A stretch of 64,000 nucleotides of DNA from Phycisphaerales bacterium (GTDB lineage: Bacteria; Planctomycetota; Phycisphaerae; Phycisphaerales; UBA1924): NCBI GenBank assembly GCA_040221175.1, contig JAVJVK010000004.1, positions 1,100,268-1,164,267 on the forward strand, given 5' to 3'. Below are positions 1 through 64,000 of this stretch, piece by piece. Each line of letters starts with the position of its first letter. Positions within the stretch are counted from its first letter, which is position 1. The position numbers and the translations under genes were made by a program. A model generated the notes under the pieces. That model had not been told where the DNA came from and searched no databases. It worked only from the letters and a program-made list of their open reading frames with translations.

Positions 1-1
1 G

Positions 2-1315
2 CTGGACGGCTCGAATGGCGTCCGGATTGATGGCGCCGACACGTTCGATCAATCCGGTTCGGCGGTCGCGGGCGCGGGCGACGTCAACGGTGATGGATTC
101 GGTGATATCGTCGTGGGCGCACCATGGGCGTATGCGCGAGGAGCGCCTTACGGCGGCGAGGCAGCCATCGTTTTCGGGCGCGACGGTGGCTTCGATCCCA
201 CCTTCGACATTGGCTCGATCGATGGCGTCAACGGCTTCGTCGTGCGCGGCTGGGACTTCTATGAGCGCACTGGGCGCGCCGTGTCGGGCGCGGGCGACTT
301 CAACGGCGATGGCCTTGACGACGTTGCCGTGGGCTCGCCGGACGTGTACTACTTCAGCGGCACACGCGACGGCGGTGAGGCCTATGTCGTCTTCGGACGC
401 GACGGGGCCTTCCCGTCCGCCAATCCGCTCCGCGGCCTGGGCACGCAGGGCCTGCGCCTCAACGGCCAGATCGATCGCGGCAAGTGCGGCGACGGGCTCG
501 CGGGGGTGGGCGATGTCAACGGCGACGGCATCGACGACGTGCTCGTTGGCTCGAGCGGCACCAGCCGGGCATACCTCCTGTTCGGGCGAGACGATGGCGG
601 GCTGCCGTTCTCGCTGAACGCCGACGACCTGGACGGTTCCAACGGCGTCACGCTTGTCGGCGCTCGAAGCCACGTCTCCGGCGCCGACGACTTCGATGGC
701 GACGGCGTCAACGACTTCCTGGTCGCGCGCGGCGGTGGCCCGGCCTGGATCGTCTTTGGATCCCGGGATGGCTTCCCTGCCCAGATCAACCTCGATGGCC
801 CGACCGCCGGGGTGGCCACGCGGCTCGAGGGCTCGCCGGTCACCAGTGTGGCGGGCGTGGGCGACGTCAATGGCGATGGCGCCCCCGACGTAGCCATCAC
901 CGGCTCGGCCGATACCGCCTATGTGGTGTATGGGACAACTTCGAGCGGCACGCGGCCCGAATCGATTGCGCTGCCCGATCTGGACGGCGTCGAAGGCTTC
1001 GTGATTCGCGGCGGCGGCGATGCCGTCGCCGCGGCAGGCGACGTCAATGGCGATGGCGCCGCAGACATCGTGCTGGGCAACGGCGAGGCCTCGCCCGATG
1101 GGCGTAACCGAGCGGGCTCGGCAGTGGTTATCTACGGGCGGCGATCGTGCCGGGCCGACTTCGATGGCGATGGCGAGCTGACGCTGTTCGACTTCCTCGC
1201 CTTCCAGAACGCATTCGACGCCGGCGAAGACCGCGCCGACTTCGACGGCGACGGCGAACTGACGCTGTTCGATTTCCTCGCCTTCCAGAACGCGTTCGAC
1301 GCCGGGTGCCGCTGA
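2..1315 (+). CDS. FG-GAP/VCBS repeat secreted protein with C-terminal dockerin-like module (5' partial)
   Basis: The gene runs in from the left edge, so its start and signal peptide are missing; 437 residues are visible. The body is a series of FG-GAP-type repeats with calcium-loop cores such as GDVNGDGIDDVLVG, a pattern that folds as an integrin-like beta-propeller on the cell surface. The last ~55 residues hold two near-identical calcium loops (ADFDGDGELTLFDFLAFQNA) ending in AGCR. The two loops are also nearly identical at DNA level, which points to a recent internal duplication. Unlike most copies in the window, one residue (Arg) follows the terminal Cys. Its partner and ligand are unknown. 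It is the same family as the gene at 4524-6365. Confidence 0.85.
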   Translation: MDGSNGVRIDGADTFDQSGSAVAGAGDVNGDGFGDIVVGAPWAYARGAPYGGEAAIVFGRDGGFDPTFDIGSIDGVNGFVVRGWDFYERTGRAVSGAGDFNGDGLDDVAVGSPDVYYFSGTRDGGEAYVVFGRDGAFPSANPLRGLGTQGLRLNGQIDRGKCGDGLAGVGDVNGDGIDDVLVGSSGTSRAYLLFGRDDGGLPFSLNADDLDGSNGVTLVGARSHVSGADDFDGDGVNDFLVARGGGPAWIVFGSRDGFPAQINLDGPTAGVATRLEGSPVTSVAGVGDVNGDGAPDVAITGSADTAYVVYGTTSSGTRPESIALPDLDGVEGFVIRGGGDAVAAAGDVNGDGAADIVLGNGEASPDGRNRAGSAVVIYGRRSCRADFDGDGELTLFDFLAFQNAFDAGEDRADFDGDGELTLFDFLAFQNAFDAGCR

Positions 1316-1349
1316 CGCGCATCACCAGGGCATGATCGTGGCATTATGA

Positions 1350-1392
1350 CAGCGCCCCCGCCGCCCGCTCGAATCGGGCGGCAGGGGCGCTG
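1350..1392. terminator. Hairpin between convergent genes, likely bidirectional terminator
   Basis: CAGCGCCCC (1350-1358) pairs exactly with GGGGCGCTG (1384-1392), and the inner arm CCGCCCG (1361-1367) pairs with CGGGCGG (1375-1381) around a 7-nt loop, with a 2x2 internal mismatch. It lies 35 bp after the plus-strand stop and 27 bp after the minus-strand stop. There is no T-run, so the terminator role is inferred from position and stability. Confidence 0.6.
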
Positions 1393-1418
1393 CGTCGTGG
1401 AGGCACGCTCGGCCGGGC

Positions 1419-3623
1419 TCAGCAGCCCGCGACGAAGGCGTTCTGGAACGCCAGGAAGTCGAAGATCGTGAAGCGCCCGTCGCCGTCGAAGTCGGCCCGG
1501 GGGTCACGCGCATCGAAGAGGTTCTGGAACAACAGGAAGTCGAAGATCGTCAGCTCGCCGTCGCCATCCAGGTCGGCCCGGCAGGCGAACGGATCGATCG
1601 CCTGGAAGCCGGTGAAGCGGATGACCTCGGTGCCGCCCGCGCTGGCCGAGACGGCGTAGCTCTCCAGCGCGTCGATGGGAGCGCTGGGCGCCGTCGCCAG
1701 CACGCGGATTTCGTCGAAGTCCACCGGCGGGCCGCCCGTGGGCACGCCCGTGAAGATGTCATCGAGCGGCAGCCAGAAGCACGGCGGATCGGGCGGGAGC
1801 TTGCCGCAGCCGCCCAGGACCGGCGGCACGGCCATCGCCAACAGCTCGCCATCGGGCAGGTCGCCCCGGAAGACCACGTCCCCGCCGCGCAGGAGGACGA
1901 GCGTGGCCTGGTCCGAGCCCAGCGCGCTGAAGTCGCTGGTCAGCACGCCGTTGTTGATCGAGACGCGGCCCAGGGCCTGGCCGGCCACGCCGCCCAGGAT
2001 GCCCCCCGACTCGACGGTGATGTCGGTGAAGATGCCGTTGTCGATCAAGGTGTCCAGCAGCACGCCCTGGTCGGCGCGGATGAAGTGGGTCAGCTCGACG
2101 GTTTCGAGCCCGCCGCGCACGCCCTGGGGCACCTCGACGTCCAGCGCGCCCTCGCCGGCCAGCAGGGCCACGTCGCCCACGGCCTGGTGCAGGACGCCAA
2201 ACTTGCCGATCTGCTCGCCCAGGATCAGGAACTGGCCCAACCCGGCGCCCAGCAGGTCCATGCGGCTCAGGTCGCCCACGGGCGTGCCGGCGTCGCGCAT
2301 GATGACCATCACCGTGTCGCCCTGCACGGGCGGCCCGCCGACCACTTCGATCAGCCCGGGAATCCCAAACTCCAGGATGAGCCAGCACTCGGGGTCCATC
2401 CGCCAGTAGGGGTCGGTCTTCTTCACCGGCTGGCTGGAGCGCACCAGGGGCGTCGAGCCGCCGCCGGCGACGTCCAACGGTCCCTCGAACACCACGTCGT
2501 CGCCATTCAGCACGCGCAGCGTCGCCGAGCCGGGATCGATCCGCGACAGGTCGGCCGAGATCAGGTTCACGTCGCCCTGGTCGGTCGCGCGCACGCTGAG
2601 GATCTGGCTGTCGGGCGCGCCGCCCAGCTCGCCGTAGGCGATGGCTTCGAGGTAGGCCCCATCGGGCAGCAGTGGCGGTGCGGGCAGCTCGAGCTCGGTG
2701 ACGTGGCTCTCCACGCGCCCGAGGTCGATCCGCACGCCGTCCTGCCCGCTCGAGCCGATGTTCGAGACGCGCAGCCGTCCGCCCGCTTCAGGAATCAGCT
2801 CGGCCTCGCCACGCGGGTCGTGCTGGAGGCCGAAGTAGCGCCCGCCCGGACCGGGGCCCAAGTCGATCAGCCCCATGCCCTGGGGGCTGCGGTCGGCGGC
2901 GCGCACGTTGGTCACCGCGCCGGTTGCCGGGTCGATGTCGAAGAGCTGGCCGGCGTTGTTCGAGCCGATGAGCGTGCCGCTGGAATCGAACAGCAGCGAC
3001 TGGGGCACGGCGCTGATGGGCATGCTCAGCGGAATGGTCGTGGCCGTGCCGGTGCTCGTGCTGATGCGCAGCAGGTCGGGCACGGCGCCCGGCCCGCTGG
3101 TGTGGATGCCGTAGAGGAAGCCATCGGCGCGGTTGAAGTCCAGCCCGAAGAGGCGCGGCAGGGCCGGCCCGCCAAGGCTCGTCATCGCGCCGGTGGCCGG
3201 GTCGATGGTCGCCAGGCGGCCCGAGCCGTCCAGGCTCCACAGCCGGCCGGCGCCCCAGGCCAGCGACTGGTCGATCGAGGGCGCCCCCACGTACACGCCC
3301 GTGCCGGTGGCCGGATCGACGCGGCAGAGCCCGTTGATCGCCGCCGGCGAGTTGTTGTTGATGAAGATCAGCCCGTCGGCCGGGCGCACGGCCATGGCCA
3401 CCGGCGTGGTGGCCGCCGCGCCGCCGATGGTGATGGGCCCGATGACGCTCACGACCGAGCCCGTGTCGGTGTCCAGGATGTACAGCTCGTCGCTGCCCGA
3501 GTCGCAGGCGTAGACCTCGTCGGCCATTGCCGCGGGCGCCAGCGCGCCGCCGGCGGCCAGCGTCAGAACAGCGGCGATCGCCACGCCGCGCCGCGCGCCC
3601 GTGGTTGCTCTCCAAGTACGCAT
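1419..3623 (-). CDS. Secreted protein with N-terminal beta-propeller-like region and C-terminal dockerin-like module
   Basis: 734 residues. The start at 3623 is chosen because a GGAAGGA ribosome site lies just upstream and a signal peptide follows at once (Arg-rich n-region, then AIAAVLTLAAGGALAPAAMA). Residues ~35-290 contain repeated DPATGxxTxxG elements and a DTDTGSVVSVIGP strand like those of WD/NHL or DUF4394-type propellers that summarise event streams. The middle is a beta-rich region I cannot name. The last ~55 residues are two calcium loops (ADLDGDGELTIFDF, ADFDGDGRFTIFDF) ending in FVAGC. It is probably exported and surface-held. It faces the FG-GAP gene across a strong hairpin. Confidence 0.75.
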   Translation of the reverse strand: MRTWRATTGARRGVAIAAVLTLAAGGALAPAAMADEVYACDSGSDELYILDTDTGSVVSVIGPITIGGAAATTPVAMAVRPADGLIFINNNSPAAINGLCRVDPATGTGVYVGAPSIDQSLAWGAGRLWSLDGSGRLATIDPATGAMTSLGGPALPRLFGLDFNRADGFLYGIHTSGPGAVPDLLRISTSTGTATTIPLSMPISAVPQSLLFDSSGTLIGSNNAGQLFDIDPATGAVTNVRAADRSPQGMGLIDLGPGPGGRYFGLQHDPRGEAELIPEAGGRLRVSNIGSSGQDGVRIDLGRVESHVTELELPAPPLLPDGAYLEAIAYGELGGAPDSQILSVRATDQGDVNLISADLSRIDPGSATLRVLNGDDVVFEGPLDVAGGGSTPLVRSSQPVKKTDPYWRMDPECWLILEFGIPGLIEVVGGPPVQGDTVMVIMRDAGTPVGDLSRMDLLGAGLGQFLILGEQIGKFGVLHQAVGDVALLAGEGALDVEVPQGVRGGLETVELTHFIRADQGVLLDTLIDNGIFTDITVESGGILGGVAGQALGRVSINNGVLTSDFSALGSDQATLVLLRGGDVVFRGDLPDGELLAMAVPPVLGGCGKLPPDPPCFWLPLDDIFTGVPTGGPPVDFDEIRVLATAPSAPIDALESYAVSASAGGTEVIRFTGFQAIDPFACRADLDGDGELTIFDFLLFQNLFDARDPRADFDGDGRFTIFDFLAFQNAFVAGC

Positions 3624-3832
3624 CGTTCGTCCTTCCTGGCCGCGCGACGCAGCGCGCCACCGCGGCGCACCCGCGCGCGGCCGGGTTGGCTCAGCGTGAA
3701 CCGCCGCCCCCACTCACGCCCACCCGCGGCGCGCCGCCCAAGTCGCGTCACGAACTACGCGCCACGAACTAGGCGGCACGAAGCACGCAGCGACGGCGAA
3801 CCCGCGCCCACCCGCGCGACTACAACCCCCCG

Positions 3833-4324
3833 ATGCCCCCCGACACCGACGCCAACCCCGACCCCCACCACGACCCCCATCACGACCAGACCGCCGCCCC
3901 CCTCATCGCGTTCCTGCGCGACCACGCGGCCCCCTGCCCGGCCTGCGGCTACGACCTCAAGGGACTCACCACGCCGGTGTGCCCCGAGTGCCGCCACGAC
4001 CTGGTGCTCACCGTCGGCCTGGCCCGCCCGCGCTTCGGGTGGCTGCTGGTGGCGATGGCCCCGGGCATGTTCAGCGGCGTCGCCGGCCTGCTGGTGTGCG
4101 GCCTGATCGCCATGGTGCTGGTGACCGAGGGCGACCTGGCCCCCTGGCCGGTGTTCCTGCTGGCGGCCTTTGGCCTTGCGAGCGGGGCCGCCGCCATCGC
4201 CATGGGCGCCCGCCGCCACCGCCTGATGGCCCTGGGCCACCACGCCCAATTCAAGCTGGCCGCCATCGCCTGGAGCGTGCACGTGCTGGCCTTCCTGGTG
4301 GCGGTGATCTGGGCGAGCTGGTAG
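3833..4324 (+). CDS. Zinc-ribbon membrane protein of unknown function
   Basis: 163 residues. The N-terminus is rich in His, Asp and Pro (residues 4-18) and may bind metal. A zinc-ribbon follows with Cys35, Cys38, Cys50 and Cys53 in the pattern CPACGYDLKG...CPEC. Three hydrophobic segments then fill the rest (about residues 65-95, 102-125 and 138-162), so the ribbon is probably cytosolic on an inner-membrane protein. Small ribbon-plus-helices proteins of this kind are common in planctomycete genomes, but I know no function for them. No good ribosome site precedes this ATG. Confidence 0.7.
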   Translation: MPPDTDANPDPHHDPHHDQTAAPLIAFLRDHAAPCPACGYDLKGLTTPVCPECRHDLVLTVGLARPRFGWLLVAMAPGMFSGVAGLLVCGLIAMVLVTEGDLAPWPVFLLAAFGLASGAAAIAMGARRHRLMALGHHAQFKLAAIAWSVHVLAFLVAVIWASW

Positions 4325-4523
4325 GCCCAGGCGCATCGCACGATCTTACGTTGCCTGCGTAGACCCCTCGGACGCGCAGCGGAGCGGCGCCGATGCGCGG
4401 TGCGTCGTCCGGAAACTCCCAAGAACACGGGGTATTGGGGATGGGTTCCGCCTTGACCCCACAACCACAATCCGTTAGCTTCGCAGCATGCCGCGGCATG
4501 CCCGGGGCTCGTGGGAGGTCACG

Positions 4524-6365
4524 ATGCAAGACGTTCGAATTCGTGGGCGCCGCGATGCGGTGCTGGTGATCACTGCGGGCCTGCCCATGGCGGCGCCGAT
4601 GCTGCCAGCAGCCCTGGCCCAGAGCGATCCGCTGGAGCAACCGTTCCCGGCCACGCTCGATCTGGCCGACCTGAACGGCGAGATCGGCTTCCGGCTCGAC
4701 GGCGTGAGCGACGGGAACTTCAGCGGCGAATCGGTGGCCTCGGTCGGCGACATCAACGGCGACGGCATCGACGACCTCATCATCGGCGCGCCGGACGAGT
4801 CCAGCGGGGGCGTTGCCGCGGCCGGCATGACCTTCGTCGTCTTTGGCAGCGACAGCGGGTTCCCGGCCGAGTTCCAGTTGCGAGATCTCGACGGCCAGAA
4901 CGGCTTTCGCATCGACGGCGTCGAGCGCCCCGGATTCAGCGGGGGCTCGGTGGCCCCGGCCGGCGACGTCAACGGCGACGGCATCGACGACCTCATCATC
5001 GGCGCGCCGCTGTCCGAGCCGCTGCGTCGCCTCCAGGCGGGGTCGAGCTACGTCGTCTTCGGGCGCGACGTGCCCGGCGGCGATCGCTTCCCCGCGCTGC
5101 TCACCCTCGACGAGCTGGACGGCGAGATCGGCTTCCGCATGGACGGCGCCGAGGGAGACACGAGCGGCATCAGCGTCGCCTCGGCGGGGGACCTCAACGG
5201 CGACGGCGTCGACGACGTGCTGGTGGGCGCGTTCGGCAACGACTTCGGCGGCCAGGCCGACGCGGGCGTGGCCTACGTCGTGTACGGCGTCGACACCGGC
5301 GCGGGCGGCCGCTTCCCGCCGGCCATCGATCTCACGCGCCTGGACGCCGCGACCGGCGTCGTGCTCGGCGGGGTGGGCGAGAGCGACCGCACCGGCGCGC
5401 GCGTCGCGGAGGCGGGCGACGTCAACGGCGACGGTATCGACGACGTCATCATCGGCGCCTCCAACGCCCGGCCCGACCGTCGCACGAGGATGGGCTCCGC
5501 GTACGTCGTGTTCGGTCGGCGTGGCGGACTGGGCGCTGTCGTGTCCCTGGACGCACTGGACGGCCGCAACGGCTTTCGCATCGACGGCGACGTTGAGGGC
5601 GACGCCCTGGGCAGCTCGGTCGCCGGGGCGGGCGACGTGGACGGCGACGGGGTGGGCGACGTCGTTGTTGGCGTGCCAGGACGCGATCCGGGCGGGCGCT
5701 CCGACGCCGGCGCTGGCGCGGTGGTCTTTGGCCGCGACTTCGACGAAGGCGAAGCCTTTCCGCCGGCGATCGCATGGAGCGACATCGACGGGCAGTCGGG
5801 CTTCCGCTTCCCCGGGGTGGAGACGTTCGGTCAGGCCGGCAGGTCCATCGCCTCTGCGGGCGACCTCAACGGCGACGGCATCGCCGACGTGATCATCGGC
5901 GCCCCCATCGTCGACTTCGGTGGGCTGGACAGCGTGGGCAAGGCGTACGTCGTCTTCGGTCGCGGCGGCGGGGCCGGCGGCTTCCCGGCGGTGCTGCCCC
6001 TGGCCAGCCTCGATGGTTCGAATGGCTTCCGGCTCGACGGCGTGAACGGATTCGACTTTGCCGCTTCTTCGGTTGCCTCCGCGGGCGACGTGAACGCCGA
6101 CGGCCGGGGCGACGTGATCATCGGCGCCCCCTTCGCCGATCCCGGCGGCCTTCAGGGCGCCGGATCGAGCTACGTCGTCTACGGGCGCACGCCCATCGAC
6201 TGCCCGGCCGACCTCAACGGCGACGGCGTGCTGAACATCTTCGACTTCCTCGAGTTCCAGAACCTGTTCGCCATGGGCGACCCCATCGCCGACTTCGACG
6301 GCGACGGCAGCCTGACGATCTTCGACTTCCTGGCCTTCCAGAACGCGTTCGTCGCGGGCTGCTGA
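4524..6365 (+). CDS. FG-GAP repeat secreted protein with C-terminal dockerin-like module
   Basis: 613 residues. The start at 4524 follows GGGAGG and opens a signal peptide ending in LPAALAQ. About seven FG-GAP repeats follow, each with a GDxNGDGIDDxIIGAP calcium loop and a SYVVFGR strand, as expected for a complete seven-bladed integrin-alpha-like propeller. The C-terminus has CPADLNGDGVLNIFDF and ADFDGDGSLTIFDF loops and ends in FVAGC. It is a full-length relative of the truncated gene at the left edge of the window. Probable role: surface adhesion or binding; the ligand is unknown. Confidence 0.85.
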   Translation: MQDVRIRGRRDAVLVITAGLPMAAPMLPAALAQSDPLEQPFPATLDLADLNGEIGFRLDGVSDGNFSGESVASVGDINGDGIDDLIIGAPDESSGGVAAAGMTFVVFGSDSGFPAEFQLRDLDGQNGFRIDGVERPGFSGGSVAPAGDVNGDGIDDLIIGAPLSEPLRRLQAGSSYVVFGRDVPGGDRFPALLTLDELDGEIGFRMDGAEGDTSGISVASAGDLNGDGVDDVLVGAFGNDFGGQADAGVAYVVYGVDTGAGGRFPPAIDLTRLDAATGVVLGGVGESDRTGARVAEAGDVNGDGIDDVIIGASNARPDRRTRMGSAYVVFGRRGGLGAVVSLDALDGRNGFRIDGDVEGDALGSSVAGAGDVDGDGVGDVVVGVPGRDPGGRSDAGAGAVVFGRDFDEGEAFPPAIAWSDIDGQSGFRFPGVETFGQAGRSIASAGDLNGDGIADVIIGAPIVDFGGLDSVGKAYVVFGRGGGAGGFPAVLPLASLDGSNGFRLDGVNGFDFAASSVASAGDVNADGRGDVIIGAPFADPGGLQGAGSSYVVYGRTPIDCPADLNGDGVLNIFDFLEFQNLFAMGDPIADFDGDGSLTIFDFLAFQNAFVAGC

Positions 6366-6509
6366 GTGGGATCCGCCCCGCCGGCCCCGGGCCCGCCACC
6401 GCGTGACGCCGATCGACGCCCGCGCGTACCGTCCCGCGGCGCTGGGGGTCCAGGGGTCGCGCGTGCGGGCCTTGGGGCGTCCCGAGGCGTCCTTTCAAGG
6501 GAGCCCATC

Positions 6510-6953
6510 ATGGCAACGACCCCCACCACCAGCACGGCCGCATCGATGACCGACACCGCCCGCAAGCTCTTCGACGCCTGCGAATCGGGCAAGGGCTGGG
6601 CCGCGTGCAAGCAGTACTGCCACCCCGACGCCACCTTCAGCGCCCAGGCCGACGCGCTGGCTGACGTGAAGACGCTCGAGCAGTACACCGAGTGGATGGC
6701 CGGCATGTACGCCATCGCGCCCGACGCCAGCTACGAGGTGCACGCCTTCGCCGCCGACCAGGACGCGGGCACGGTCATGGGCTTTGGCACCTTCCGCGCC
6801 ACCCACACGGGCGAGGGCGGGCCCGTGCCGCCCACGGGCAAGAAGGTCGAGGCCCAGTACGTCTACGCCATGGCCTTCGACGGCGATCGCGTGCGGCACA
6901 TGACCAAGGTGTGGAACGACGGCCACAGCCTCAGGCAGATCGGCTGGGCGTAG
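6510..6953 (+). CDS. SnoaL/NTF2-like fold small protein
   Basis: 147 residues, start after AAGGGA. The pattern CHPDATFSAQ, EWMAGMYAIAPDASYEVHAF, VMGFGTFRATHTGEG and FDGDRVRHMTKVWNDG matches the cone-shaped alpha+beta SnoaL-like/NTF2 family (polyketide cyclase-like, ester- or steroid-binding barrels). Members include isomerases, hydratases and proteins without catalysis, so no reaction is assigned. No signal peptide is seen, so it is likely cytosolic. A GATC-loop hairpin at 6984-7013 follows it. Confidence 0.7.
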   Translation: MATTPTTSTAASMTDTARKLFDACESGKGWAACKQYCHPDATFSAQADALADVKTLEQYTEWMAGMYAIAPDASYEVHAFAADQDAGTVMGFGTFRATHTGEGGPVPPTGKKVEAQYVYAMAFDGDRVRHMTKVWNDGHSLRQIGWA

Positions 6954-6983
6954 GCCGCTCGCGGTCCATCCCAGGAATCTCCA

Positions 6984-7013
6984 GCAACCGCTGCCGGATC
7001 CGGCGGCGGTTGT
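6984..7013 (+). terminator. GC-rich hairpin downstream of the SnoaL-like gene
   Basis: A stem of about 13 pairs (CAACCGCTGCCG against CGGCGGCGGTTG, one G-U) closes on a GATC tetraloop 30 bp after the stop codon. The following bases are not a clean T-run. Terminator function is inferred. Confidence 0.5.
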
Positions 7014-7079
7014 CGCGTTCCGGGTGGAGCGGCCTGCGACGCCGCCGCATCGCCATCACCTTCGACCCGGAGCACCACC

Positions 7080-8810
7080 ATGGGACCCCTCCAGAACCGC
7101 ACCACCGCCCTCGTCCTGGCCGCCCTGGCCGCCACCAACGCGCTGGCCCAGGGGCCCGTCTACGTGTCGGACCGCTTCGGCGACGACGCCAACCCCGGCA
7201 CGCAAGACCAGCCCGTGCAGACGCTGGGCGCCGCGCGGGCGTTGCGGTCGGGCGCAGCCCCGGTCATGTACCTGGACATCGGCGACTACCAGGACGTGAC
7301 GCTCGTGCGCGGCGACCGGGTGCTGGGCGGCTTCGATGCCGACGCCGGCTGGACGCGCGTCGAGACCGACCACACCCGCCTGCTGCTCGAGGCGCCGCTC
7401 TCCTCCTTTGACCTGGTCTTCGATCGCGTGACCTTCACGACGACCCTGCCCGCAGACCCCAGCGGCTACGGCCTGTTCGTCGATCGCAGCGGCAGCCTGT
7501 TCTTCAGCCGCTGCACGTTCGCCGCGCCCAAGGGCGCCGATGGCGCCAACGGCACGCGCGGCGCCGACGGCCCACGGGGCCAGGACGGCGGCCTGGGCGG
7601 CGCGGGCGTCGAGGACGACCCCGGCCTGTTCTGCTCCTCGGGCGTCGTTCGCCCGGGTGGGGGTGCCGGAGGATGGGGCCCGGGCTGGCGGGGGGGCGAC
7701 GGCGGCCGGCCCGGACGCGGCGCCGCCCTGGGCGAAAACGGCGAGCCCGGCGGCGGCCCCAACGGCGGCGCGGCGGGGTTTGGCACCTTCTTCGGCCAGG
7801 GCAACTGGTGCCCGTTCGCGATCATCCCCGGCCAGGACCCCGTGGGCGGGCACGGGGGCGATGGCGCCACCGGCCGGCACGGCGACGGCGGACGCGAGGG
7901 CGGCATCGACCAGGACGGCTACGCCGGGGGCGATGGGCGCGATGGCTTCCGGGGCCACCTGGGCGGCGGCGGTGGCGGTGGCGGCGGCGGCGGCGGCGGC
8001 ACCAGTTCGTGCGATAGCTGGGGCGGCGGCGGGGCCGGCGGCGGCGCCGGCGGCGACGGCGGGCAGGGCGGCACCGGCGGGGCCGGCGGCGGGGCCTCCA
8101 TCGGCCTGGTCGTCTTCGAGAGCGGCGACGTCATCGTGTCCGACGGCGTGTTCATCACCCAGGGCGGCGGGGCCGGCGGCGACGGCGGGGCCGGCGGCGC
8201 GGGCGGAGAGGGCGGCCGGGGCGGCGTCTGGGTGCGATTCTGCACCGCGGGCAACCCATACGGCGGCAGCAGCGAGCAGGACGACGGCTCCAACGGCGCT
8301 CGTGGCGGCAACGGCGGACGCGGCGGCGACGGCGGCAGCGGCGGCGGCGGCGCCGGCGGGCCCTCCATCGGCCTCTGGGAGGCGAACTTCTCGTTCGGCG
8401 GCCCGATCGACCTCACCGGGGCCCGCTTCACGCTCGGCCCGGCCGGCGCGGGCGGCCGGGGCGGCCCGGGGGGCAACGCCGGCGCCGACGGCGCGGCCGC
8501 CGAGACGCGCGGCGACACCGTCCCGACCGGCGCCGTGCCGGCGGACTGCAACGCCAACGGCATCCACGACCTGGTGGACATCGCCGACGGCACGAGCCTG
8601 GACCTCAACCTGGACAACATCCCCGACGAGTGCCAGACGCCCCCGTGCCCGGCCGACCTGGACGGCGACGGCGAGCTGACGCTCTTCGATTTCCTGGAAT
8701 TCCAGAACCTCTTCGACATGGGCGACCCCGCCGCCGACTTCGACGGCGATGGCAGCCTGACCCTATTCGACTTCCTGGCCTTCCAGAACGCCTTCGACGC
8801 GGGCTGCTGA
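7080..8810 (+). CDS. Glycine-rich repeat secreted protein with C-terminal dockerin-like module
   Basis: 576 residues with a signal peptide (LVLAALAATNALAQ). Residues ~25-150 resemble the start of a right-handed beta-helix/DUF1565-type protein (YVSDRFGDDANPGTQDQPVQT followed by FDLVFDRVTFT). Residues ~155-470 are dominated by GGxGGxGG and GADGxxG tracts, with a run of ten or more glycines near residue 300, like PE_PGRS or collagen-like low-complexity sequence. A thrombospondin-type-3-like stretch (DCNANGIHDLVDIADGTSLD) and two calcium loops follow, ending in FDAGC. Predicted to be exported. The very GC-rich repeat gives long open frames on the other strand, which are ignored. Confidence 0.75.
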   Translation: MGPLQNRTTALVLAALAATNALAQGPVYVSDRFGDDANPGTQDQPVQTLGAARALRSGAAPVMYLDIGDYQDVTLVRGDRVLGGFDADAGWTRVETDHTRLLLEAPLSSFDLVFDRVTFTTTLPADPSGYGLFVDRSGSLFFSRCTFAAPKGADGANGTRGADGPRGQDGGLGGAGVEDDPGLFCSSGVVRPGGGAGGWGPGWRGGDGGRPGRGAALGENGEPGGGPNGGAAGFGTFFGQGNWCPFAIIPGQDPVGGHGGDGATGRHGDGGREGGIDQDGYAGGDGRDGFRGHLGGGGGGGGGGGGGTSSCDSWGGGGAGGGAGGDGGQGGTGGAGGGASIGLVVFESGDVIVSDGVFITQGGGAGGDGGAGGAGGEGGRGGVWVRFCTAGNPYGGSSEQDDGSNGARGGNGGRGGDGGSGGGGAGGPSIGLWEANFSFGGPIDLTGARFTLGPAGAGGRGGPGGNAGADGAAAETRGDTVPTGAVPADCNANGIHDLVDIADGTSLDLNLDNIPDECQTPPCPADLDGDGELTLFDFLEFQNLFDMGDPAADFDGDGSLTLFDFLAFQNAFDAGC

Positions 8811-8856
8811 CGGCGGGCCCGTGCCCGCGCAGCTCCTGCGCGTCCGGATATGGGAA

Positions 8857-8881
8857 CGGGGCTCAGGGGCTGTGAGGGCGG
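8857..8881 (+). repeat. 25-nt direct repeat, copy 1
   Basis: This stretch matches 10304-10328 at 24 of 25 positions (core GGGGCTCAGGGGCT, then TGAGGGCGG). The two copies bracket the gene at 8986-10017. In copy 2 the sequence CTCAG-GGGCT-CTGAG is a perfect small inverted repeat; in copy 1 one pair is lost. Confidence 0.7.
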
Positions 8882-8892
8882 GTGGAGACGCT

Positions 8893-8932
8893 TCCCCAAT
8901 CCCGGCGCTCGTCATGAGCACTGGGATCGGGA
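8893..8932. terminator. Imperfect hairpin between convergent genes
   Basis: TCCCCAATCCCGGCGCTC can pair with GAGCACTGGGATCGGGA across a GTCAT loop, giving about 14 pairs with two mismatches and one G-U. It sits between the convergent stops at 8810 and 8986. There is no T-run. A terminator role is likely but unproven. Confidence 0.4.
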
Positions 8933-8985
8933 ACAGGTTCAGCGTTTTGAGGTCGGATCGACGTGGTCCGATGCCTCGCTCGCGA

Positions 8986-10017
8986 TCAGCCGCCGCAGGC
9001 CGACGCGTCCATGGCGAGGGTGAAGTTCACGCAGTTCTCGAACTCGACGCCGCCCGAATCATCGAGCACGTCTCCGACAACTCCCGGACACGTCGACAGA
9101 TCGAGGCACTTGTAGCCCAGGGCCAACGCGACCAGCAGGCCGATTCCGATGCAGACGAACAAGAAGCCCGCGGCGAGCGTGAGGGGCAGAATGAGCAGAC
9201 AGATGAGTGCCATGCACACGATGATGACCACGCCGGTGCTGGTGAGCGTGATTGGCTCGATGATGCCAAGAGGAGCTTGGGGCGAGTTTCCCAGGTGTTG
9301 CTTCAGAACTTTGGCAAGCTCGTCGGACGACTTATCAGCGAATTCCTTGAACATGGTCGCCGCGGGCCCGAAGACTTGGAAGCTGACCTTCGCATGCCCG
9401 CTCTCCATACGCTTCTTGAGCTCGCGGAACAGCTTTTCGGGGTCGTTGGCGTAGACGTTCGTGTCTCCGATCCGTGCAATGGGATCGCCCGAGAACACGC
9501 TGACGATCCCGTCGACCACCGCCATCGAAAAGTTGTTGGCTTCGCCGACGAGACGGACGAGCGGGTTGTCGTCGGCCGACGAATCGTCCTCCGAATCGCC
9601 CCGCTCGGCTCTACGGCCTTCTCCGCGTCCGTCGCGTCCCCGCGATGCCGCCGGCGCCCAGGGCAAGACCATCGGCACCGGTGCGCTGCTGATGAAGGGC
9701 ACGATGTCCTGCGTCTTGGCCCCCTCGCTCACCCGGGCCTTCATGACCAGGATGTCGCCCAGGTCGTAGTTCGACTCGGTCACGGTGCCGGGGAATCCGG
9801 ACTCCCACGGCAGGAGCTGCCGCTCGGTCTTGATCTTCTTCTGCCAGTCGATGGACTGCCCCGAGAAGTTGCCATCATCGTCGGTGACGCCCGAGAAGAT
9901 GAGCTGGTCCTTGATCTTTCCGTTGACCTGGTCCATGTCGAAGATCTTGACGTCGACGTTCCTGGCCGGCTGGCCGTTGGCATAGATGACGCGGCCCTGG
10001 ATGTTCAGCGTTGGCAT
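8986..10017 (-). CDS. Membrane protein with N-terminal transthyretin-like domain, unknown function
   Basis: 343 residues, start at 10017 after AGAAGGAG. Residues 1-90 look like a beta-sandwich regulatory/transthyretin-like domain (MPTLNIQGRVIYANGQPARN, DDDGNFSG), with no signal peptide before it. A charged, low-complexity linker (RGRDGRGEGRRAERGDSEDD) follows, then a mixed region with GIVSVFSGDPIARIGDTNVY, then one long hydrophobic block (about residues 255-305, STGVVIIVCMALICLLIL and LFVCIGIGLLVALALGY) that probably forms two membrane helices. I do not recognise the family. The absence of an N-terminal export signal suggests the sandwich domain stays cytosolic. Confidence 0.65.
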   Translation of the reverse strand: MPTLNIQGRVIYANGQPARNVDVKIFDMDQVNGKIKDQLIFSGVTDDDGNFSGQSIDWQKKIKTERQLLPWESGFPGTVTESNYDLGDILVMKARVSEGAKTQDIVPFISSAPVPMVLPWAPAASRGRDGRGEGRRAERGDSEDDSSADDNPLVRLVGEANNFSMAVVDGIVSVFSGDPIARIGDTNVYANDPEKLFRELKKRMESGHAKVSFQVFGPAATMFKEFADKSSDELAKVLKQHLGNSPQAPLGIIEPITLTSTGVVIIVCMALICLLILPLTLAAGFLFVCIGIGLLVALALGYKCLDLSTCPGVVGDVLDDSGGVEFENCVNFTLAMDASACGG

Positions 10018-10303
10018 GCCTGCTCCTTCTTCGTTTCCCTCCTCGCAACGCTGCGTGTGTTGGCTCAATATACCAACAAACGCGGCCGCCCCGCCCGCAT
10101 TTTCGTCGGCGACGACGCGTGCCCGATGGCCGCCCGAAGGGTCTCAACCCCAAAGCCATGGACTGACAACTGGTTACGGAAGCATGGCGCGCCCCGCCCC
10201 TATGGAAAATCCCATCCGTCGCTTGTACGCAACCCCGAGCGTGCCACAGGAAGCGCCTCGCCAGAGAGTCGATGCGCAATTCTTGCGCTTCGCGATGTAA
10301 GAT

Positions 10304-10328
10304 CGGGGCTCAGGGGCTCTGAGGGCGG
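10304..10328 (+). repeat. 25-nt direct repeat, copy 2
   Basis: Second copy of the element at 8857-8881, with one mismatch. It lies 13 bp before the 21-bp tandem array. The stretch 10018-10303 to its left holds no gene that I can support. Confidence 0.7.
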
Positions 10329-10341
10329 TTCAAGACCGTTC

Positions 10342-10572
10342 CGGGGATGCCGGGGAACGCTTTGGGGATGCCGGACGAGGCTCCGGGGATGCCGGACGAG
10401 GCTCCGGGGATGCCGGGGAGCGTTCCGGGGAGGTCGGACGAGGCGTCGGGGATGCCGGGAAAGGTCCCGGGAATGCCGGCCGGGGCGTCGGGGATGTCGG
10501 GGAGCGTCTCGGGGAGGTCGGGCAGCGCTCCGGGGATGTCGGACGAGGCTTTGGGAGCATCGAGGCGTCGCC
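10342..10572 (+). repeat. Tandem array of ten 21-bp units plus one degenerate unit
   Basis: Units start at 10342 and recur every 21 bp. The consensus begins CGGGGATGCCGG and continues with a more variable purine-rich half (units 2, 3 and 10 read GACGAGGCT there). Units 2 and 3 are identical apart from the first base; unit 11 (10552-10572) is degenerate. Because 21 is a multiple of three, open frames exist on both strands. On the minus strand the unit reads as heptads such as GIPGASS and follows in frame after the stop codon of the HEPN-like gene. I treat it as a minisatellite, not as a proven coding region. Confidence 0.85.
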
Positions 10573-10663
10573 GGGATCTCAGGCTGGGCTCCGGAAAGGC
10601 TGGGAGCATGAACGGGGAATTGCAGTCAGCGCCAGGGAAGGTCAACTGACAGTGCCTCGGCAT

Positions 10664-12175
10664 CTACTCAAACTGACAGATAGCCTTATAAAGCTGATTG
10701 GGCTTCGGCATCGTGAATACATCCAAACCTTGCTCTTTTCGGCTGTGAATGCTCGAAGACTGAGGACGACTAGCACCCGTCTTTTCTTTGACCACTGTAT
10801 CGTAATCGGGATTTTTTCTCATGTCCCGAAACACAGGCCATGCCCAGAACGACTCCTTGGGAAACCACGACGTGAATGAGACGTCCGACAGAGCGCTCAC
10901 AAACAAACTATAATCACCTTGCAATGCATAAGCACACACCGCGAAGTTCTGATGCAGGGCAGCCCATTCATACCGACCTAATGCCTCCAAAGCCTCATCG
11001 CGTTTCCCATCCCAGAGATACGCCTGCGCCAAATTAATGGTAGATGACATGTTGAGACGCTCGATGTGTTCAAATACCTTGAACTTCGTCACATACTCGT
11101 AGATAAGTTGCGAGGCTCTATACTGGCCGAGCTCAATACACTTAAAACCAGCACGAAAGAGCAAATGATCCCACGGACTGGCTTGGCCGCGTACCGGCCC
11201 ATGTGACTTGCCTGCCATACGTCGACAAACACGATCAGCAAGTATCCAACCCAGGGCATATGTCACGCACCATGCGTGCCGCAGGTACGCATGGTCAGGC
11301 GTCAAATCCTGTCCGAGAGAAACCGGAAAGTGGTTATTTGGAAGCGAAAGCCTCGCTCGCTTCTGGAGGTACTCTGGTACTGCAATGCCGCCAGCATGAA
11401 CTACGGCGTGCCGGCGAAGTACCACTTCTTTAAACTCAGGAATAAAACTAGCGAATTTCTCGACTTCTACATTTGCTGCATTTCTTAGAAGGGCCAGCTG
11501 ATCTTTAGTGCTGTCGCGCATGTGCTCATCAACGTACTTCAAGATCGCGAATTCAATGGCCTGATCGTAATTCTTCAGGCCAGCCAGATCCTTGAGCGGA
11601 ATCCGGTAGTCTCGTGGAAGCGCGTCGGGCTCCTGCGCGATCGCGGCAACAATGATATCGGCAACCATGCGTTCGAAAGCGTTGACCTGGTTCTGCAGTA
11701 CTCCAGTATGCAGTATTTCAAGTGGGTCGGTGGTGCCGCCAACACGCTCCGCCAGATCACTCGCTTCCTGCGCGGTCTGAATCAATCGAATACGCTTATT
11801 GAGAACGTTGCCTTTGTTGCTCTTCATCTGCACATTAATATAGGTATTTATTGGTTTGTCACTAGACTCTGTGTCTTGATCCGCCTGCGTTCTCAAGGCC
11901 TCGAGAAGCGACTTCGTTAACTGAACGTCTAGAGCAATCGACGCCTGGCGCCCGACGGACGCAGCGTACTTCCACAGCGAGGCCATTCTCCTATCAAAGT
12001 CGATAACGTGGCCAAGTGCCGCCGAGGCCGCGCTGTGGTGCGTCGAAGTTTGCTGACCATCAGTTGTGGCGGATGCTTCGGTGATGCCTTCGCTCGCGCC
12101 GTCAAATGACAACTCAAGCCAAGCCAACTTCCAGCGTTCTGTCTGACTGCCCTCATCTGAGAGGTTGGTTGACAC
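10664..12175 (-). CDS. HEPN-like domain protein of foreign base composition, unknown function
   Basis: 503 residues from a GTG at 12175. This start is preferred to a further upstream GTG (12223) because GGAG lies seven bases before it. The middle contains EFKEVVLRRHAVVHAGG: an Arg-x4-His motif (R255-H260) in the setting typical of HEPN domains, which are often RNases of toxin, defence or stress systems. The N-terminal half is helical; the C-terminal ~180 residues (WDHLLFRAGFKCIELGQYRA, LAQAYLWDGKRDEALEALGR) look like TPR-type helices. The gene is clearly more AT-rich than its neighbours and uses codons such as ATA, TTA and AAA, which suggests transfer. There is no signal peptide. The HEPN call is a motif-level inference. 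Confidence 0.65.
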   Translation of the reverse strand: MSTNLSDEGSQTERWKLAWLELSFDGASEGITEASATTDGQQTSTHHSAASAALGHVIDFDRRMASLWKYAASVGRQASIALDVQLTKSLLEALRTQADQDTESSDKPINTYINVQMKSNKGNVLNKRIRLIQTAQEASDLAERVGGTTDPLEILHTGVLQNQVNAFERMVADIIVAAIAQEPDALPRDYRIPLKDLAGLKNYDQAIEFAILKYVDEHMRDSTKDQLALLRNAANVEVEKFASFIPEFKEVVLRRHAVVHAGGIAVPEYLQKRARLSLPNNHFPVSLGQDLTPDHAYLRHAWCVTYALGWILADRVCRRMAGKSHGPVRGQASPWDHLLFRAGFKCIELGQYRASQLIYEYVTKFKVFEHIERLNMSSTINLAQAYLWDGKRDEALEALGRYEWAALHQNFAVCAYALQGDYSLFVSALSDVSFTSWFPKESFWAWPVFRDMRKNPDYDTVVKEKTGASRPQSSSIHSRKEQGLDVFTMPKPNQLYKAICQFE

Positions 12176-12433
12176 GCCAGATCTCCATTCGGGCTTACCA
12201 AGAGGCCTTGTCCGCTGATACACAGACTAGGCGAGGCGGACGGCGATGGGGAAAGTCCCCAGTCTTGAATTTCTGTTTCAGGCTAAAGCCGCCCCTCAAA
12301 GGTCCCGAAACTGGTTCTGGCCGGCGGGTTTCGACCGGGCACTTCGCCCGGGGCTCGGCGGCCAGGACAACGGCCCATGGGGCGCCCAAGACGGGCTCCA
12401 CCCCGGAAGGCCAGCAGATTCGGAGTATGCACC

Positions 12434-13117
12434 ATGCGTACGCATCGCTATCCGTCGCGACAGGCGGAACTCGTTGATTGGTCTCGCACCCATGCAGATA
12501 TCTGGAAGGGTGGCCAGGCCGGCGTTCCCGACATCGGGATTTCTCAGTTGATGGCCGACAATTTCGACCTCGCCGTTTCCGACGTCGAGGCGAAGCTGGC
12601 GGCCCAGGGGGCGGCGCTCAGCGCCGCTCGGGCGGCGACCGAAGACAAGGACGCCGCCCTGGACGAGATGCTGCGACAGCTCGGCAGCATCATGACCACC
12701 ATCGACGGCTACGGCCGCAACACCGACGACCCGGGCGTGTGGGTGCGGGCCCAGATTCCCGCGCCCAAGACCGGCGGCGAGCGGCCCGCGCCGCCCACGC
12801 CCGTGGTGCTGCCCACGCAGATCACCACCGACGGGTCGGTCGTCTTCAGCTTCGACGTCACCAGCGGCGGCGGAGCGCTCTACGAAGTCCAGCGGCAGAC
12901 GCTGGCCCTGGACGGCACCGAGGGGCCGTGGACGATCGTGGCGCTGATTAACGAGAAGCGCTTCGTCGACCCGGCCGTGCCCGTTGGCCTGCGCGCGGTG
13001 GACTACCGCGTGCGGGTGCGCATCAGCAACGGCCAGGCCAGCCCCTTCAGCACCAGCGCCCGGGCGAACTTCGGCAGCGCCGGGAGCCAGGGCGGGCCGC
13101 TGGCGCGGGTGGCGTGA
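12434..13117 (+). CDS. Fibronectin type III-like domain protein, unknown function
   Basis: 227 residues from an ATG that follows CGGAG by eight bases. The N-terminal ~100 residues are helical and polar (MRTHRYPSRQAELVDWSRTH, then a coiled-coil-like stretch VEAKLAAQGAALSAARAATE). The C-terminal ~100 residues form a predicted beta-sandwich with fibronectin III features (TTDGSVVFSFDVTSGG, YEVQRQTL, VDYRVRVRISNGQASPFS). There is no signal peptide or membrane helix. The helical-plus-Fn3 layout is seen in structural and phage-tail-like proteins, but nothing else here supports that. Two hairpins (13124-13156 and 13199-13231) follow. Confidence 0.65.
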   Translation: MRTHRYPSRQAELVDWSRTHADIWKGGQAGVPDIGISQLMADNFDLAVSDVEAKLAAQGAALSAARAATEDKDAALDEMLRQLGSIMTTIDGYGRNTDDPGVWVRAQIPAPKTGGERPAPPTPVVLPTQITTDGSVVFSFDVTSGGGALYEVQRQTLALDGTEGPWTIVALINEKRFVDPAVPVGLRAVDYRVRVRISNGQASPFSTSARANFGSAGSQGGPLARVA

Positions 13118-13123
13118 AGAGTT

Positions 13124-13156
13124 TCGCTTCGCGGCGGCTGAGCCGGCGCGAAGCGA
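13124..13156 (+). terminator. Hairpin directly after the Fn3-like gene
   Basis: TCGCTTCGCG (13124-13133) pairs exactly with CGCGAAGCGA (13147-13156), with four more inner pairs around a TGA loop. It begins 6 bp after the stop codon. No T-run follows, so this may be the first of two stem-loops rather than the terminator itself. Confidence 0.5.
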
Positions 13157-13198
13157 GATAGAAGCTCTGGAAGGAGCTGTAGGTTGAAGTATCTGAAG

Positions 13199-13231
13199 GG
13201 GAGGTAGGCCGGAGGGCCCGCCTCCCGTTTT
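13199..13231 (+). terminator. Rho-independent-type terminator
   Basis: GGGAGG (13199-13204) pairs with CCTCCC (13221-13226), and GGCC pairs with GGCC around a GGAG loop, with one 2x2 internal mismatch. The stem is followed by GTTTT. It is in the correct orientation for the Fn3-like gene and stands before the convergent gene ending at 13331. Confidence 0.7.
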
Positions 13232-13330
13232 CGTGCGCCGCAAGCCGGCATGCGGGCTCTCGTGCAACCGAACCCAACGCGTCGGGCGCAGCCCGCGCAC
13301 GGCCCCGCCGGCGAGGCGACAAGACGAACT

Positions 13331-14023
13331 TCAACACCCCGCGTCGAACGCGTTCTGGTAGGCAAGGAAGTCGAACAGCGTGAGTTCGCCGTCGCCGTCG
13401 AAGTCGGCCTCGGCGCTCCCGGCGTCGAAGAGGTTCTGGTAGGCGAGGAAGTCGAAGAGGGTCAGCTCGCCGTCACCGTCGATGTCCGGGCGGCAGGGCT
13501 CGCTCCCGCCCGACACCCCCACCACGCCGTACATGATGTCGTCGTCCAGGTCGAAGGTGCTGTTGTTGAAGAGCGCCAGCTCGACCTCGCCCGTGCCGGC
13601 GAGCTCCCGGCGGTAGATCGAATAGGTCCACGTGTCGTCGTCGGTGTCGAGGGTCAGGTCCTCGCCGGTGTCCTGGTAGTCGGTGGCGATCCAGCCGGGC
13701 AGGCCGGCGGCGTCGGCGTGCAGGACGTAGACCGTGGCCGGGGCCCGGACCGTCAGGCGCAGGCTGGTGTCGGCGTCGTCCTTGTCGTCCGCGTCGGTGC
13801 GCAGGAGGTCGCCGCCTGCGAGGAAGTCCGGGACGTCGCGGTAGCGGCCGTCCTCGGTGTCGAATGCGAAGGCGCCCTCGGCCATGGCGCCATCATCGAT
13901 GAAGTAATCGCCCCCCTCGAGCACGCGGACGGCCAACAGCGGGTCGGCGTGGGCGGTCGTCGCGAGGGCAGCGAGGGTCAGGGTGGCGGCGGTGAGCGGG
14001 CGATGGGTCATGCGACGCATCAT
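13331..14023 (-). CDS. Small secreted protein with C-terminal dockerin-like module
   Basis: 230 residues. The start at 14023 follows AGGAGGA; the second codon is also ATG. A signal peptide (TAATLTLAALATTAHA) is followed by a ~150-residue beta-rich domain with Asp-rich loops (ADDKDDADTSLRLTVRAP, TLDTDDDTWTYSIYRREL) that I cannot assign. The C-terminus has CRPDIDGDGELTLFDFLAYQ and ADFDGDGELTLFDFLAYQ loops and ends in FDAGC. In this copy the usual Phe of FQN is Tyr (YQN). It is divergent from the LptD-like gene. Confidence 0.75.
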   Translation of the reverse strand: MMRRMTHRPLTAATLTLAALATTAHADPLLAVRVLEGGDYFIDDGAMAEGAFAFDTEDGRYRDVPDFLAGGDLLRTDADDKDDADTSLRLTVRAPATVYVLHADAAGLPGWIATDYQDTGEDLTLDTDDDTWTYSIYRRELAGTGEVELALFNNSTFDLDDDIMYGVVGVSGGSEPCRPDIDGDGELTLFDFLAYQNLFDAGSAEADFDGDGELTLFDFLAYQNAFDAGC

Positions 14024-14205
14024 GGCGTGATCCTCCTGTTGGGGTCTGGCGACTCCACCATACCGGCGCGATCGTGGCGATCCGGCAGGGCGCGCGCCGC
14101 AGGGGAGAACCTTGGCGAACACGTCCCGGCTCTGAGGGGGTTCTCATGCGCCGGGCACGCGTGCTTCACGGGGGCGGGCCGGTGGAGCGCGGCTAGACTC
14201 GGCCG

Positions 14206-17200
14206 ATGCCCGCGCGCGCCCCGACCGAACGTACCCGCTGGACCGTCTCGCTCGGCCTGGCGTGCGCCGTGGCGCTGGGCCACCCCGCCGCGCAGGGCCA
14301 GCCGGTGGACGACCAGACCCGGGGCGTCCAGCTGGATGGGCTCCAGATCGACCCCCTGGCCATCACCGGCGAGGGCTTCGGGCCCGTACGGCTCCCCGTG
14401 GGCGGCGGCCAGGGGGCGGCGGTGCGGGCCATCGAGCTGGCCGGGCGGCGGGCGTGGACCTGGAGCGATGCGCCGCTGACGCCCGGCGTGACGCCCACGC
14501 GGCGGGTGCTGCTCGAGGGCGACGTGCGCGTGACCATCGGCACGCTCGAGCTGCGGGCCGACCGGCTGCACGGCTGGGTGCAATCGCTGGATGGCGCCGG
14601 CGGCGAGCAGTTCTACTTCCTGCTCGAAGAGGCCATCATGCCCACGAGCGCGCCCGGCGCTGGCATCGCCGGACCGCTGGTGCCCATCGAGGGCCGCCTG
14701 GCGCCCGGGGGCACGCTCGCGCTGTCGGCGATCGTGTCTCGCGAGGGAGCGCCCGGGGCCGAGGGACTGGATGCCGAAGCCCGCCGCGTGCCGCCCGCCC
14801 TGGTGCGCCGGCAGGCCCGCGCGGTGGCGGTGGCCGAGGCGGTCTTCGCCGACCGGCTGCGCGACGCGGTGGGCCTGGCGCTGCCCCGGGTGAGCGGCGA
14901 GCAATTGGCCGCCGAGGACCGGGCCCTGCGCGACGTGCTGCAGCTGGCCCGCCAGCGGCTGGGCGGCGGCCCGGTGCGCCCGCCGATCCTGCCGGGGCGC
15001 GGGCGGGTGAGCTTCTCGGCGGCGGGCATCGAGCAGGTGCGGCTGCACGAGGGAGACGGCGCCGACGGCCGCCCGCCCTACGCCGTGGTGATGCGCGGGC
15101 CGGTGACGATCCTGTTCGACGACGCGGTGGGCGGCCAGCGGGCGCAGCTGACCGCCCAGGACGCGGTGCTCTTCCACAAGGCCGACCTGGTGGGCGCGCC
15201 CCGACTGGACGCGGCCGACGTGATGGGCCTGTACCTGGAAGGCGCCGTGGTGGCCGATATCGAGCGCGTGCGCGGCGACGGCGGGCGGCAGGACGTCGAC
15301 CGCTACCGCGTGCGCTCGCCGAGGGTGTACTACGACCTGGCGGGCGACCGCGCGTTGCTGCTGGACGCGGTCTTCCGGGCCGAGCCGGCCGGCACGCCCA
15401 CGCCCATCTACCTGCGGGCGGTGGAGATCCGCCAGCGCTCGCTGGGCGAGATCGTGGCCGACGACGCGCGGATCACCACGACGGGATTCTTCCGCCCGCA
15501 CCTGGCCCTGGGCGCCAGCACGCTGACGCTGCGCATCGAGGATCGCCCGGGCGGCGAGGCGGCCGGCACGCGGATGATCGCCGATGCGCGGCACATCACG
15601 GCGCGGGCCATGGGCGTGCCGTTCCTCTACTGGCCCATCTACGTGGGCGATCCGTCGCGCATCCCGCTGCGCGACGTGGGGGTGGAGACCAGCGACCGCC
15701 ACGGCGAGGTGCTGCGGACCACCTGGGACGCCTTCGCGCTGGCGGGGGTCGAAGCGCCCGCGGGCGTGGACCTGGACCTGCTGATCGACGCGTACTTCCG
15801 GCGCGGGGCGGCGCTGGGCGGCGAGTTGCGATGGCAGGACCGCGCCGGCGGCAGCGGGAGCCTGTTCGTGTACAACCTCTTCAACGACACGGGGCGTGAC
15901 CTGCTGCCCACCGGCGCGCGCATCGACCGCGATGGCGAGAACCGGACCGTGGCGCTGCTTGAGCACCTGGGCCGGCTGGACGACAACTGGACCCTGCGGG
16001 CCGAGGGCTCGTGGTTCAGCGACGAAAACGTCGTGGCGACGTTCTTTCCGGAGATGACCTGGAGCCGGCGCGAGCCGGCCACCGGCGCCTCGCTGCAGCG
16101 CATCGACGAGCGCAGCATGCTGCTGCTGGGCATCAACGCGCAGACCAACGACTTCGTGGTGACCGACTACCAGCTGCGCGCCCGCGGCTATACGACCGAG
16201 CGCCTGCCCGAGCTGCGCTACGCCCGGCCGGGCGACGACCTGCTGCCCGACGCGGCCCCGGGGCTCTTGACCTATCGCAGCGACAGCCGCGTGGGCCAGC
16301 TGCGGCTGAGCTTCACCGAGCCCACGGCGGCCGAGCTTGGATTCCCATCGGTCTCGCGGGCCCAGGCGGCCCTGGGCATCAATCCCGGCCAGAGCCCGGG
16401 CGACCGGCTGCGGGCCCAGGGGCTGGACGAATCGGCCATCTTCCGCTTCGACACTTTGCACGAGCTGAGCGGCCAGATCGAGGCCGGCGTGCTGCGCATC
16501 CAGCCGTTCGCGACGGGGCGATTGACCGGCTACGACACCGACTTTGACGACTACGCGGCGGTGACGGGCGAGGATGCCGATGCGCTGGTCGCCCGCGGCG
16601 CCGTGGGGACGCGTCTGTCGACCCAGCTCACGCGCGTGTACAACGGCGTGGCGTCCGACGCGCTCGACCTGCACCGCCTGCGGCACGTCATCGAGCCCAA
16701 CGCGACGTTCTGGTACGGAGACTCGACCGTGGCCCAGGGGGCCATCCCCGTGTACGACGAGGACGTGGAGACCTTTGCGCAGGGGCCGGCGGTGCGCTTC
16801 GGCGTGGACCAGACCATCCAGACCATGCGCGGGTCGCTGGGCAGCTACGAGTCTGTCGACGTGCTGCGGCTGGGTACGCACCTGACCTTCGCCGGCGAGG
16901 ACCGCGTCAACGAGGATCGCACGCCGCGGTTCTTCGACGCCTATCCCGAGCGCAGCCAGTTTGGCGATGCGCTGGACGTGCAGGCCGTGTGGCGGCCGAC
17001 CGACGCGCTGGGCGTGACCGGGCAGTGGATCTATGACCTGGAGCAGGACCGCACTGCCGAGGGCGTGGCGGGTTTTTCCATCGAGCAGTGGCCCGACATG
17101 CGGCTGTTCGCCGAGCTTCGGCACCTGGGCTATAGCGACGACACGTACGTCAACGTCGGGAGCGACTACAAGCTGGGCGACCGCTACACCATCGGCGCGG

Positions 17201-17406
17201 TGGGCACGTACAACGAGAAGGCCGGGCAGTTCCAGAGCGCGACCTTCCGCGTGGGTCGGGAGATGCCCCACCTGAACCTGACGGCCCGGCTGACCTATAA
17301 CGACATCACGGGCGATACGTCCATCGGCTTCGGGCTCGAGCCCACCGGCGTCAATCCGTCGCGCGAGCGCGTCGATCGGCTGGGCGCCGCCATGCTGGGG
17401 TATTAA
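14206..17406 (+). CDS. lptD: LptD/OstA-like outer-membrane protein
   Basis: 1066 residues with a signal peptide (SLGLACAVALGHPAAQGQ). Residues ~80-460 hold OstA/LptA-like jellyroll strands (DGPLT-type elements such as VMRGPVTILFDDAVGGQRAQ and GARITTTGFFRPHLALGAST-like turns). The PFLYWPIYVGDPSRIPLRDV segment (~residue 475) is the hallmark entrance to the LptD barrel, and the remaining ~550 residues are alternating amphipathic strands ending in an aromatic GY. LptD inserts lipopolysaccharide in the outer leaflet, so this indicates a real outer membrane. It is longer than E. coli LptD (~780 aa). A lipoprotein gene follows 39 bp later, which recalls the LptD-LptE pairing, but that gene does not look like LptE by motif. 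Confidence 0.75.
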   Translation: MPARAPTERTRWTVSLGLACAVALGHPAAQGQPVDDQTRGVQLDGLQIDPLAITGEGFGPVRLPVGGGQGAAVRAIELAGRRAWTWSDAPLTPGVTPTRRVLLEGDVRVTIGTLELRADRLHGWVQSLDGAGGEQFYFLLEEAIMPTSAPGAGIAGPLVPIEGRLAPGGTLALSAIVSREGAPGAEGLDAEARRVPPALVRRQARAVAVAEAVFADRLRDAVGLALPRVSGEQLAAEDRALRDVLQLARQRLGGGPVRPPILPGRGRVSFSAAGIEQVRLHEGDGADGRPPYAVVMRGPVTILFDDAVGGQRAQLTAQDAVLFHKADLVGAPRLDAADVMGLYLEGAVVADIERVRGDGGRQDVDRYRVRSPRVYYDLAGDRALLLDAVFRAEPAGTPTPIYLRAVEIRQRSLGEIVADDARITTTGFFRPHLALGASTLTLRIEDRPGGEAAGTRMIADARHITARAMGVPFLYWPIYVGDPSRIPLRDVGVETSDRHGEVLRTTWDAFALAGVEAPAGVDLDLLIDAYFRRGAALGGELRWQDRAGGSGSLFVYNLFNDTGRDLLPTGARIDRDGENRTVALLEHLGRLDDNWTLRAEGSWFSDENVVATFFPEMTWSRREPATGASLQRIDERSMLLLGINAQTNDFVVTDYQLRARGYTTERLPELRYARPGDDLLPDAAPGLLTYRSDSRVGQLRLSFTEPTAAELGFPSVSRAQAALGINPGQSPGDRLRAQGLDESAIFRFDTLHELSGQIEAGVLRIQPFATGRLTGYDTDFDDYAAVTGEDADALVARGAVGTRLSTQLTRVYNGVASDALDLHRLRHVIEPNATFWYGDSTVAQGAIPVYDEDVETFAQGPAVRFGVDQTIQTMRGSLGSYESVDVLRLGTHLTFAGEDRVNEDRTPRFFDAYPERSQFGDALDVQAVWRPTDALGVTGQWIYDLEQDRTAEGVAGFSIEQWPDMRLFAELRHLGYSDDTYVNVGSDYKLGDRYTIGAVGTYNEKAGQFQSATFRVGREMPHLNLTARLTYNDITGDTSIGFGLEPTGVNPSRERVDRLGAAMLGY

Positions 17407-17445
17407 GTCGCCCGTTCGCGCCCCGCTCGGGCAGGAGGACCCGCG

Positions 17446-18039
17446 ATGACGAATCGGCTTGCACGAACGGCGGGACTGGTCCTGGTCGCGGCGATGCTCA
17501 CGATCCTGGTTGGATGTTCGAGCAAGCCAAAGGTGCTGCCCCAGCAGACCTTCTGGGACAGCCTGACGCAGTTGTGCGGCAAGGCCTACCCCGGCCGCGT
17601 GATCGAGGACACCACCCAGAGCGCGACCTTCCGCGACCGCACGCTGACGCTGCACGTGGCCGAGTGCGAAGAAGACTCGGTCTCGATGCCGCTGCTGATC
17701 GATGGCCGCCAGTGGGCCACGCTGGTCGTTCGGCGCGACGAAGACACCCTGAGCCTCGAGCACGTGCACACGTCGAGCCCCGACGGACCCCCGAGTGGAT
17801 ACGGCGGCTCGACGCGCGGGACGGGCACGGAGCACGCACAGGACTTCTACGCCAGCGAGTACACGATTGCGCTGCAGGAAGAGGCCGAGCACAGCGTGTG
17901 GACCATCGAAATTCGATCGGGCGCAGTTCTGCAGTATGCGCTCCGCCGCGAAGGATCGGATCGCCGGTTCCGCGCGGTGTTCGACTTGACACGCGGTCGC
18001 GCGGCACCCACGGTCCCGTCTACGCGCCCAGGGTTATAG
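17446..18039 (+). CDS. Lipoprotein, unknown function
   Basis: 197 residues. A lipoprotein signal peptide ends in the lipobox LVGC with Cys24 as the acylation site, followed by SSKPKV. The mature part is a single mixed alpha/beta domain (TLTLHVAECEEDSVSMPLLI, ALQEEAEHSVWTIEIRSG). AGGAGG precedes the ATG. It follows the LptD-like gene by 39 bp and is probably co-transcribed, so an envelope role is likely. Its last 6 bp overlap the end of the convergent DUF2071 gene. Confidence 0.7.
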   Translation: MTNRLARTAGLVLVAAMLTILVGCSSKPKVLPQQTFWDSLTQLCGKAYPGRVIEDTTQSATFRDRTLTLHVAECEEDSVSMPLLIDGRQWATLVVRRDEDTLSLEHVHTSSPDGPPSGYGGSTRGTGTEHAQDFYASEYTIALQEEAEHSVWTIEIRSGAVLQYALRREGSDRRFRAVFDLTRGRAAPTVPSTRPGL

Positions 18040-18777
18040 AACACGGTGCGGCAGCCACGCCCGGACGGCCACGGGCTCTGCCAGATGCAGCAGGGCCGCT
18101 TCGGCCGGCGTCTGGATGCCTAGCGGCGAAGCCATGGTGTTCTCGGTGACTTCGCAATACGCCGGCGCGAGCAGCCAGGGATCGTGATCGATCTCGCCGA
18201 CCCACAAGCGCCTGGGCAACCCGGGTGGCAGGTCGCTCGCGTACAGGCGGTATCGATCGGTGAGAAAGGACTCGAGCGAGCCGGGCTTGCTTCGCGCGGG
18301 GGATCCATCTGCACGGTACCGGCACGACAGCCTCGCGGGCTTCCCCCGGCGGTCCGTTCGCACGCTGTCGTAGGCGATGCCGTCTTCACGGACGTCCAGT
18401 GACATGCGGGCGTGGAAGTAGGCCAGGTGGAACGACGCGCGGGCTGCCTCGACGGCCAGGCGGCTGGCGGCGTCGAGGCTGAAGAACCACACGCCGGGCT
18501 TGCCCTGGTGCGTGACGTACGTCCGGACGTTGAGTTCGTGGAACGCGCCCGGCCCGGGCAGGGCGGGCGTGAAGCGAGCCCGCACGCCCGACATGGTGAA
18601 GGGCACCACCCCCAGCCAGGCCGCTCCGTTGAAGGTATCGATCTCGAGCATCGGAGGCACATGCGGACGGAGTTCGTCGACCGGCACGGGCCAGTGCATG
18701 AACAGCAGGCGCGACCACCGCATGGCCATGATCCAGGGAGAACCTGGCGGGGGATAGGGGCGGTGATCGGGAGGCAT
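18034..18777 (-). CDS. YqjF-family (DUF2071) protein
   Basis: 247 residues. The pattern MRWSRLLFMHWPVPVDELRP, LGVVPFTMSGVR, FHELNVRTYVTHQGKPGVWF and VGEIDHDPWLLAPA is that of DUF2071, a soluble family in the acetoacetate decarboxylase-like fold class. No catalytic reaction is established for it. It is the last gene of a minus-strand run: 12 bp separate it from the secreted protein gene upstream. Whether it works with the kinase of the same run is unknown. Confidence 0.8.
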   Translation of the reverse strand: MPPDHRPYPPPGSPWIMAMRWSRLLFMHWPVPVDELRPHVPPMLEIDTFNGAAWLGVVPFTMSGVRARFTPALPGPGAFHELNVRTYVTHQGKPGVWFFSLDAASRLAVEAARASFHLAYFHARMSLDVREDGIAYDSVRTDRRGKPARLSCRYRADGSPARSKPGSLESFLTDRYRLYASDLPPGLPRRLWVGEIDHDPWLLAPAYCEVTENTMASPLGIQTPAEAALLHLAEPVAVRAWLPHRVL

Positions 18778-18789
18778 GGCGTTTGAGAC

Positions 18790-19638
18790 TTAGCGAGGCT
18801 CGTCGGCGAAGGCGGCCTTCCAGCCGGCTTCGAGCGCTCGCAGCGCATCGTTCATGTGTTGCTGCTGCTGGCCATTCGGGGCGGCATGGTGGCGACGCTC
18901 GCCCTCGCTCGTGATGCATGTCCGTTCGTGCTCGCGCAACTGTACCGGCTGGCCCCGGTTGGCCTCCCAGTCGACGGCGGCCGAGTCACCCTCGAGCAGA
19001 CCAACCAACGTGCGTGTCCGGCGGCCGTCCTGCTCGGGCGTGCTGAGGACCAGCAGCCGGGTCCCTTCGGCACCAGCGACCATGGCGTGGGTGATGACCA
19101 TCGGCCAGCGGGGAAAGAAGCTCACCGGTGTATCGTGCTGCCCACCGCCGTCGCCCGAAGCGCCCGTCCGTCCGCGGCTGAGTGATTCACGCACGGTCGG
19201 ATGATCGGCCCCGGCGGCGGGCAAGAGCTCCACCATTGCCACACCGGAGCGCAGGTTGATTCCCTCGAAGCGGCCCGAGGCAGCCTGGGCAACGAAGACG
19301 TCGTACGCCAGCGTTGGCGCATCGCCGCCCTCCTGGTTCTTCTGAGGGCCGGCGGGCATCAGGATCATTCGGATGGGTCGGGCCGAGTCTTCCTTGGTCG
19401 GGTGCAGGGCCACGCCGCGGACGACGACGCCCTCGATCCTCCGTTCGGGCTCGTCGTCGCCACGCACCGTCCAGACCAGGGGCGTGATCGTCAGGCCATA
19501 GGTGTTGAGTGCCTGAGCGGCTTGTCCGGGCGCTTGGCGCGTCTGGCCTTGCACGCCGGCATGCGATGCCAGCAGCATGCCCACGGCCGCCCCCCATGCC
19601 AGTGACCTGCCGAGAAAACGTTTTCGTCGCGCCGCCAT
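18790..19638 (-). CDS. Secreted protein, paralogue A of a tandem pair
   Basis: 282 residues, start at 19638 after AAGGGGG. A signal peptide ends near ASHAGVQGQ. It aligns with its upstream neighbour (19655-20647) at several points: RPIRMILMPAG against RAVRVLLMPVG, WPMVITHAMVAGAEGT against WPMIITRSITAGAEGT, and a following LLVLSTPEQDG against LVLALPDENG. I cannot assign a known family. Likely periplasmic or exported. It is 16 bp from paralogue B and belongs to the minus-strand run headed by the CHASE2 kinase. Confidence 0.7.
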   Translation of the reverse strand: MAARRKRFLGRSLAWGAAVGMLLASHAGVQGQTRQAPGQAAQALNTYGLTITPLVWTVRGDDEPERRIEGVVVRGVALHPTKEDSARPIRMILMPAGPQKNQEGGDAPTLAYDVFVAQAASGRFEGINLRSGVAMVELLPAAGADHPTVRESLSRGRTGASGDGGGQHDTPVSFFPRWPMVITHAMVAGAEGTRLLVLSTPEQDGRRTRTLVGLLEGDSAAVDWEANRGQPVQLREHERTCITSEGERRHHAAPNGQQQQHMNDALRALEAGWKAAFADEPR

Positions 19639-19654
19639 CAATCCCCCTTCCGCC

Positions 19655-20647
19655 CTAGCGGGCATTGTTCCCGGCTTCGGACTGAGAATCTTCGTTGGAC
19701 GAGGGGCACTGGCCCTGGCCGAATACCTGCATCCAACCCTGGCAGAGCACCTGATGGGCCCACGACAGGATGGGCGGATCGGTGTTGATCGGCTGGCCGG
19801 GGTCGATCTGGATTGGGTTGCCCGGCGTTTGCGTGATGCTGATGCGCAAATGGTCCCCGGCATTGAGCGCTGGGAAGGTGCCGTTGGCAGAGGTCAATCG
19901 AAAATTACTTCCACCAAGGAACTTGCTGAAGCACGTGAACTCGTCTTGGGTGCCGTTCTCGTCGGGCAGAGCCAGGACCAGGGCATCGGTCCCCTCGGCG
20001 CCAGCCGTAATGCTGCGCGTGATGATCATGGGCCAGAAGCTCAGGAAGGCGGCGTAGATCTCCTGATCTTCCGCCCGGCGGATGACGTCCTGGGCGGAGA
20101 GTGCCGTGTCAGCATCCTGCTTGTTCTTGACAAAGCGTTCGACCGCATCCTGGAAGCTCTCGGCGAGTTGAGGCACGGGAAGTTTGGGGACAGGGCCGTC
20201 TCGATCCACCGCGGCCAGTGCGGCCCGACGCATCTCGGAAACCATCGCGGTCTTCCGGGTCTGCGACGCCGGTTCGAGTTCAACCATGGCCGCACCAAAC
20301 TCGATATCGATGACCTGGTGCGTGCCGCTGGCTGGCGTCTGGCGGCCGATGGTAAATTCAAGCCGAGCATCCGCGTGGTTCGGCTGGGCGGTCCAACCAA
20401 CGGGCATCAAGAGTACCCGCACCGCCCGCGGGCCCTCGGCGTTTGTTTCATCCAGCGAAATGCCCTCGGCCGCGATGCCATGGATGGTGTGGACCTGCTG
20501 ACCGTCGTTAAACTGCCATGACACCGCGCGCAATCTCGTGCGCGTCTCGTTGGCCTGTGCCGCTGGGCATGCCTCCGCCGACACAAACACGAGACTCAGG
20601 GCAAGGATGTATACCAGCACCCCCGGACATGATCGCGATTTCCTCAT
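19655..20647 (-). CDS. Secreted protein, paralogue B of a tandem pair
   Basis: 330 residues, start at 20647 after GGGAGG. The signal peptide is LVYILALSLVFVSAEACPAA. It shares the VRVLLMPVG and WPMIITRSITAGAEG blocks with paralogue A but is ~50 residues longer, with an inserted helical stretch (VERFVKNKQDADTALSAQDV). Four scattered Cys could form disulfides outside the cytosol. The gene lies 34 bp after the kinase gene and 16 bp before paralogue A. Function unknown. Confidence 0.7.
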   Translation of the reverse strand: MRKSRSCPGVLVYILALSLVFVSAEACPAAQANETRTRLRAVSWQFNDGQQVHTIHGIAAEGISLDETNAEGPRAVRVLLMPVGWTAQPNHADARLEFTIGRQTPASGTHQVIDIEFGAAMVELEPASQTRKTAMVSEMRRAALAAVDRDGPVPKLPVPQLAESFQDAVERFVKNKQDADTALSAQDVIRRAEDQEIYAAFLSFWPMIITRSITAGAEGTDALVLALPDENGTQDEFTCFSKFLGGSNFRLTSANGTFPALNAGDHLRISITQTPGNPIQIDPGQPINTDPPILSWAHQVLCQGWMQVFGQGQCPSSNEDSQSEAGNNAR

Positions 20648-20681
20648 GGTGCGTGCCTCCCTTAAGAAAGCCACCGTTGCA

Positions 20682-23018
20682 TCATTGCACAACCACCGAC
20701 GAGGCAGACTGCGAGCGTGACTGCAGTCGCCTTGGACGCTTGGGCAGGATCCACTCGATCATGACCGCGGCAGCAATGCATGACAGCAGCGCGGCCAGCA
20801 ACCAGAACACCGGCAGGGTAATGAGCGACCAGGCGGCATAGAACGCCAGCAATCCGATCGATACCACGACGAGCAGCATCGCCAGCAGCGCAAGCCTTGC
20901 AGCATGCATCGCCACTGCAATCAATCCCGAGTTTTTACCCGGCCGCACGCACGCCCCGATGATTGCCCCGATCGCCGCGACGGGAAGGCACAGAAGGATG
21001 ACCATCCAATCAGGCATCCATCGCGATGTTCGCTCGGCAAGCAGCGACTGCACCGCGCCGGCGAGAACCTCGCCGCCCAGCAAGTTTCGCGACAAGCCGA
21101 GTTCGAGCTTCTTGTCGTTGATGGGATCGACCACGATCAGGACGCGCCCGCCGACCCGCTCGGCCCGTGCTTCGGGTGACGCCCGCATCAGCTCGGCATA
21201 ATTCAGTGTTGCCGCATCGAGCGTCTCGACGCCAAAGACTGCTCGCTGCGTGTAGGCCATGGTCCAGTCTTCCTGTCGTCCCTGGAGGAACCACTCGGGC
21301 ACTTCGCCAGCCGACTGTTGCTTGAAAACGGGCAATCGGGCATCGACCCCGGTACGCAGGCGACGCGTCGATCCGGGAACGGGATTCCAGAACTGCACGC
21401 GCACGCCACCTTCGTGGGCCCACGCCGAAAAGCGGGCCTGCGGCTGCACCGCCGCGGCGTGCGTTGCGAGCACGAATCCCGGAAGGCCTTCGTCTTGCGG
21501 GGGCTGGGCCACGAGCGGGATGAGCGGCAACGGGCCGGACAGGTCCAGCAGCAATGACCCCCACCGCGCACCGGCGCGATCGTAGACCTCGGGCATCGCG
21601 GGACGACCGGCATTATCGACAACCCATCCCTGCGCGCCGAGCACGACCGGTGTTCCGCGGCTCGTGCTGCGCTCGATGGCCTCGGCAAACGGCGCGTCCA
21701 GCTCGGGCCATGCCTGCGGAAAGTACAGGTCAAAGGCAATGACCCGCGCACCGGCCTGCGACATGGCCTCGACAAACGCCCCGTGCATCGGTCGCCATGT
21801 GCGCGCGGGCGAGCTACTCACGCCCTCGACGCCCAGCTCTGCGCCCAGGACGGCCATCTCCAGCGGCGGCGGCATGTGCACGATGCGAACGTCCTCTAGC
21901 TGGCCGACGTGTGCGGCATCGAGCATGGGCAGGCGCGCGAGGTACCAGTCCTCGAGCGGCCGGACCCATCGCAGCGGATACGACAGCACGAACGCGAGTA
22001 CTACACCGATGATTAGTCCAACGAAAACGGCGGCGGCACGCGGCCGACGGCGGGCATGGACCGAGACCGCCGTTCGAATTCGGCCCACCGGGCTCTTGGT
22101 CTCGGCGCGTGCGCGAGCCAGCGCGCGAGCGAAGTCGATCGCCGTCTCGTGCCGGCGCTCACGCTGGGGCGCCAGCGCCTTCTTCAGGATTGCCGTGACC
22201 GAGGCGGGCGTCTCTGGAGGCAGCAACGAGAAGAGCGGCTCCTGCTCTGTCTTCAGGCGATGGGCCTGCTCGCGGCTGCAATTAGGCGGTAGCGGGACCG
22301 GTACGCCTCCATCGGTCAACACGGAAAAGAGCGTGGCGCCCAGGGCATATACGTCGCTGCGAGCATCGAGTTCGCTGGTGGGGCGATCACATTGCTCGGG
22401 GCTCTGGAACGCACGCGTTCCGCCGCTGGGCGAGTGTCCCGCCTCGATACGCATGCGCGCCAGACCAAAATCGGCCACGTGCGCCGAGCCGAAGCGATCG
22501 ACCAGGATATTGGCCGGCTTGAGGTCGTGGTGCAGCACGCCCAGTTCGTGCGCATAGGCCACGCCGCGCGAGGCCTCTTCGATCAACCTCAACCGGTCGT
22601 CGATCGTGGGCCGATGTTCGCGCACCCACGCTTCCAGCGAGGCGTTGGGCCCGAAGAGCTCCATGACGATGAACGGGCGCTCTCGGCCTTCCCGGTCCGT
22701 CAGCGTGCCGAAGTCTTCGACGGCGACCACGTGGGGATGATCGAAAGCCTCTTGAAGGAGCCCCTCACCGCCACCGTCGCTCGGGCGAAGCACCTTGATC
22801 GCCCGCTCTCGCTGTCTCCCGGAGCGCCGGGCGCGGTACACCACCCCCATCGCGCCGCCGCCGATGCGTTCGATGAGTTCGTACTGCCCGGCATACAGGC
22901 CGCGCAGGTCTTCGGTGTCTTGGGCCGGAGCGTCCGCCGGCCAGGGCAGCGACCCATCCGCGACCGCAGGCCGTGCGTCTGCACGGTCCGATCCGGAATG
23001 CTCGGGCTGCTGCGTCAT
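20682..23018 (-). CDS. Transmembrane Ser/Thr protein kinase with CHASE2 sensor domain
   Basis: 778 residues from ATG 23018 (a TTG start 51 bp upstream is also open). Residues ~46-310 are a Hanks-type kinase: glycine loop IGGGAMGVVY, ATP Lys75 (AIKVL), catalytic loop HHDLKPANIL (HHD in place of HRD), metal loop DFGLAR and GTRAFQSPEQ for APE. A membrane helix (~345-365, VFVGLIIGVVLAFVL) leads to an extracytoplasmic CHASE2 domain (VRIVHMPPP, VIAFDLYFP, VLIVVDPINDKKLE), followed by two or three more C-terminal helices. CHASE2 domains sense unknown external cues. It heads a four-gene minus-strand run with two secreted paralogues and a DUF2071 gene. Confidence 0.9.
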   Translation of the reverse strand: MTQQPEHSGSDRADARPAVADGSLPWPADAPAQDTEDLRGLYAGQYELIERIGGGAMGVVYRARRSGRQRERAIKVLRPSDGGGEGLLQEAFDHPHVVAVEDFGTLTDREGRERPFIVMELFGPNASLEAWVREHRPTIDDRLRLIEEASRGVAYAHELGVLHHDLKPANILVDRFGSAHVADFGLARMRIEAGHSPSGGTRAFQSPEQCDRPTSELDARSDVYALGATLFSVLTDGGVPVPLPPNCSREQAHRLKTEQEPLFSLLPPETPASVTAILKKALAPQRERRHETAIDFARALARARAETKSPVGRIRTAVSVHARRRPRAAAVFVGLIIGVVLAFVLSYPLRWVRPLEDWYLARLPMLDAAHVGQLEDVRIVHMPPPLEMAVLGAELGVEGVSSSPARTWRPMHGAFVEAMSQAGARVIAFDLYFPQAWPELDAPFAEAIERSTSRGTPVVLGAQGWVVDNAGRPAMPEVYDRAGARWGSLLLDLSGPLPLIPLVAQPPQDEGLPGFVLATHAAAVQPQARFSAWAHEGGVRVQFWNPVPGSTRRLRTGVDARLPVFKQQSAGEVPEWFLQGRQEDWTMAYTQRAVFGVETLDAATLNYAELMRASPEARAERVGGRVLIVVDPINDKKLELGLSRNLLGGEVLAGAVQSLLAERTSRWMPDWMVILLCLPVAAIGAIIGACVRPGKNSGLIAVAMHAARLALLAMLLVVVSIGLLAFYAAWSLITLPVFWLLAALLSCIAAAVMIEWILPKRPRRLQSRSQSASSVVVQ

Positions 23019-23102
23019 GGCTACCCCACGGCCGCGTGCCCCGAGTAAGGCTGCCCGCGGTCCGGCCAATGCTAGCAGCGGCCCCGAACGGAGCGGCGGG
23101 GG

Positions 23103-24819
23103 TTAGACGTTGAAGTACTTGGCCTCTGGGTGGTGCACGACGAAGGCGCTGGTGCTCTGCTCGGGGTCGATCTGCCAGTTCTCGGTGAGCTTGCAGCCGA
23201 TGCGCTCGGGATCGAGCAGTCGCCAGATGATCTCCTGGTCGCTCATGTCAGGGCAGGCCGGGTAGCCCGGGCTGTATCGGCTGCCGCGGTACTTCTGGCG
23301 GAAGAGGTCGGGAATCTTGGGCGAGTCGTCGCCGCCGATGCCCATCTCGGCGCGGATGCGCTTGTGCCAGAGTTCGGCCAGGGCCTCAGCGCTCTCAACG
23401 CTCATGCCGTGGGTGTAGAGGTACTCGGTAAAGTCATTGTTGTCGAAGAGCTTCTTGGCCAGCTTGCTGACCTCTTCGCCCATGGTGACGCAGGTGAGGG
23501 CCAGCACGTCCTTCTGGCCGCTGTCCTTGCTCTTGAAGAAATCGGCGATGCAGAGGTTCTTCTTTCCGTCCTGGCGAGGGAAACGGAAGCGCTCGATCTC
23601 CTTTTCGTGGTCGTCGGAATCGAACACGATCAGGTCGTCGCCCTCGCTCTGCACGGGCCAGTAGCCATAGACCAGCTTGGGATGCAGCACGTCATTATCG
23701 CGCAGCTCGGCCTTGAGGCGCTCGAAGACGGGGTGCACCTTGTCTTCGAGGAACTGTTCGTACTCTTCGGGGCTCATCGAGCCCTTCTTGAACTGCCACT
23801 GGCCGCGGAAGAGTGCGGTGGTGTTGATGAAGGGGTAGATTTCGTCGAGCTTCAGGCCTTCGACGATGCGCGAGCCCCAGAAGGGCGCCTCGGGAACCTG
23901 CACGTCGGTGGCCACGTCGCTGCGCACGGCCGTGGCGGTACCGCCATCGCCCTTGGATGAAGCGAATTCATCCTGCTTTTCGGCCTTCTTGGCACGGGCT
24001 TCGGCAACGACCTTCTGTGCTTCGCTGCGCTTGCCCAGGCGCTCGGCGATCTCCTCATCGAGCACGCCGGTCTTCCCTGCCTTGAGCATGTCCATGGTGC
24101 GCAGGCCCTCGAAGGCGTCCTTGCCGTAGAAGACCTTTCCGGCGTACAGGTCGCGCAGGTGGCTTTCGCAATAATGACGCGTCAAGGCAGCACCGCCGAG
24201 GATGACCGGCACGTCGATGTTCTGCTCGGTCATCTCCTTGAGGTTCTCTTCCATGACGGTTACGGACTTCACGAGCAGGCCGCTGAGACCGATGGCGTCG
24301 GCCTTGGTTTCCTTCCAGGCTTCGAGGATCTGAGGCAGGGTCTGCTTGATGCCGATGTTGTGGACGGTGTAGCCATTGTTGCTCAGGATGATGTCGACCA
24401 GGTTCTTGCCGATATCGTGCACGTCGCCCTTCACGGTCGCGAGCACGATCGACCCCTTGCCCTCGCCCTCGATCTTCTCCATGTGCGGCTCGAGGTGGGC
24501 GACCGCCATCTTCATGACCTCGGCACTCTGTAGCACGAAGGGAAGCTGCATCTGGCCGGAACCGAACAGCTCGCCCACGGTCTTCATGCCGTCGAGCAGG
24601 TGGTCGTTAACGATCTCCAGGGGCTTGTACTTCTCCATCGCCTCGTCGAGGCAGTCGTGCAGGCCTTCCTTCTCGCCATCGATGATGTGCGCGCGAAGGC
24701 GTTCTTCGAGGGTGAGGTCCTTCTTCTCCTCGGCCGAGCCGCCGACGCTGTCGACGTCCTTGAACAGCTCGATAAAGGCCTGGAGTGGGTCGTAGCTCTT
24801 GTCGTAGGTGTGCGGTGAA

Positions 24820-24827
<8 letters not shown>
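23103..24827 (-). CDS. metH: Cobalamin-dependent methionine synthase, C-terminal half (cap, B12-binding, activation domains)
   Basis: 574 residues. The helical cap (residues ~20-120) precedes the B12 domain with the GDVHDIGKNLV loop, whose His is the lower axial cobalt ligand, and GLSGLLVKSVTVM. The AdoMet activation domain fills the C-terminus (ALFRGQWQFKKG, SRYSPGYPACPD, with the RYSPGYPACP segment diagnostic). The start ATG overlaps the end of the N-terminal-half gene by 8 bp, so the two are translationally coupled. Together the halves (636 + 574) equal a normal full-length MetH of ~1220 residues. A charged linker of ~45 residues (QKVVAEARAKKAEKQDEFAS) lies between the B12 and activation domains. 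Confidence 0.92.
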
Positions 24828-26730
<1,903 letters not shown>

Positions 26731-26745
26731 GGTTCAGTGTATGCG

Positions 26746-26759
26746 TTCATCCGGATGAA
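26746..26759. promoter_or_regulatory. 14-bp perfect palindrome upstream of the metH genes
   Basis: TTCATCCGGATGAA is its own reverse complement and lies 16-29 bp before the start codon of the MetH N-terminal half, in the intergenic region shared with the divergent DUF2945 gene. Its position fits an operator for the metH genes. No regulator is known for it, and no recognisable SAM or cobalamin riboswitch was found in the leader. Confidence 0.35.
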
Positions 26760-26887
26760 TGAATGGAAGCAGGATGGGGGTTCCCCCTGATCGCCGCCCG
26801 TTGTCCCGTCTGGAGCGGCCTTTGGCGCCCATCGCCACCGTTTCGCCAGTACCTTGCCTTCGAGACCCCGCAATAGGATGCAATGCC

Positions 26888-27115
26888 ATGAGTACGAGCT
26901 ACGGGAAGGGCGACAACGTCAAGTGGAAGTGGGGCGAGGGCTACGGCCGCGGCAAGGTCATCGAGCGCCACACCGAGACGGTCGAACGGACCATCGATGG
27001 TTCATCGATCAAGCGCAAGGGCGACACGGACGACGCCGCGCTGGTGATCGAGCAGGACGACGGCCAGACGGTTCTCAAGCTCGAGAGCGAGGTCTCCAAG
27101 GACACGTCGGCTTGA
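26888..27115 (+). CDS. DUF2945 (hypervirulence-associated, Tudor-like) small protein
   Basis: 75 residues. The pattern MSTSYGKGDNVKWKWGEGYG followed by GKVIERHTETVERTIDGSSI and LKLESEVSK is that of DUF2945 (HVA1/Tudor-like) proteins: small SH3-like barrels of unknown role, often near CsbD and other stress genes. It is convergent with csbD across a strong hairpin, and divergent from metH. Confidence 0.85.
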   Translation: MSTSYGKGDNVKWKWGEGYGRGKVIERHTETVERTIDGSSIKRKGDTDDAALVIEQDDGQTVLKLESEVSKDTSA

Positions 27116-27128
27116 TGGAAAAAAATGT

Positions 27129-27167
27129 GCCAGAACGTGTGTTCCTTGGTGGAACGCACGTTCTGGC
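27129..27167 (-). terminator. Strong terminator for the CsbD gene (17-bp stem)
   Basis: GCCAGAACGTG (27129-27139) pairs with CACGTTCTGGC (27157-27167), and GTTCC with GGAAC, with one G-U and a TTGGT loop: 17 consecutive pairs. Seven A residues at 27119-27125 become a U-run on the minus strand, so this is a textbook terminator for CsbD. The stem can also stop the convergent DUF2945 transcript. Confidence 0.85.
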
Positions 27168-27193
27168 TTCGTCGCGGAATGGACGCCGACGGA

Positions 27194-27397
27194 TCAGCAG
27201 TTACAGGACCGCTTGAACTCGTCGATCTCCTTCTCCGCCTCCTGCTTGGTCTTGCCGTACTTTTCCTGGATCTTTCCGGCGAGCTGATCACGCTTGCCCT
27301 CGACCTGGTCGAGTTCGTCGTCGGTCAGCTTGCCCCAGCGCTCCTTGGCCTTGCCTTTGAGCTGCTTCCAGTTTCCCTGCATCGTATCGGTGTTCAT
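27194..27397 (-). CDS. CsbD-family stress protein
   Basis: 67 residues with AGGAG before the ATG. The sequence MNTDTMQGNWKQLKGKAKER followed by WGKLTDDELDQVEGKRDQLA is the CsbD signature: a small, highly charged, helical protein induced by general stress in many bacteria, with no known enzyme activity. The C-terminus carries an unusual SCNC Cys pair. Neighbours with DUF2945 and DJ-1/PfpI genes fit a stress cluster. Confidence 0.92.
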   Translation of the reverse strand: MNTDTMQGNWKQLKGKAKERWGKLTDDELDQVEGKRDQLAGKIQEKYGKTKQEAEKEIDEFKRSCNC

Positions 27398-27460
27398 TTG
27401 AAACTCCTATCCCTCGTCTCAGGGGTTGATTGATGTGCGGCTGATTCGAGGAACATGCAC

Positions 27461-28039
27461 TCACGCGGTCTTCTGGCCGGCGTGCTTGCCCTCGCGGATC
27501 TCCTCGATTGTCTTGTCGATGAACGCGGGCAGATCGTCGGGCGTCCGGCTGGTCGTCAGTGCCTGATCGCACACGACCTCCTGGTCGACCCAGCGCGCCC
27601 CGGCGTTCTTCAGATCGTTCTTGATCGATGGGAAGCTCGTCATCTCGCGACCTTCGATCACGCCGCAATCGATGAGGATCTGCGGTCCGTGGCAGATGGC
27701 GCTGACGGGCTTGCCGGCCTTGAAGAACTCGCGAACAAACGTGGTCGCGTCTTCACGCATGCGGAGCTTGTCGGGGTTCATCACCCCGCCGGGCAGCACC
27801 AAGCCGTCGTAGCTGTCGGCCTTGACGTCTGCCAGTGAGCGATCGGCCTTCACCGTGTCGCCCCAGTTGCCGTTGTCCCACCCCTTGATGTCGCTGCCGT
27901 CCGGAGTAACGACGTGCACTTCGGCGCCAGCTTCCTTGAGCGCTTCCAGAGGGCGAACCAGTTCGCTCTGCTCGAAGCCATCGGTCGAAAGAATGGCGAT
28001 GGTCTTGCCATCGAGCTTCTTGTTGTTCGTAGTGCTCAT
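27461..28039 (-). CDS. DJ-1/PfpI family protein (YhbO-like)
   Basis: 192 residues, start at 28039 after GGGAG. The nucleophile-elbow Cys is in VSAICHGPQILID. TIAILSTDGFEQSELVRPLE and YDGLVLPGGVMNPD are typical of the PfpI/YhbO/YraA branch. Reported activities in this branch include intracellular protease and deglycase/stress protection; the exact substrate is debated, so none is assigned. Cytosolic. It is divergent from gabD with a 186-bp gap. Confidence 0.88.
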   Translation of the reverse strand: MSTTNNKKLDGKTIAILSTDGFEQSELVRPLEALKEAGAEVHVVTPDGSDIKGWDNGNWGDTVKADRSLADVKADSYDGLVLPGGVMNPDKLRMREDATTFVREFFKAGKPVSAICHGPQILIDCGVIEGREMTSFPSIKNDLKNAGARWVDQEVVCDQALTTSRTPDDLPAFIDKTIEEIREGKHAGQKTA

Positions 28040-28225
28040 ATTGGGTGCTCCCTTCGTTGGGTTTCGTGGTACATTGCAATGATCGGGGCGTGCGGTGACC
28101 GCCCGGTGAAGGCGCCGTGAATCGGGACTCATTCTCACGGGGCCTCGCAACGCTCCGCACCGCGTTGGCCCATACAGTGCGGTACGCGCCAGCGCACTCC
28201 GCGCTCGATACCGAGGGATACCACC

Positions 28226-29680
28226 GTGAGCTTGCAGAACAACCCCAAGAGCGAAAATCTCATCAACGGCTCGTGGGTCGGCGCCGACAGCGGCAAGACC
28301 ATCGACGTGCTCGACCCGGCGACTGACGAGAAGCTCGCGTCCATTCCCGACGCCGGCGGCGCCGAGGCCACGCGAGCCATCGACGCGGCCCATGAGGCCT
28401 TCGGTCCGTGGTCGAAGCGCACCGCCGCCGACCGAGGCAAACTGGTGGGGCGCCTGGCCGAATTGATGCACCGCGATGCCGACCGGCTGGCGGCCCTGAT
28501 GACCGCCGAGCAGGGCAAGCCACTGAGCGAGGCAAAAGGCGAGATCAACTACGCCGCGTCGTTCCTGGAGTGGGCGGCGGGCGAAGCGCCGCGGATGTAC
28601 GGCGAGATGGTGCCCGCTAGCAGCAACGACAAGCGCATCCTGGTCATGCGCCAGCCCGTGGGCGTGTGCGGCATCATCACGCCCTGGAACTTTCCGGCAG
28701 CGATGATCACCCGCAAGATCGGCCCCGCGCTCGCGGCGGGGTGCACGGTGGTCATCAAGCCCGCCGAGCTGACGCCCTTGAGCGCCATCGCCATCGGCGA
28801 GTTGGCCATCGAGGCGGGGCTGCCCGCGGGCACGGTGAACATCGTGACGGGCAACAGCAAGGCCGTCGCCAAGCCCATGTTCGAAGACGGCCGCGTGCGC
28901 AAGTTGAGCTTCACCGGCTCGACGCCCGTGGGCCAGATCCTCATGAAGCAGGCCAGCGAGAACCTGCTGCGGCTCTCGATGGAGCTGGGCGGGCACGCTC
29001 CGTTTATCGTGTTCGACGATGCCGACCTGGAGCGGTCGGTCAACGCCGCGGTGGCCTGCAAGTTCCGCAATGCGGGGCAGACGTGCATCTGCGCCAATCG
29101 CTTCTACGTGCAAAGCGGGATCTACGACGCGTTCATGGACCGCTTCGCCAAGGCCGTCGAGAAGCTCAAGGTCGGGCGAGGCACGCAGGATGGCGTGGAC
29201 ATCGGCCCGCTGATCAACGACAAGGCCATCGAGAAGGTGCAAGAGCACGTGGACGACGCCAGGAGCAAGGGCGCCACGATCAAGGTCGGCGGCGAGATGG
29301 TCAAGCTCGACGGCCTGGCCAATCGCTTCTATGCCCCCACCCTCATCGACGGCATGACGCCCGACATGAAGTGCGCAAGCGAAGAGACCTTCGGCCCCGT
29401 CGCCCCAGTCGCGAAGTTCGAGAATGACCAGGAGGCCATCGACGCGGCCAACAACACGCCGTATGGCCTGGCCAGCTACTTCTTCACCAGCGACGCGACC
29501 CGTCTGATGCGCACCGCCGAGGCACTGGAGTACGGCATCGTGGGCGCCAACGACGCGGCACCGTCGACCGCTCAGGCGCCGTTCGGGGGCGTGAAGCACT
29601 CGGGCTTCGGCCGTGAGGGCGGCAAGTACGTGATGGAGGAGTACACCAACCTCAAGTACGTCTCGTGGGGGTTGGTCTAG
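28226..29680 (+). CDS. gabD: NAD(P)-dependent succinate-semialdehyde dehydrogenase
   Basis: 484 residues from GTG 28226 with GAGGGA upstream. It is an aldehyde dehydrogenase with TPWNFPAAMITRKIGPALAA, the MELGGHAPFIVFDDADL glutamate motif and catalytic Cys287 in NAGQTCICANRF. The ITPWNFP and GGVKHSGFGREGGKYVMEEY blocks match GabD/DavD. It oxidises succinate semialdehyde (or glutarate semialdehyde) to the acid, the last step of GABA or 5-aminovalerate breakdown. A GabT-like aminotransferase begins 0.6 kb downstream, so the two may act in the same pathway. Confidence 0.88.
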   Translation: MSLQNNPKSENLINGSWVGADSGKTIDVLDPATDEKLASIPDAGGAEATRAIDAAHEAFGPWSKRTAADRGKLVGRLAELMHRDADRLAALMTAEQGKPLSEAKGEINYAASFLEWAAGEAPRMYGEMVPASSNDKRILVMRQPVGVCGIITPWNFPAAMITRKIGPALAAGCTVVIKPAELTPLSAIAIGELAIEAGLPAGTVNIVTGNSKAVAKPMFEDGRVRKLSFTGSTPVGQILMKQASENLLRLSMELGGHAPFIVFDDADLERSVNAAVACKFRNAGQTCICANRFYVQSGIYDAFMDRFAKAVEKLKVGRGTQDGVDIGPLINDKAIEKVQEHVDDARSKGATIKVGGEMVKLDGLANRFYAPTLIDGMTPDMKCASEETFGPVAPVAKFENDQEAIDAANNTPYGLASYFFTSDATRLMRTAEALEYGIVGANDAAPSTAQAPFGGVKHSGFGREGGKYVMEEYTNLKYVSWGLV

Positions 29681-29684
29681 GGCC

Positions 29685-30110
29685 TTACCTTTCCGGCATG
29701 CGAAGCTGCGGATACGCCGCCAGCACGTCGGACTCGGTAATGTCCTGGCCCGTCTTCGCGCTCAGTTCGGTCGCCAGGCGTTCGGCCGTGAGTTCTTCCG
29801 TGGGAATCTGGAGATCGGGCGCTCGCGATGAACTATCGGTGTCGATCAACCCTTCTTCATCGGGCGGCAGGTAGATCGCCCCGGTGCTGAAGTCGATGGC
29901 ATAGGCGATGATGCCGGGAATCAGGAAGAAGAGCAGGCCCACGCCGTCGAGCAGGACCACGCCGATGTCCAGGTCGCCCCGGGCGTCCTGACCGCGACGC
30001 TCGGGATAGAGGATGGTGCCGCAGGATGCCTGCAGGGCCAACGAGGCAAGCAGGGGCACGGTGGCGATGGTGGCGCGTTGGGAACGGGTAAGGCTGCGGG
30101 TGGCACGCAT
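29685..30110 (-). CDS. Small YceK/YidQ-like lipoprotein
   Basis: 141 residues, start at 30110 after AAGGAGA. The signal sequence ends ALQASC, giving Cys30 as the likely lipidation site, although Gln at -3 is not the usual lipobox Leu. The mature start CGTILYPERRGQ and the block GLLFFLIPGIIAYAIDFSTG are characteristic of small YceK/YidQ-type lipoproteins of unknown function. It ends 4 bp from the gabD stop (convergent) and is divergent from the aminotransferase operon. Confidence 0.78.
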   Translation of the reverse strand: MRATRSLTRSQRATIATVPLLASLALQASCGTILYPERRGQDARGDLDIGVVLLDGVGLLFFLIPGIIAYAIDFSTGAIYLPPDEEGLIDTDSSSRAPDLQIPTEELTAERLATELSAKTGQDITESDVLAAYPQLRMPER

Positions 30111-30213
30111 CTGGATCTCCTTGTTGTTGGTTGCCGCCACCGATCCTGACGGTCGGTCGTGAAGCGATCACCCTTGGGGGAATGAACTCACGATCATCTT
30201 GCAACCCTATCGA

Positions 30214-30248
30214 AGCACGTAAGTGCTCGTACGCAACGTGATGCACGT
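30214..30248 (+). promoter_or_regulatory. Two inverted repeats upstream of the five-gene operon
   Basis: AGCAC-GTAA-GTGCT (30214-30227) and ACGTG-ATG-CACGT (30236-30248) lie 65-100 bp before the aminotransferase start. TATACA at 30263-30268 could be a -10 element. They are candidate operators for the operon. No matching regulator is identified. Confidence 0.3.
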
Positions 30249-30313
30249 AACGCGGCCATTCGTATACACTCCCTCTGTCCGGCCTCCGTCCTTTCCCTTA
30301 TAGGAGCGTTCCA

Positions 30314-31645
30314 GTGCCAGCAGCCGCCTCGCAGACCGCCTCGCAAGACCTCGTCGCCCGCCGCCAGAAGGTGGTGTGCTCGGGCGTCGGCATGCTCAGC
30401 CCGATGACCGCCGCCAGCGCGTCGGGCGCCATCATCACCGATGCCGACGGGCGGGAGTTCATCGATTTTGCCAGCGGCATCGGCGTCATGAGCGTGGGCC
30501 ACGGCGACCCGGCGGTCGTCCGGGCCGTCAGCGAGCAGGTCGCCACGCTCCAGCACGCGTGCATCCACGTGGCGACCTACGAGCCTTACATTGCGTTGTG
30601 CGAGAAGCTCGTGGAACTCTTCCCCCACCACGAGCGCGACGATGACAGCACCAAGGCCATGCTGATCAGCACCGGGGCCGAAGCGGTGGAGAACGCCATC
30701 AAGATCGCCCGCCAGGCCACCGGGCGAGCGGGCGTGATCTGTTTCACGGGCGCCTTCCACGGCCGAACGCTGCTGGCCGGAACGCTGACGAGCAAGGTGC
30801 ACCTGAAGCAAGGCTGCGGCCCCTACGCGCCAGAGGTCTATCGCCTGCCATTCCCCAGGCCCCTGCCGGGCGAATCCATCAGCGAGGCTGACCTGGTTTC
30901 GCGTGAGCTTGGCCGGCTCGAGCGTGCCTTCCATGACACCGTGGCGGCCTCGCAGGTCGCCGCCATCATCATCGAGGTCGTCCAGGGCGAGGGCGGCTTC
31001 AGCGTGGCGCCAAAGGCGTACTTGCAGGGCCTGCGCCGAATCTGCGACGAGCACGGCATCGTCCTGATCTTCGATGAGGTGCAGTCGGGTTTCTGCCGAA
31101 CCGGGAAGTGGGCGGCGTACGAGCACTTCGGCGTCAAGCCCGACCTGAGCCCCTGGGCAAAGGCGATGGGTGGCGGATTGCCGATGGCCTGCGTCATCGG
31201 CAAGGCCAGCGTCATGGATCGCGTGAATCCCGGAACGCTCGGCGGCACCTACGGCGGCAACCCGGTTGCCTGCGCCGCATCGCTGGCCGCCATCGATCGC
31301 ATGGAAGAGCTCAAGCTCAACGCACGAGCCGAGCGCATCGGCGGCATCCTTGGCAAGCGATTCACCGAGTTGCAGCAGCGCGTCAAGCACATTACCGACG
31401 TGCGCGGCTTGGGGGCCATGATGGCCATCGAACTGAGCGAGGGCGGGGATCCGACGCGGCCCGCCGGAGCGCTGGTGAAGGCCGTCATCGACGACTGCCG
31501 AAGCAAGGGATTGCTGATCATCGCGGCGGGCGTGTCGGGCAACTGCATCCGCGTGCTGACGCCACTGGTGATCACCGAAGAGCAGTTGAATAAGGGCCTG
31601 GACATCCTTTGCCAGAGCATCGAGCAGCACGCCGCCCAACACTGA
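30314..31645 (+). CDS. Class III PLP aminotransferase (GabT/ArgD-like)
   Basis: 443 residues from GTG 30314 behind TAGGAG. Blocks: STGAEAVENAIKIARQATGR (PLP phosphate region), AFHGRTLLAGTLTSK, IIIEVVQGEGGF, LIFDEVQSGFCRTGKW, and the Schiff-base Lys283 in SPWAKAMGGGLPM. It transfers the omega-amino group of GABA, ornithine, putrescine-type or related amines to 2-oxoglutarate. The strict substrate cannot be read from the sequence. It is the first gene of a five-gene run; 27 bp separate it from the nitrilase gene. The Trp-Ala-Lys context differs from the usual SKS-Lys form. Confidence 0.85.
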   Translation: MPAAASQTASQDLVARRQKVVCSGVGMLSPMTAASASGAIITDADGREFIDFASGIGVMSVGHGDPAVVRAVSEQVATLQHACIHVATYEPYIALCEKLVELFPHHERDDDSTKAMLISTGAEAVENAIKIARQATGRAGVICFTGAFHGRTLLAGTLTSKVHLKQGCGPYAPEVYRLPFPRPLPGESISEADLVSRELGRLERAFHDTVAASQVAAIIIEVVQGEGGFSVAPKAYLQGLRRICDEHGIVLIFDEVQSGFCRTGKWAAYEHFGVKPDLSPWAKAMGGGLPMACVIGKASVMDRVNPGTLGGTYGGNPVACAASLAAIDRMEELKLNARAERIGGILGKRFTELQQRVKHITDVRGLGAMMAIELSEGGDPTRPAGALVKAVIDDCRSKGLLIIAAGVSGNCIRVLTPLVITEEQLNKGLDILCQSIEQHAAQH

Positions 31646-31672
31646 CCCCGATCCGACACGAGGAAACTCTCC

Positions 31673-32647
31673 ATGCGTCCATATGCCATCGCCGGCCTGC
31701 AGCTCAAGGTCTCCGGGCGGCGTTCGAATCTCGAGCACGTGACCGATCGCGTCGAGATGCTCATGCACTTGTATCCCTGGGTGCAGATGGTCGTCGTCAG
31801 TGAGCTCGCGACCTTCGGCGGCTGGACCGGCCACGCCATGCCCCTGCCCGGCGACGTCGAGCAGCACTACCAGCGGCTCGCGGCGCGACACGGCATCTGG
31901 CTGCTCCCAGGGTCGCTCTACGAGAAGACCGACCAGGGCATCTTCAACACCACGCCCGTCATCGATCCCAGCGGCGCCGTCATCGCGCGATATCGGAAGA
32001 TGTTTCCCTTCATGCCGTATGAGACCGGCGTGGAGTGGGGAACCGAGTTTTGCGTGTTCGACGTGCCCGAGGTTGGCCGCTTCGGCGTGAGCATCTGCTA
32101 CGACATGTGGTTTCCCGAGACCAGCCGAACCCTGGCGGCCATGGGCGCCGAGGTCTTGCTGCACCCCACCCTCACGCCCACCATGGACCGCGACGTGGAG
32201 CTTTCCATCGCACGCGCCACCGCGGCAATGAACCAGATGTTCGTCGTCGACATCAACGGCATTGGTGACGGCGGCAACGGCCGCTCGCTCTTCGTGGCTC
32301 CGTCCGGAGACGTGCTGTACCAGGCAGGGAGCAACGAAGAACTGCTGCCAATCGAGATCGATCTCGATCGCGTTCGCCGCTCGCGCGAGGTCGGGCTCAA
32401 GGGCCTGGGTCAGCCGCTCAAGAGCTTCCGCGATCGACGCGTGGACTTCGACGTGTACAACCGCAAATCGCCGGTGACCGAGTACCTCAACACGCTTGGC
32501 TCGCTCGAGAAGATGGCCCGCGGCAGCCGGGCCGGCATTGGCTTCGGCGAGCATGCGCCCTTCACCGAAACCCCGCCGGTCGCGCCGCCCCCGGCTCCGG
32601 CCCCGGCCCCCGCGGCGCCACCTTCGGCCCCAGGAACCTCCACATGA
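31673..32647 (+). CDS. Carbon-nitrogen hydrolase (nitrilase superfamily amidase)
   Basis: 324 residues. The catalytic triad is visible: Glu44 (SELATFGG), Lys109 (RYRKMFPF) and Cys142 (VSICYDMWF). It hydrolyses a non-peptide C-N bond; relatives include N-carbamoylputrescine amidase and aliphatic amidases. The last ~45 residues are a Pro/Ala-rich tail (FTETPPVAPPPAPAPAPAAP), unusual for the family. The stop codon overlaps the start of the decarboxylase gene by ATGA, so they are translationally coupled. The exact substrate is unknown. Confidence 0.85.
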   Translation: MRPYAIAGLQLKVSGRRSNLEHVTDRVEMLMHLYPWVQMVVVSELATFGGWTGHAMPLPGDVEQHYQRLAARHGIWLLPGSLYEKTDQGIFNTTPVIDPSGAVIARYRKMFPFMPYETGVEWGTEFCVFDVPEVGRFGVSICYDMWFPETSRTLAAMGAEVLLHPTLTPTMDRDVELSIARATAAMNQMFVVDINGIGDGGNGRSLFVAPSGDVLYQAGSNEELLPIEIDLDRVRRSREVGLKGLGQPLKSFRDRRVDFDVYNRKSPVTEYLNTLGSLEKMARGSRAGIGFGEHAPFTETPPVAPPPAPAPAPAAPPSAPGTST

Positions 32648-35364
32648 CCCAGGCACACTCCCAGCGTGAATCCACACCGCCAGACTCGCGGCCGCAACGC
32701 CAGCGCGGCCGGCAGTACAGCGCCTTCCAGCTTCGGATGGACACCTGGAACGAATTGCAGGTGCGTACGACCTGGCTTCGAGAGATGAGTCGGGCGGGCC
32801 AGGACGCCGCCGAGCCGCGGGCGCTGGTCGGCCAGAGCCTCGAAGTCCTCGCCAGCCTGGAACCCTACTGGGCCTTCCCCGGCCCGGCACGCATGGACGA
32901 ACTGACACGCCTGCACCAGAACGGCGCCACGGGAGAACTCGCCGACCGTGTGGCGGCCATCAGTCGGCTGCTCATCGGAGACGCCTATCGCGACCGCGGC
33001 GGCGCGGCATTCGACGAGCCAGGCCGCGACCAGCGCAATGGGGGACAGGATGCCGAAGCACGCTCGCGGGCCCGTGGCCGCCCGTACTTCGAGGTCTTGT
33101 TCGTCGATGGCGCCGATGCCTATGACCACGACTCGCTGCGTGACGGCCTGGCCGCATGCCGACGCGAGGCCGACGAGTTCGTCTACGACGTCTTGACGGT
33201 GCCAAGTGCGCAAGACGCGGTGATCGCCGTTCTCTTCAACCCGACGATCCAGGCCGTCTTCCTTCGCTACAACTTCGGCTTCTTCACCAACAACAACCAT
33301 CCGGCCCTGCGGCGATACCTCGACGCCCTTTCGGCCGAGAAGATGCCCAACAGCTATGGCCTGGACCGCAGCCTGCACCTGGCCTCGGTGCTCAAGAAGC
33401 TCCGGCCCGAGCTCGACCTGTACCTGGTCACCGATACGCCGCTGGACTCGGTGGCCGGCAACGTCGGCAGCGCCTTCCGCCGCACGTTCTACCGGCTCGA
33501 GCAGTACATGGAACAGCACCTGAGCATCCTGCGCGGCGTGCGTGAGCGCTACGAGACGCCGTTCTTCGATGCCCTGCGCCGCTATGCCGCCAAGCCCACG
33601 GGCGTGTTCCACGCGTTGCCCATCGCCCGGGGCAAGAGCATGACCACCAGCCACTGGGCCAAGGACTTCCACGAGTTCTATGGTTCGAACCTGTTCCTGG
33701 CCGAAACGAGCGCGACCAGCGGCGGGCTCGACTCACTGCTCCAGCCGCGTGGCCCCATCCGCAAGGCACAGGAAGCCGCCGCCCGGGCTTTCGGGGCTCG
33801 CCAGACGTTCTTCGTCACCAACGGCACCTCAACGGCCAACAAGATCGTTCAGCAGGCACTGGTCCAGCCGGGCGACATCGTGCTGGTCGACCGCGACTGC
33901 CACAAGAGCCACCACTACGCGTTCGTGCTGGCCGGGGCGCATCCGGTGTATCTTGATTCGTACCCGCTCCAGAAGTACACGATGTACGGCGCGGTGCCGC
34001 TTGAGGAGATCGAGAGGCAACTGCTGGCCCTCCAGGACGCGGGCAAGCTCGATCGCGTGCGGATGCTGGTCTTGACCAACTGCACGTTCGACGGATTGAC
34101 GTACGACCCGGCCGCCGTCATGCAGCGCATCCTGGCGATCAAGCCCGACATGATCTTTCTGTGGGACGAGGCCTGGTTCGGCTATGCCCGGTTCAGCCCC
34201 ACGCTTCGGCGGCGCACGGCGATGGATGCCGCCAGCCGATTGCGGAGGATGTATCGCAGCGACGAATATCGCAACGCCTACGCCAACAGGTCCGACGCCG
34301 ACGGGGCCATGGCCGACCCCGATCAGGTCCGTGTGCGCGTGTACGCCACGCAATCGACGCACAAGACGCTCACGAGCCTTCGCCAGGGGTCGATGATCCA
34401 CGTGTACGACGAGGACTTCGAGCAGCGAGCCAGCACGGCCCTGCTCGAGGCGCTCATGACGCATACGTCGACCTCGCCAAACTACCAGATCATCGCCTCG
34501 CTCGATGCGGGCCGGCGACAGGTGGAGTTGGAAGGGTACGAATTGGTCGAGAAGACCATCGATCTGGCGATGACGCTGCGCAAGCGGGTCAACGAGCATC
34601 CGGATATCTCCAGGTTCTTCCGCGTCCTGCGGCCGGCCGACATGATCCCAAGCGAGCTTCGCCCGAGTGGCCTGGAGTTCTACTACGACCCCGAGCAGGG
34701 CTGGGGCAAGATGGATGCGGCCTGGCGGGAGGACGAGTTCACGCTCGATCCCACGCGAGTGACGCTGGAGATGAGCGCTACGGGCATCGACGGCGACACG
34801 CTGCGGCACATGTTGATGGATCGCTACGACATCCAGATCAACAAGACCTCTCGCAACACCATGCTCTTCATGCCCAACATCGGCACCACGCGTGGCGACG
34901 TGGCGTATCTCATCGAGACGCTTGCCGACATCTCGCGACGCGTGGAAGACCAGCTCAGCACCGAGAGCAGCGCCGGGCTCAGCCTGCACACCCAGAAGGT
35001 GGACTCACTGCTGGAAGGTCCGCCACTGCCGAACTTCAGCCGCTTTCACGATGCCTTCCGCGACACCAGCGCCGACACGCCCGAGGGCGATCTGCGCCGC
35101 GCGTTCTTCCTGGCATACGACCAGGACAACACCGCCTGGGTCAAGCTCGATCGCGATTTGCTGCGACAGATCAAGGACGGCCGGGAGTTCGTCTCGGCCG
35201 CATTCGTCACGCCGTATCCACCGGGGTTTCCCATTCTCGTCCCCGGGCAGGTCCTCAGCGCGGAGATCATCGCGTACCTGCTGGCACTGGACGTCAAGGA
35301 GATCCACGGCTATCACACTACGTACGGCCTGCGCGTGTTCGAAGACCACGTGCTCGGGTCGTAG
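32644..35364 (+). CDS. Orn/Lys/Arg decarboxylase-like PLP enzyme with long N-terminal extension
   Basis: 906 residues. The first ~130 residues are helical and of unknown type. A response-regulator-like alpha/beta wing (~135-250, PYFEVLFVDGADAYDHDSLR) precedes the fold-type I PLP core (~355-700): TSATSGGLDSLLQPRGPIRK, FFVTNGTSTANKIVQQALVQ, DRDCHKSHHYA, IFLWDEAWFGYARF and the PLP Lys574 in STHKTLTSLRQGSM. A C-terminal domain follows, with YPPGFPILVPGQ near the end as in acid-inducible decarboxylases. It probably decarboxylates a basic amino acid to a diamine or agmatine. An insertion after FARFSPTLRR-type sequence makes it longer than E. coli SpeC/LdcC (~715). Confidence 0.85.
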   Translation: MTQAHSQRESTPPDSRPQRQRGRQYSAFQLRMDTWNELQVRTTWLREMSRAGQDAAEPRALVGQSLEVLASLEPYWAFPGPARMDELTRLHQNGATGELADRVAAISRLLIGDAYRDRGGAAFDEPGRDQRNGGQDAEARSRARGRPYFEVLFVDGADAYDHDSLRDGLAACRREADEFVYDVLTVPSAQDAVIAVLFNPTIQAVFLRYNFGFFTNNNHPALRRYLDALSAEKMPNSYGLDRSLHLASVLKKLRPELDLYLVTDTPLDSVAGNVGSAFRRTFYRLEQYMEQHLSILRGVRERYETPFFDALRRYAAKPTGVFHALPIARGKSMTTSHWAKDFHEFYGSNLFLAETSATSGGLDSLLQPRGPIRKAQEAAARAFGARQTFFVTNGTSTANKIVQQALVQPGDIVLVDRDCHKSHHYAFVLAGAHPVYLDSYPLQKYTMYGAVPLEEIERQLLALQDAGKLDRVRMLVLTNCTFDGLTYDPAAVMQRILAIKPDMIFLWDEAWFGYARFSPTLRRRTAMDAASRLRRMYRSDEYRNAYANRSDADGAMADPDQVRVRVYATQSTHKTLTSLRQGSMIHVYDEDFEQRASTALLEALMTHTSTSPNYQIIASLDAGRRQVELEGYELVEKTIDLAMTLRKRVNEHPDISRFFRVLRPADMIPSELRPSGLEFYYDPEQGWGKMDAAWREDEFTLDPTRVTLEMSATGIDGDTLRHMLMDRYDIQINKTSRNTMLFMPNIGTTRGDVAYLIETLADISRRVEDQLSTESSAGLSLHTQKVDSLLEGPPLPNFSRFHDAFRDTSADTPEGDLRRAFFLAYDQDNTAWVKLDRDLLRQIKDGREFVSAAFVTPYPPGFPILVPGQVLSAEIIAYLLALDVKEIHGYHTTYGLRVFEDHVLGS

Positions 35365-35403
35365 AGCGTCTCGTTCGAACAATATTCGTCGTCAGGGGGC
35401 TCC

Positions 35404-36948
35404 ATGACCACCGTCAACGCTCAGCCGTCCAGCCATCAACCGAACCTGGTCAAGGCCAAGCCGCTGACGAGCAACGTCGGCAAACGCAAGAAGAAGGGCA
35501 CGTTGCGCGGCATCTCCGAGATTCGCCGCTTCTTCTACCGCAACACCGAGCCCATCTACTTCATCAGCGCTACGAACTTCAATCTGCTCGGCATCGACGA
35601 GTGGGTCCGCAACTTCACCTACATCAACTATATCGACTGCTTCGATGGCCAGCACCCAAACGTGTTCGTGCCCAGTGAGCGACCGCACGAGCCCTTCGAG
35701 AGCATCGAAGACATCAACAACTATCTGCTGCGCCATCCCGACGTGCGGGCGATGATCAAGAATCGCGGCAAGGACCACAAGACCAACGGCAAGGCCGTGT
35801 TCCTGATGTTCGACGAGACCACCGAGAAGCTCTGCAAGGAGCTTGATCTGGAGGTCTGCTTCCCGCCCGCCGCGCTCCGCGAGCAGGTGGACGACAAGAT
35901 GGAGACCACCCGAATCGGCAACCGGGCCCGCGTGCACAGCGTGCCCAACAAGCTGGTGAGCGTCAAGAGCTATGAAGACCTGCGCAAGAAGACCAGCAAG
36001 CTGGGCGACGACGTGGTCATCCAGACTGCCTACGGCGACTCGGGCCACACGACCTTCTTCGTCAAGGACGAGGAGGACTTCAAGAAGCACGAGGCCGACA
36101 TCACCAGCGCGCCGGAAGTCAAGGTGATGAAGCGGATCCGCTGCCGAGGCAGTGCACTTGAGGCGTGCGTCACCCGCCACGGCACCATCGTGGGACCGCT
36201 CATGACCGAACTGGTCGGGTTCAAGGAACTCACGCCCTACCGCGGCGGCTGGTGCGGCAACGAGGTATTCGCCGGCGCCTTCGACAAGCGCATCCGCAAG
36301 AACGCACGCCGGGCGGCGATGGCCTTCGGCGACGAGCTTCGAGAGATGGGCTATCGCGGCTACTTCGAGATCGACTATCTCACCGACCTGGACACGGGCA
36401 AGGTCTATCTGGGCGAGTGTAACCCGCGCATCACGGGCGCCAGCAGCATGACCAACCTGGCTGCGTTCGCGCACGCCGATGCGCCGCTGTTCCTGTTCCA
36501 CCTGCTCGAGTGGATGGGCATCGATTACGAGCTGGACGTCGACGAGTTGAACGACCGCTGGGCCGACCCGCAGAACATCGACAGCTGGAGCCAGCTGGTC
36601 ATCAAGCATACCGAAGACTCGGTCGACCGCATCACCCACGCCCCGCCCACGGGCATCTACGAGCTCGACTCCAAGGGCCAGATGCACTACGTGCGCATGC
36701 AGACGCACCGGCGAACCGTGCAGTTCGAGAATCGCGCCTTCTTCCTGCGCATCAGCAAGCCGGGGGATTATCGCTACGAGGGCGCCGACCTGGGCATCCT
36801 CGTGAGCCCGGGCCGGTTCATGGACGAGGACTTCCAGCTCACGCGCCGGGCCAAGCAATGGATCAAGGGCGTCCGTTCGTTCTACCGCGGTGATTCTGAC
36901 TTTGGCGGCGAGGCAGCGCCCGAACTCACGGGCTTCAAGCTGCTGTGA
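35404..36948 (+). CDS. ATP-grasp ligase (biotin carboxylase-like), substrate unknown
   Basis: 514 residues. The N-terminal ~160 residues precede an ATP-grasp core: the Lys-containing strand DDVVIQTAYGDSGHTTFFV with its glycine-rich loop, VKVMKRIRCRGSALEACVTR, and the metal-binding end YFEIDYLTDLDTGKVYLGEC followed by NPRITGASSM. A C-terminal domain of ~130 residues follows. There is no biotinyl or carboxyltransferase domain, so it is more likely to join a carboxylate to an amine by an acyl-phosphate. It lies 39 bp after the decarboxylase and overlaps the C45 gene by GTGA. The N-terminal ~40 residues are Lys/Arg-rich (NVGKRKKKGTLRG). Confidence 0.8.
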   Translation: MTTVNAQPSSHQPNLVKAKPLTSNVGKRKKKGTLRGISEIRRFFYRNTEPIYFISATNFNLLGIDEWVRNFTYINYIDCFDGQHPNVFVPSERPHEPFESIEDINNYLLRHPDVRAMIKNRGKDHKTNGKAVFLMFDETTEKLCKELDLEVCFPPAALREQVDDKMETTRIGNRARVHSVPNKLVSVKSYEDLRKKTSKLGDDVVIQTAYGDSGHTTFFVKDEEDFKKHEADITSAPEVKVMKRIRCRGSALEACVTRHGTIVGPLMTELVGFKELTPYRGGWCGNEVFAGAFDKRIRKNARRAAMAFGDELREMGYRGYFEIDYLTDLDTGKVYLGECNPRITGASSMTNLAAFAHADAPLFLFHLLEWMGIDYELDVDELNDRWADPQNIDSWSQLVIKHTEDSVDRITHAPPTGIYELDSKGQMHYVRMQTHRRTVQFENRAFFLRISKPGDYRYEGADLGILVSPGRFMDEDFQLTRRAKQWIKGVRSFYRGDSDFGGEAAPELTGFKLL

Positions 36949-37952
36949 GCCCACCCGCGACCACATCGCGCACGATGTCGTTTCGCGCCATGCGCGATGG
37001 CCCGGAATTAGAGCGCGCGTTCGAGGCGTACTGGCCCGCGTACCAGAAGTGGATGTCCCGGGCCAAGCCAAAGATAAGCTCGAAGACCGCGCGCGAAAAG
37101 CTGGGCGAGCACATGCCCGAACTGGTGCCGGCGTACGCGGCACTCCTGGCACAACTCGGCGACGACGCCGACGTGGCCCGCTTCCTCACGCTGTATCGCC
37201 CACCGCCGCTGGTGCGGGGTTGCACGCAGGCCATCTGGCAGGGCAAGGGGGGCCCCGCGATGGTGCGCAACTACGACCACGCGCCCCATTTGGCCGACGG
37301 CATCGTGCTTCGCGCCGATTGGGATGGCGTCTCGACGCTGTGCATGACCGACTGCATCTTCGGCGCCCTCGACGGCGTTAATGAGCACGGGCTCTGCGTC
37401 GCGCTCGCGTTCGGCGGACGCCAGGTCTCCGGCGACGGTTTTGCCGCCCCGCTGCTCGTGCGATACGCGCTGCAAACGTGCAGGACCGCGAGCGAAGCCG
37501 CCGAGGCCATCGCTCGAGTGCCGTGCTACATGACCTATACATTCGTCTGCCTGGACGCCTCGGGCGAGCACGCGACGGTGTACGCCGCCCCCGATCGGCC
37601 AAGCCGCATCGACCACGCCCGGGCCAGCACGAATCACCAGGGCAAGGTCGAGTGGCCGCAGTACGCCGCCTCGTGCAAGACGGTCGAGCGCCTCCACACC
37701 GCCCACGATCTGCTGGACGCCAAGGGACAATCCCTCGAATCGCTGGCCGAAGGTTTTCTCAAGGCTCCGATCTATCGCACGGGCTATTCCAAGGGCTCGG
37801 GCACGCTCTACACGAGCGTGTACACCCCCCAAGATCGTGGGCTCGATCTTCGTTGGCCCCAGGCCCGAATGCATCAGTCGCTCGACCGCTTCGAGCCGGG
37901 CGCAATCGAGGCCGAACTCGGAGGTGCACAGGTCGAACAAGAGCCGACGTGA
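36945..37952 (+). CDS. C45-family (isopenicillin N acyltransferase-like) Ntn hydrolase
   Basis: 335 residues from a GTG that overlaps the ATP-grasp stop. Residues 87-100 (PPLVRGCTQAIWQG) give the expected autocleavage site Gly92-Cys93, after which Cys93 becomes the N-terminal nucleophile; MVRNYDHAP follows as in the AAT/C45 family. GALDGVNEHGLCVALAFGG and ASTNHQG are the other conserved blocks. Members hydrolyse or transfer acyl groups on amides (penicillin, acyl-amino acids, bile-salt type). Here the partner is probably an amide made or used by the neighbouring ligase. No export signal, so likely cytosolic. Confidence 0.85.
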   Translation: MSPPATTSRTMSFRAMRDGPELERAFEAYWPAYQKWMSRAKPKISSKTAREKLGEHMPELVPAYAALLAQLGDDADVARFLTLYRPPPLVRGCTQAIWQGKGGPAMVRNYDHAPHLADGIVLRADWDGVSTLCMTDCIFGALDGVNEHGLCVALAFGGRQVSGDGFAAPLLVRYALQTCRTASEAAEAIARVPCYMTYTFVCLDASGEHATVYAAPDRPSRIDHARASTNHQGKVEWPQYAASCKTVERLHTAHDLLDAKGQSLESLAEGFLKAPIYRTGYSKGSGTLYTSVYTPQDRGLDLRWPQARMHQSLDRFEPGAIEAELGGAQVEQEPT

Positions 37953-38006
37953 ACCCGCGGGCCGTGCATCCTGTATGAAGGAGCAAGACTTTCAGGGGGA
38001 ACGACG

Positions 38007-40628
38007 ATGTGGGGATGTCGCGTACGAAGTATGATTGGGTCGCTGACGCTCTCGGCTGCATCGCTGGCCGATCCGGCTCCGCTATCAGGCGTGGTGACGA
38101 GCGAGGCCGGCGGGGCCATCGAGGGCGCCCGCGTCGTGATCTGGACGGGCAACACGATCAACGACGTACCGCTGCTCTGCCCGAGTTGCTACGCCGACTG
38201 CGGCCGGGCCGAGACGACCGAAGGCGATGGCTCGTTCACGTTTGAGGATGTCAACGACCAGGTCGCCTTCCGCATGGTCATCGTGGCCGAGGGCCACCAC
38301 CCGCTGCAGACCCAGTACGTGACACCCGGGCAGAACCCGCGGACATTCACGCTGCAACCTCGCGAAGCGGTGGAAGGGCCGTCGCGGCTGATCCGTGGCC
38401 GGGTGGTCGACGCCCAGGGCGGGCCCGTTGCCGACGCGATGATCAACCCCCGCATGTGGTGGTTCGACGCGGGACGCCGGGGCGACAGCCATCTGGACGG
38501 CTCGGACCCCTTCGCGTTCACGGGCGACGACGGCCGCTTCGAGCTTGCCGCGGGCTCGCCCGTGCACGGGGCCTCGCTGCACGTGGAGGGGCCAGTGCTT
38601 TCGCCGCGATACGTCAATCTGGTCCGCTCCGGGCTGCCGCTCGATGACCAGCCCGACATCACGCTGCACACCGGCGTAAGCGTGAACGGCCGCCTCGTGG
38701 GCGCCGATGGCCAGCCCCTGCCCGGCGTGACGCTGAACCTGCAATCGGTCGATCGGCGCGGAGATCGGTTCTTCGGACCGGTCACCTATGGCACCGATGA
38801 TCGCGGGCGGTTCAGCTTCCAGAACATCCCAGCCAATACGCCCATCGAGATCATCGGCGGCATGGTCGAGCTGCGCGGCCACGGCGTGCCCGAGGCAAAG
38901 CGGCTGACCACCGGCGACAACGACACCACCATTGACGTGGGCGACATCCACCTGGAACCGGGCTACACGATCCGGGGCCGCGTGGTGCTCAGCGATGGCG
39001 AGCCCCTGCCCAAGAACGGTCGCAAGGTTGAGTTCGTCGCGCGTGGAGCCCACCAGCGAGCGGAGATCGACGACGACGGCTCGTTCGTGCTGGAGAACGT
39101 GCCAACGGGTGAGGTCAGCATGGCCGTGCAGATGCCCGGCTACCACATCAGCCGGTGGAATCCGAACCGCGATCAGTACAACCGCGGCATCATCAGCACC
39201 GTGTCGGGCGACATCGCCGACTACGTCGTGCTGCTGGAACCGGGCCGCGAGCCTCGCCAGCCCTTCTCGCACGCGTTCCGCAACGGAGACCACGTGCCCG
39301 AACTGCGTGGCATCGACGAGCCGCTTCCCGAGTTGGTCGGCGGCCGCCCGCGGGCGGTGTCGATCGAGCCGGGGGCCGACAATGCCGATGGCTGGAAGAC
39401 CTACCCGTGGTTCGCGACGGTGACGCTGCCCGAGGACACCACCGCCGACAACCCGCGGACGATCGAGGTGACCGCCAGCGACCCGACGCGGCCCTACCTG
39501 CCGGCGGAACAATGGACAATCGAGGCCGACCTCGAGCAGGCCTCGCTGCGATGGCCCGACGCGCTGGCAGATGCGCGTGTGCTGCGGTTCGAGCTGCGGA
39601 CTGGTGATCTGCACACGTCCGAGCTGGTAGACGTAGGCTCGACCAGCATGGGCCGCTTCGTGCTGCACCCGCCGCAGCAGGCGGGTGAGGCCAACGTGTC
39701 GCTCGGGCGTGTGGTCGACGCCCAGGGCCGGCCTATCGCCGGCGCCCGCGTGGTTCCTAAGGCGTTCTGGTTGCAGAACACCGGCCGCACACCCTGGCCA
39801 GGTGGCACGCGGCTGACGGAAACCGACGAGCTTGGCAACTTCGCCATCAGCGCCACCGACGCGTACGACCGCGTGCAGGTGCGCGTGCTGGCGCCCGGGC
39901 ACGCCGATCAGGTGTTCGACCTCGCGCCCGATCAGCCGCGGCGGGATCTGGCGTTGCCGAGGCCTTCGATGATCTCGCTCACGGCCCACGACGCCCAGGG
40001 CCGTCCCGCACGCCACGCGGTGGCCACGCTGTGGCGGCACGATGGGATGCAGTCGTGGACCATTGCCGGCCTGGCATCCGCCAACGACGCGGGCAAGCTG
40101 ACCTTCGAGCACGCGCCTGGGGGCGAGCCGCTGCGCGTGATTATCGAGGACGCCGCCGAGGGGACCGCCACCGCCTGGCCGGCGATCAGCATCGATTCCA
40201 TCGAGGGCGGCCACCACGACGCGGGCGTGGCCGCCGCCAGCGAGACGGCCACCATTACCGGCCAGCTCGTCGCCACCGATCTTCGCACGCTCGACCAGCG
40301 GCCCGCCCTGGTGCTGCACCGCATGGCTACCGGCGACCGCGTCACCGTGCGCCCCGGCGACGATGGCGCCTTCGCCTTCCCGCCCGTGCCCGCGGGTGAG
40401 GCGTACGCCGTCACCTACCACGGCCCGGGCTACCTGCACCCGGCGCACAGGGCGACCATCCAGGGCTTCGTGCCCGGCGCGACGGCCGTGGGCGGCACGG
40501 TGCGCGGCGACCTGCACCTGCGGCTGTTTATCCAGCCTACCTGGGACGGCGGGCCCTCACCGCAGTTCGTCGGGCAGGACCAATCCCGCCCGCTGACGGG
40601 CATCGGTGATCGCGCCCGGGTTCGATAG
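38007..40628 (+). CDS. Large secreted protein with repeated carboxypeptidase-regulatory-like domains
   Basis: 873 residues, with CAGGGGGA before the ATG and a short signal peptide (MIGSLTLSAASLADPAP). At least six CarboxypepD_reg-like beta-sandwich domains are recognisable by the repeated form GRVVDAQGGPVADAMI / GRLVGADGQPLPGVTLNL / GRVVLSDGEPLP, each followed by DDxGRFxF strands. Such domains are structural or carbohydrate/metal-binding and carry no catalysis here. There is no dockerin-like C-terminus. It starts 54 bp after the C45 gene and could be read from the same promoter, but a functional link is not evident. Confidence 0.75.
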   Translation: MWGCRVRSMIGSLTLSAASLADPAPLSGVVTSEAGGAIEGARVVIWTGNTINDVPLLCPSCYADCGRAETTEGDGSFTFEDVNDQVAFRMVIVAEGHHPLQTQYVTPGQNPRTFTLQPREAVEGPSRLIRGRVVDAQGGPVADAMINPRMWWFDAGRRGDSHLDGSDPFAFTGDDGRFELAAGSPVHGASLHVEGPVLSPRYVNLVRSGLPLDDQPDITLHTGVSVNGRLVGADGQPLPGVTLNLQSVDRRGDRFFGPVTYGTDDRGRFSFQNIPANTPIEIIGGMVELRGHGVPEAKRLTTGDNDTTIDVGDIHLEPGYTIRGRVVLSDGEPLPKNGRKVEFVARGAHQRAEIDDDGSFVLENVPTGEVSMAVQMPGYHISRWNPNRDQYNRGIISTVSGDIADYVVLLEPGREPRQPFSHAFRNGDHVPELRGIDEPLPELVGGRPRAVSIEPGADNADGWKTYPWFATVTLPEDTTADNPRTIEVTASDPTRPYLPAEQWTIEADLEQASLRWPDALADARVLRFELRTGDLHTSELVDVGSTSMGRFVLHPPQQAGEANVSLGRVVDAQGRPIAGARVVPKAFWLQNTGRTPWPGGTRLTETDELGNFAISATDAYDRVQVRVLAPGHADQVFDLAPDQPRRDLALPRPSMISLTAHDAQGRPARHAVATLWRHDGMQSWTIAGLASANDAGKLTFEHAPGGEPLRVIIEDAAEGTATAWPAISIDSIEGGHHDAGVAAASETATITGQLVATDLRTLDQRPALVLHRMATGDRVTVRPGDDGAFAFPPVPAGEAYAVTYHGPGYLHPAHRATIQGFVPGATAVGGTVRGDLHLRLFIQPTWDGGPSPQFVGQDQSRPLTGIGDRARVR

Positions 40629-40637
40629 GCCTCGTTC

Positions 40638-40695
40638 GTATTCGTTTCGTTTACGCCCACTTCCACATTGGGGCGGTGATCGAGTACGAAACGCC
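40638..40695. repeat. Imperfect palindrome, element A of a dispersed family
   Basis: ATTCGTTTC (40640-40648) with CGTTTC pairs with GAAACG (40688-40693), and the inner CGCCCA pairs with TGGGGCG (one bulge). It occupies the gap between the large secreted protein and the Fur-like gene and ends beside its ribosome site. It resembles the palindromes at 51671 and 51815 in arm sequence (ATTCGTTTC ... CGCC ... GGCG ... GAAACG). Confidence 0.45.
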
Positions 40696-40718
40696 GGGAG
40701 GAACCTACCATCACCCGC

Positions 40719-41213
40719 ATGGCAGATTTATCCCCGAATCGCACGCGGAGCTCCGAACCACCCGCGATCCGTATCACCGAGCCGTTGTGCGCGGTGTTCC
40801 GGCGTCAGCTCAAGGCCGAGGGGCAAAAGTACACGCCCGAGCGGGCCCAGGTGCTGGACGCCATCATCCAACTCGATCGCATCTTCGAGGCCGAGCAGGT
40901 CATTGACGAGTTGCGTCGACGCGGGCACCGCGTGAGCAAGGCCACGGTATACCGCACCATCCACCTCTTGCAGGAAGCGGGCATCCTGCAACGCGTGCTG
41001 ACCGAGGGTGATCAGGCTCAGTTCCAACTTGCCTACGGCGAAAGCCCCAACGACACGCTCGTGAGGCTGGACACGCGCGAGGTCATCTCGATCGACGTGC
41101 CCGAACTGGCCGAGATTCGCGATCGCATCTGCAAAGAACTCGGATTAACGCCCCAGGGGCACCGGCTCCAGATCTTCGCCGTGGCGCCGGGGAGCGAAGC
41201 CGAGGCAGACTAG
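40719..41213 (+). CDS. Fur-family transcriptional regulator with degenerate metal sites
   Basis: 164 residues. The winged-helix N-terminus is clear: QKYTPERAQVLDAIIQLDRI, VIDELRRRGHRVSKATVYRT and LLQEAGILQRV (recognition helix SKATVYRTI). The dimerisation domain is weaker: where Fur/Zur/PerR have a His-rich HHDH-x-x-C-x-x-C stretch, this protein has YGESPNDTLVRLDTREVISI with no His or Cys, and no terminal CxxC. It probably does not sense iron or zinc in the classical way. GGGAGG lies ~17 bp before the ATG, rather far. Its stop overlaps the convergent stop of the PQQ-type protein by 3 bp. Confidence 0.82.
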   Translation: MADLSPNRTRSSEPPAIRITEPLCAVFRRQLKAEGQKYTPERAQVLDAIIQLDRIFEAEQVIDELRRRGHRVSKATVYRTIHLLQEAGILQRVLTEGDQAQFQLAYGESPNDTLVRLDTREVISIDVPELAEIRDRICKELGLTPQGHRLQIFAVAPGSEAEAD

Positions 41214-42835
41214 CACCCGTCGTCGAACGCGTTCTGGAAGCACAGGAAGTCGAACAGATCGATGCTGCCATTCCCGTCGCAGTCGGCTCTGGCGTCACCC
41301 ATGTCGAAGGCGTTCTGGAAGCACAGGAAGTCGAACACGTCCAGCGCGCCGCTCTCGTCGCAGTCGGCGTAGCAGGCTTCCGCCTGGTCGATCACCAGAT
41401 CGGCCACCCAGATCGTGTCGATCACCCGGCTGACCACGAACACGCGTCCGGCCTCGTCGCGACCAAACCTCGGATCGGCCCGGCTGACACCGAGGATGTC
41501 GACGAATGCCCCGGGTGCGCTGCCATCGACGCTGACGTTCATGACGTACACGTCGGCCTGCGTACCAGACGCATCGGCGCTCAGCAACGCGTCGACGCTT
41601 GCATGAAAGAACGCGCCACGTGCCAGATCGCTGAAGAGCACCTGCTCGCCGAACGACGCATCGTCCGGATCGACGACCGGAAATCCGCCGACGATCGCCG
41701 TGTTCTCGCTGGTGGGCGGTGCGCCCGGCGTGTTTGGGATCTCGTGGTCGTACACCGCCGCCGGGAAGGTCAGCGTCGCGCCGGGCGGAAGACGCAGCAC
41801 GGTGTCCAGGTTGCCATCGCCCGGCCCGTCGTAGCGCGTCCAGCCGTGGTTGTCGCCGTTGTCGACGATGTTGATCTCTTCGAAGTCCTCGTTGCCGATA
41901 TCAAAGACCACGAGCCGGCCCTGGCCGTTGCCGCCGCGGACGAACGACAGGTTCTGCGGGTTGCGCATGCCCCAGGCGTAGATCTCTTCGGTGTTGCCGT
42001 CGTCGTCCAGCAGCGGTCCGCCGTCGGCGTAGAAGTTGCTCGCCGGCACGCGATACGCATCGGCACCGTTCTGCAGCGGGTCGAGGCGAAGGATCTTGCC
42101 AAAGGGGTTGTCGCGATCCTGCACGTGCTGCCAGCCGGGGTTGCCCGAGCCGCTGTTCATGTCGCCCAAGCCAAGGTGCAACAGGCCGTACGCCTCGTCC
42201 CCCGGCCGAGCGTAAGGATCGAACATCATCTGCCCGACGCAGTGCGAATCGGTCACGCGACCGGCAAACTGGAAGCGGATCACGTCTCGCTGCGTGCTCG
42301 TGTCGATGCGGTTGGGATCGCTCGCGTCAACGGTCCATTCATTGATGACGTACGTTGCCGGAACGTCGCCGGGCCTACTTGGCAGCGACGCGCCGCTGTA
42401 ATCGGGCGCGCGGGCGCCCGGCGTTTCGCTCATCGACATGGTGTAGAGTTTGCCCTCCCCCGGCGCACCGGGAACGGCATAGTCGGGATGGAACGCGCTG
42501 TACGACAGTCCGTTGGTCGAAACGCGGAAGACGTCGCGAAAGTCGCTGAGCACGCCGGGCTCGTTGAGGTCGAGGAACACGCCCAACGGATCGCCGTCCT
42601 GGTTGAAGATGAAAATCTTGCCCTCGTTGGTGCTTACGAAGACACGGCCCGAGCCGTCCCCGCAGTGGTCCAGGTCGATGGCGCCCGAGCGATCAATGGT
42701 CGAGATCGTCGCGAACGTGGTCAGTTCCAGCACCGTGGTCGATGGCAGCGGATCGGGCGCCTGGGCCATCGCCCCCGAGACTGCTATGCCCGAAATACCC
42801 ACCAACACCCCAACACTCATCCGGCTCCCGCGCAT
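41210..42835 (-). CDS. Secreted sugar dehydrogenase-like (PQQ/HHIP-type propeller) protein with dockerin-like module
   Basis: 541 residues, start at 42835 after AAGGAGGG. Signal peptide VGVLVGISGIAVSGAMA. The propeller shows GSGRVFVSTNEGKIFIFNQD, HLGLGDMNSGSGNPGWQHVQ, DNPFGKILRLDP, EIYAWGMRNPQNLSF and EEINIVDNGDNHGW, as in soluble glucose dehydrogenase and HHIP-like proteins. Catalysis is not certain, as active-site His and Arg cannot be confirmed by eye. The C-terminus has CYADCDESGALDVFDFLCFQ and ADCDGNGSIDLFDFLCFQ, with extra Cys inside each loop, ending in FDDGC. Confidence 0.82.
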   Translation of the reverse strand: MRGSRMSVGVLVGISGIAVSGAMAQAPDPLPSTTVLELTTFATISTIDRSGAIDLDHCGDGSGRVFVSTNEGKIFIFNQDGDPLGVFLDLNEPGVLSDFRDVFRVSTNGLSYSAFHPDYAVPGAPGEGKLYTMSMSETPGARAPDYSGASLPSRPGDVPATYVINEWTVDASDPNRIDTSTQRDVIRFQFAGRVTDSHCVGQMMFDPYARPGDEAYGLLHLGLGDMNSGSGNPGWQHVQDRDNPFGKILRLDPLQNGADAYRVPASNFYADGGPLLDDDGNTEEIYAWGMRNPQNLSFVRGGNGQGRLVVFDIGNEDFEEINIVDNGDNHGWTRYDGPGDGNLDTVLRLPPGATLTFPAAVYDHEIPNTPGAPPTSENTAIVGGFPVVDPDDASFGEQVLFSDLARGAFFHASVDALLSADASGTQADVYVMNVSVDGSAPGAFVDILGVSRADPRFGRDEAGRVFVVSRVIDTIWVADLVIDQAEACYADCDESGALDVFDFLCFQNAFDMGDARADCDGNGSIDLFDFLCFQNAFDDGC

Positions 42836-42903
42836 CGCCCGCCCTCCTTTCCCACAATGTACCAGAAGGGGCCGAAAACGCCAAGGCAATATTGAACCGC
42901 GCC

Positions 42904-43929
42904 TCAGCGCCGCACGCATTCCAACAGCCGCTCGCCCGCCGCCAGCCCGCTCAGGTAGGCGCCCTCGACACGTCCACCGTGGCACCAGTCTCCCGCAACT
43001 GCAAGCCGCGTTGTCGGGTCCAACAAGCAGCCACCCTCGACCTGTGAATGCGTGAGGGCGTACCGCCAGCGGTGTGCGGCGGCGTGCACGGGCGAAGGCA
43101 CTTGGATCCTCAATGCCTGCTCGAGCGCACGCAGCAAGGTCGTCACCACGTCTGCACGCTCGCGCTCGATGTTCGCTTGGCTCCACTGCGGCCCAGCATG
43201 CAGCACCCACCGCTCACCCCTCGGCCTTCCGGGCTTGCTCGAATCCCGCGCGATCCAGGCCAACGGCTGGTTCTCGATGTTTACGAACACGCCGTCGGCC
43301 TCGATCGGCAGCCGATGCTCGAACGCCGCCATCACCGCCCAGCACGGCTGCATCTCACAAGCCCTCGCCCGCTCGACAATGTCGGACACATCCCGTAGGA
43401 GGCTCGCCACCTGTGGCGCCGGCGTCGCGATCACCAACGCATCGAACTGCCTCGCCTGGCCGTCCGATGCGTGCACGACCCAGGCATCCGCAGATCGTTC
43501 GATGGATTCGACCGTACAGGAGAATCGCACGGGCACGTCCCGCGCCATCGCCGACACGATTGCGCTCATGCGCGGCGTCCCAACGTATCTGATCGGTCCA
43601 CCCTCCTTGGGTGTGACGCTGCCGGGCTCATCCACCGATGCAATCGTTCCCTGCCAGGGCCGGCAAGCCCCCGCAGCCATCCACTGCCGCACGCGCTCTT
43701 GGAATCGCTCGTCTCGGGCCGTGAAGTACTGAGCGCCATGATCGAAGGTGATGTCGCCCCCGCCGTGCCCTACCCGCCGCGTCGACGAGCGCCCACCCGC
43801 GCCCCGACCCTTATCCATGGCGTCAACCGTGCATCCCGCCTCCAAGAGACGATGGCCGGCAGCAAGGCCCGCCAATCCAGCTCCGATGACGCCCACCCGA
43901 GCCGTTCCACCTGATATCGCTTCAGCCAT
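42904..43929 (-). CDS. FAD-dependent oxidoreductase (renalase / amine-oxidase-like)
   Basis: 341 residues from ATG 43929; no strong ribosome site, and an upstream in-frame start exists. The Rossmann dinucleotide motif VGVIGAGLAGLAAG (GxGxxG at residues 16-21) is followed by DKGRGAGGRSSTRR, the FAD-binding GG[RK] block, and FDHGAQYFTARD. The C-terminal FAD motif is LAVAGDWCHGGRVEGAYLSG. The order and length match bacterial renalase-like proteins, which oxidise isomeric dihydronicotinamides; the amine-oxidase family is the alternative. Cytosolic. It lies just outside the left end of the tRNA-Val element. Confidence 0.85.
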   Translation of the reverse strand: MAEAISGGTARVGVIGAGLAGLAAGHRLLEAGCTVDAMDKGRGAGGRSSTRRVGHGGGDITFDHGAQYFTARDERFQERVRQWMAAGACRPWQGTIASVDEPGSVTPKEGGPIRYVGTPRMSAIVSAMARDVPVRFSCTVESIERSADAWVVHASDGQARQFDALVIATPAPQVASLLRDVSDIVERARACEMQPCWAVMAAFEHRLPIEADGVFVNIENQPLAWIARDSSKPGRPRGERWVLHAGPQWSQANIERERADVVTTLLRALEQALRIQVPSPVHAAAHRWRYALTHSQVEGGCLLDPTTRLAVAGDWCHGGRVEGAYLSGLAAGERLLECVRR

Positions 43930-44292
43930 GCGGCACTGTTGGCCGCTCGATGCGGCGATTGGTCTCGCTAGCGACAATCCCGAAGGCCGCCGCGAACGAA
44001 ACGAACCGAGCAGAGGCATGCCGACAAATAGGCGGGCGGGGACTCGAACCCCCCCACGATTCCCCGAGAAAAACGCACGATCGGCAGCAGGGTGGCGCAC
44101 AATCCGACGCAATCACCCCCGCCATGGCCGCCGTAGTGGGCTGGCTGGTGAGCATGCCCGAGGGCGTGGGTCGGGACTGAGGGCGGGCGCATCGCCCCTG
44201 ACCCCGCGCGGGCACACGGCCCCCTACCCCCTGGCGACACCACGGGCCTGTTCACTATTGTATATGCATTGTTCGCCAAAGTGTAGCCACGG
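43930..44292. other. Gene-free left boundary of the integrative element
   Basis: This gap contains the left att repeat (44029-44052), a small hairpin GGGCG-CAT-CGCCC at 44185-44197 downstream of the membrane-protein gene, and an AT-rich patch near 44250 (TATTGTATATGCATTG). I see no convincing reading frame in it. Confidence 0.6.
44029..44052 (-). repeat. Left attachment site (attL), tRNA-Val 3' fragment
   Basis: The 24 bases are identical to 49004-49027, that is, to the discriminator base, 3' acceptor strand and T-stem/loop of the tRNA-Val gene. Identity stops at 44053 (C where the tRNA has G), so only the 3' fragment is duplicated. Confidence 0.9.
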
Positions 44293-44715
44293 CTACGGAT
44301 TGAGCCCGCGCCCGAGGGCCGCCAAGATCAGCATGAGCCCGAAGCCGATCAGGAACACGAGCACGCTCGACAGGATGATGCCGATGGCCACGGCCCACAC
44401 CACCTTGCGATAGAGGGCGTCGAAATAAGCACTCTTGCGTTCGGTGAGCGCCCGCCGAATCTCGGCAATCTCGAAGGCGATGGCCCTAGACAACTTGCTA
44501 TTGACCTCGATGGCATCCTCAATGCGTCGGAGCCGATCATCGAGGGCCGCGTCGGCACCGGGCTGGCGCTTGTCGTCCACGGGCTCGACAGCCTCGACCG
44601 CCACGCCCATTCCATTGGCCACAGCCTGTGCCTCGTCCCGATCGGTCGCCTCGATGCGGTGCTCGACCTGGCGACCCGTCAGCTTATCCACGCCCCGCAC
44701 GATGAAGTCTGCCAT
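44293..44715 (-). CDS. Element-borne membrane-anchored small protein, unknown function
   Basis: 140 residues, start at 44715 (weak ribosome site). A small N-terminal domain (MADFIVRGVDKLTGRQVEHR, DRDEAQAVANGMGVAVEAVE) of ~50 residues precedes a charged coiled-coil-like segment (DAALDDRLRRIEDAIEVNSK) and one C-terminal membrane helix pair (VVWAVAIGIILSSVLVFLIG and FGLMLILAALG). The protein should sit in the inner membrane with the N-terminus in the cytosol. It is cargo of the tRNA-Val element; no homologue is recognised. Confidence 0.65.
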   Translation of the reverse strand: MADFIVRGVDKLTGRQVEHRIEATDRDEAQAVANGMGVAVEAVEPVDDKRQPGADAALDDRLRRIEDAIEVNSKLSRAIAFEIAEIRRALTERKSAYFDALYRKVVWAVAIGIILSSVLVFLIGFGLMLILAALGRGLNP

Positions 44716-44881
44716 GACGGATGATAACCAGCAAAACCGCAAAGGTCGGCAACGGGGGTAGACCTGCTGACATTGGGGGTACACTTCGGCGAGGGCTGGC
44801 GGATTCTTCCGTCACGAAGCCGGCAACCGCTGTCAGGCATGCAGCATCGCCCTGTCGGCCGCCCCAATCACAAGGAAGTGG

Positions 44882-45592
44882 TTGTTGCACATTTCGACTA
44901 ACCCCGATCAGAGCACCCGCGTTCTGTCTGACGCCCTGCGCACCATATCCGTCAGCCTGAACCCGTTCGTACTCGTCCAGCTCAACAAGTATCAGACAGG
45001 CAAGGCGGCACCACGCACACCGGAGGATCGGCGTGCGCACCACCTCATGCATGAGCTTGCCGCCTTGCCGCTACGAGAAGCACACGACAGCGTAGCTGTC
45101 GCTCTCCGCACCTGTTCCGGGATCGCAGCATCTTGCTTGGACGTAGAGGATCGGGAGATATTGTCGGAGTTTTTCAGCAAAGCGTTCCGGTTGCTCTCGG
45201 ACACCATCGTGCTAGTTGACACGACAAGCGATGCCTTAGACGTTCAACAGATCTCAACACTTGGCCAGCGCGCCGGCGTGCTCGACTTTCATCTACGTCT
45301 GAAGTATGGGCTGCAATCCCAAGGATCGTGTCCACCCGTGGAGGCTCCGATCGACACCATCTCCCGGCGGGACGCCACGTGGTTCAGGAACGCCACCGGC
45401 GACGACCACTTTCCGAGTAAGCTTCGGGTGGCGATTAGCCGGGGACACCTTCGCGACAGCAGGAAGATCGGCGGCTGCACGACTTGGCAACACTCGATCT
45501 CCGAAGTATGCCAACGATTTTCCGAGTACGAGGATGCCATCGAGGCCGCGCTTGAGGCCGACCGAAAGCGGCACACGATGCGCACGGCGTAA
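44882..45592 (+). CDS. Element-borne hypothetical protein
   Basis: 236 residues from TTG 44882 (an in-frame TTG follows at 44885); AAGGAAG lies just upstream. It is mixed alpha/beta with no signal peptide or membrane helix. Features: helical ALRTISVSLNPFVLVQLNKY and HHLMHELAALPLREAHDSVA, and a C-terminal SEYEDAIEAALEADRKR helix. No family is recognised. It is in the first part of the plus-strand gene set of the element, 123 bp before the HTH gene. Confidence 0.55.
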   Translation: MLHISTNPDQSTRVLSDALRTISVSLNPFVLVQLNKYQTGKAAPRTPEDRRAHHLMHELAALPLREAHDSVAVALRTCSGIAASCLDVEDREILSEFFSKAFRLLSDTIVLVDTTSDALDVQQISTLGQRAGVLDFHLRLKYGLQSQGSCPPVEAPIDTISRRDATWFRNATGDDHFPSKLRVAISRGHLRDSRKIGGCTTWQHSISEVCQRFSEYEDAIEAALEADRKRHTMRTA

Positions 45593-45625
45593 CGTCGCGC
45601 AACGTGGCGTAACACCGCGCAACAG
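45586..45625 (+). repeat. Two tandem 20-bp repeats before the HTH/ATPase operon
   Basis: Units 45586-45605 and 45606-45625 share GGCGTAAC, two variable bases, CGCGCAAC and two more bases (16 of 20 identical). They sit ~90 bp before the HTH gene and overlap the last codons of the preceding gene. They could be iterons or an operator; their role is inferred only from position. Confidence 0.5.
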
Positions 45626-45715
45626 ACCTCAGTGACGGCGCTTGCTCTTACCTGTTGACACGCAAGACTGCTCCGAGCCGGGCCGCAATGCCGCGTCCCG
45701 CAATGGAGCACGACC

Positions 45716-45919
45716 TTGCACACGACGACGCCGACAACCTCATCCTCGAAGCTGACCACCCGCGAACTCGGACAGGAATGGCGACTCTCGGAACGCACGA
45801 TCTTCGACCTGCGCACCAACCACGGACTCCCATTCGTGCGGATCGCCGGGAGCATCCGCTTCGACCGCGCCGCCGTCGAGGCTTGGGCCGCCGACCGCGC
45901 GGAAGGCGGTGCGGCATGA
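45716..45919 (+). CDS. Excisionase-like helix-turn-helix protein
   Basis: 67 residues from TTG 45716 with GGAG eight bases upstream. The whole protein is a winged-helix/MerR-like HTH of the AlpA/excisionase type: KLTTRELGQEWRLSERTIFD, then NHGLPFVRIAGSIRFDRAAV. Such proteins direct excision or activate element genes. The stop overlaps the start of the ATPase gene (ATGA), so the two are coupled. Confidence 0.8.
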   Translation: MHTTTPTTSSSKLTTRELGQEWRLSERTIFDLRTNHGLPFVRIAGSIRFDRAAVEAWAADRAEGGAA

Positions 45920-47610
45920 GATCAAAGAGGGAAAGCCGCCCCACGGCCGCCAAGCACACGGGGCAACATCGGACGCCGAATACTAGCGACCTACCCCCGC
46001 CTATCTCCCCCCCCCAAGGCGTTCCGCTGGCATCTTGGCTTGCCATCGGTGCAGAACAACACGGCAACGAATGGCGCACGCCCGAGCGCGACGCCACGGG
46101 CACCATCATCGGCACGCAACGCCGACTCCCCACGGGCCGCAAGGTCATGGTGGAGGGCAGCAGGCGCGGGCTCGTGTACGCCGATCCCCTGGCCGATGGC
46201 TACGGCGACATGCCCGACCTCCCGATATTCGTGGTCGAGGGCGCGACCGATACCGCTGCGGCCCATTCCTTGGCTCTGGTGGCCGTTGGGCGACCTTCGG
46301 CGACTGGCGGGGCCGATCACCTGGCCAATCTGCTGGCGGGCCGCTACGTGGCCGTGCTGGGCGAGAATGACAGGGGCGTAGGCCAGACCGCGCCGTACAC
46401 CATCGCCGACCGCCTGGCCGGGACTTGCGCCGGCGTGTGCGTGGTGTTTCCGCCGAAGGAACACAAAGACCTGCGGGCGTGGGTGAGCGCTGGCGCGACG
46501 GCCGACGACGTGCTGGGCATCCTGCGACACGTCGAGCCCGTTCCCACGCCCGAACCCCACGACACCGGCCGCGCCCGCCCCGTTGTGCTCAACATGGCCG
46601 ACGTGGAGGCAACGCCAATCTCGTGGCTTTGGACGGGCCGCGTGGCGGTTGGCCGGATCACCATAATGGCCGGGCACCCCGGATGCGGCAAGAGCATGGT
46701 GACCGCCGATATGGCCGCCCGCGTCAGCACGGGCACCGCCTGGCCGGATGGCATGCCATGCCCGCGTGGCCGCGTGCTGCTACTGAGCGCCGAGGATGAT
46801 CCCTCCGACACCATCAAGCCCCGGCTCGTGGCCGCTGGTGCCGACTGCGCCCGCGTGGACGTGCTGACCGCCTCGACCTTCCGAGACAAGGAACGGGTAG
46901 TCACCTTGGCCGACGTGGACATTATCGAGGCCGCGCTCCGCCAGCACGACGACTACCGCTTGCTCGTGGTCGATCCGATCGGGTCATACATGGGCGCTGG
47001 CGTCGATTCGCACAAGGACAACGAAACGCGGGCGGTGCTGGCACCCATTGCCGCCATCGCCAGACCATTGGGGGTGGCGGTGCTCGTGGTGGCGCACACC
47101 CGCAAGGGCCGATCGGACCGCGCCGACGATGCGGTGCTCGGCTCTCGTGCGTTTACTGGGCTGGCGCGGTGCGTACTCCACCTGGCCGAAGACCCCTACG
47201 ACAAGGCCCGCAAGTTGCTGCTGCCGGGCAAGAACAACCTGGCCAAGCCGCCCGCCGGGCTGGCGTTCACTATCGAGGGCGACCCGCCCGCGTGCTCGTG
47301 GAGCCCCGAGCCCGTGCACATGACCGCCGATGACCTACTCGACCTGAGCAACAACGCGGGCGCGTCGAGCGCCCACGACGAGGCGGAGGCATGGCTAATC
47401 GATGTGCTGAGCGCGGGGCCCACTTCCGCCAAGAACGTGCAGGAACGGGCCAAGGCCGATGGCATTGCAATGCGCACACTCCACCGGGCAAAGCGAACGC
47501 TCAACGTCCAGAGCACCCGGCTCGGCTACAACGAAGGCGCTGCATGGGTTTGGACATTGCCAAGCGCAGAACTAGGCAACCTTGGCAACCTTCGACCTGA
47601 GAGCGACTGA
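45916..47610 (+). CDS. Toprim/RecA-like replication ATPase (primase-helicase/RepA type)
   Basis: 564 residues. The N-terminal half holds a Toprim-like domain (FVVEGATDTAAAHSLALVAV, GGADHLANLL, VAVLGENDRG), where the second acidic box is E-N-D. The C-terminal half is a RecA-like ATPase with Walker A GHPGCGKSM and Walker B LLVVDPIGSYMG, like RepA/KaiC-type replication ATPases of plasmids and phages. The C-terminal ~60 residues look like a small helical domain. In the element it probably replicates the excised circle or helps excision. It follows the HTH gene by a 4-bp overlap. Confidence 0.82.
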   Translation: MRSKRESRPTAAKHTGQHRTPNTSDLPPPISPPQGVPLASWLAIGAEQHGNEWRTPERDATGTIIGTQRRLPTGRKVMVEGSRRGLVYADPLADGYGDMPDLPIFVVEGATDTAAAHSLALVAVGRPSATGGADHLANLLAGRYVAVLGENDRGVGQTAPYTIADRLAGTCAGVCVVFPPKEHKDLRAWVSAGATADDVLGILRHVEPVPTPEPHDTGRARPVVLNMADVEATPISWLWTGRVAVGRITIMAGHPGCGKSMVTADMAARVSTGTAWPDGMPCPRGRVLLLSAEDDPSDTIKPRLVAAGADCARVDVLTASTFRDKERVVTLADVDIIEAALRQHDDYRLLVVDPIGSYMGAGVDSHKDNETRAVLAPIAAIARPLGVAVLVVAHTRKGRSDRADDAVLGSRAFTGLARCVLHLAEDPYDKARKLLLPGKNNLAKPPAGLAFTIEGDPPACSWSPEPVHMTADDLLDLSNNAGASSAHDEAEAWLIDVLSAGPTSAKNVQERAKADGIAMRTLHRAKRTLNVQSTRLGYNEGAAWVWTLPSAELGNLGNLRPESD

Positions 47611-47678
47611 CGGCCGCCCAACATCGCCACCACCGACCAAGGTTGCCAACATTGCCAACCGGCGCGCTTGGCAACCTT
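47574..47678 (+). repeat. Cluster of TTGGCAACCTT repeats upstream of the integrase
   Basis: TTGGCAACCTT occurs at 47582-47592 and 47668-47678, and its exact reverse complement AAGGTTGCCAA at 47639-47649. Partial copies (GGCAACCTT at 47575, ATTGCCAACC at 47651) flank them. The sites straddle the end of the ATPase gene and the gap before the integrase. They fit recombinase arm sites, an operator or iterons. Confidence 0.7.
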
Positions 47679-47739
47679 CACCTCAAGAACACGACACGAT
47701 GCGCCCGATCATGGCGTATCGTCAATTGGAGACTTGACC

Positions 47740-49044
47740 ATGGCATCAATCACCACCGACAAGCGCGGCAACCGCCGACTCCAATTCGTGGACGGCAACG
47801 GCATCCGCCAGACCGTCCGGCTCGGCAAGCTCGACGCCAAGGCGGCCCAGACCATCCGCACCCACGCCGAAGCGCTATTGAGCGCCAAGCTGAGCGGTTC
47901 ATCCCCAGCCCGTGCGTCGGCTCTGTGGGCGTCCGAGTTGGGCGAGAAGCTGCACGACCGCCTGGCCCGTGTCGGGCTCGTGGAGCCACGCACGCCCCCG
48001 GAATCGAACACCCTGCACGAGTTGGTCGAGCGGTTCATCGACTCCACCACCGTCGCGCCCACCACGACGATGGCGTACCGCCAGACCGCCAATAGCCTCA
48101 TCGAATACTTCGGCGACGACCACGGCGTGCGCACGATCACCGCCGAGGATGCATCGTTGTGGCGACGGGCGCTCGCCGAGGCCGGATACGCCAAGGCCAC
48201 GCAAGCGAAGCGGGTGTACGTTGCCAAGCTGATCTTCAAGCGGGCGCTCTCGTGGGGGCTCGTGGACGCCAACCCGTTCGCCGACCTCAAGCCCGGCTCG
48301 CAATCCAACCCCGATCGCACGTACTACGTCACCGTCGAGGATGTCGACAAGATCATCGACGCTTGCCCCGATGCCCGATGGCGTGCCATCGTCGGGCTCT
48401 GCCGGTTCGCCGGGCTCCGATGCCCCTCCGAGTTGGTCGGGCTTACGTGGGCCGACGTAGACCTCGTGGAGCGTCGGCTCGTGGTGCGTTCACCGAAGAC
48501 CGCCCACCACGAGGGCCATGCTGTCCGGCTCGTGCCCATCGCGCCCAGGCTGGCCCCGTTGCTCGAAGACCTGTACGAACTCGCCCACGCCGACGAGCCC
48601 CAACTGTTCCCCACGCTGCGCGGCCCGTCGAACCTGCGCACGACGATGCACAAGATCATCGCCCGCGCTGGGCTCACCCCCTGGCCCCGGTTGTTCCAGA
48701 ACATGCGCGCTTCATGCGCCACCGATTGGGCGAGCGAGTTTCCCAACCACGACGCCGCCTCGTGGCTGGGCCATTCGCCCATGATCGCGGCGCAGCACTA
48801 CCTCAAGCCGCGCGACGAGCACTTCCGCAAGGCCGCCGGACTTGGGGGTGGCGCTCAAAGCGACGCACGGGTGGCGCAAAAAGCGACGCAGAGCATCGCG
48901 GCAGATTCTGGCACCGAACCGAAGCGCACGCCGCAAACCCTTGGCGTCGCGGACTTTCTGCCGCAAGACGCCGAAGGCTGCAACGGTTCGCATTCCGGTC
49001 TAGTAGGCGGGCGGGGACTCGAACCCCGGACCCTTCGCGTGTAA
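47740..49044 (+). CDS. Tyrosine recombinase/integrase of the tRNA-Val element
   Basis: 434 residues from ATG 47740 (TGGAG upstream). An Arm/SAM-like N-terminal domain is followed by the catalytic domain: AGLRCPSELVGLTW (Arg I), RSPKTAHH (Lys), NMRASCATDW (box II Arg), LGHSPMIAAQHYLK (box III His and nucleophile Tyr). The box-II HxxR His is replaced by Gln (QNMR), as in a number of planctomycete integrases. The last ~14 residues (GGRGLEPRTLRV) are read from the tRNA-Val gene itself. It sits next to the tRNA, as usual for the attachment site it recognises. Confidence 0.9.
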   Translation: MASITTDKRGNRRLQFVDGNGIRQTVRLGKLDAKAAQTIRTHAEALLSAKLSGSSPARASALWASELGEKLHDRLARVGLVEPRTPPESNTLHELVERFIDSTTVAPTTTMAYRQTANSLIEYFGDDHGVRTITAEDASLWRRALAEAGYAKATQAKRVYVAKLIFKRALSWGLVDANPFADLKPGSQSNPDRTYYVTVEDVDKIIDACPDARWRAIVGLCRFAGLRCPSELVGLTWADVDLVERRLVVRSPKTAHHEGHAVRLVPIAPRLAPLLEDLYELAHADEPQLFPTLRGPSNLRTTMHKIIARAGLTPWPRLFQNMRASCATDWASEFPNHDAASWLGHSPMIAAQHYLKPRDEHFRKAAGLGGGAQSDARVAQKATQSIAADSGTEPKRTPQTLGVADFLPQDAEGCNGSHSGLVGGRGLEPRTLRV

Positions 49045-49077
49045 GGCGAATGCTCTAGCCAACTGAGCTACCCGCCC
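49004..49077 (-). tRNA. tRNA-Val (anticodon UAC)
   Basis: 74 nt. The acceptor arm GGGCGGG pairs with CCCGCCT (one G-U), the D-arm starts GCTCAGTTGG, the anticodon stem TTCGC/GCGAA holds the loop CTTACAC (anticodon TAC), and the T-arm is CGGGG-TTCGAGT-CCCCG. CCA is not encoded. The 3' 24 nt is duplicated at 44029, marking the element's insertion site; the tRNA itself is intact. Confidence 0.95.
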
Positions 49078-49103
49078 GGGTATGCGGACATCCTATTCGC
49101 CCG

Positions 49104-50813
49104 CTACCACGGCGGCGTGTCGTCGTCGGGCTCGAGGTACTCGGCCTCGTCGGGGCGTCCGTGGTCCACCCGCTCGTCGAAGGGGCGGTTGTCCTGGGCC
49201 TTGTCGGCGGTGCTGGGCCGGTGGCCGAAGGCCGACCCGCCGCCCATGGCCGGTGCGTGAGGGCTGGTGCCAGCGTCGACCTTGGGCTCGAAGCTGCCCA
49301 CGGGCTCGTCCTTGGCCCACGTGTCGTTGCGCGCGTAGCCGGCGCGGTTCTTGAACCGCGTCGTGTGGTTGTCCCACACCAGCTTCACGATGCCGGTCGG
49401 ACCGTTTCGCTGCTTGGCGATGATCAGCTCGGCCTCGTTGACACGGTCCTCGTTCTCCTCCATCCAGGCCGGGTCGCTCAGGTGGTAGTACGCCTCGCGG
49501 TGCAGCAGCAGCACGACGTCGGCGTCCTGCTCGATGCTGCCCGACTCGCGCAGGTCGCTCATGCGTGGGCGGTTGCCCTCGCGCTGCTCGCTGCCGCGGT
49601 TGAGCTGGGCCAGGCACACCACGGGAAGCTCCAATTCGCGTGCCATGGCCTTGATGCCCCGGCTGATCGTGCTGACCTCCACCTGCCGGCTCTCGCGCCC
49701 CGCGCCCGGGGCGGTCAACAACTGCAAATAGTCCACCACCACGCAGCGGATGCCGAAACGCTGCTTCATGCGGCGTGCGCGTGCACGCAGGGCCGTCACG
49801 CTCAGGGCCGGTGAGTCATCGATATACAATGGCGCCCGCTCGAGCGTCTCGCACGCCGGGCGGATGCGGTTGACCAACTCATCCTGGCTGAACTGGCCGG
49901 TTCGCAGCTTGTGGCTGTCCACGCCCGAGTAGGCACTGATCAGGCGCTGCACCAGGCTGCTCTTGCTCATTTCCAGGCTGAACACGCCCACCGGCACGCG
50001 CTCGTCGCCCGCGGGTTCGAAGGGCGTGGCGCCGCCCATCGCGATCTGCTCGGCCAGGTTCAACGCAAGGGCGGTCTTGCCCATCGAGGGACGGGCGGCG
50101 ATGATGATCATCTCGCCGTCCTGCAAGCCGCTGAGAGGTTCGTCCAGGTCGGTAAAGCCCGTCTTGAGCCCCGTCGTCGCGCCCGCGTCGCGGTCGGCGA
50201 TGCGCTCGTACTCGGCCCGCAGCAGCTCCTCGAGCTTCTGGATGTCGGCCGACTGGTCGTCGTCGGCGATCTCGAAGATGCTCTGCTCGGCACGATCGAT
50301 GAGCTGGCGGGCCTCTTCGGGCTCGTCCTGGCCCGCGTGCATCGCCTCGTGCACGATCTGGTTGGCCGCGGCGATCAGCTTGCGCAGCCGGCTCTTGGTC
50401 TGCACCAGCCTGGCGTACAGCCCGGCGTTGTTGGGGGTGCTGACCGCCTCGGCCAGGCTGGCCAGGTAGGCCGCCCCGCCGATGGCCTCCAACTCGTTGC
50501 GCTCGCGGAGGCGGTCGGCCACGACGTTCAGGTCGGCCTGGGGCTCGCGCTCGTAGACCTCCTTCAGCACGCGGAACACCGTCGCGTTGCTCTGGCGGTA
50601 GAAGTCCTCGGGCGTAGACACCAGCGGCAGGACGTCGGCCAGGGTGTAGGGGTCGAGGATGATCGAGCCCAGCAGCGCCATCTCGGCCTCGGGCGCGTGC
50701 GGCGGCAGCTTGTCGTATACCCGGCTCAGGTCGATCGCCGGCGTGCCGCGGTCCTTGCCGGCCCTGCGGTGGTCCCCATTTCCGTGCAGGTTTTCCGATC
50801 CGTTCGCGTCCAT
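49104..50813 (-). CDS. dnaB: Replicative DNA helicase DnaB
   Basis: 569 residues. The N-terminal helical domain begins PHAPEAEMALLGSIILDP; the RecA-like core carries Walker A ARPSMGKTAL, VFSLEMSKSSLVQRLI, GIRCVVVDYLQLL (Walker B) and LAQLNRGSEQREGNRP with the arginine finger region. A C-terminal tail of ~90 residues after the core (VDAGTSPHAPAMGGGSA, EYLEPDDDTPPW) is longer than in E. coli DnaB (471 aa) and low in complexity. It unwinds DNA at the fork as a hexamer. It is divergent from pdxH across 42 bp. Confidence 0.95.
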   Translation of the reverse strand: MDANGSENLHGNGDHRRAGKDRGTPAIDLSRVYDKLPPHAPEAEMALLGSIILDPYTLADVLPLVSTPEDFYRQSNATVFRVLKEVYEREPQADLNVVADRLRERNELEAIGGAAYLASLAEAVSTPNNAGLYARLVQTKSRLRKLIAAANQIVHEAMHAGQDEPEEARQLIDRAEQSIFEIADDDQSADIQKLEELLRAEYERIADRDAGATTGLKTGFTDLDEPLSGLQDGEMIIIAARPSMGKTALALNLAEQIAMGGATPFEPAGDERVPVGVFSLEMSKSSLVQRLISAYSGVDSHKLRTGQFSQDELVNRIRPACETLERAPLYIDDSPALSVTALRARARRMKQRFGIRCVVVDYLQLLTAPGAGRESRQVEVSTISRGIKAMARELELPVVCLAQLNRGSEQREGNRPRMSDLRESGSIEQDADVVLLLHREAYYHLSDPAWMEENEDRVNEAELIIAKQRNGPTGIVKLVWDNHTTRFKNRAGYARNDTWAKDEPVGSFEPKVDAGTSPHAPAMGGGSAFGHRPSTADKAQDNRPFDERVDHGRPDEAEYLEPDDDTPPW

Positions 50814-50855
50814 GCGTGCTCCCGAAGTGTTCGACCTGCGAGAGTACGATCAGCC

Positions 50856-51650
50856 ATGAGCACCGGGCAAGACGGCCACAAGCAGAACCTCTCCGACACC
50901 GCGTCCACGGGCTCGCAGACGCCTTCCGACAAGCCCACCGACGCGCATTTTTCCGGGCCGCTCGACGCCATCCACGCCTACGGCACCACCCACGACGAAC
51001 ACCTGCCCGACGAACTGCCCGAAGACCCCTTCCCCACCCTGCACGAGTGGGTCGAGTTCGCCAAGACAAACAAGGTCCAGCCCAATCCCACCGCCATCGC
51101 GCTGGCGACAGCAAACGACACCGCGTCGGAAGCGTGGCCCAACGTCCGCATCGTGCTCTGCCGCGGCATCGACGTCGATTCGGGCTCGATCTGGTTCTTC
51201 ACCAACGGCAAGAGCGCCAAGGGCCAGGAACTGGCCGCCAACGCCCACGCGGCCGCGGTCTTCCACTGGGACGCCCTGGACCGCCAGGCACGCCTGCGGG
51301 GCATCGTCGAGCCCCTGCCCGCGGCCGAGAGCGACGCCTACTTCGCCAGCCGGAGCTGGGAGAAGCGCGTGGGCGCCTGGGCCAGCGACCAGAGCCAGCC
51401 CATCCAGTCGCGCCAGGCCCTGGTCGACAAGCTCGCACAGACCCTGCGCCGCTTCGGCATCGACCCCGACAACCCCCCGCCCCACGGCGCCGACGTGGAC
51501 ATCCCCCGCCCCCCGCACTGGGGCGGCTTCCGCATCATCGCCACCGAGGTCGAACTCTGGGTCGGCAGCCCGGCCCGCATCCACGATCGGGCCCGGTGGA
51601 CGCGAGGGACGCCGGGCGAGGCTTGGCGTGCAACTCGGTTGCAGCCGTAA
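50856..51650 (+). CDS. pdxH: Pyridoxamine/pyridoxine 5'-phosphate oxidase
   Basis: 264 residues. The flavin-binding split barrel shows NVRIVLCRGID, WFFTNGKSAKGQELAANAHA, AAVFHWDALDRQARLRGIVE and YFASRSWEKRVGAWASDQSQ; the C-terminus has FRIIATEVELWVGSPARIHD and RARW. It uses FMN and O2 to make pyridoxal phosphate, the cofactor of the PLP enzymes found elsewhere in the window. The first ~50 residues (QNLSDTASTGSQTPSDKPTD) form a polar extension beyond the usual ~215 residues. Confidence 0.93.
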   Translation: MSTGQDGHKQNLSDTASTGSQTPSDKPTDAHFSGPLDAIHAYGTTHDEHLPDELPEDPFPTLHEWVEFAKTNKVQPNPTAIALATANDTASEAWPNVRIVLCRGIDVDSGSIWFFTNGKSAKGQELAANAHAAAVFHWDALDRQARLRGIVEPLPAAESDAYFASRSWEKRVGAWASDQSQPIQSRQALVDKLAQTLRRFGIDPDNPPPHGADVDIPRPPHWGGFRIIATEVELWVGSPARIHDRARWTRGTPGEAWRATRLQP

Positions 51651-51670
51651 GCGGGCTGGTCCTCGACTCG

Positions 51671-51724
51671 GATTCGTTTCTTGTCTCGCCGAACCCACAC
51701 CCGGGCGGTATAAGAAAAGAAACG
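51671..51724. repeat. Imperfect palindrome, element B
   Basis: ATTCGTTTC (51672-51680) pairs over CGTTTCTT with AAGAAACG-like sequence ending at 51724 (GAAACG 51719-51724); the inner GCC pairs with GGC around CGAACCCACACCC. It shares its 5' arm with elements A and C. Confidence 0.5.
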
Positions 51725-51814
51725 TGTAGTAGGGATGACGCCGATAGATGCTGGCCTTCGTGGAGCCCCTTCATGACGCCCTTCACGAGTCGATGACCAG
51801 GGAGGTGCTTATCG

Positions 51815-51869
51815 GATTCGTTTCCTATCTCTCGCCCCACCCCGGGGGGCGAGAGATAGGAAACGAATC
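51815..51869. repeat. 24-bp perfect-stem palindrome, element C
   Basis: GATTCGTTTCCTATCTCTCG and the following CCCC (51815-51838) pair without mismatch with GGGG plus CGAGAGATAGGAAACGAATC (51846-51869) around a 7-nt loop. It stands 145 bp before the HDOD gene. It is far longer than a terminator needs and closely resembles element B, so it may be a mobile palindromic repeat. Confidence 0.8.
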
Positions 51870-52013
51870 ACGCTTCACCATCTGGTCACGCCGCCCTTGC
51901 CCGCACAACCCGCACGGCCCACCCCGGTTCCCGTCGATAGCCGCGAAGTTGCCGCCACTGACCGCCGATGATCCCTGGGTCGCCCGCGGAGTCGTGGGTG
52001 CGGGGGAACGCCC

Positions 52014-53252
52014 GTGGCAGGAAAGGTCCGCGCCCAACTGAGCAGCGTCGAGGTGGAAGCCCTCACCGAGCTTCTCATGCGCAAGCTCGATGCGATGATC
52101 ATCGAGACCCAGCCCGAGGTCGCCGCACGCCTGCTCGAACTGGTCTCCGACCCCGACGCGGGGCTCAACGACTTTGCCAGCGTCATCCGCAACGACACCG
52201 CCCTGAGCGGCCGCCTGCTGCGCATGAGCAACTCGGCCTACTTCGCCCAACGCGAGCCGGTCACCACCCTCGAGCGCGCCTGCGTGCTGCTGGGCATCAA
52301 CCGCATCCGCGCCCTGGCCCTGGGCTTCTACATGAGCCGATCCATCGACGCAGGCGGCGAGAAACGCTACGGCCGGACCATGTGGGGCAAGAGCCTGCTG
52401 CGGGCCTGCTTTGCCGCCAAGCTGGCCGAGGCCGTCAAGCCCAGCCTCTACGCCGAGGCGTTCCTCATCGGGCTCATGATGGACGCGGGCGTGCCGCTGG
52501 TGCGCACGCTCATCGGGCCATCGGTCTACGACGAGGTCTGCCCGGCCCAGCTCCCGCCCTCGCGCGCCTGCAAGAGCGAAAGCGAGCACTTCACCTATAC
52601 GCATATCGACATGGCCCGCGCCCTAGTGCGGCGGTGGCGGATGCCCGACATTCTGGCCAAGCCCATCCTCTGGCATCACAGCCCGCCGCAGAACCTCAAG
52701 AGCACCGAGCCGGTGCACCTGCTGCACCGCATCTCGTTCTACGTGGGCGCCATGCACATCGAGCACGAGCCCCCGGCGGCCATGGCCGTCCCCCTGCCCA
52801 CGCTGGGCAACAAGCTGCTGGGCCTGCCGAGCGACAAGCTGGGCCGCACCTTCGCCGTGGCCTGCAAGGAATACGCCGCGGTGCGCGAGTTCTTCGGGCA
52901 CGTGGCCGAGGGCATTACCGACGTCGAGGCCCTGGGCATGCGGGTGCACGGCGCGATCAACAAGATCATGGAGCGCAGCATCGAGGAAGACCTGAAGCAA
53001 GAGGGCGATCTCTCACCAGCCACCTTCCGCTTCAACGCCGGACAGATCCAGGTTACGCGAGACGACGAGAACAGCGAGTTCCTGGTTGCCTTCGTACTCG
53101 ACAGCGTCGGAAACCCCCAGGCCCGACATCGCTTTCCGGTGGGATCGGCCAGCGCCGCCGACCTGCTCAACGAACTCTGCCTCGAACAAGAGGACATCGA
53201 CAAGGCCGAGCTGGAGAGCATGAGCGACTACCTGCGCGCCGTGGCGGCCTGA
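52014..53252 (+). CDS. HDOD domain protein
   Basis: 412 residues from GTG 52014 (GGGGG nearby). Residues ~35-240 match the HDOD fold, an HD-phosphohydrolase relative without full metal ligands: VIRNDTALSGRLLRMSNSAY, TLERACVLLGINRIRALALG, EAFLIGLMMDAGVPL and HIDMARALVRRWRMPDILAK. The C-terminal ~140 residues form an unassigned domain. HDOD proteins usually act in signalling or stress control rather than catalysis. It has no effector domain such as GGDEF here. Confidence 0.88.
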   Translation: MAGKVRAQLSSVEVEALTELLMRKLDAMIIETQPEVAARLLELVSDPDAGLNDFASVIRNDTALSGRLLRMSNSAYFAQREPVTTLERACVLLGINRIRALALGFYMSRSIDAGGEKRYGRTMWGKSLLRACFAAKLAEAVKPSLYAEAFLIGLMMDAGVPLVRTLIGPSVYDEVCPAQLPPSRACKSESEHFTYTHIDMARALVRRWRMPDILAKPILWHHSPPQNLKSTEPVHLLHRISFYVGAMHIEHEPPAAMAVPLPTLGNKLLGLPSDKLGRTFAVACKEYAAVREFFGHVAEGITDVEALGMRVHGAINKIMERSIEEDLKQEGDLSPATFRFNAGQIQVTRDDENSEFLVAFVLDSVGNPQARHRFPVGSASAADLLNELCLEQEDIDKAELESMSDYLRAVAA

Positions 53253-53270
53253 CGCGCTCGACCATCACGC

Positions 53271-55751
53271 TCAATCGGCCAGTTCGCTGCCCGGGCGCAC
53301 GCGTCGTGCCCGCCACACCATCCGCAGCAGTTCCAGCGGCCCGACCGGCTCGTGGCCCATGGATCGACGCATCATGCCCAGGCGATACGCGTGGGCCCAC
53401 TGCTGGCTCATCACCTCGATGGCCCACCACCACGTTCGCGTAGGGTCGTACACGTTGGTCGCCTCGGCCGATGAACCGTTCAGCTCGATCACGCTGAACC
53501 CTCGGCCGGCCTTCAACTCCTGCTCGTCGGCATAGCGGATGTCGAACCGTCCGATGTCCAGGCCACCGGGCGACCCGTCGGCATTCGGGAACCGCCGGCA
53601 GATGCCATCAATCACGTCGGTCAGCTCGTCGGTGATCAGGTCGCCGCCGTCCTCGAACCGGCAGCCCTGCACGTGGTTGCCGGCCATGCCCATCTTCACC
53701 CGCTCGCCCGCCGGGGGCACGCGGTCAATAGCGCGCCCGAACCGCGCAACGAACACCGGCTCCTGCACGCGGAAGCGATCGTCTGCCAGAACGAGCTGGC
53801 GCAGGGTGCGCCTGCCATCGCCCTCGATGACCGGAAACACCTTGCGCGTCACCGCGAAGATCTCGCCCTCGTGGCCCCGCTCGTCGACTTCACCCGGCTT
53901 GTGCAGCCGAACCCAGAACAAGCCGACCTCGTGCGGCGAGGGATCGAACTTCTGCAGCACCAGGTCTGCCGGCACGCGAGCCACCTGCTCGCGCACGTCC
54001 TCGATGCCGTGGCACACCCGCACCGCCCGGCCGCGTTCGCCGCGATCGGGCTTGAGCACGACCGGGTAACCACCCAACTCGGGCCGCGTCTGGAGCAACC
54101 GTTCCACGCGCCGCACGCGACGCTGCGGATCGCTGTGCATGCGCACGAGCACGGTCGGCAGCAACGGCGCACCCGCGTGCTCCAGGGCCGCGGCGATCGT
54201 GCTCTTGCGCTCGCCCACGAACCCGCCCGCACCGGCGATGCCCGGGTTGGTGGCCGTAAATACGACCGGATGCCTGGCCCGCAGCGTCTGCGTTACGAAC
54301 GTCGGGGTGAGCAGGATGTAACTGATCCAGCTGGGCCAGAACTCGTGGCTGATCCATCGCCACACCTGCGCCCGGATGCGCTGGCGGCCCATCCTGGTCC
54401 ACACGCGCGGCAGCACCCACGTCAGCGGCGCCGCCAGCAGCAGCACGACCACGAGCGCCGCCACGCCCCACTGCTCCACCGCCCACCACCCGCCGAATCG
54501 CACCAGCAACCATGCGGGCAGCAGGGCCAGGATCCCGATAAGCAGGCACAGCACGCGTCGCCAAAGCCCGGGCCCGCGGATCGCCACGGCCACCGCCAGC
54601 CCGATGCTCGCGACGCCATAGTCGATGTACATACCCGCCACCAGTGCCGCGGTAACCACCAGCCCCATACGCCACCACGCCAGTGCCAGCAGCATGACGA
54701 CCAGCGCCTCCAGCGTCCAATGCCGAGATCGCAGCCACGTTGCCGCCTGATCCAGCGACCGCGTCAGCGGGCCATGCTCGGGCCCCATCGCCACGTCCAC
54801 CGTCGATCGAACGGGCCGGGCCCCCGGGTCCTCGTGCCGACGTACGAACGCCGCGATGTGCGCCGCCAGCGGCTCGGGCTGGGTGAAGGGCATGATGTGC
54901 CCGCCGTCCAGCCGTACGAGCGTCGATCGCTCGGCAAGCTCGTGGTGCACCTCGGCCGCCCATGGCGCTACCAGGAAGTCCTTCTGGGCCTGCAGGATGA
55001 GTAGCGGCTCGTCGAGCGTGCGCAGCGTATCGGCCAGCGGCCGCTGGTCGGTCTCCATGAAGTTCGCGATGAACGAGTACCAAAAGCTCCGCGGCCCCAG
55101 CATCCCGAAGTGCGGAACCAGCTCCACCGCCGCGAACACGCCTACGTATCCCAACGCGTACTTGGCCTTCTCGAACAGGTAGTCGCCCGATCCCTCGGTC
55201 TGCTGAGCGCCCGTGGCCATCATCATGGTGATCGACGCGATCTCCACCTGCCACGCCTCGGGCAGATCGGTCATGTTCAGCACGACCGCCCCGCCGTTGC
55301 TCCAGCCCAGGACGTGCACGCGATGCGGCGCCTCGCCCTGCTCTTGCAGGTGCTGGATCAACTCGCTGCACACGAATGCCATCCAACGGGCCGACGCATC
55401 GGACTGCGTCTGCGAGGCTCCGAATCCGGGCAGATCGACCGCGACCGAGTCGATGCCACGCCGGGCTAAGGCCGGAGCGAGTTGATCGAAGTTCGTCGCA
55501 TCGCCCGGCGAGCCGTGGATAAGGAGAACAAAAGGCGCATCGGGCTGGCCCGACGCGTATGCGGTGTACGCAACGTCGCGGCTGGCAATGTTGACCACGC
55601 CCGTTGGCTGCGGCGGGGGCATCACCATGAGCCCGCGCGGCCAGATCGCGTACACCACGTGAGAGGCCACCAGCAGCGACAGGTACACCCCCAGCACCCA
55701 CCGCCAACGCACGCGCCGCTCGGGCCGGGTCCAGTGCTCGACGCCCCGCAC
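53271..55751 (-). CDS. Fusion: alpha/beta hydrolase, membrane segment and ATP-grasp domain
   Basis: 826 residues from GTG 55751, five bases after the rlmN stop. A first helix (WVLGVYLSLLVASHVVYAIW) leads to an alpha/beta hydrolase: oxyanion HGSPGDATNFD, nucleophile elbow GWSNGG, and His in GGHIMPF. Residues ~330-470 contain about four membrane helices (LEALVVMLLALAWWRMGLVV, VALLVVVLLLAAPLTW-like). The C-terminal ~330 residues are an ATP-grasp domain (FVGERKSTIAAALEHAG, YPVVLKPDRGERG, VIELNGSSAEATNVYD). The combination is unusual: an esterase/peptidase-like part and an acyl-phosphate ligase on one membrane protein. Substrate unknown. Confidence 0.75.
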   Translation of the reverse strand: MRGVEHWTRPERRVRWRWVLGVYLSLLVASHVVYAIWPRGLMVMPPPQPTGVVNIASRDVAYTAYASGQPDAPFVLLIHGSPGDATNFDQLAPALARRGIDSVAVDLPGFGASQTQSDASARWMAFVCSELIQHLQEQGEAPHRVHVLGWSNGGAVVLNMTDLPEAWQVEIASITMMMATGAQQTEGSGDYLFEKAKYALGYVGVFAAVELVPHFGMLGPRSFWYSFIANFMETDQRPLADTLRTLDEPLLILQAQKDFLVAPWAAEVHHELAERSTLVRLDGGHIMPFTQPEPLAAHIAAFVRRHEDPGARPVRSTVDVAMGPEHGPLTRSLDQAATWLRSRHWTLEALVVMLLALAWWRMGLVVTAALVAGMYIDYGVASIGLAVAVAIRGPGLWRRVLCLLIGILALLPAWLLVRFGGWWAVEQWGVAALVVVLLLAAPLTWVLPRVWTRMGRQRIRAQVWRWISHEFWPSWISYILLTPTFVTQTLRARHPVVFTATNPGIAGAGGFVGERKSTIAAALEHAGAPLLPTVLVRMHSDPQRRVRRVERLLQTRPELGGYPVVLKPDRGERGRAVRVCHGIEDVREQVARVPADLVLQKFDPSPHEVGLFWVRLHKPGEVDERGHEGEIFAVTRKVFPVIEGDGRRTLRQLVLADDRFRVQEPVFVARFGRAIDRVPPAGERVKMGMAGNHVQGCRFEDGGDLITDELTDVIDGICRRFPNADGSPGGLDIGRFDIRYADEQELKAGRGFSVIELNGSSAEATNVYDPTRTWWWAIEVMSQQWAHAYRLGMMRRSMGHEPVGPLELLRMVWRARRVRPGSELAD

Positions 55752-55756
55752 CGCCG

Positions 55757-56884
55757 TCAGCTTTCGCCGCCGATGGTGATCGGCGTGAGTGGCCCGACCA
55801 CCTTGCGCCGCCGGATGCCCGGGTTGCCCAATTGACCGCACGCGGCCATGGTGCTGCGCCCCTTCGTGCGGCGCCGCTTCACGAACACGCCGTGCGAACT
55901 CAGGCGATGCACGAATGCCTCGACGTCTTCCTCGTGCGGCTCGGGCCACGGGCTGTCACGCCGGGGGTTGTAGGGAATCACGTTGACCATGCAACGCAGC
56001 GGCTTGACCCACTCGGCCAGTTCGTCGGCGTGCTCCATCGCGTCATTCAACCCCGGAATCAGCACGTATGCGATCAGGTATGGCTTGCCCGTGCCGTTGG
56101 GAAAGTCCAGCAGCGCATCACGCAACTGCCCCATCGGCATCGCTCGGTTGATCGGCATGATCTGGTTGCGGATGGCGTCGTTGGGCGCATTGAGGCTGAT
56201 CGACACCCCAAGACGATGCCACCCCGGCTGCCGCACCGCCTCGCGCAGTCGCGCCAGACCGTCAAGCCGCCCCACCGTCGAGACGGTCACCTTGCTCATC
56301 GCAAGCCCACAACCGGCCTGATCGGTGAGCACCGCGATGGCCTGAAGCACCGAATCGGTGTTGTCCAGCGGCTCGCCCATGCCCATGAATACGAGATTGC
56401 TCGGCTCGGCCCCGAGCTGGTGCCGGGCGGCGTGCCACTGGCCGACGATCTGGGCGGGCGTGAGCGAGGCCATGAGCCCCATCTGCGCCGTCTCGCAGAA
56501 GCCACAGCCCATGGCGCATCCGACCTGGCTGCTGACGCACAGCGAGTGCGCCAGCCGGCCCTTGCGCCCGATCATGGGAATCACGACCGACTCGGCCTCC
56601 AGCTTCACGCCCTGCCGCTCGATGTCCAGTTCTTGGACGAACTTGGTGATGACCCCCTCGGGGGTGTCTTCCCGCTCGCTGCGAACTAGCCGACCGACAT
56701 GCGGCACGCCCACCTGCTCGAACACAGGGTCGTCAGTCCGGCCTTCTCGCAGGAAGGCCTTGTACGCCCGAAGGGCCCATAACCCCCGCCCCTTCACCCG
56801 CGGGCCAACGGCCTCCACCCACTGGCGGCTGGTCAGGCCCAGGGGACTGGGCGTGTCGGTCGTCTGTTCGGCCTGGCTGTGCAT
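55757..56884 (-). CDS. rlmN: RlmN-type 23S rRNA (adenine-C2) methyltransferase
   Basis: 375 residues. Radical-SAM cluster Cys are in CAMGCGFC. FMGMGEPLDN, KVTVSTVGRLDGLA and LGVSISLNAPNDAIRNQIMP are RlmN/Cfr blocks, and the C-terminal methyl-carrying Cys is in TMAACGQLG. RlmN methylates C2 of A2503 in 23S rRNA and can also act on tRNA. Cfr is the alternative, but the setting and motifs favour RlmN. The weak upstream ribosome site leaves the exact start (56884) open. Its stop is 5 bp before the GTG of the hydrolase fusion, so they are probably coupled. Confidence 0.87.
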   Translation of the reverse strand: MHSQAEQTTDTPSPLGLTSRQWVEAVGPRVKGRGLWALRAYKAFLREGRTDDPVFEQVGVPHVGRLVRSEREDTPEGVITKFVQELDIERQGVKLEAESVVIPMIGRKGRLAHSLCVSSQVGCAMGCGFCETAQMGLMASLTPAQIVGQWHAARHQLGAEPSNLVFMGMGEPLDNTDSVLQAIAVLTDQAGCGLAMSKVTVSTVGRLDGLARLREAVRQPGWHRLGVSISLNAPNDAIRNQIMPINRAMPMGQLRDALLDFPNGTGKPYLIAYVLIPGLNDAMEHADELAEWVKPLRCMVNVIPYNPRRDSPWPEPHEEDVEAFVHRLSSHGVFVKRRRTKGRSTMAACGQLGNPGIRRRKVVGPLTPITIGGES

Positions 56885-57051
56885 TGCACCGATCGTACCG
56901 GCCGCCCGGAGGGGTCGGCCAGCGGAATTGTGAGGATCTGGCTTTCGACGCCACGCCGCGTGAAGTCGCGTCCCGATCAGGCCGAAGTCTGGAAGACGTG
57001 CATCGCCGGGCGCAGGGGCCAGGCAATGGGCACACCAACGCGGAGGCGCCG

Positions 57052-57894
57052 ATGCCCCATCGCTCACGCCCGGCCATGGCCGGGTTCACGCTCATCGAGT
57101 TACTGGTCGTCATCGGCATCATCGCCGTGATTGCCGCCATCACGGTCCCCGCGGTCGCCAGCGCCCGCCAGACCGCACGCAGCACCATCACGCTGCAGCG
57201 ACTGGGCCAGCTCTCGACGGTCGCCAACCTCTACGGCAGCGACCACAAGGACCGCATCTGGACCGCTCAGAACTGGCTCAAGACCGTCGAGGGCGACACT
57301 GCCCTTCCCGGCGTGCTGATCGAGGGCGGCTACCTGACCGACGACGAGATCCTCGAGTGCGCCGTCAATGGACGCCGGCTGCCCTACAAGGACTCCAGCG
57401 GGCGCACGCCCACCCCGCCACCGGGCCTCTACGCACACGCCGAGGTCGATAGCGACTTCGCCTTCGTGCACCAGGTCGAGGGCGCTCGTCTCGGGCTGCA
57501 CACCCAGTTTGCCTATTACCGCGACCCGGCCCAGCGCGGCTGGAGCGGTGGCGTCTGGCTCGAAGATCAGAACGCGCTGGAGAATCTCCCGGGCGTTCCC
57601 GTCTTCGTGGAAGAGAATCCCGCCTTCTATCACGCCAACGACGAGATGCTCACCTTCAAGGGCTTTGACCAGCTCGACCGGCGCCACGATGGTGGCGGCA
57701 CGGGCAAGAGCCTCATGGCCTTCCTCGACGGACACGCGGCCGGCATGGCTCCGCCCGCCGACGACGCGCCCGAGGGCCTGGAGGTCAGCGATCTGACAGC
57801 CGCACACTTCTACCTGAGCGCCCGCGGCGGACGCTGGCGGGCCATGACCCTCAGCAGCGAGTACCGCTACGGCTGGGTCAACGACCCGCGCTGA
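57052..57894 (+). CDS. Type IV pilin-like/pseudopilin protein (prepilin with class III signal)
   Basis: 280 residues, start after CGGAGG. The prepilin signal is MPHRSRPAMAG^FTLIELLVV followed by a 20-residue hydrophobic helix; cleavage after Gly11 leaves Phe1 and Glu5. The C-terminal part holds MAFLDGHAAGM, the DG-His element of the planctomycete H-x9-DG prepilin family, although the spacing to the preceding His is longer here (13). No other pilus genes are nearby. It should be processed by a PilD-type peptidase and assembled in a type IV pilus or type II-like pseudopilus. Confidence 0.85.
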   Translation: MPHRSRPAMAGFTLIELLVVIGIIAVIAAITVPAVASARQTARSTITLQRLGQLSTVANLYGSDHKDRIWTAQNWLKTVEGDTALPGVLIEGGYLTDDEILECAVNGRRLPYKDSSGRTPTPPPGLYAHAEVDSDFAFVHQVEGARLGLHTQFAYYRDPAQRGWSGGVWLEDQNALENLPGVPVFVEENPAFYHANDEMLTFKGFDQLDRRHDGGGTGKSLMAFLDGHAAGMAPPADDAPEGLEVSDLTAAHFYLSARGGRWRAMTLSSEYRYGWVNDPR

Positions 57895-57918
57895 ACCAGC
57901 GCCACGGACCGCGTGGCA

Positions 57919-58386
57919 TCACGCCCCGTGGTGCCACGCTCGGAACATCCACACCTTCTTCTGGATCTCATCGCCGATTCCATCCAGGAGATTGACCGTC
58001 GTGCGATCGCCGGCCGTCTCGGCATCGTCGATGACCTCGCGGACTTCCTTGTGGATCGCCAGCATGTCCGCCACGAGGTTCTCGACCATGCGCTTGTCGT
58101 CGGGCGTGCCTTCCTCCTCGGCGATGCGCGTGTGCTCGAGGCACCGCGCCAGCGTCGGGAGCGGCGAGGCTTCCTTCGCACGCACACGCTCGGCCAGCTC
58201 GTCCAAGTACGTGGTCCAGGCGTTGTACATCTCCTCGAACTGCGCATGCAGCTCAAAGAACTGCCGCCCACGCACGTTCCAGTGGTAGTTCTGGATCTTG
58301 TAGCGGAACACCGCTGCATCGGCCAGCAACCCGTTGAGGCCGCTGATGATCTTGGCGTCGATCTCGGCGTTCATGGCTTCGCTCAT
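57919..58386 (-). CDS. dps: Dps-family ferritin-like protein
   Basis: 155 residues from ATG 58386 after GGAGGA. The four-helix bundle carries the inter-subunit ferroxidase ligands in NYHWNVRGRQFFELHAQFEE and DELAERVRAKEASPL. Dps dodecamers store iron with H2O2 and protect DNA; some lack DNA binding. The N-terminus is short and not Lys-rich, so DNA binding is doubtful. It is divergent from the beta-lactamase-fold gene with a 119-bp gap that includes the AT-rich TATTATTTTA. Confidence 0.9.
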   Translation of the reverse strand: MSEAMNAEIDAKIISGLNGLLADAAVFRYKIQNYHWNVRGRQFFELHAQFEEMYNAWTTYLDELAERVRAKEASPLPTLARCLEHTRIAEEEGTPDDKRMVENLVADMLAIHKEVREVIDDAETAGDRTTVNLLDGIGDEIQKKVWMFRAWHHGA

Positions 58387-58505
58387 GCGAATCCTCCCGT
58401 TCTCGGTCCTGCGGCCATGCCATGCAAGTGAAATAGCCCGCTGGGGACCGCGTTCTCCGCGTATTATTTTAGCCGGTGCACGACCCGCACCACCGGGGGT
58501 TCCAC

Positions 58506-59702
58506 ATGCACAAGCCGCTCTCGCTCGCCGCCATCGCCATCGCCACGCCCGCGTGCTGGGCACAGTGCGACTACGCCCGGGCCGACACGCTCGCGGCCGC
58601 CATCGTCGACGACAATCCGCTGATCTCGGGCGCCAGCATGCGTTTCGAAGACCCGCTGCTGCCCGGCCCGAGCCTGGAGCGTTTCTACGGCGACTACGAC
58701 CGCGGCACCGTCGTGCCCATCGCCAGCGCCACCAAGCTGCTCTCGGCGATCGTCGTCATGAGTTGCGTGGAACGCGACGGCCTCGACCTGGACGCCCCCG
58801 TTTCGACGTATCTACCCGAGTTCGTCGGCACCAAGGGCACGATGACCGTCCGCCAGATGTTCAGCCACACCTCGGGCCTGCCTAGCAACAGCGTGTTCGC
58901 GTTCGATCCTTCGCTCACCCTCGCCCAGGCGGTCACGCGCATCGCGCTGTTCACACCGCTCGAAGCATCGCCGGGCACGGACTTCTGCTACGGCCAGGTC
59001 GGCATGCACGTGGCGGGCCGCGTGTGCGAAGTCGTGAGCGGAACCGACTGGGACACGCTCTTTGACGAACGCGTCGCCTCGCCTCTGGGCCTGACTTCGA
59101 CCAACTACGACGGGCTCTACGAGACCGACAACCCGCTCATCGCCGGTGGCGCCGAGAGCAGCCTGGGCGACTACGCACGCGTGATCCGCATGCTGGTCGA
59201 CGGCGGCGTCTACCGCGGCACGCGCATCATCGAACAGTCCTCCATCGATGCCATGACGACCGACCTCACCGCCGGACTGCCCATCCGATGCACGCCCGAC
59301 CCCGGCGGCTTCCGCAACTACGGCCTGGGCGTCTGGGTGCAGACGCGGGCCGACGCCTCCCGGAGGATCGAGAGCCCGGGCGCCTTCGCGTATACGCCCT
59401 GGCTCGAACTCGATCAATCCGGCACACCCCTGCTCGGCGGCGTCTTCATGATCGAAGACGCATTCTCCTCGCTGAGCGATCCCATCGACGAGTTGCAGGA
59501 CGCAGCCCTCGACGCCAGGCTCGCATGCACGCCGTGCCCGGCAGACCTGGACAACGACGGCACGCTCACGCTCTTCGACTTCCTGGCATTCCAATCGGCT
59601 TGGGCCGCGGGCGAGCCGGCCGGAGACTTCGATCGCAGCGGCATGCTCGACCTGTTCGATTTCCTCGCGTTCTCGAACGCCTTCGACGACGGCTGCCCCT
59701 AG
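58506..59702 (+). CDS. Secreted beta-lactamase/serine hydrolase-fold protein with dockerin-like module
   Basis: 398 residues, signal peptide AAIAIATPACWAQ. The class-C/PBP-like catalytic motif SxxK is present (Ser74-Ala-Thr-Lys77 in IASATKLLSAIV). The second motif, normally YxN, reads CYGQVG (Tyr-Gly-Gln). HTSGLPSNSV and GGAESSLGDYARVIRML match the family. It may be an esterase or D-amino acid peptidase, not necessarily a beta-lactamase. The C-terminus has ADLDNDGTLTLFDFLAFQSA and GDFDRSGMLDLFDFLAF loops, ending FDDGCP, so a Pro follows the terminal Cys. It overlaps the convergent glycosylase stop by 4 bp. Confidence 0.8.
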   Translation: MHKPLSLAAIAIATPACWAQCDYARADTLAAAIVDDNPLISGASMRFEDPLLPGPSLERFYGDYDRGTVVPIASATKLLSAIVVMSCVERDGLDLDAPVSTYLPEFVGTKGTMTVRQMFSHTSGLPSNSVFAFDPSLTLAQAVTRIALFTPLEASPGTDFCYGQVGMHVAGRVCEVVSGTDWDTLFDERVASPLGLTSTNYDGLYETDNPLIAGGAESSLGDYARVIRMLVDGGVYRGTRIIEQSSIDAMTTDLTAGLPIRCTPDPGGFRNYGLGVWVQTRADASRRIESPGAFAYTPWLELDQSGTPLLGGVFMIEDAFSSLSDPIDELQDAALDARLACTPCPADLDNDGTLTLFDFLAFQSAWAAGEPAGDFDRSGMLDLFDFLAFSNAFDDGCP

Positions 59703-60736
59703 CCGTTGTTCGACGACCGCCGACGCGTGCGCGGGCCATGGCCGCCAGCCGCGAGCTGCGCGGCGGTAAAGCTCCGCCCCGTGGTGCGCTTGTCCCATGT
59801 GTGCGCGGGTCCCTTGAATGACTCGTAGCTCATCCACAGGTCGAGCCAGTAGCTGCGAAACGCGTTGCCGTCCAGGCCCACGCCAAATCGCTCATAGTGC
59901 TCGTTCACGAGCCTCAGGACGCGGCGATCATCACCCTCGAACCCGAGCACGTTGCGGCCGTGGCGAACGCTCTCGGTATCCAGCGGCAGGAACCCGTAGC
60001 GGCCCAGCAACTGCATGATGTTGTGGGCCGCGTAAGGACCGACGCCCGGAAGATCAAGCAGGAAGCGCCGCACCTCATCATCGGGCGTGTTGGGATCTTC
60101 CAGCCACGCCTGCGGCACCTCGCCCCGGTTGAAGAGCCGGGCAAGGTCGACGATGCGCTGGTCGCGGTAGCCCACCCCGCACCTCGAACGAAGCCAGGAA
60201 GGCGACTTGCGCGCCAACTGATCGGCCGTGGGGAATGCATGCACGCCGCTGGGCGCGGCCTTGCCCACCCGAGCGCACAGGGCGGCGTTCATGTCGATGG
60301 TGCCCGTCCACCGCACGTTGCAACTGGTCACCGTCTTGATCACGTCTTCGAACAGCGAGCCCGAACGCATCAGCCGACCCCGGCCGCTGAAGCGCCAGCG
60401 ATCGTCGATGGCGTGAAACGCGGCGATGTCGTCGGCCGACTCGTCCAGCCGCAGCATCCGCGTGATCATTGCACGGGCCTGGGCACACTCGCTCCGCGAA
60501 AGGGAACGGTCGGCCGTGGCGGTCAGCGGCATGCCCACGCGCTGTTGCCGAAGCACGAACCTTGCGGGCCCATGCTCGAGCATGTACGCCGCCGAGTAAG
60601 TCGAACTCGCAGGGACCCACTCGTACGGATCGAGCAGAAAGTAGCCGTACGAGCACGCGTCGCGCGGTAGATCGAAGTCGGCAGGCACCGCCAGGCGGAG
60701 CCGGGTCACGCGCGATGATGGCTGCGAGACCGGCAC
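59699..60736 (-). CDS. HhH-GPD family DNA glycosylase (OGG1/AlkA-like)
   Basis: 345 residues from GTG 60736, three bases after the GATase1 stop. The helix-hairpin-helix is LLDLPGVGPYAAHNIMQLLG, followed by GFLPLDTESVRHGR with the catalytic Asp. SGRGRLMRSGSLFEDVIKTV and TSCNVRWTGTIDMNA are the second conserved region. The Lys of bifunctional OGG1 is not clearly present, so a monofunctional AlkA-like base-excision enzyme is likely. It removes damaged bases; the exact base is unknown. Confidence 0.85.
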   Translation of the reverse strand: MPVSQPSSRVTRLRLAVPADFDLPRDACSYGYFLLDPYEWVPASSTYSAAYMLEHGPARFVLRQQRVGMPLTATADRSLSRSECAQARAMITRMLRLDESADDIAAFHAIDDRWRFSGRGRLMRSGSLFEDVIKTVTSCNVRWTGTIDMNAALCARVGKAAPSGVHAFPTADQLARKSPSWLRSRCGVGYRDQRIVDLARLFNRGEVPQAWLEDPNTPDDEVRRFLLDLPGVGPYAAHNIMQLLGRYGFLPLDTESVRHGRNVLGFEGDDRRVLRLVNEHYERFGVGLDGNAFRSYWLDLWMSYESFKGPAHTWDKRTTGRSFTAAQLAAGGHGPRTRRRSSNNG

Positions 60737-60739
60737 CGG

Positions 60740-61468
60740 CTAGACCGCCAGCAATCGATCGAACGGCACCGCGAAGGATGCAATATTCACGCACAGACGG
60801 TCGGCGGCGCGCGAGAACATCGGGTAGTGCTCGTCGAGCCGAGACTCGAGCTCGTCCAGCGTCATGGGCAAATCGCCCTTGATCTTCTTGAGCACCGACA
60901 CGTGCCGCGTGATGCCAGGGCGGTCGAACTCGAAGTGGTACTGGAATCCGTACGTACGGATGCCGGCCTTGAAGCACTCCACGGGCGTGGTGCCGCTCTT
61001 GGCGAGCACCGTGGCGCCGGGGGGCGCCTGGGCCACGTGGTGCTCGTGGCTCTGGAACATCGCCACCTTCCAGGGCACGCCGGCCAGCATCGTCTCGGTC
61101 TGCCCGGCCACGGTCAGTTCCACGGGCTCGAAGCCAAGGGACATCTGCGGCAGCTTCTCGACCTCGCCTCCCAGCGCTCGCGCGATGAGTTGGTGGCCCA
61201 TGCACAGCCCGATGACGGGCATCTGCGCCTCGTGGGCGGTCCGGATCAGGTCCAGCGTGCGCAGGATCCACGGCTCGTCGCTCAATGGCGAGCCCGGGCT
61301 TCCCAGCACGATGAGGCCCTGGGCGTTGTCCATATCGCCGGGCACCGCGGCCTCGCCATCGCGGTCGATGCGGCGGTAATCGAGCTTGAAGCCGTGGTCG
61401 CGCAGGGTGACCCCCAGGCGACCGGGGCCGAGGTGCTGTCCATCCTGAAGAACGATGATCGTGGCCAT
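60740..61468 (-). CDS. Class I glutamine amidotransferase-like protein
   Basis: 242 residues. The nucleophile Cys is in VIGLCMGHQLIAR and the His/Glu pair in YGFQYHFEF. The start MATIIVLQDGQHLGPGRLG and GLIVLGSPGSPLSDEPWIL resemble the stand-alone GuaA-like GATase1 proteins (YfeJ type), which are not true GMP synthases because the synthetase domain is absent. The partner enzyme, if any, is not in the window. It is the upstream neighbour of the glycosylase gene (3-bp gap), so likely co-transcribed. Confidence 0.85.
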   Translation of the reverse strand: MATIIVLQDGQHLGPGRLGVTLRDHGFKLDYRRIDRDGEAAVPGDMDNAQGLIVLGSPGSPLSDEPWILRTLDLIRTAHEAQMPVIGLCMGHQLIARALGGEVEKLPQMSLGFEPVELTVAGQTETMLAGVPWKVAMFQSHEHHVAQAPPGATVLAKSGTTPVECFKAGIRTYGFQYHFEFDRPGITRHVSVLKKIKGDLPMTLDELESRLDEHYPMFSRAADRLCVNIASFAVPFDRLLAV

Positions 61469-61582
61469 GGGAGCCGATGTTAGCGTGTGGGGGCCGTGTC
61501 CGCCCGGATCCATCCCCGGGCTCTAACCTGTGATGGGCCCAGCCCCAAGGCTCGACGCCCGACCCCGGCCCAGGAGAACGAC

Positions 61583-63145
61583 GTGAAGAAGACAAGCCCC
61601 CGACTTATCCGGACGCTGCAAGCCACCTGCCTGGCGGTCACCCTGGCCGCCGGAGCGAGCACCGCCGCGGCCCAGAATGGCGCCCCCGCCACCACGGCCG
61701 ACGCCCAGGAGCAGGTCGCCCCGGCCGACATCCGCCAATCCACCGTGAAGATCTTCACCACCAGCCGCGGCCCCGATCTGACCCGCCCCTGGACACGCCA
61801 GCAGCCCACCGACTCCACCGGCTCGGGCCTGGTCATCGAGGGCGGTCGCATCCTCACCAACGCCCACGTGGTCGAGTACGGCCAGCAGATCTTCGTGCAG
61901 CCCTACCTGACGAGCCAGCGACTGGCCGCCCGCGTCGTGGCGCGGAACACCGGCATCGACCTGGCCCTGCTCGAACTCGAAGACCAGGACGCGATCGATG
62001 GCGTGCCCGAGGCGGTGCTCTCGGCCGACCTGCCCGATATCGGCGACAAGGCCAATGCACTCGGCTATCCGCTGGGCGGCGAAGAGCTCTCCATCACCGA
62101 AGGCATCGTGTCGCGCATCGAGTTCGTGGGCTACCAGGCCGGCACACTCGGCCTGCGCATCCAAGTCGATGCCGCGCTCAACCCTGGCAATTCGGGCGGG
62201 CCCGTCACCGTCGACGGCAAGGTCATCGGCCTGACGTTCAGCGGCATCTCGCAGGCCGACAACATCGGCTACATCATTCCCAACGAGGAAATCCGCCTGT
62301 TCCTGGACGACATCGAGGACGGCGAGATCGACGGCCGCCCGTTCCTGCGCGAGACCTTCGACGGCACCCGCAACCCGGGCGTGCGGGCCAAGCTGGGCCT
62401 GTCGCCACAGCTCGAGGGCATGGTCGTCGCCGGTGCCGTCGAGGGCAACCCGCTCCAGTCGTGGGACGTGGTGACGAGCATCGCCGGCCGCAGCATCGAC
62501 AGCCAGGGGCTGGTCAGCGTGACCGACGACCTGCGTCTTTACTTCGAGTACTTCGTGCACCACGGCCTCAACGACGACGACACCGTGACGCTGGGCGTAC
62601 TCCGCGATGGCGAGCAGATCGAGGTCCGCTCGCCCGTCGTGCGCGGCGATGACGACTTCTACGAACCGCTGGACAACACCTATCCCAGCTACATGGTTTT
62701 CGGTCCGCTCGTGTTCACGCCGGTCTACCAGGCGCACGTCTACGGGCTTGATCTCGATCGCATGGCCGCCCGTCGCAGCCCGATCGTGAAGCGCGCCTTC
62801 ACGGGCAAGGACCCCGACGCCGAGATCCAGGAATTCGTCATCCTCGCCGGCGGCCTGCTCAACCATCGCGTCAACGTGGCCTACGAAGTGCCACCCTTCT
62901 CGACGCTCAAGAGCATCAACGGCACGGCCATCACGAGCCTGGCCCACTGCGTCAAGACGCTCAAGGAACTGGCCAGTTCCTCGGAAGAGTTCATCATCTT
63001 CGAGTTCCATGACCGGGGAGCCGACCGCCTCGTCTACAAGCGCACGGACATCCTCGCGTCCATTGAAGACGTGCTTAACGAGAACGGCATCCGCCGACCG
63101 ATCTCGAGCGATTTGGAAGATCTCTGGCCCGATCTGGGCGAATAA
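61583..63145 (+). CDS. S1C-family (HtrA/Deg-like) secreted serine protease
   Basis: 520 residues from GTG 61583 behind AGGAGAACGAC. Signal peptide VTLAAGASTAAA. The chymotrypsin-fold triad is His95 (TNAHVV), Asp126 (NTGIDLALLEL) and Ser204 (NPGNSGGPV). Two PDZ-like regions follow: one (~280-360, AVEGNPLQSWDVVTSIAG) clear, the second (~410-500) degenerate. The layout is closer to the plant-type Deg9-like branch than to DegP. It should act in the periplasm in protein quality control. Confidence 0.9.
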   Translation: MKKTSPRLIRTLQATCLAVTLAAGASTAAAQNGAPATTADAQEQVAPADIRQSTVKIFTTSRGPDLTRPWTRQQPTDSTGSGLVIEGGRILTNAHVVEYGQQIFVQPYLTSQRLAARVVARNTGIDLALLELEDQDAIDGVPEAVLSADLPDIGDKANALGYPLGGEELSITEGIVSRIEFVGYQAGTLGLRIQVDAALNPGNSGGPVTVDGKVIGLTFSGISQADNIGYIIPNEEIRLFLDDIEDGEIDGRPFLRETFDGTRNPGVRAKLGLSPQLEGMVVAGAVEGNPLQSWDVVTSIAGRSIDSQGLVSVTDDLRLYFEYFVHHGLNDDDTVTLGVLRDGEQIEVRSPVVRGDDDFYEPLDNTYPSYMVFGPLVFTPVYQAHVYGLDLDRMAARRSPIVKRAFTGKDPDAEIQEFVILAGGLLNHRVNVAYEVPPFSTLKSINGTAITSLAHCVKTLKELASSSEEFIIFEFHDRGADRLVYKRTDILASIEDVLNENGIRRPISSDLEDLWPDLGE

Positions 63146-63151
63146 CCAGCC

Positions 63152-63799
63152 TCACGCATACAACGCGACGGTGGCGTCGTGCGGGCCCAGGTAGTCCTGG
63201 CGGAACAGCATCCGCCCGCTGGCCCGCTGCGCCCACTTGAAGACGTGGAAGCTGCTGAAGCGGTTGGCCGGCCCGGTCGACTCTCGCCGCTTTCGCCCCG
63301 CAGAACTCAGGAAGTTGAACGCCAGCACCGCGCCCTCGCGCCGATGCAGGGCGTCCCACGCGCGGTCGAGCACCAGCAGGGCCGTGCGCTCGTCGAGCGT
63401 GTTGAGCGAGCCGCTGAAGACGACCTGGCTCACGCCGTGTTCGCGAACGAGTCGCTCGAACAGCCCCGCATCGCGCACGAAATCGGCGATCTCCCACGCG
63501 CTGCCCGGGAAGCGGGCCCGGGCTGGTTCGACCAGTTCGCTGATGCCCTCGACGCCGACGTAGGTCCTGGGCGTCTGATTGGCCGCTTGCAGGAACTCGA
63601 GCAGATCACCCCGCCCGGCGCCCATGTCGGCAAGCACAGCGCCCTTGGGCCGGCAGACCTCGGCCAACACCTTGAACCGCGTGACCTGATACTCCTGGCT
63701 GCGCCAGAGCAACGCCTCGAAGCCCGGGCCGTGAGCGCGCACCGCTTCGCGGTACGGCTCGAGATACCGCGGGTCGGGCTGGTCTGTGTTGGATGGCAT
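63152..63799 (-). CDS. Class I SAM-dependent methyltransferase
   Basis: 215 residues. Motif I reads VLADMGAGRGDLLEFL (GxGxG), followed by YVGVEGISELVEPARARF and motif IV-like VVFSGSLNTLDERTALL. These are standard for the Rossmann-fold SAM methyltransferases. The substrate is unknown. It lies 6 bp from the convergent protease stop, and its upstream neighbour (a PfkB-family kinase end) is 14 bp away, so the two are likely co-transcribed. Confidence 0.8.
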   Translation of the reverse strand: MPSNTDQPDPRYLEPYREAVRAHGPGFEALLWRSQEYQVTRFKVLAEVCRPKGAVLADMGAGRGDLLEFLQAANQTPRTYVGVEGISELVEPARARFPGSAWEIADFVRDAGLFERLVREHGVSQVVFSGSLNTLDERTALLVLDRAWDALHRREGAVLAFNFLSSAGRKRRESTGPANRFSSFHVFKWAQRASGRMLFRQDYLGPHDATVALYA

Positions 63800-63813
63800 G
63801 GGGTGCGGTTGGG

Positions 63814-64000
63814 TCAGCCGAAGCGGACCATGCGGGCAAACTGCTCGAATCGCTCGTCCAGTTCGCTGGTCTTCAGGCTCGCCAGGCGATCGAGGCTGAA
63901 CGACTCGATGTTAAAACTCGCCACGATCGTCCCGTGCGCCACGGCACGGTGGATGGCCTCGAACGAGGTCGGGTCGGTGCCCGCATCGCCTTCGCGCGAG
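63814..64000 (-). CDS. PfkB-family carbohydrate kinase, C-terminal fragment (cut by the window edge)
   Basis: About 61 residues are visible before the stop. They read DPTSFEAIHRAVAHGTIVAS followed by FNIESFSLDRLASLKTSELD, the C-terminal helix region of ribokinase/PfkB-type sugar kinases (the GTVLAS-F-VE-FSLDRL block). The ATP-binding and catalytic Asp (GAGD) motifs lie beyond the window. The call rests on this tail only. Confidence 0.6.
   Translation of the reverse strand, partial: SREGDAGTDPTSFEAIHRAVAHGTIVASFNIESFSLDRLASLKTSELDERFEQFARMVRFG

Follow-up and report, generated by a model that had tools for sequence, protein, structure and literature searches.

A compact integrative element in a tRNA-Val gene of a Phycisphaerales bacterium, with an integrase gene that appears to span attP

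The stretch of DNA analysed in the present work (the "window", 64 kb) contains a compact integrative element, E1, in the 3' end of a tRNA-Val gene, and the gene of its tyrosine integrase appears, from the reading frame, to span attP, since the frame stays open across the att site and carries on at the other end of the element. The reading that best accounts for the evidence, with a probability of roughly 0.6, is that of a satellite-like element with an attP-spanning integrase, in which the form of the DNA would set the direction of recombination and transfer would depend on a helper.

Boundaries, target site and gene content

The element is delimited by a perfect 24-nt direct repeat whose copies are spaced 4975 nt apart, which gives a length of 4,975 bp. 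A sequence-only reading of this DNA had described such a repeat bracketing five genes in tRNA-Val, and the repeat positions, the ARAGORN tRNA call and the open reading frames bear it out. ARAGORN finds a single tRNA in the window, tRNA-Val(tac), and the att pair is the only one of the 18 exact direct-repeat pairs of at least 20 nt that lies at this tRNA; 16 of the 17 others start within the first 18 kb and have, by eye, the look of coding repeats. The features are as follows.

42904-43929, minus strand: left chromosomal flank, FAD-dependent oxidoreductase-like gene (weak NCBIfam matches; synteny with genome G078)
44029-44052, no strand: left att copy, isolated tRNA-Val 3' fragment (perfect 24-nt direct repeat)
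44053-44180, plus strand: circle-only 3' end of the integrase gene (circle reading; leave-one-out profile)
44090-44111, plus strand: arm-type repeat on the tail side, candidate integrase arm site (repeat family D3)
44293-44715, minus strand: P0001, 140-aa membrane-type protein, divergent from the HTH gene (alignment; genus core gene by sequence)
44882-45592, plus strand: P0002, 236-aa ORFan, TTG start assumed (no family match)
45716-45919, plus strand: P0003, 67-aa HTH_17 protein, TTG start assumed (PF12728, 8e-8)
45916-47610, plus strand: P0004, 564-aa Toprim and RecA-like replicative helicase (AAA_25, 6.8e-36)
47557-47674, no strand: iteron-like TTGGCAACC repeats spanning the P0004 stop codon, candidate origin (inverted repeat I1)
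47740-49044, plus strand: P0005, tyrosine integrase, 434 aa in the integrated form (Phage_integrase PF00589, 5.2e-11; phrog_1, 6.4e-42)
48846-48867 and 48869-48890, plus strand: two arm-type repeats on the integrase side (repeat family D3)
49003-49077, minus strand: tRNA-Val(tac), integration target (ARAGORN)
49004-49027, no strand: right att copy, within the intact tRNA-Val (perfect 24-nt direct repeat; ARAGORN)
49104-50813, minus strand: right chromosomal flank, dnaB-like replicative helicase gene, named by eye (ORF)

The five proteins include no capsid, conjugation or transposase family as a main match, as the earlier reading had stated, and among them no packaging family, relaxase family or mating-pair apparatus is found; PADLOC returns weak matches only. 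Neither P0001 nor P0002 matches a family above the curated cut-off in Pfam or NCBIfam. Both had been taken for novel cargo, a description that holds for P0002, an ORFan with weak matches to its C-terminal part in five other family genomes, and does not hold for P0001, which sequence comparison identifies as a core gene of the genus elements (six copies in five of the seven genus genomes, and no more than four weak N-terminal matches in the other 156 family genomes). P0003 also matches phrog_66 (excisionase and regulator, 1e-6) and is likely an excisionase. P0004 has a C-terminal winged-helix-like region, its structure model is nearest to T7 gp4 and Twinkle, and its sequence match in the PDB is RepA (5.5e-5); it has 96 matches among phage records and 14 among plasmid records, none of which reaches 60% identity, and P0005 has no match among the phage records.

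Because local repeat density peaks at the 3' end of the replication gene in only six of 13 AAA loci (the window included) and in none of three DUF3987 loci, the iteron-like repeats are kept as a candidate origin only; a score of 85 is attained by 44 of the 220-bp windows in the 64 kb (other-or-same). The idea that iterons mark such elements in general was dropped, the peak lying elsewhere in seven of the 13 AAA loci and in all three DUF3987 loci.

The tRNA-Val site is polymorphic in the genus. DNA similar to the right flank is present in all seven genus genomes, and the single-copy site that the sequence-only reading had proposed to look for in relatives is found in G078, where some 290 bp separate the syntenic left flank from a tRNA-Val that has a single copy of the 24-nt repeat, along with an 88-bp integrase remnant; in G074 this site is occupied by another element, of 15 kb. 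The gene set is therefore not fixed in every relative. Such elements do decay, as is seen from the broken integrase of G077 and from scars of the integrase 3' end left at this tRNA in G078 and G079, and E1 could itself be a decayed remnant that is no longer mobile; this is highly improbable, as its five frames are open and its att copies identical. Related elements occupy tRNA-Val, tRNA-Met and tRNA-Phe genes, and across them the membrane protein is core, the replication modules are swapped (AAA_25 or DUF3987) and the cargo varies.

The integrase gene and its exchangeable end

In the integrated form the stop codon of the integrase lies inside the tRNA gene, and the last residues and the stop are supplied by the tRNA antisense strand. 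The left att copy had been read as an isolated tRNA fragment, which it is, but it is followed directly by the circle-only 3' end of the integrase gene; an integrase gene crossing attP was absent from that earlier reading. The tail codons (44055-44177) and their stop (44178-44180) are joined to the integrase solely in the circular form, so that the circle, if the gene does span attP, would encode an integrase with a C-terminal tail akin to the tails of numerous other elements, predicted to be 471 aa long in all as against 434 aa when integrated. Integration would thus exchange the tail for tRNA-antisense residues and leave the tail DNA at the far end, where the missing integrase end marks the boundary and so aids delimitation of the element. 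The Phage_integrase domain (residues 197-360) is intact in the integrated ORF. The circle reading holds in all five genus elements that have both att copies and an unbroken integrase, and the tail frame of E1 scores 34.6 bits with a leave-one-out profile, the top of its six frames.

A related integrase occurs in 87 of the 163 genomes searched of the host's family. Tails were compared among 49 candidate sources (40 loci, L213-L252, hand-picked by score and contig room, together with E1-E6, G077, L048 and L051), from which elements were retained if a tRNA lay at their integrase end and their repeat measured 14 nt or longer; G077 (frame-broken integrase) and L246 (a 1978-base self-match artefact) were dropped though they satisfied this rule, and the remaining 21 lacked the tRNA or the repeat. 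The 26 elements used are not independent, since they represent 16 genera, with six elements from the window's genus and five from one other. With leave-one-out profiles the integrase frame is the best of six in all 26, or in 26 of 27 if G077 is included, in which no tail is reached in the integrase frame. Tail scores exceed 14 bits in 25 of the 26, against none of 418 random in-element segments (maximum 9.8), a control scored with the profile from all 26 tails and not with leave-one-out profiles; the tail of L219, at 9.6 bits, falls inside the random range. Of 20 loci from beyond the family, 11 could not be used; among the nine others the integrase frame is best in six, and the tail is absent in three, where the att calls are 15-17 nt.

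It could be argued that the tail DNA is retained just as a DNA site, an arm of attP, and that the open frame and its peptide are by-products. The conserved tail peptide GAESGA is encoded by repeats that are also found on the integrase side at similar distances, and 16 of the 26 elements have the corresponding 18-mer (at most four mismatches) on their tail side, with two minus-strand hits over all 26 taken together. The top 18-mer common to both att sides, which also counts for arm sites under the preferred reading, outscores every one of 20 codon shuffles in 23 of the 26 elements, in 16 of which at most three of the 25 other tail sides match equally well, and the tails of E1 and E3, compared over 41 codons, have a pS of 0.31 and a pN of 0.30, so that no purifying selection is visible in this pair. 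These observations fit a DNA site, but several others speak against it and make a site alone improbable. Past the repeat, most family elements from genera other than the window's have a well-conserved DPELAAVVAAWPDLPPAIRAGI-type part, and the linkers between the two vary in length with the frame kept (judged by eye in the alignment). Substitutions in the tail number 492/459/630 by codon position, and pS exceeds pN in 23 of 26 tail pairs, the reverse holding in three, among pairs picked at 50% or more amino acid identity. In the model of L141, a metagenomic relative, the tail is predicted to form two helices (466-479 and 482-501; blocks 471-500 with pLDDT 77-88) after a linker (384-463) of pLDDT below 50.

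A tail that acts as a peptide need not act on recombination direction: it could affect integrase stability, or contact a host factor or the replication protein. The case for the tail is built on sequence and a structure model, and in mycobacteriophages a C-terminal tag that is lost on integration controls protein stability, according to the part of PMC9262239 available; the five genus tails end in -GRD, -PAT, -ARA, -PHA and -TRR, unlike the LAA-type tag of that source, and such a role is judged somewhat unlikely.

Relatives, transfer and a proposed mechanism

Single-protein scans of IMG/VR with P0004 and P0005 returned no relative, while alignment queries returned 261 helicase relatives (80 kept) and 44 integrase loci; a scan of genome contigs gave one distant locus, and in a tblastn search of the five window proteins against 125 loci (L060-L184) just L073 was matched by two. 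Two of the IMG/VR relatives, L141 and L142, are apparently circular at 7.3 kb, with terminal repeats of 69 bp and 123 bp respectively, and encode the full-length integrase, whose gene crosses the contig ends in L142; in L147 and L150/L151, too, the tail lies within the same ORF as the integrase. The tail of L141 is missed by the tail profile at E <= 0.01 and was recognised through alignment with L142. Since L141 and L142 also carry genes for TerS (terminase small subunit) and a prohead protease, satellite-like elements share this integrase type. The earlier suggestion of a satellite is accordingly upheld in part: the sister elements E2, E3 and E5 combine integrase, HTH and DUF3987 genes, the three genes at the core of the model used to search for PICMI, which is considered below, and L141 and L142 have packaging genes, but E1 has none.

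Two candidate marks of packaging were tried in the host genomes and rejected. The family phrog_2, which we take to be the terminase large subunit, occurs in all seven genus genomes, yet also in 11 of 14 control genomes, and is therefore not taken as a helper prophage. The prohead protease occurs in nine of 163 family genomes, none of them in the genus, and in none of the nine are it and a related integrase listed for one contig.

The lack of a packaging gene in E1 would also suit an integrative mobilizable element with an unrecognised oriT that borrows the relaxase and mating apparatus of another element, and its set of integrase, excisionase and replication genes fits such elements too. The relaxase PF03432, the single relaxase family searched, is present in two of the seven genus genomes (G074 and G077) but absent in G000, and phage packaging genes are found in the nearest circular relatives; mobilization is on this evidence unlikely.

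Under the preferred reading, that of a helper-dependent satellite-like element, the HTH_17 protein would act as the excisionase, the Toprim-RecA protein would start replication of the excised circle at the iterons around its own stop codon, and the direct repeats flanking att would serve as arm sites of the integrase. The long integrase made from the circle would favour integration, and the tail-less integrated form would need the HTH protein for excision, so that the form of the DNA would set the direction of recombination. Transfer between cells would need a helper, most likely by phage packaging as in minimal satellites. More generally, and only tentatively, at a little under even odds, these integrases may represent a widespread bacterial class in which attP is placed between the catalytic domain and a helical tail, so that the protein reports whether the element is circular or integrated and direction is set accordingly, and which serves compact satellites and phages alike, with modules and cargo swapped around a fixed integrase-att unit. 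If the tail does matter, it offers a testable model for how integration is kept from reversing.

Comparison with known systems

Phage-inducible chromosomal minimalist islands (PICMI) are sought with a model that includes an integrase, an AlpA-type regulator and a primase, as set out in the part of PMC10803314 available. As described there, they resemble E1 in size (about 5-6 kb), tyrosine integrase, HTH_17/AlpA-type regulator, replication protein and direct-repeat boundary, and both are without capsid-remodelling genes. E1 has the integrase (PF00589, 5.2e-11) and the regulator (PF05930 or PF12728 is sought; PF12728, 8e-8, is found). In place of a DUF3987 (PF13148) or DUF5906 (PF19263) primase, which E2, E3 and E5 have, it carries a Toprim-AAA_25 protein, and it is integrated in tRNA-Val and not beside fis; PICMI are moreover described from Vibrionaceae, to which the host of E1 does not belong, and are characterised by induction through a virulent helper phage and packaging as concatemers. 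E1 would work like a minimal phage satellite but falls outside the PICMI. An integrative and conjugative element is distinguished by a relaxase and mating-pair apparatus inside the element, which the five proteins of E1 do not include. Phage satellites with partial packaging modules form a class treated in the available part of PMC11389934; L141 and L142, whose integrases are of the E1 type, resemble them in carrying TerS and prohead protease, whereas E1 has neither.

In the integration-dependent immunity of mycobacteriophages, as far as the excerpt of PMC9262239 describes it, attP is located within the gene of the repressor, and integration removes a degradation tag. The likeness to E1 consists in an attP within a coding gene, an overlap with a tRNA target and a protein C-terminus altered by integration; in E1, however, attP lies in the integrase gene and what is lost is a predicted helical tail and not a tag.

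The nearest precedent found for an att site within an integrase gene is that of the archaeal "suicidal" integrases (SSV1, pTN3, pT26-2), in which, according to the consulted portion of a 2021 review (PMC8371274), attP likewise lies inside the gene and integration for that reason separates the gene parts. Those genes are divided into int(N) and int(C) and are reported to be inactive, whereas the catalytic domain of E1 stays whole and the tail alone is exchanged; PF16795 (Phage_integr_3) is absent from the matches of the E1 integrase at E <= 0.1, PF00589 being found instead. A literature search in which subscription papers and preprints were thinly covered recognised no bacterial integrase gene spanning attP, and the same portion of the review states that integrases with the target site in their own gene are exclusive to archaea (PMC8371274). 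Against that statement, a milder form appears to exist in a bacterial family, in which the enzyme stays whole and its tail is swapped, and the apparently attP-spanning integrase links phage satellites with the compact islands of a group that has received little study.

A bounded element at a polymorphic tRNA-Val site

The window belongs to a 3.44-Mb assembly of 20 contigs, whose source is probably a planctomycete, given a sub-cut-off match to a GC-type dockerin. The perfect 24-nt repeat that the sequence-only reading had placed around five genes was recovered as a match between tRNA-Val(tac) and an isolated fragment of it, and the genes enclosed are P0001 (minus strand), P0002, an HTH_17 protein, a 564-aa replication protein and a tyrosine integrase, the end of whose ORF lies within the tRNA gene and is read in antisense.

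Sequence features bounding the window's element (E1)
49003-49077, minus strand: tRNA-Val(tac), the integration target
44029-44052: isolated tRNA-Val fragment, sharing the perfect 24-nt repeat with tRNA-Val

A dnaB-like gene (49104-50813) adjoins tRNA-Val in the window, and about 2 kb of other ORFs separate the two in the genus genomes G074 (L041) and G078 (L040). The C-terminal ~70 residues of P0002 (window 45340-45580) recur in larger ORFs of the L054 and L056 elements with 28-43% identity, and because of this recurrence they may constitute a shared domain.

The tRNA-Val locus, for which the same reading proposed an empty-site comparison, is polymorphic among the seven genus genomes. In G078 an oxidoreductase flank lies ~290 bp from a tRNA-Val with a single 24-nt copy and an integrase scar. 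The locus in G074 holds a 15-kb element, E3 (L041), with the same att as E1 and an integrase 92% identical to E1's in amino acids, while in G077 att copies 11 kb apart enclose a frame-broken integrase. The sequence adjacent to tRNA-Val in G075 has no detected similarity to the element, and no tRNA was found on the 4.8-kb stretch examined in G076. Integrase 3'-end remnants without a remaining element lie beside tRNA-Val or a left att copy at L040 2293-2380 (an 88-bp scar in G078), L042 about 12872-12964 and L041 1929-2091 (beyond E3's left att in G074); G079 carries a scar at tRNA-Val similar to that of G078.

An integrase frame that spans att, and fused forms in relatives

When the element ends are joined in silico, the integrase frame continues through att into the opposite end in all five genus elements that have two att copies and an unbroken integrase. 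A family-wide search found a related integrase (E <= 1e-40) in 87 of 163 genomes and supplied 40 further loci. The resulting 49 sources were screened for a tRNA where the integrase gene ends and for a repeat no shorter than 14 nt, and 26 of them were used to evaluate att spanning. These 26 bounded elements measure 4.6-15.5 kb and target tRNAs for Val, Phe, Met, Tyr, Lys, Ile and Glu. With a leave-one-out profile, the integrase frame ranked top of the six in 26/26 (9.6-89.6 bits), and 25 of the tails reached 14 bits, a score attained by none of 418 random in-element control segments (maximum 9.8 bits). Outside the family, 20 loci yielded nine usable att pairs, six with an in-frame tail (E 4e-28 to 4e-5) and three without. 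Among tail pairs that had been picked for amino acid identity, pS exceeded pN in 23 of 26, and changes at codon positions 1, 2 and 3 numbered 492, 459 and 630; the E1-E3 pair alone gave pS 0.31 and pN 0.30. Judged from these sequence comparisons, attP is located within the integrase gene of the family's bounded elements.

Fused forms occur among 44 IMG/VR loci with an E1-type integrase. Two contigs, L141 and L142, are apparently circular and encode 505-aa integrases. L141 measures 7,355 bp and has a terminal repeat of 69 bp; L142 measures 7,437 bp, its terminal repeat is 123 bp long, and its integrase gene crosses the contig ends. The tail profile matched L142, L147, L150 and L151, as well as L164 in a frame differing from that of its partial integrase; it did not detect L141, whose tail aligns to that of L142 with 60.6% identity over 137 aa. 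By eye, the L159 integrase end resembles these tails. In L143, L153 and L154 the last integrase residues are of tRNA type and a tRNA adjoins, and L160 has such an end with no tRNA found. L141 encodes an HNH protein (PF01844, 1.2e-14), a terminase small subunit (PF05119, 1.3e-22), a prohead protease (PF04586, 2.9e-39), two HTH_17 proteins and a DnaB/AAA_25 helicase, and L142 carries homologues of its small terminase, protease, HTH and helicase genes; no portal, capsid or large terminase was found among the eight L141 ORFs searched, a subset of the total. This predicted gene set is phage-satellite-like.

In a model of the L141 integrase (pTM 0.56), the body matches the lambda and Tn1549 integrases, and the tail forms two helices (pLDDT 77-88 in blocks 471-500, 58 in 461-470) preceded by a linker, residues 384-463, below pLDDT 50, into which att is expected to fall by comparison with integrated relatives. 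Repeats of ~18 bp, of the type GGCGCAGAATCCGGCGCA and variants, flank att at a distance of ~128-160 bp towards the integrase and ~35-52 bp towards the tail (window 48846, 48869 and 44090). In 23 of the 26 elements the best repeat pair across att outscores every one of 20 codon shuffles; a single fixed consensus gives a tail-side match in 16/26 and two minus-strand matches in 26/26. Arm-type sites are placed in this way relative to att, and by analogy the repeats are putative arm-type sites.

Sister elements and module exchange

Four further elements share the gene plan of E1 at other tRNA genes.

Sister elements of E1 in the genus
E2 (L195 6950-12856; G000:C4 about 982.9-988.9 kb): same genome as E1 (G000), tRNA-Val(cac), 19-nt att, 5,888 bp
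E4 (L047): G075, tRNA-Met, 23-nt att, 4,564 bp
E5 (L196): G076, tRNA-Phe, 25-nt att, 11,205 bp
E6 (L046): G079, tRNA-Phe, other end not located

Module identities are discordant between these elements. Integrase identity groups by tRNA target (E1-E3 92%, E5-E6 88%, remaining pairs 44-57%), and E1 and E6 share 93% identity in the HTH protein versus 44% in the integrase. The replication protein is AAA_25-like in E1, E4 and E6 and DUF3987 in E2, E3 and E5; E2, in which DUF3987 replaces AAA_25, has a P0001 84% identical to that of E1, the highest P0001 value, within one genome. P0001 has six copies in five of the seven genus genomes and four weak N-terminal matches in the other 156 family genomes. 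The 26 bounded elements include HTH proteins in 21, DUF3987-like proteins in 10, AAA_25-like proteins in 8 and P0001 in 5.

Cargo varies as well: E3 (G074, L041 2608-11533) carries a cbb3-type cytochrome oxidase gene (COX1-FixO) and a metal P-type ATPase, E5 (G076, L196 10236-13670) a DNA polymerase III alpha-type gene, and the L054 element an MmeI-type enzyme. By eye, a Rrf2-like regulator and a CcoG-like gene are also seen in E3, and a Y-family-polymerase-like ORF in the L056 element (15356-16654).

The model of the E1 replication protein, P0004 (mean pLDDT 79), has T7 gp4 and Twinkle as its best structural matches (E 1e-13), with low overall TM-scores of 0.26-0.34; by sequence its single PDB match is RepA 1g8y (E 5.5e-5), the RSF1010 protein. 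Repeats of the type TTGGCAACC span its stop codon, at which the repeat score is equalled or exceeded elsewhere in the 64-kb window, chiefly in the first 14 kb. The densest local repeats fall at the replication gene 3' end in 6 of 13 AAA loci and 0 of 3 DUF3987 loci. By eye, the DUF3987 genes of L041, L195 and L196 all have a similar inverted repeat within their last ~110 nt (3/3), possibly another type of origin.

Proposed mechanism and relation to known systems

The sequences establish the element's boundaries, the polymorphism of its site, a reading frame across att and the existence of fused forms among relatives. In the cycle that we propose, the long, tailed integrase would favour integration, and the short integrase would excise only together with the HTH protein, acting as excisionase; the ~18-bp repeats would be bound by the integrase, and the helicase P0004 would replicate the element. 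Transfer would be via a helper phage. Conjugative mobilisation is a possible alternative means of movement; the relaxase family PF03432 occurs in two of the seven genus genomes and was not found in G000, the genome that carries E1. A terminase-large-subunit-like match is seen in 7/7 genus genomes (including L206, L207 and L208) with a profile that is unspecific, matching 11 of 14 controls.

No bacterial precedent for an integrase gene spanning attP was recognised in the literature searched. The archaeal suicidal integrases have attP within the integrase in common with the window's element, but the catalytic domain of the latter is unsplit; the suicidal type is described as exclusively archaeal in the part of a review consulted (PMC8371274). 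In mycobacteriophages, according to the portion of the source consulted (PMC9262239), it is the repressor gene that contains attP, rather than the integrase gene as here. In its mode of action the element resembles a minimal satellite, yet under the PICMI model, which requires DUF3987/DUF5906 and a fis site, neither of them present in E1, it is not a PICMI.
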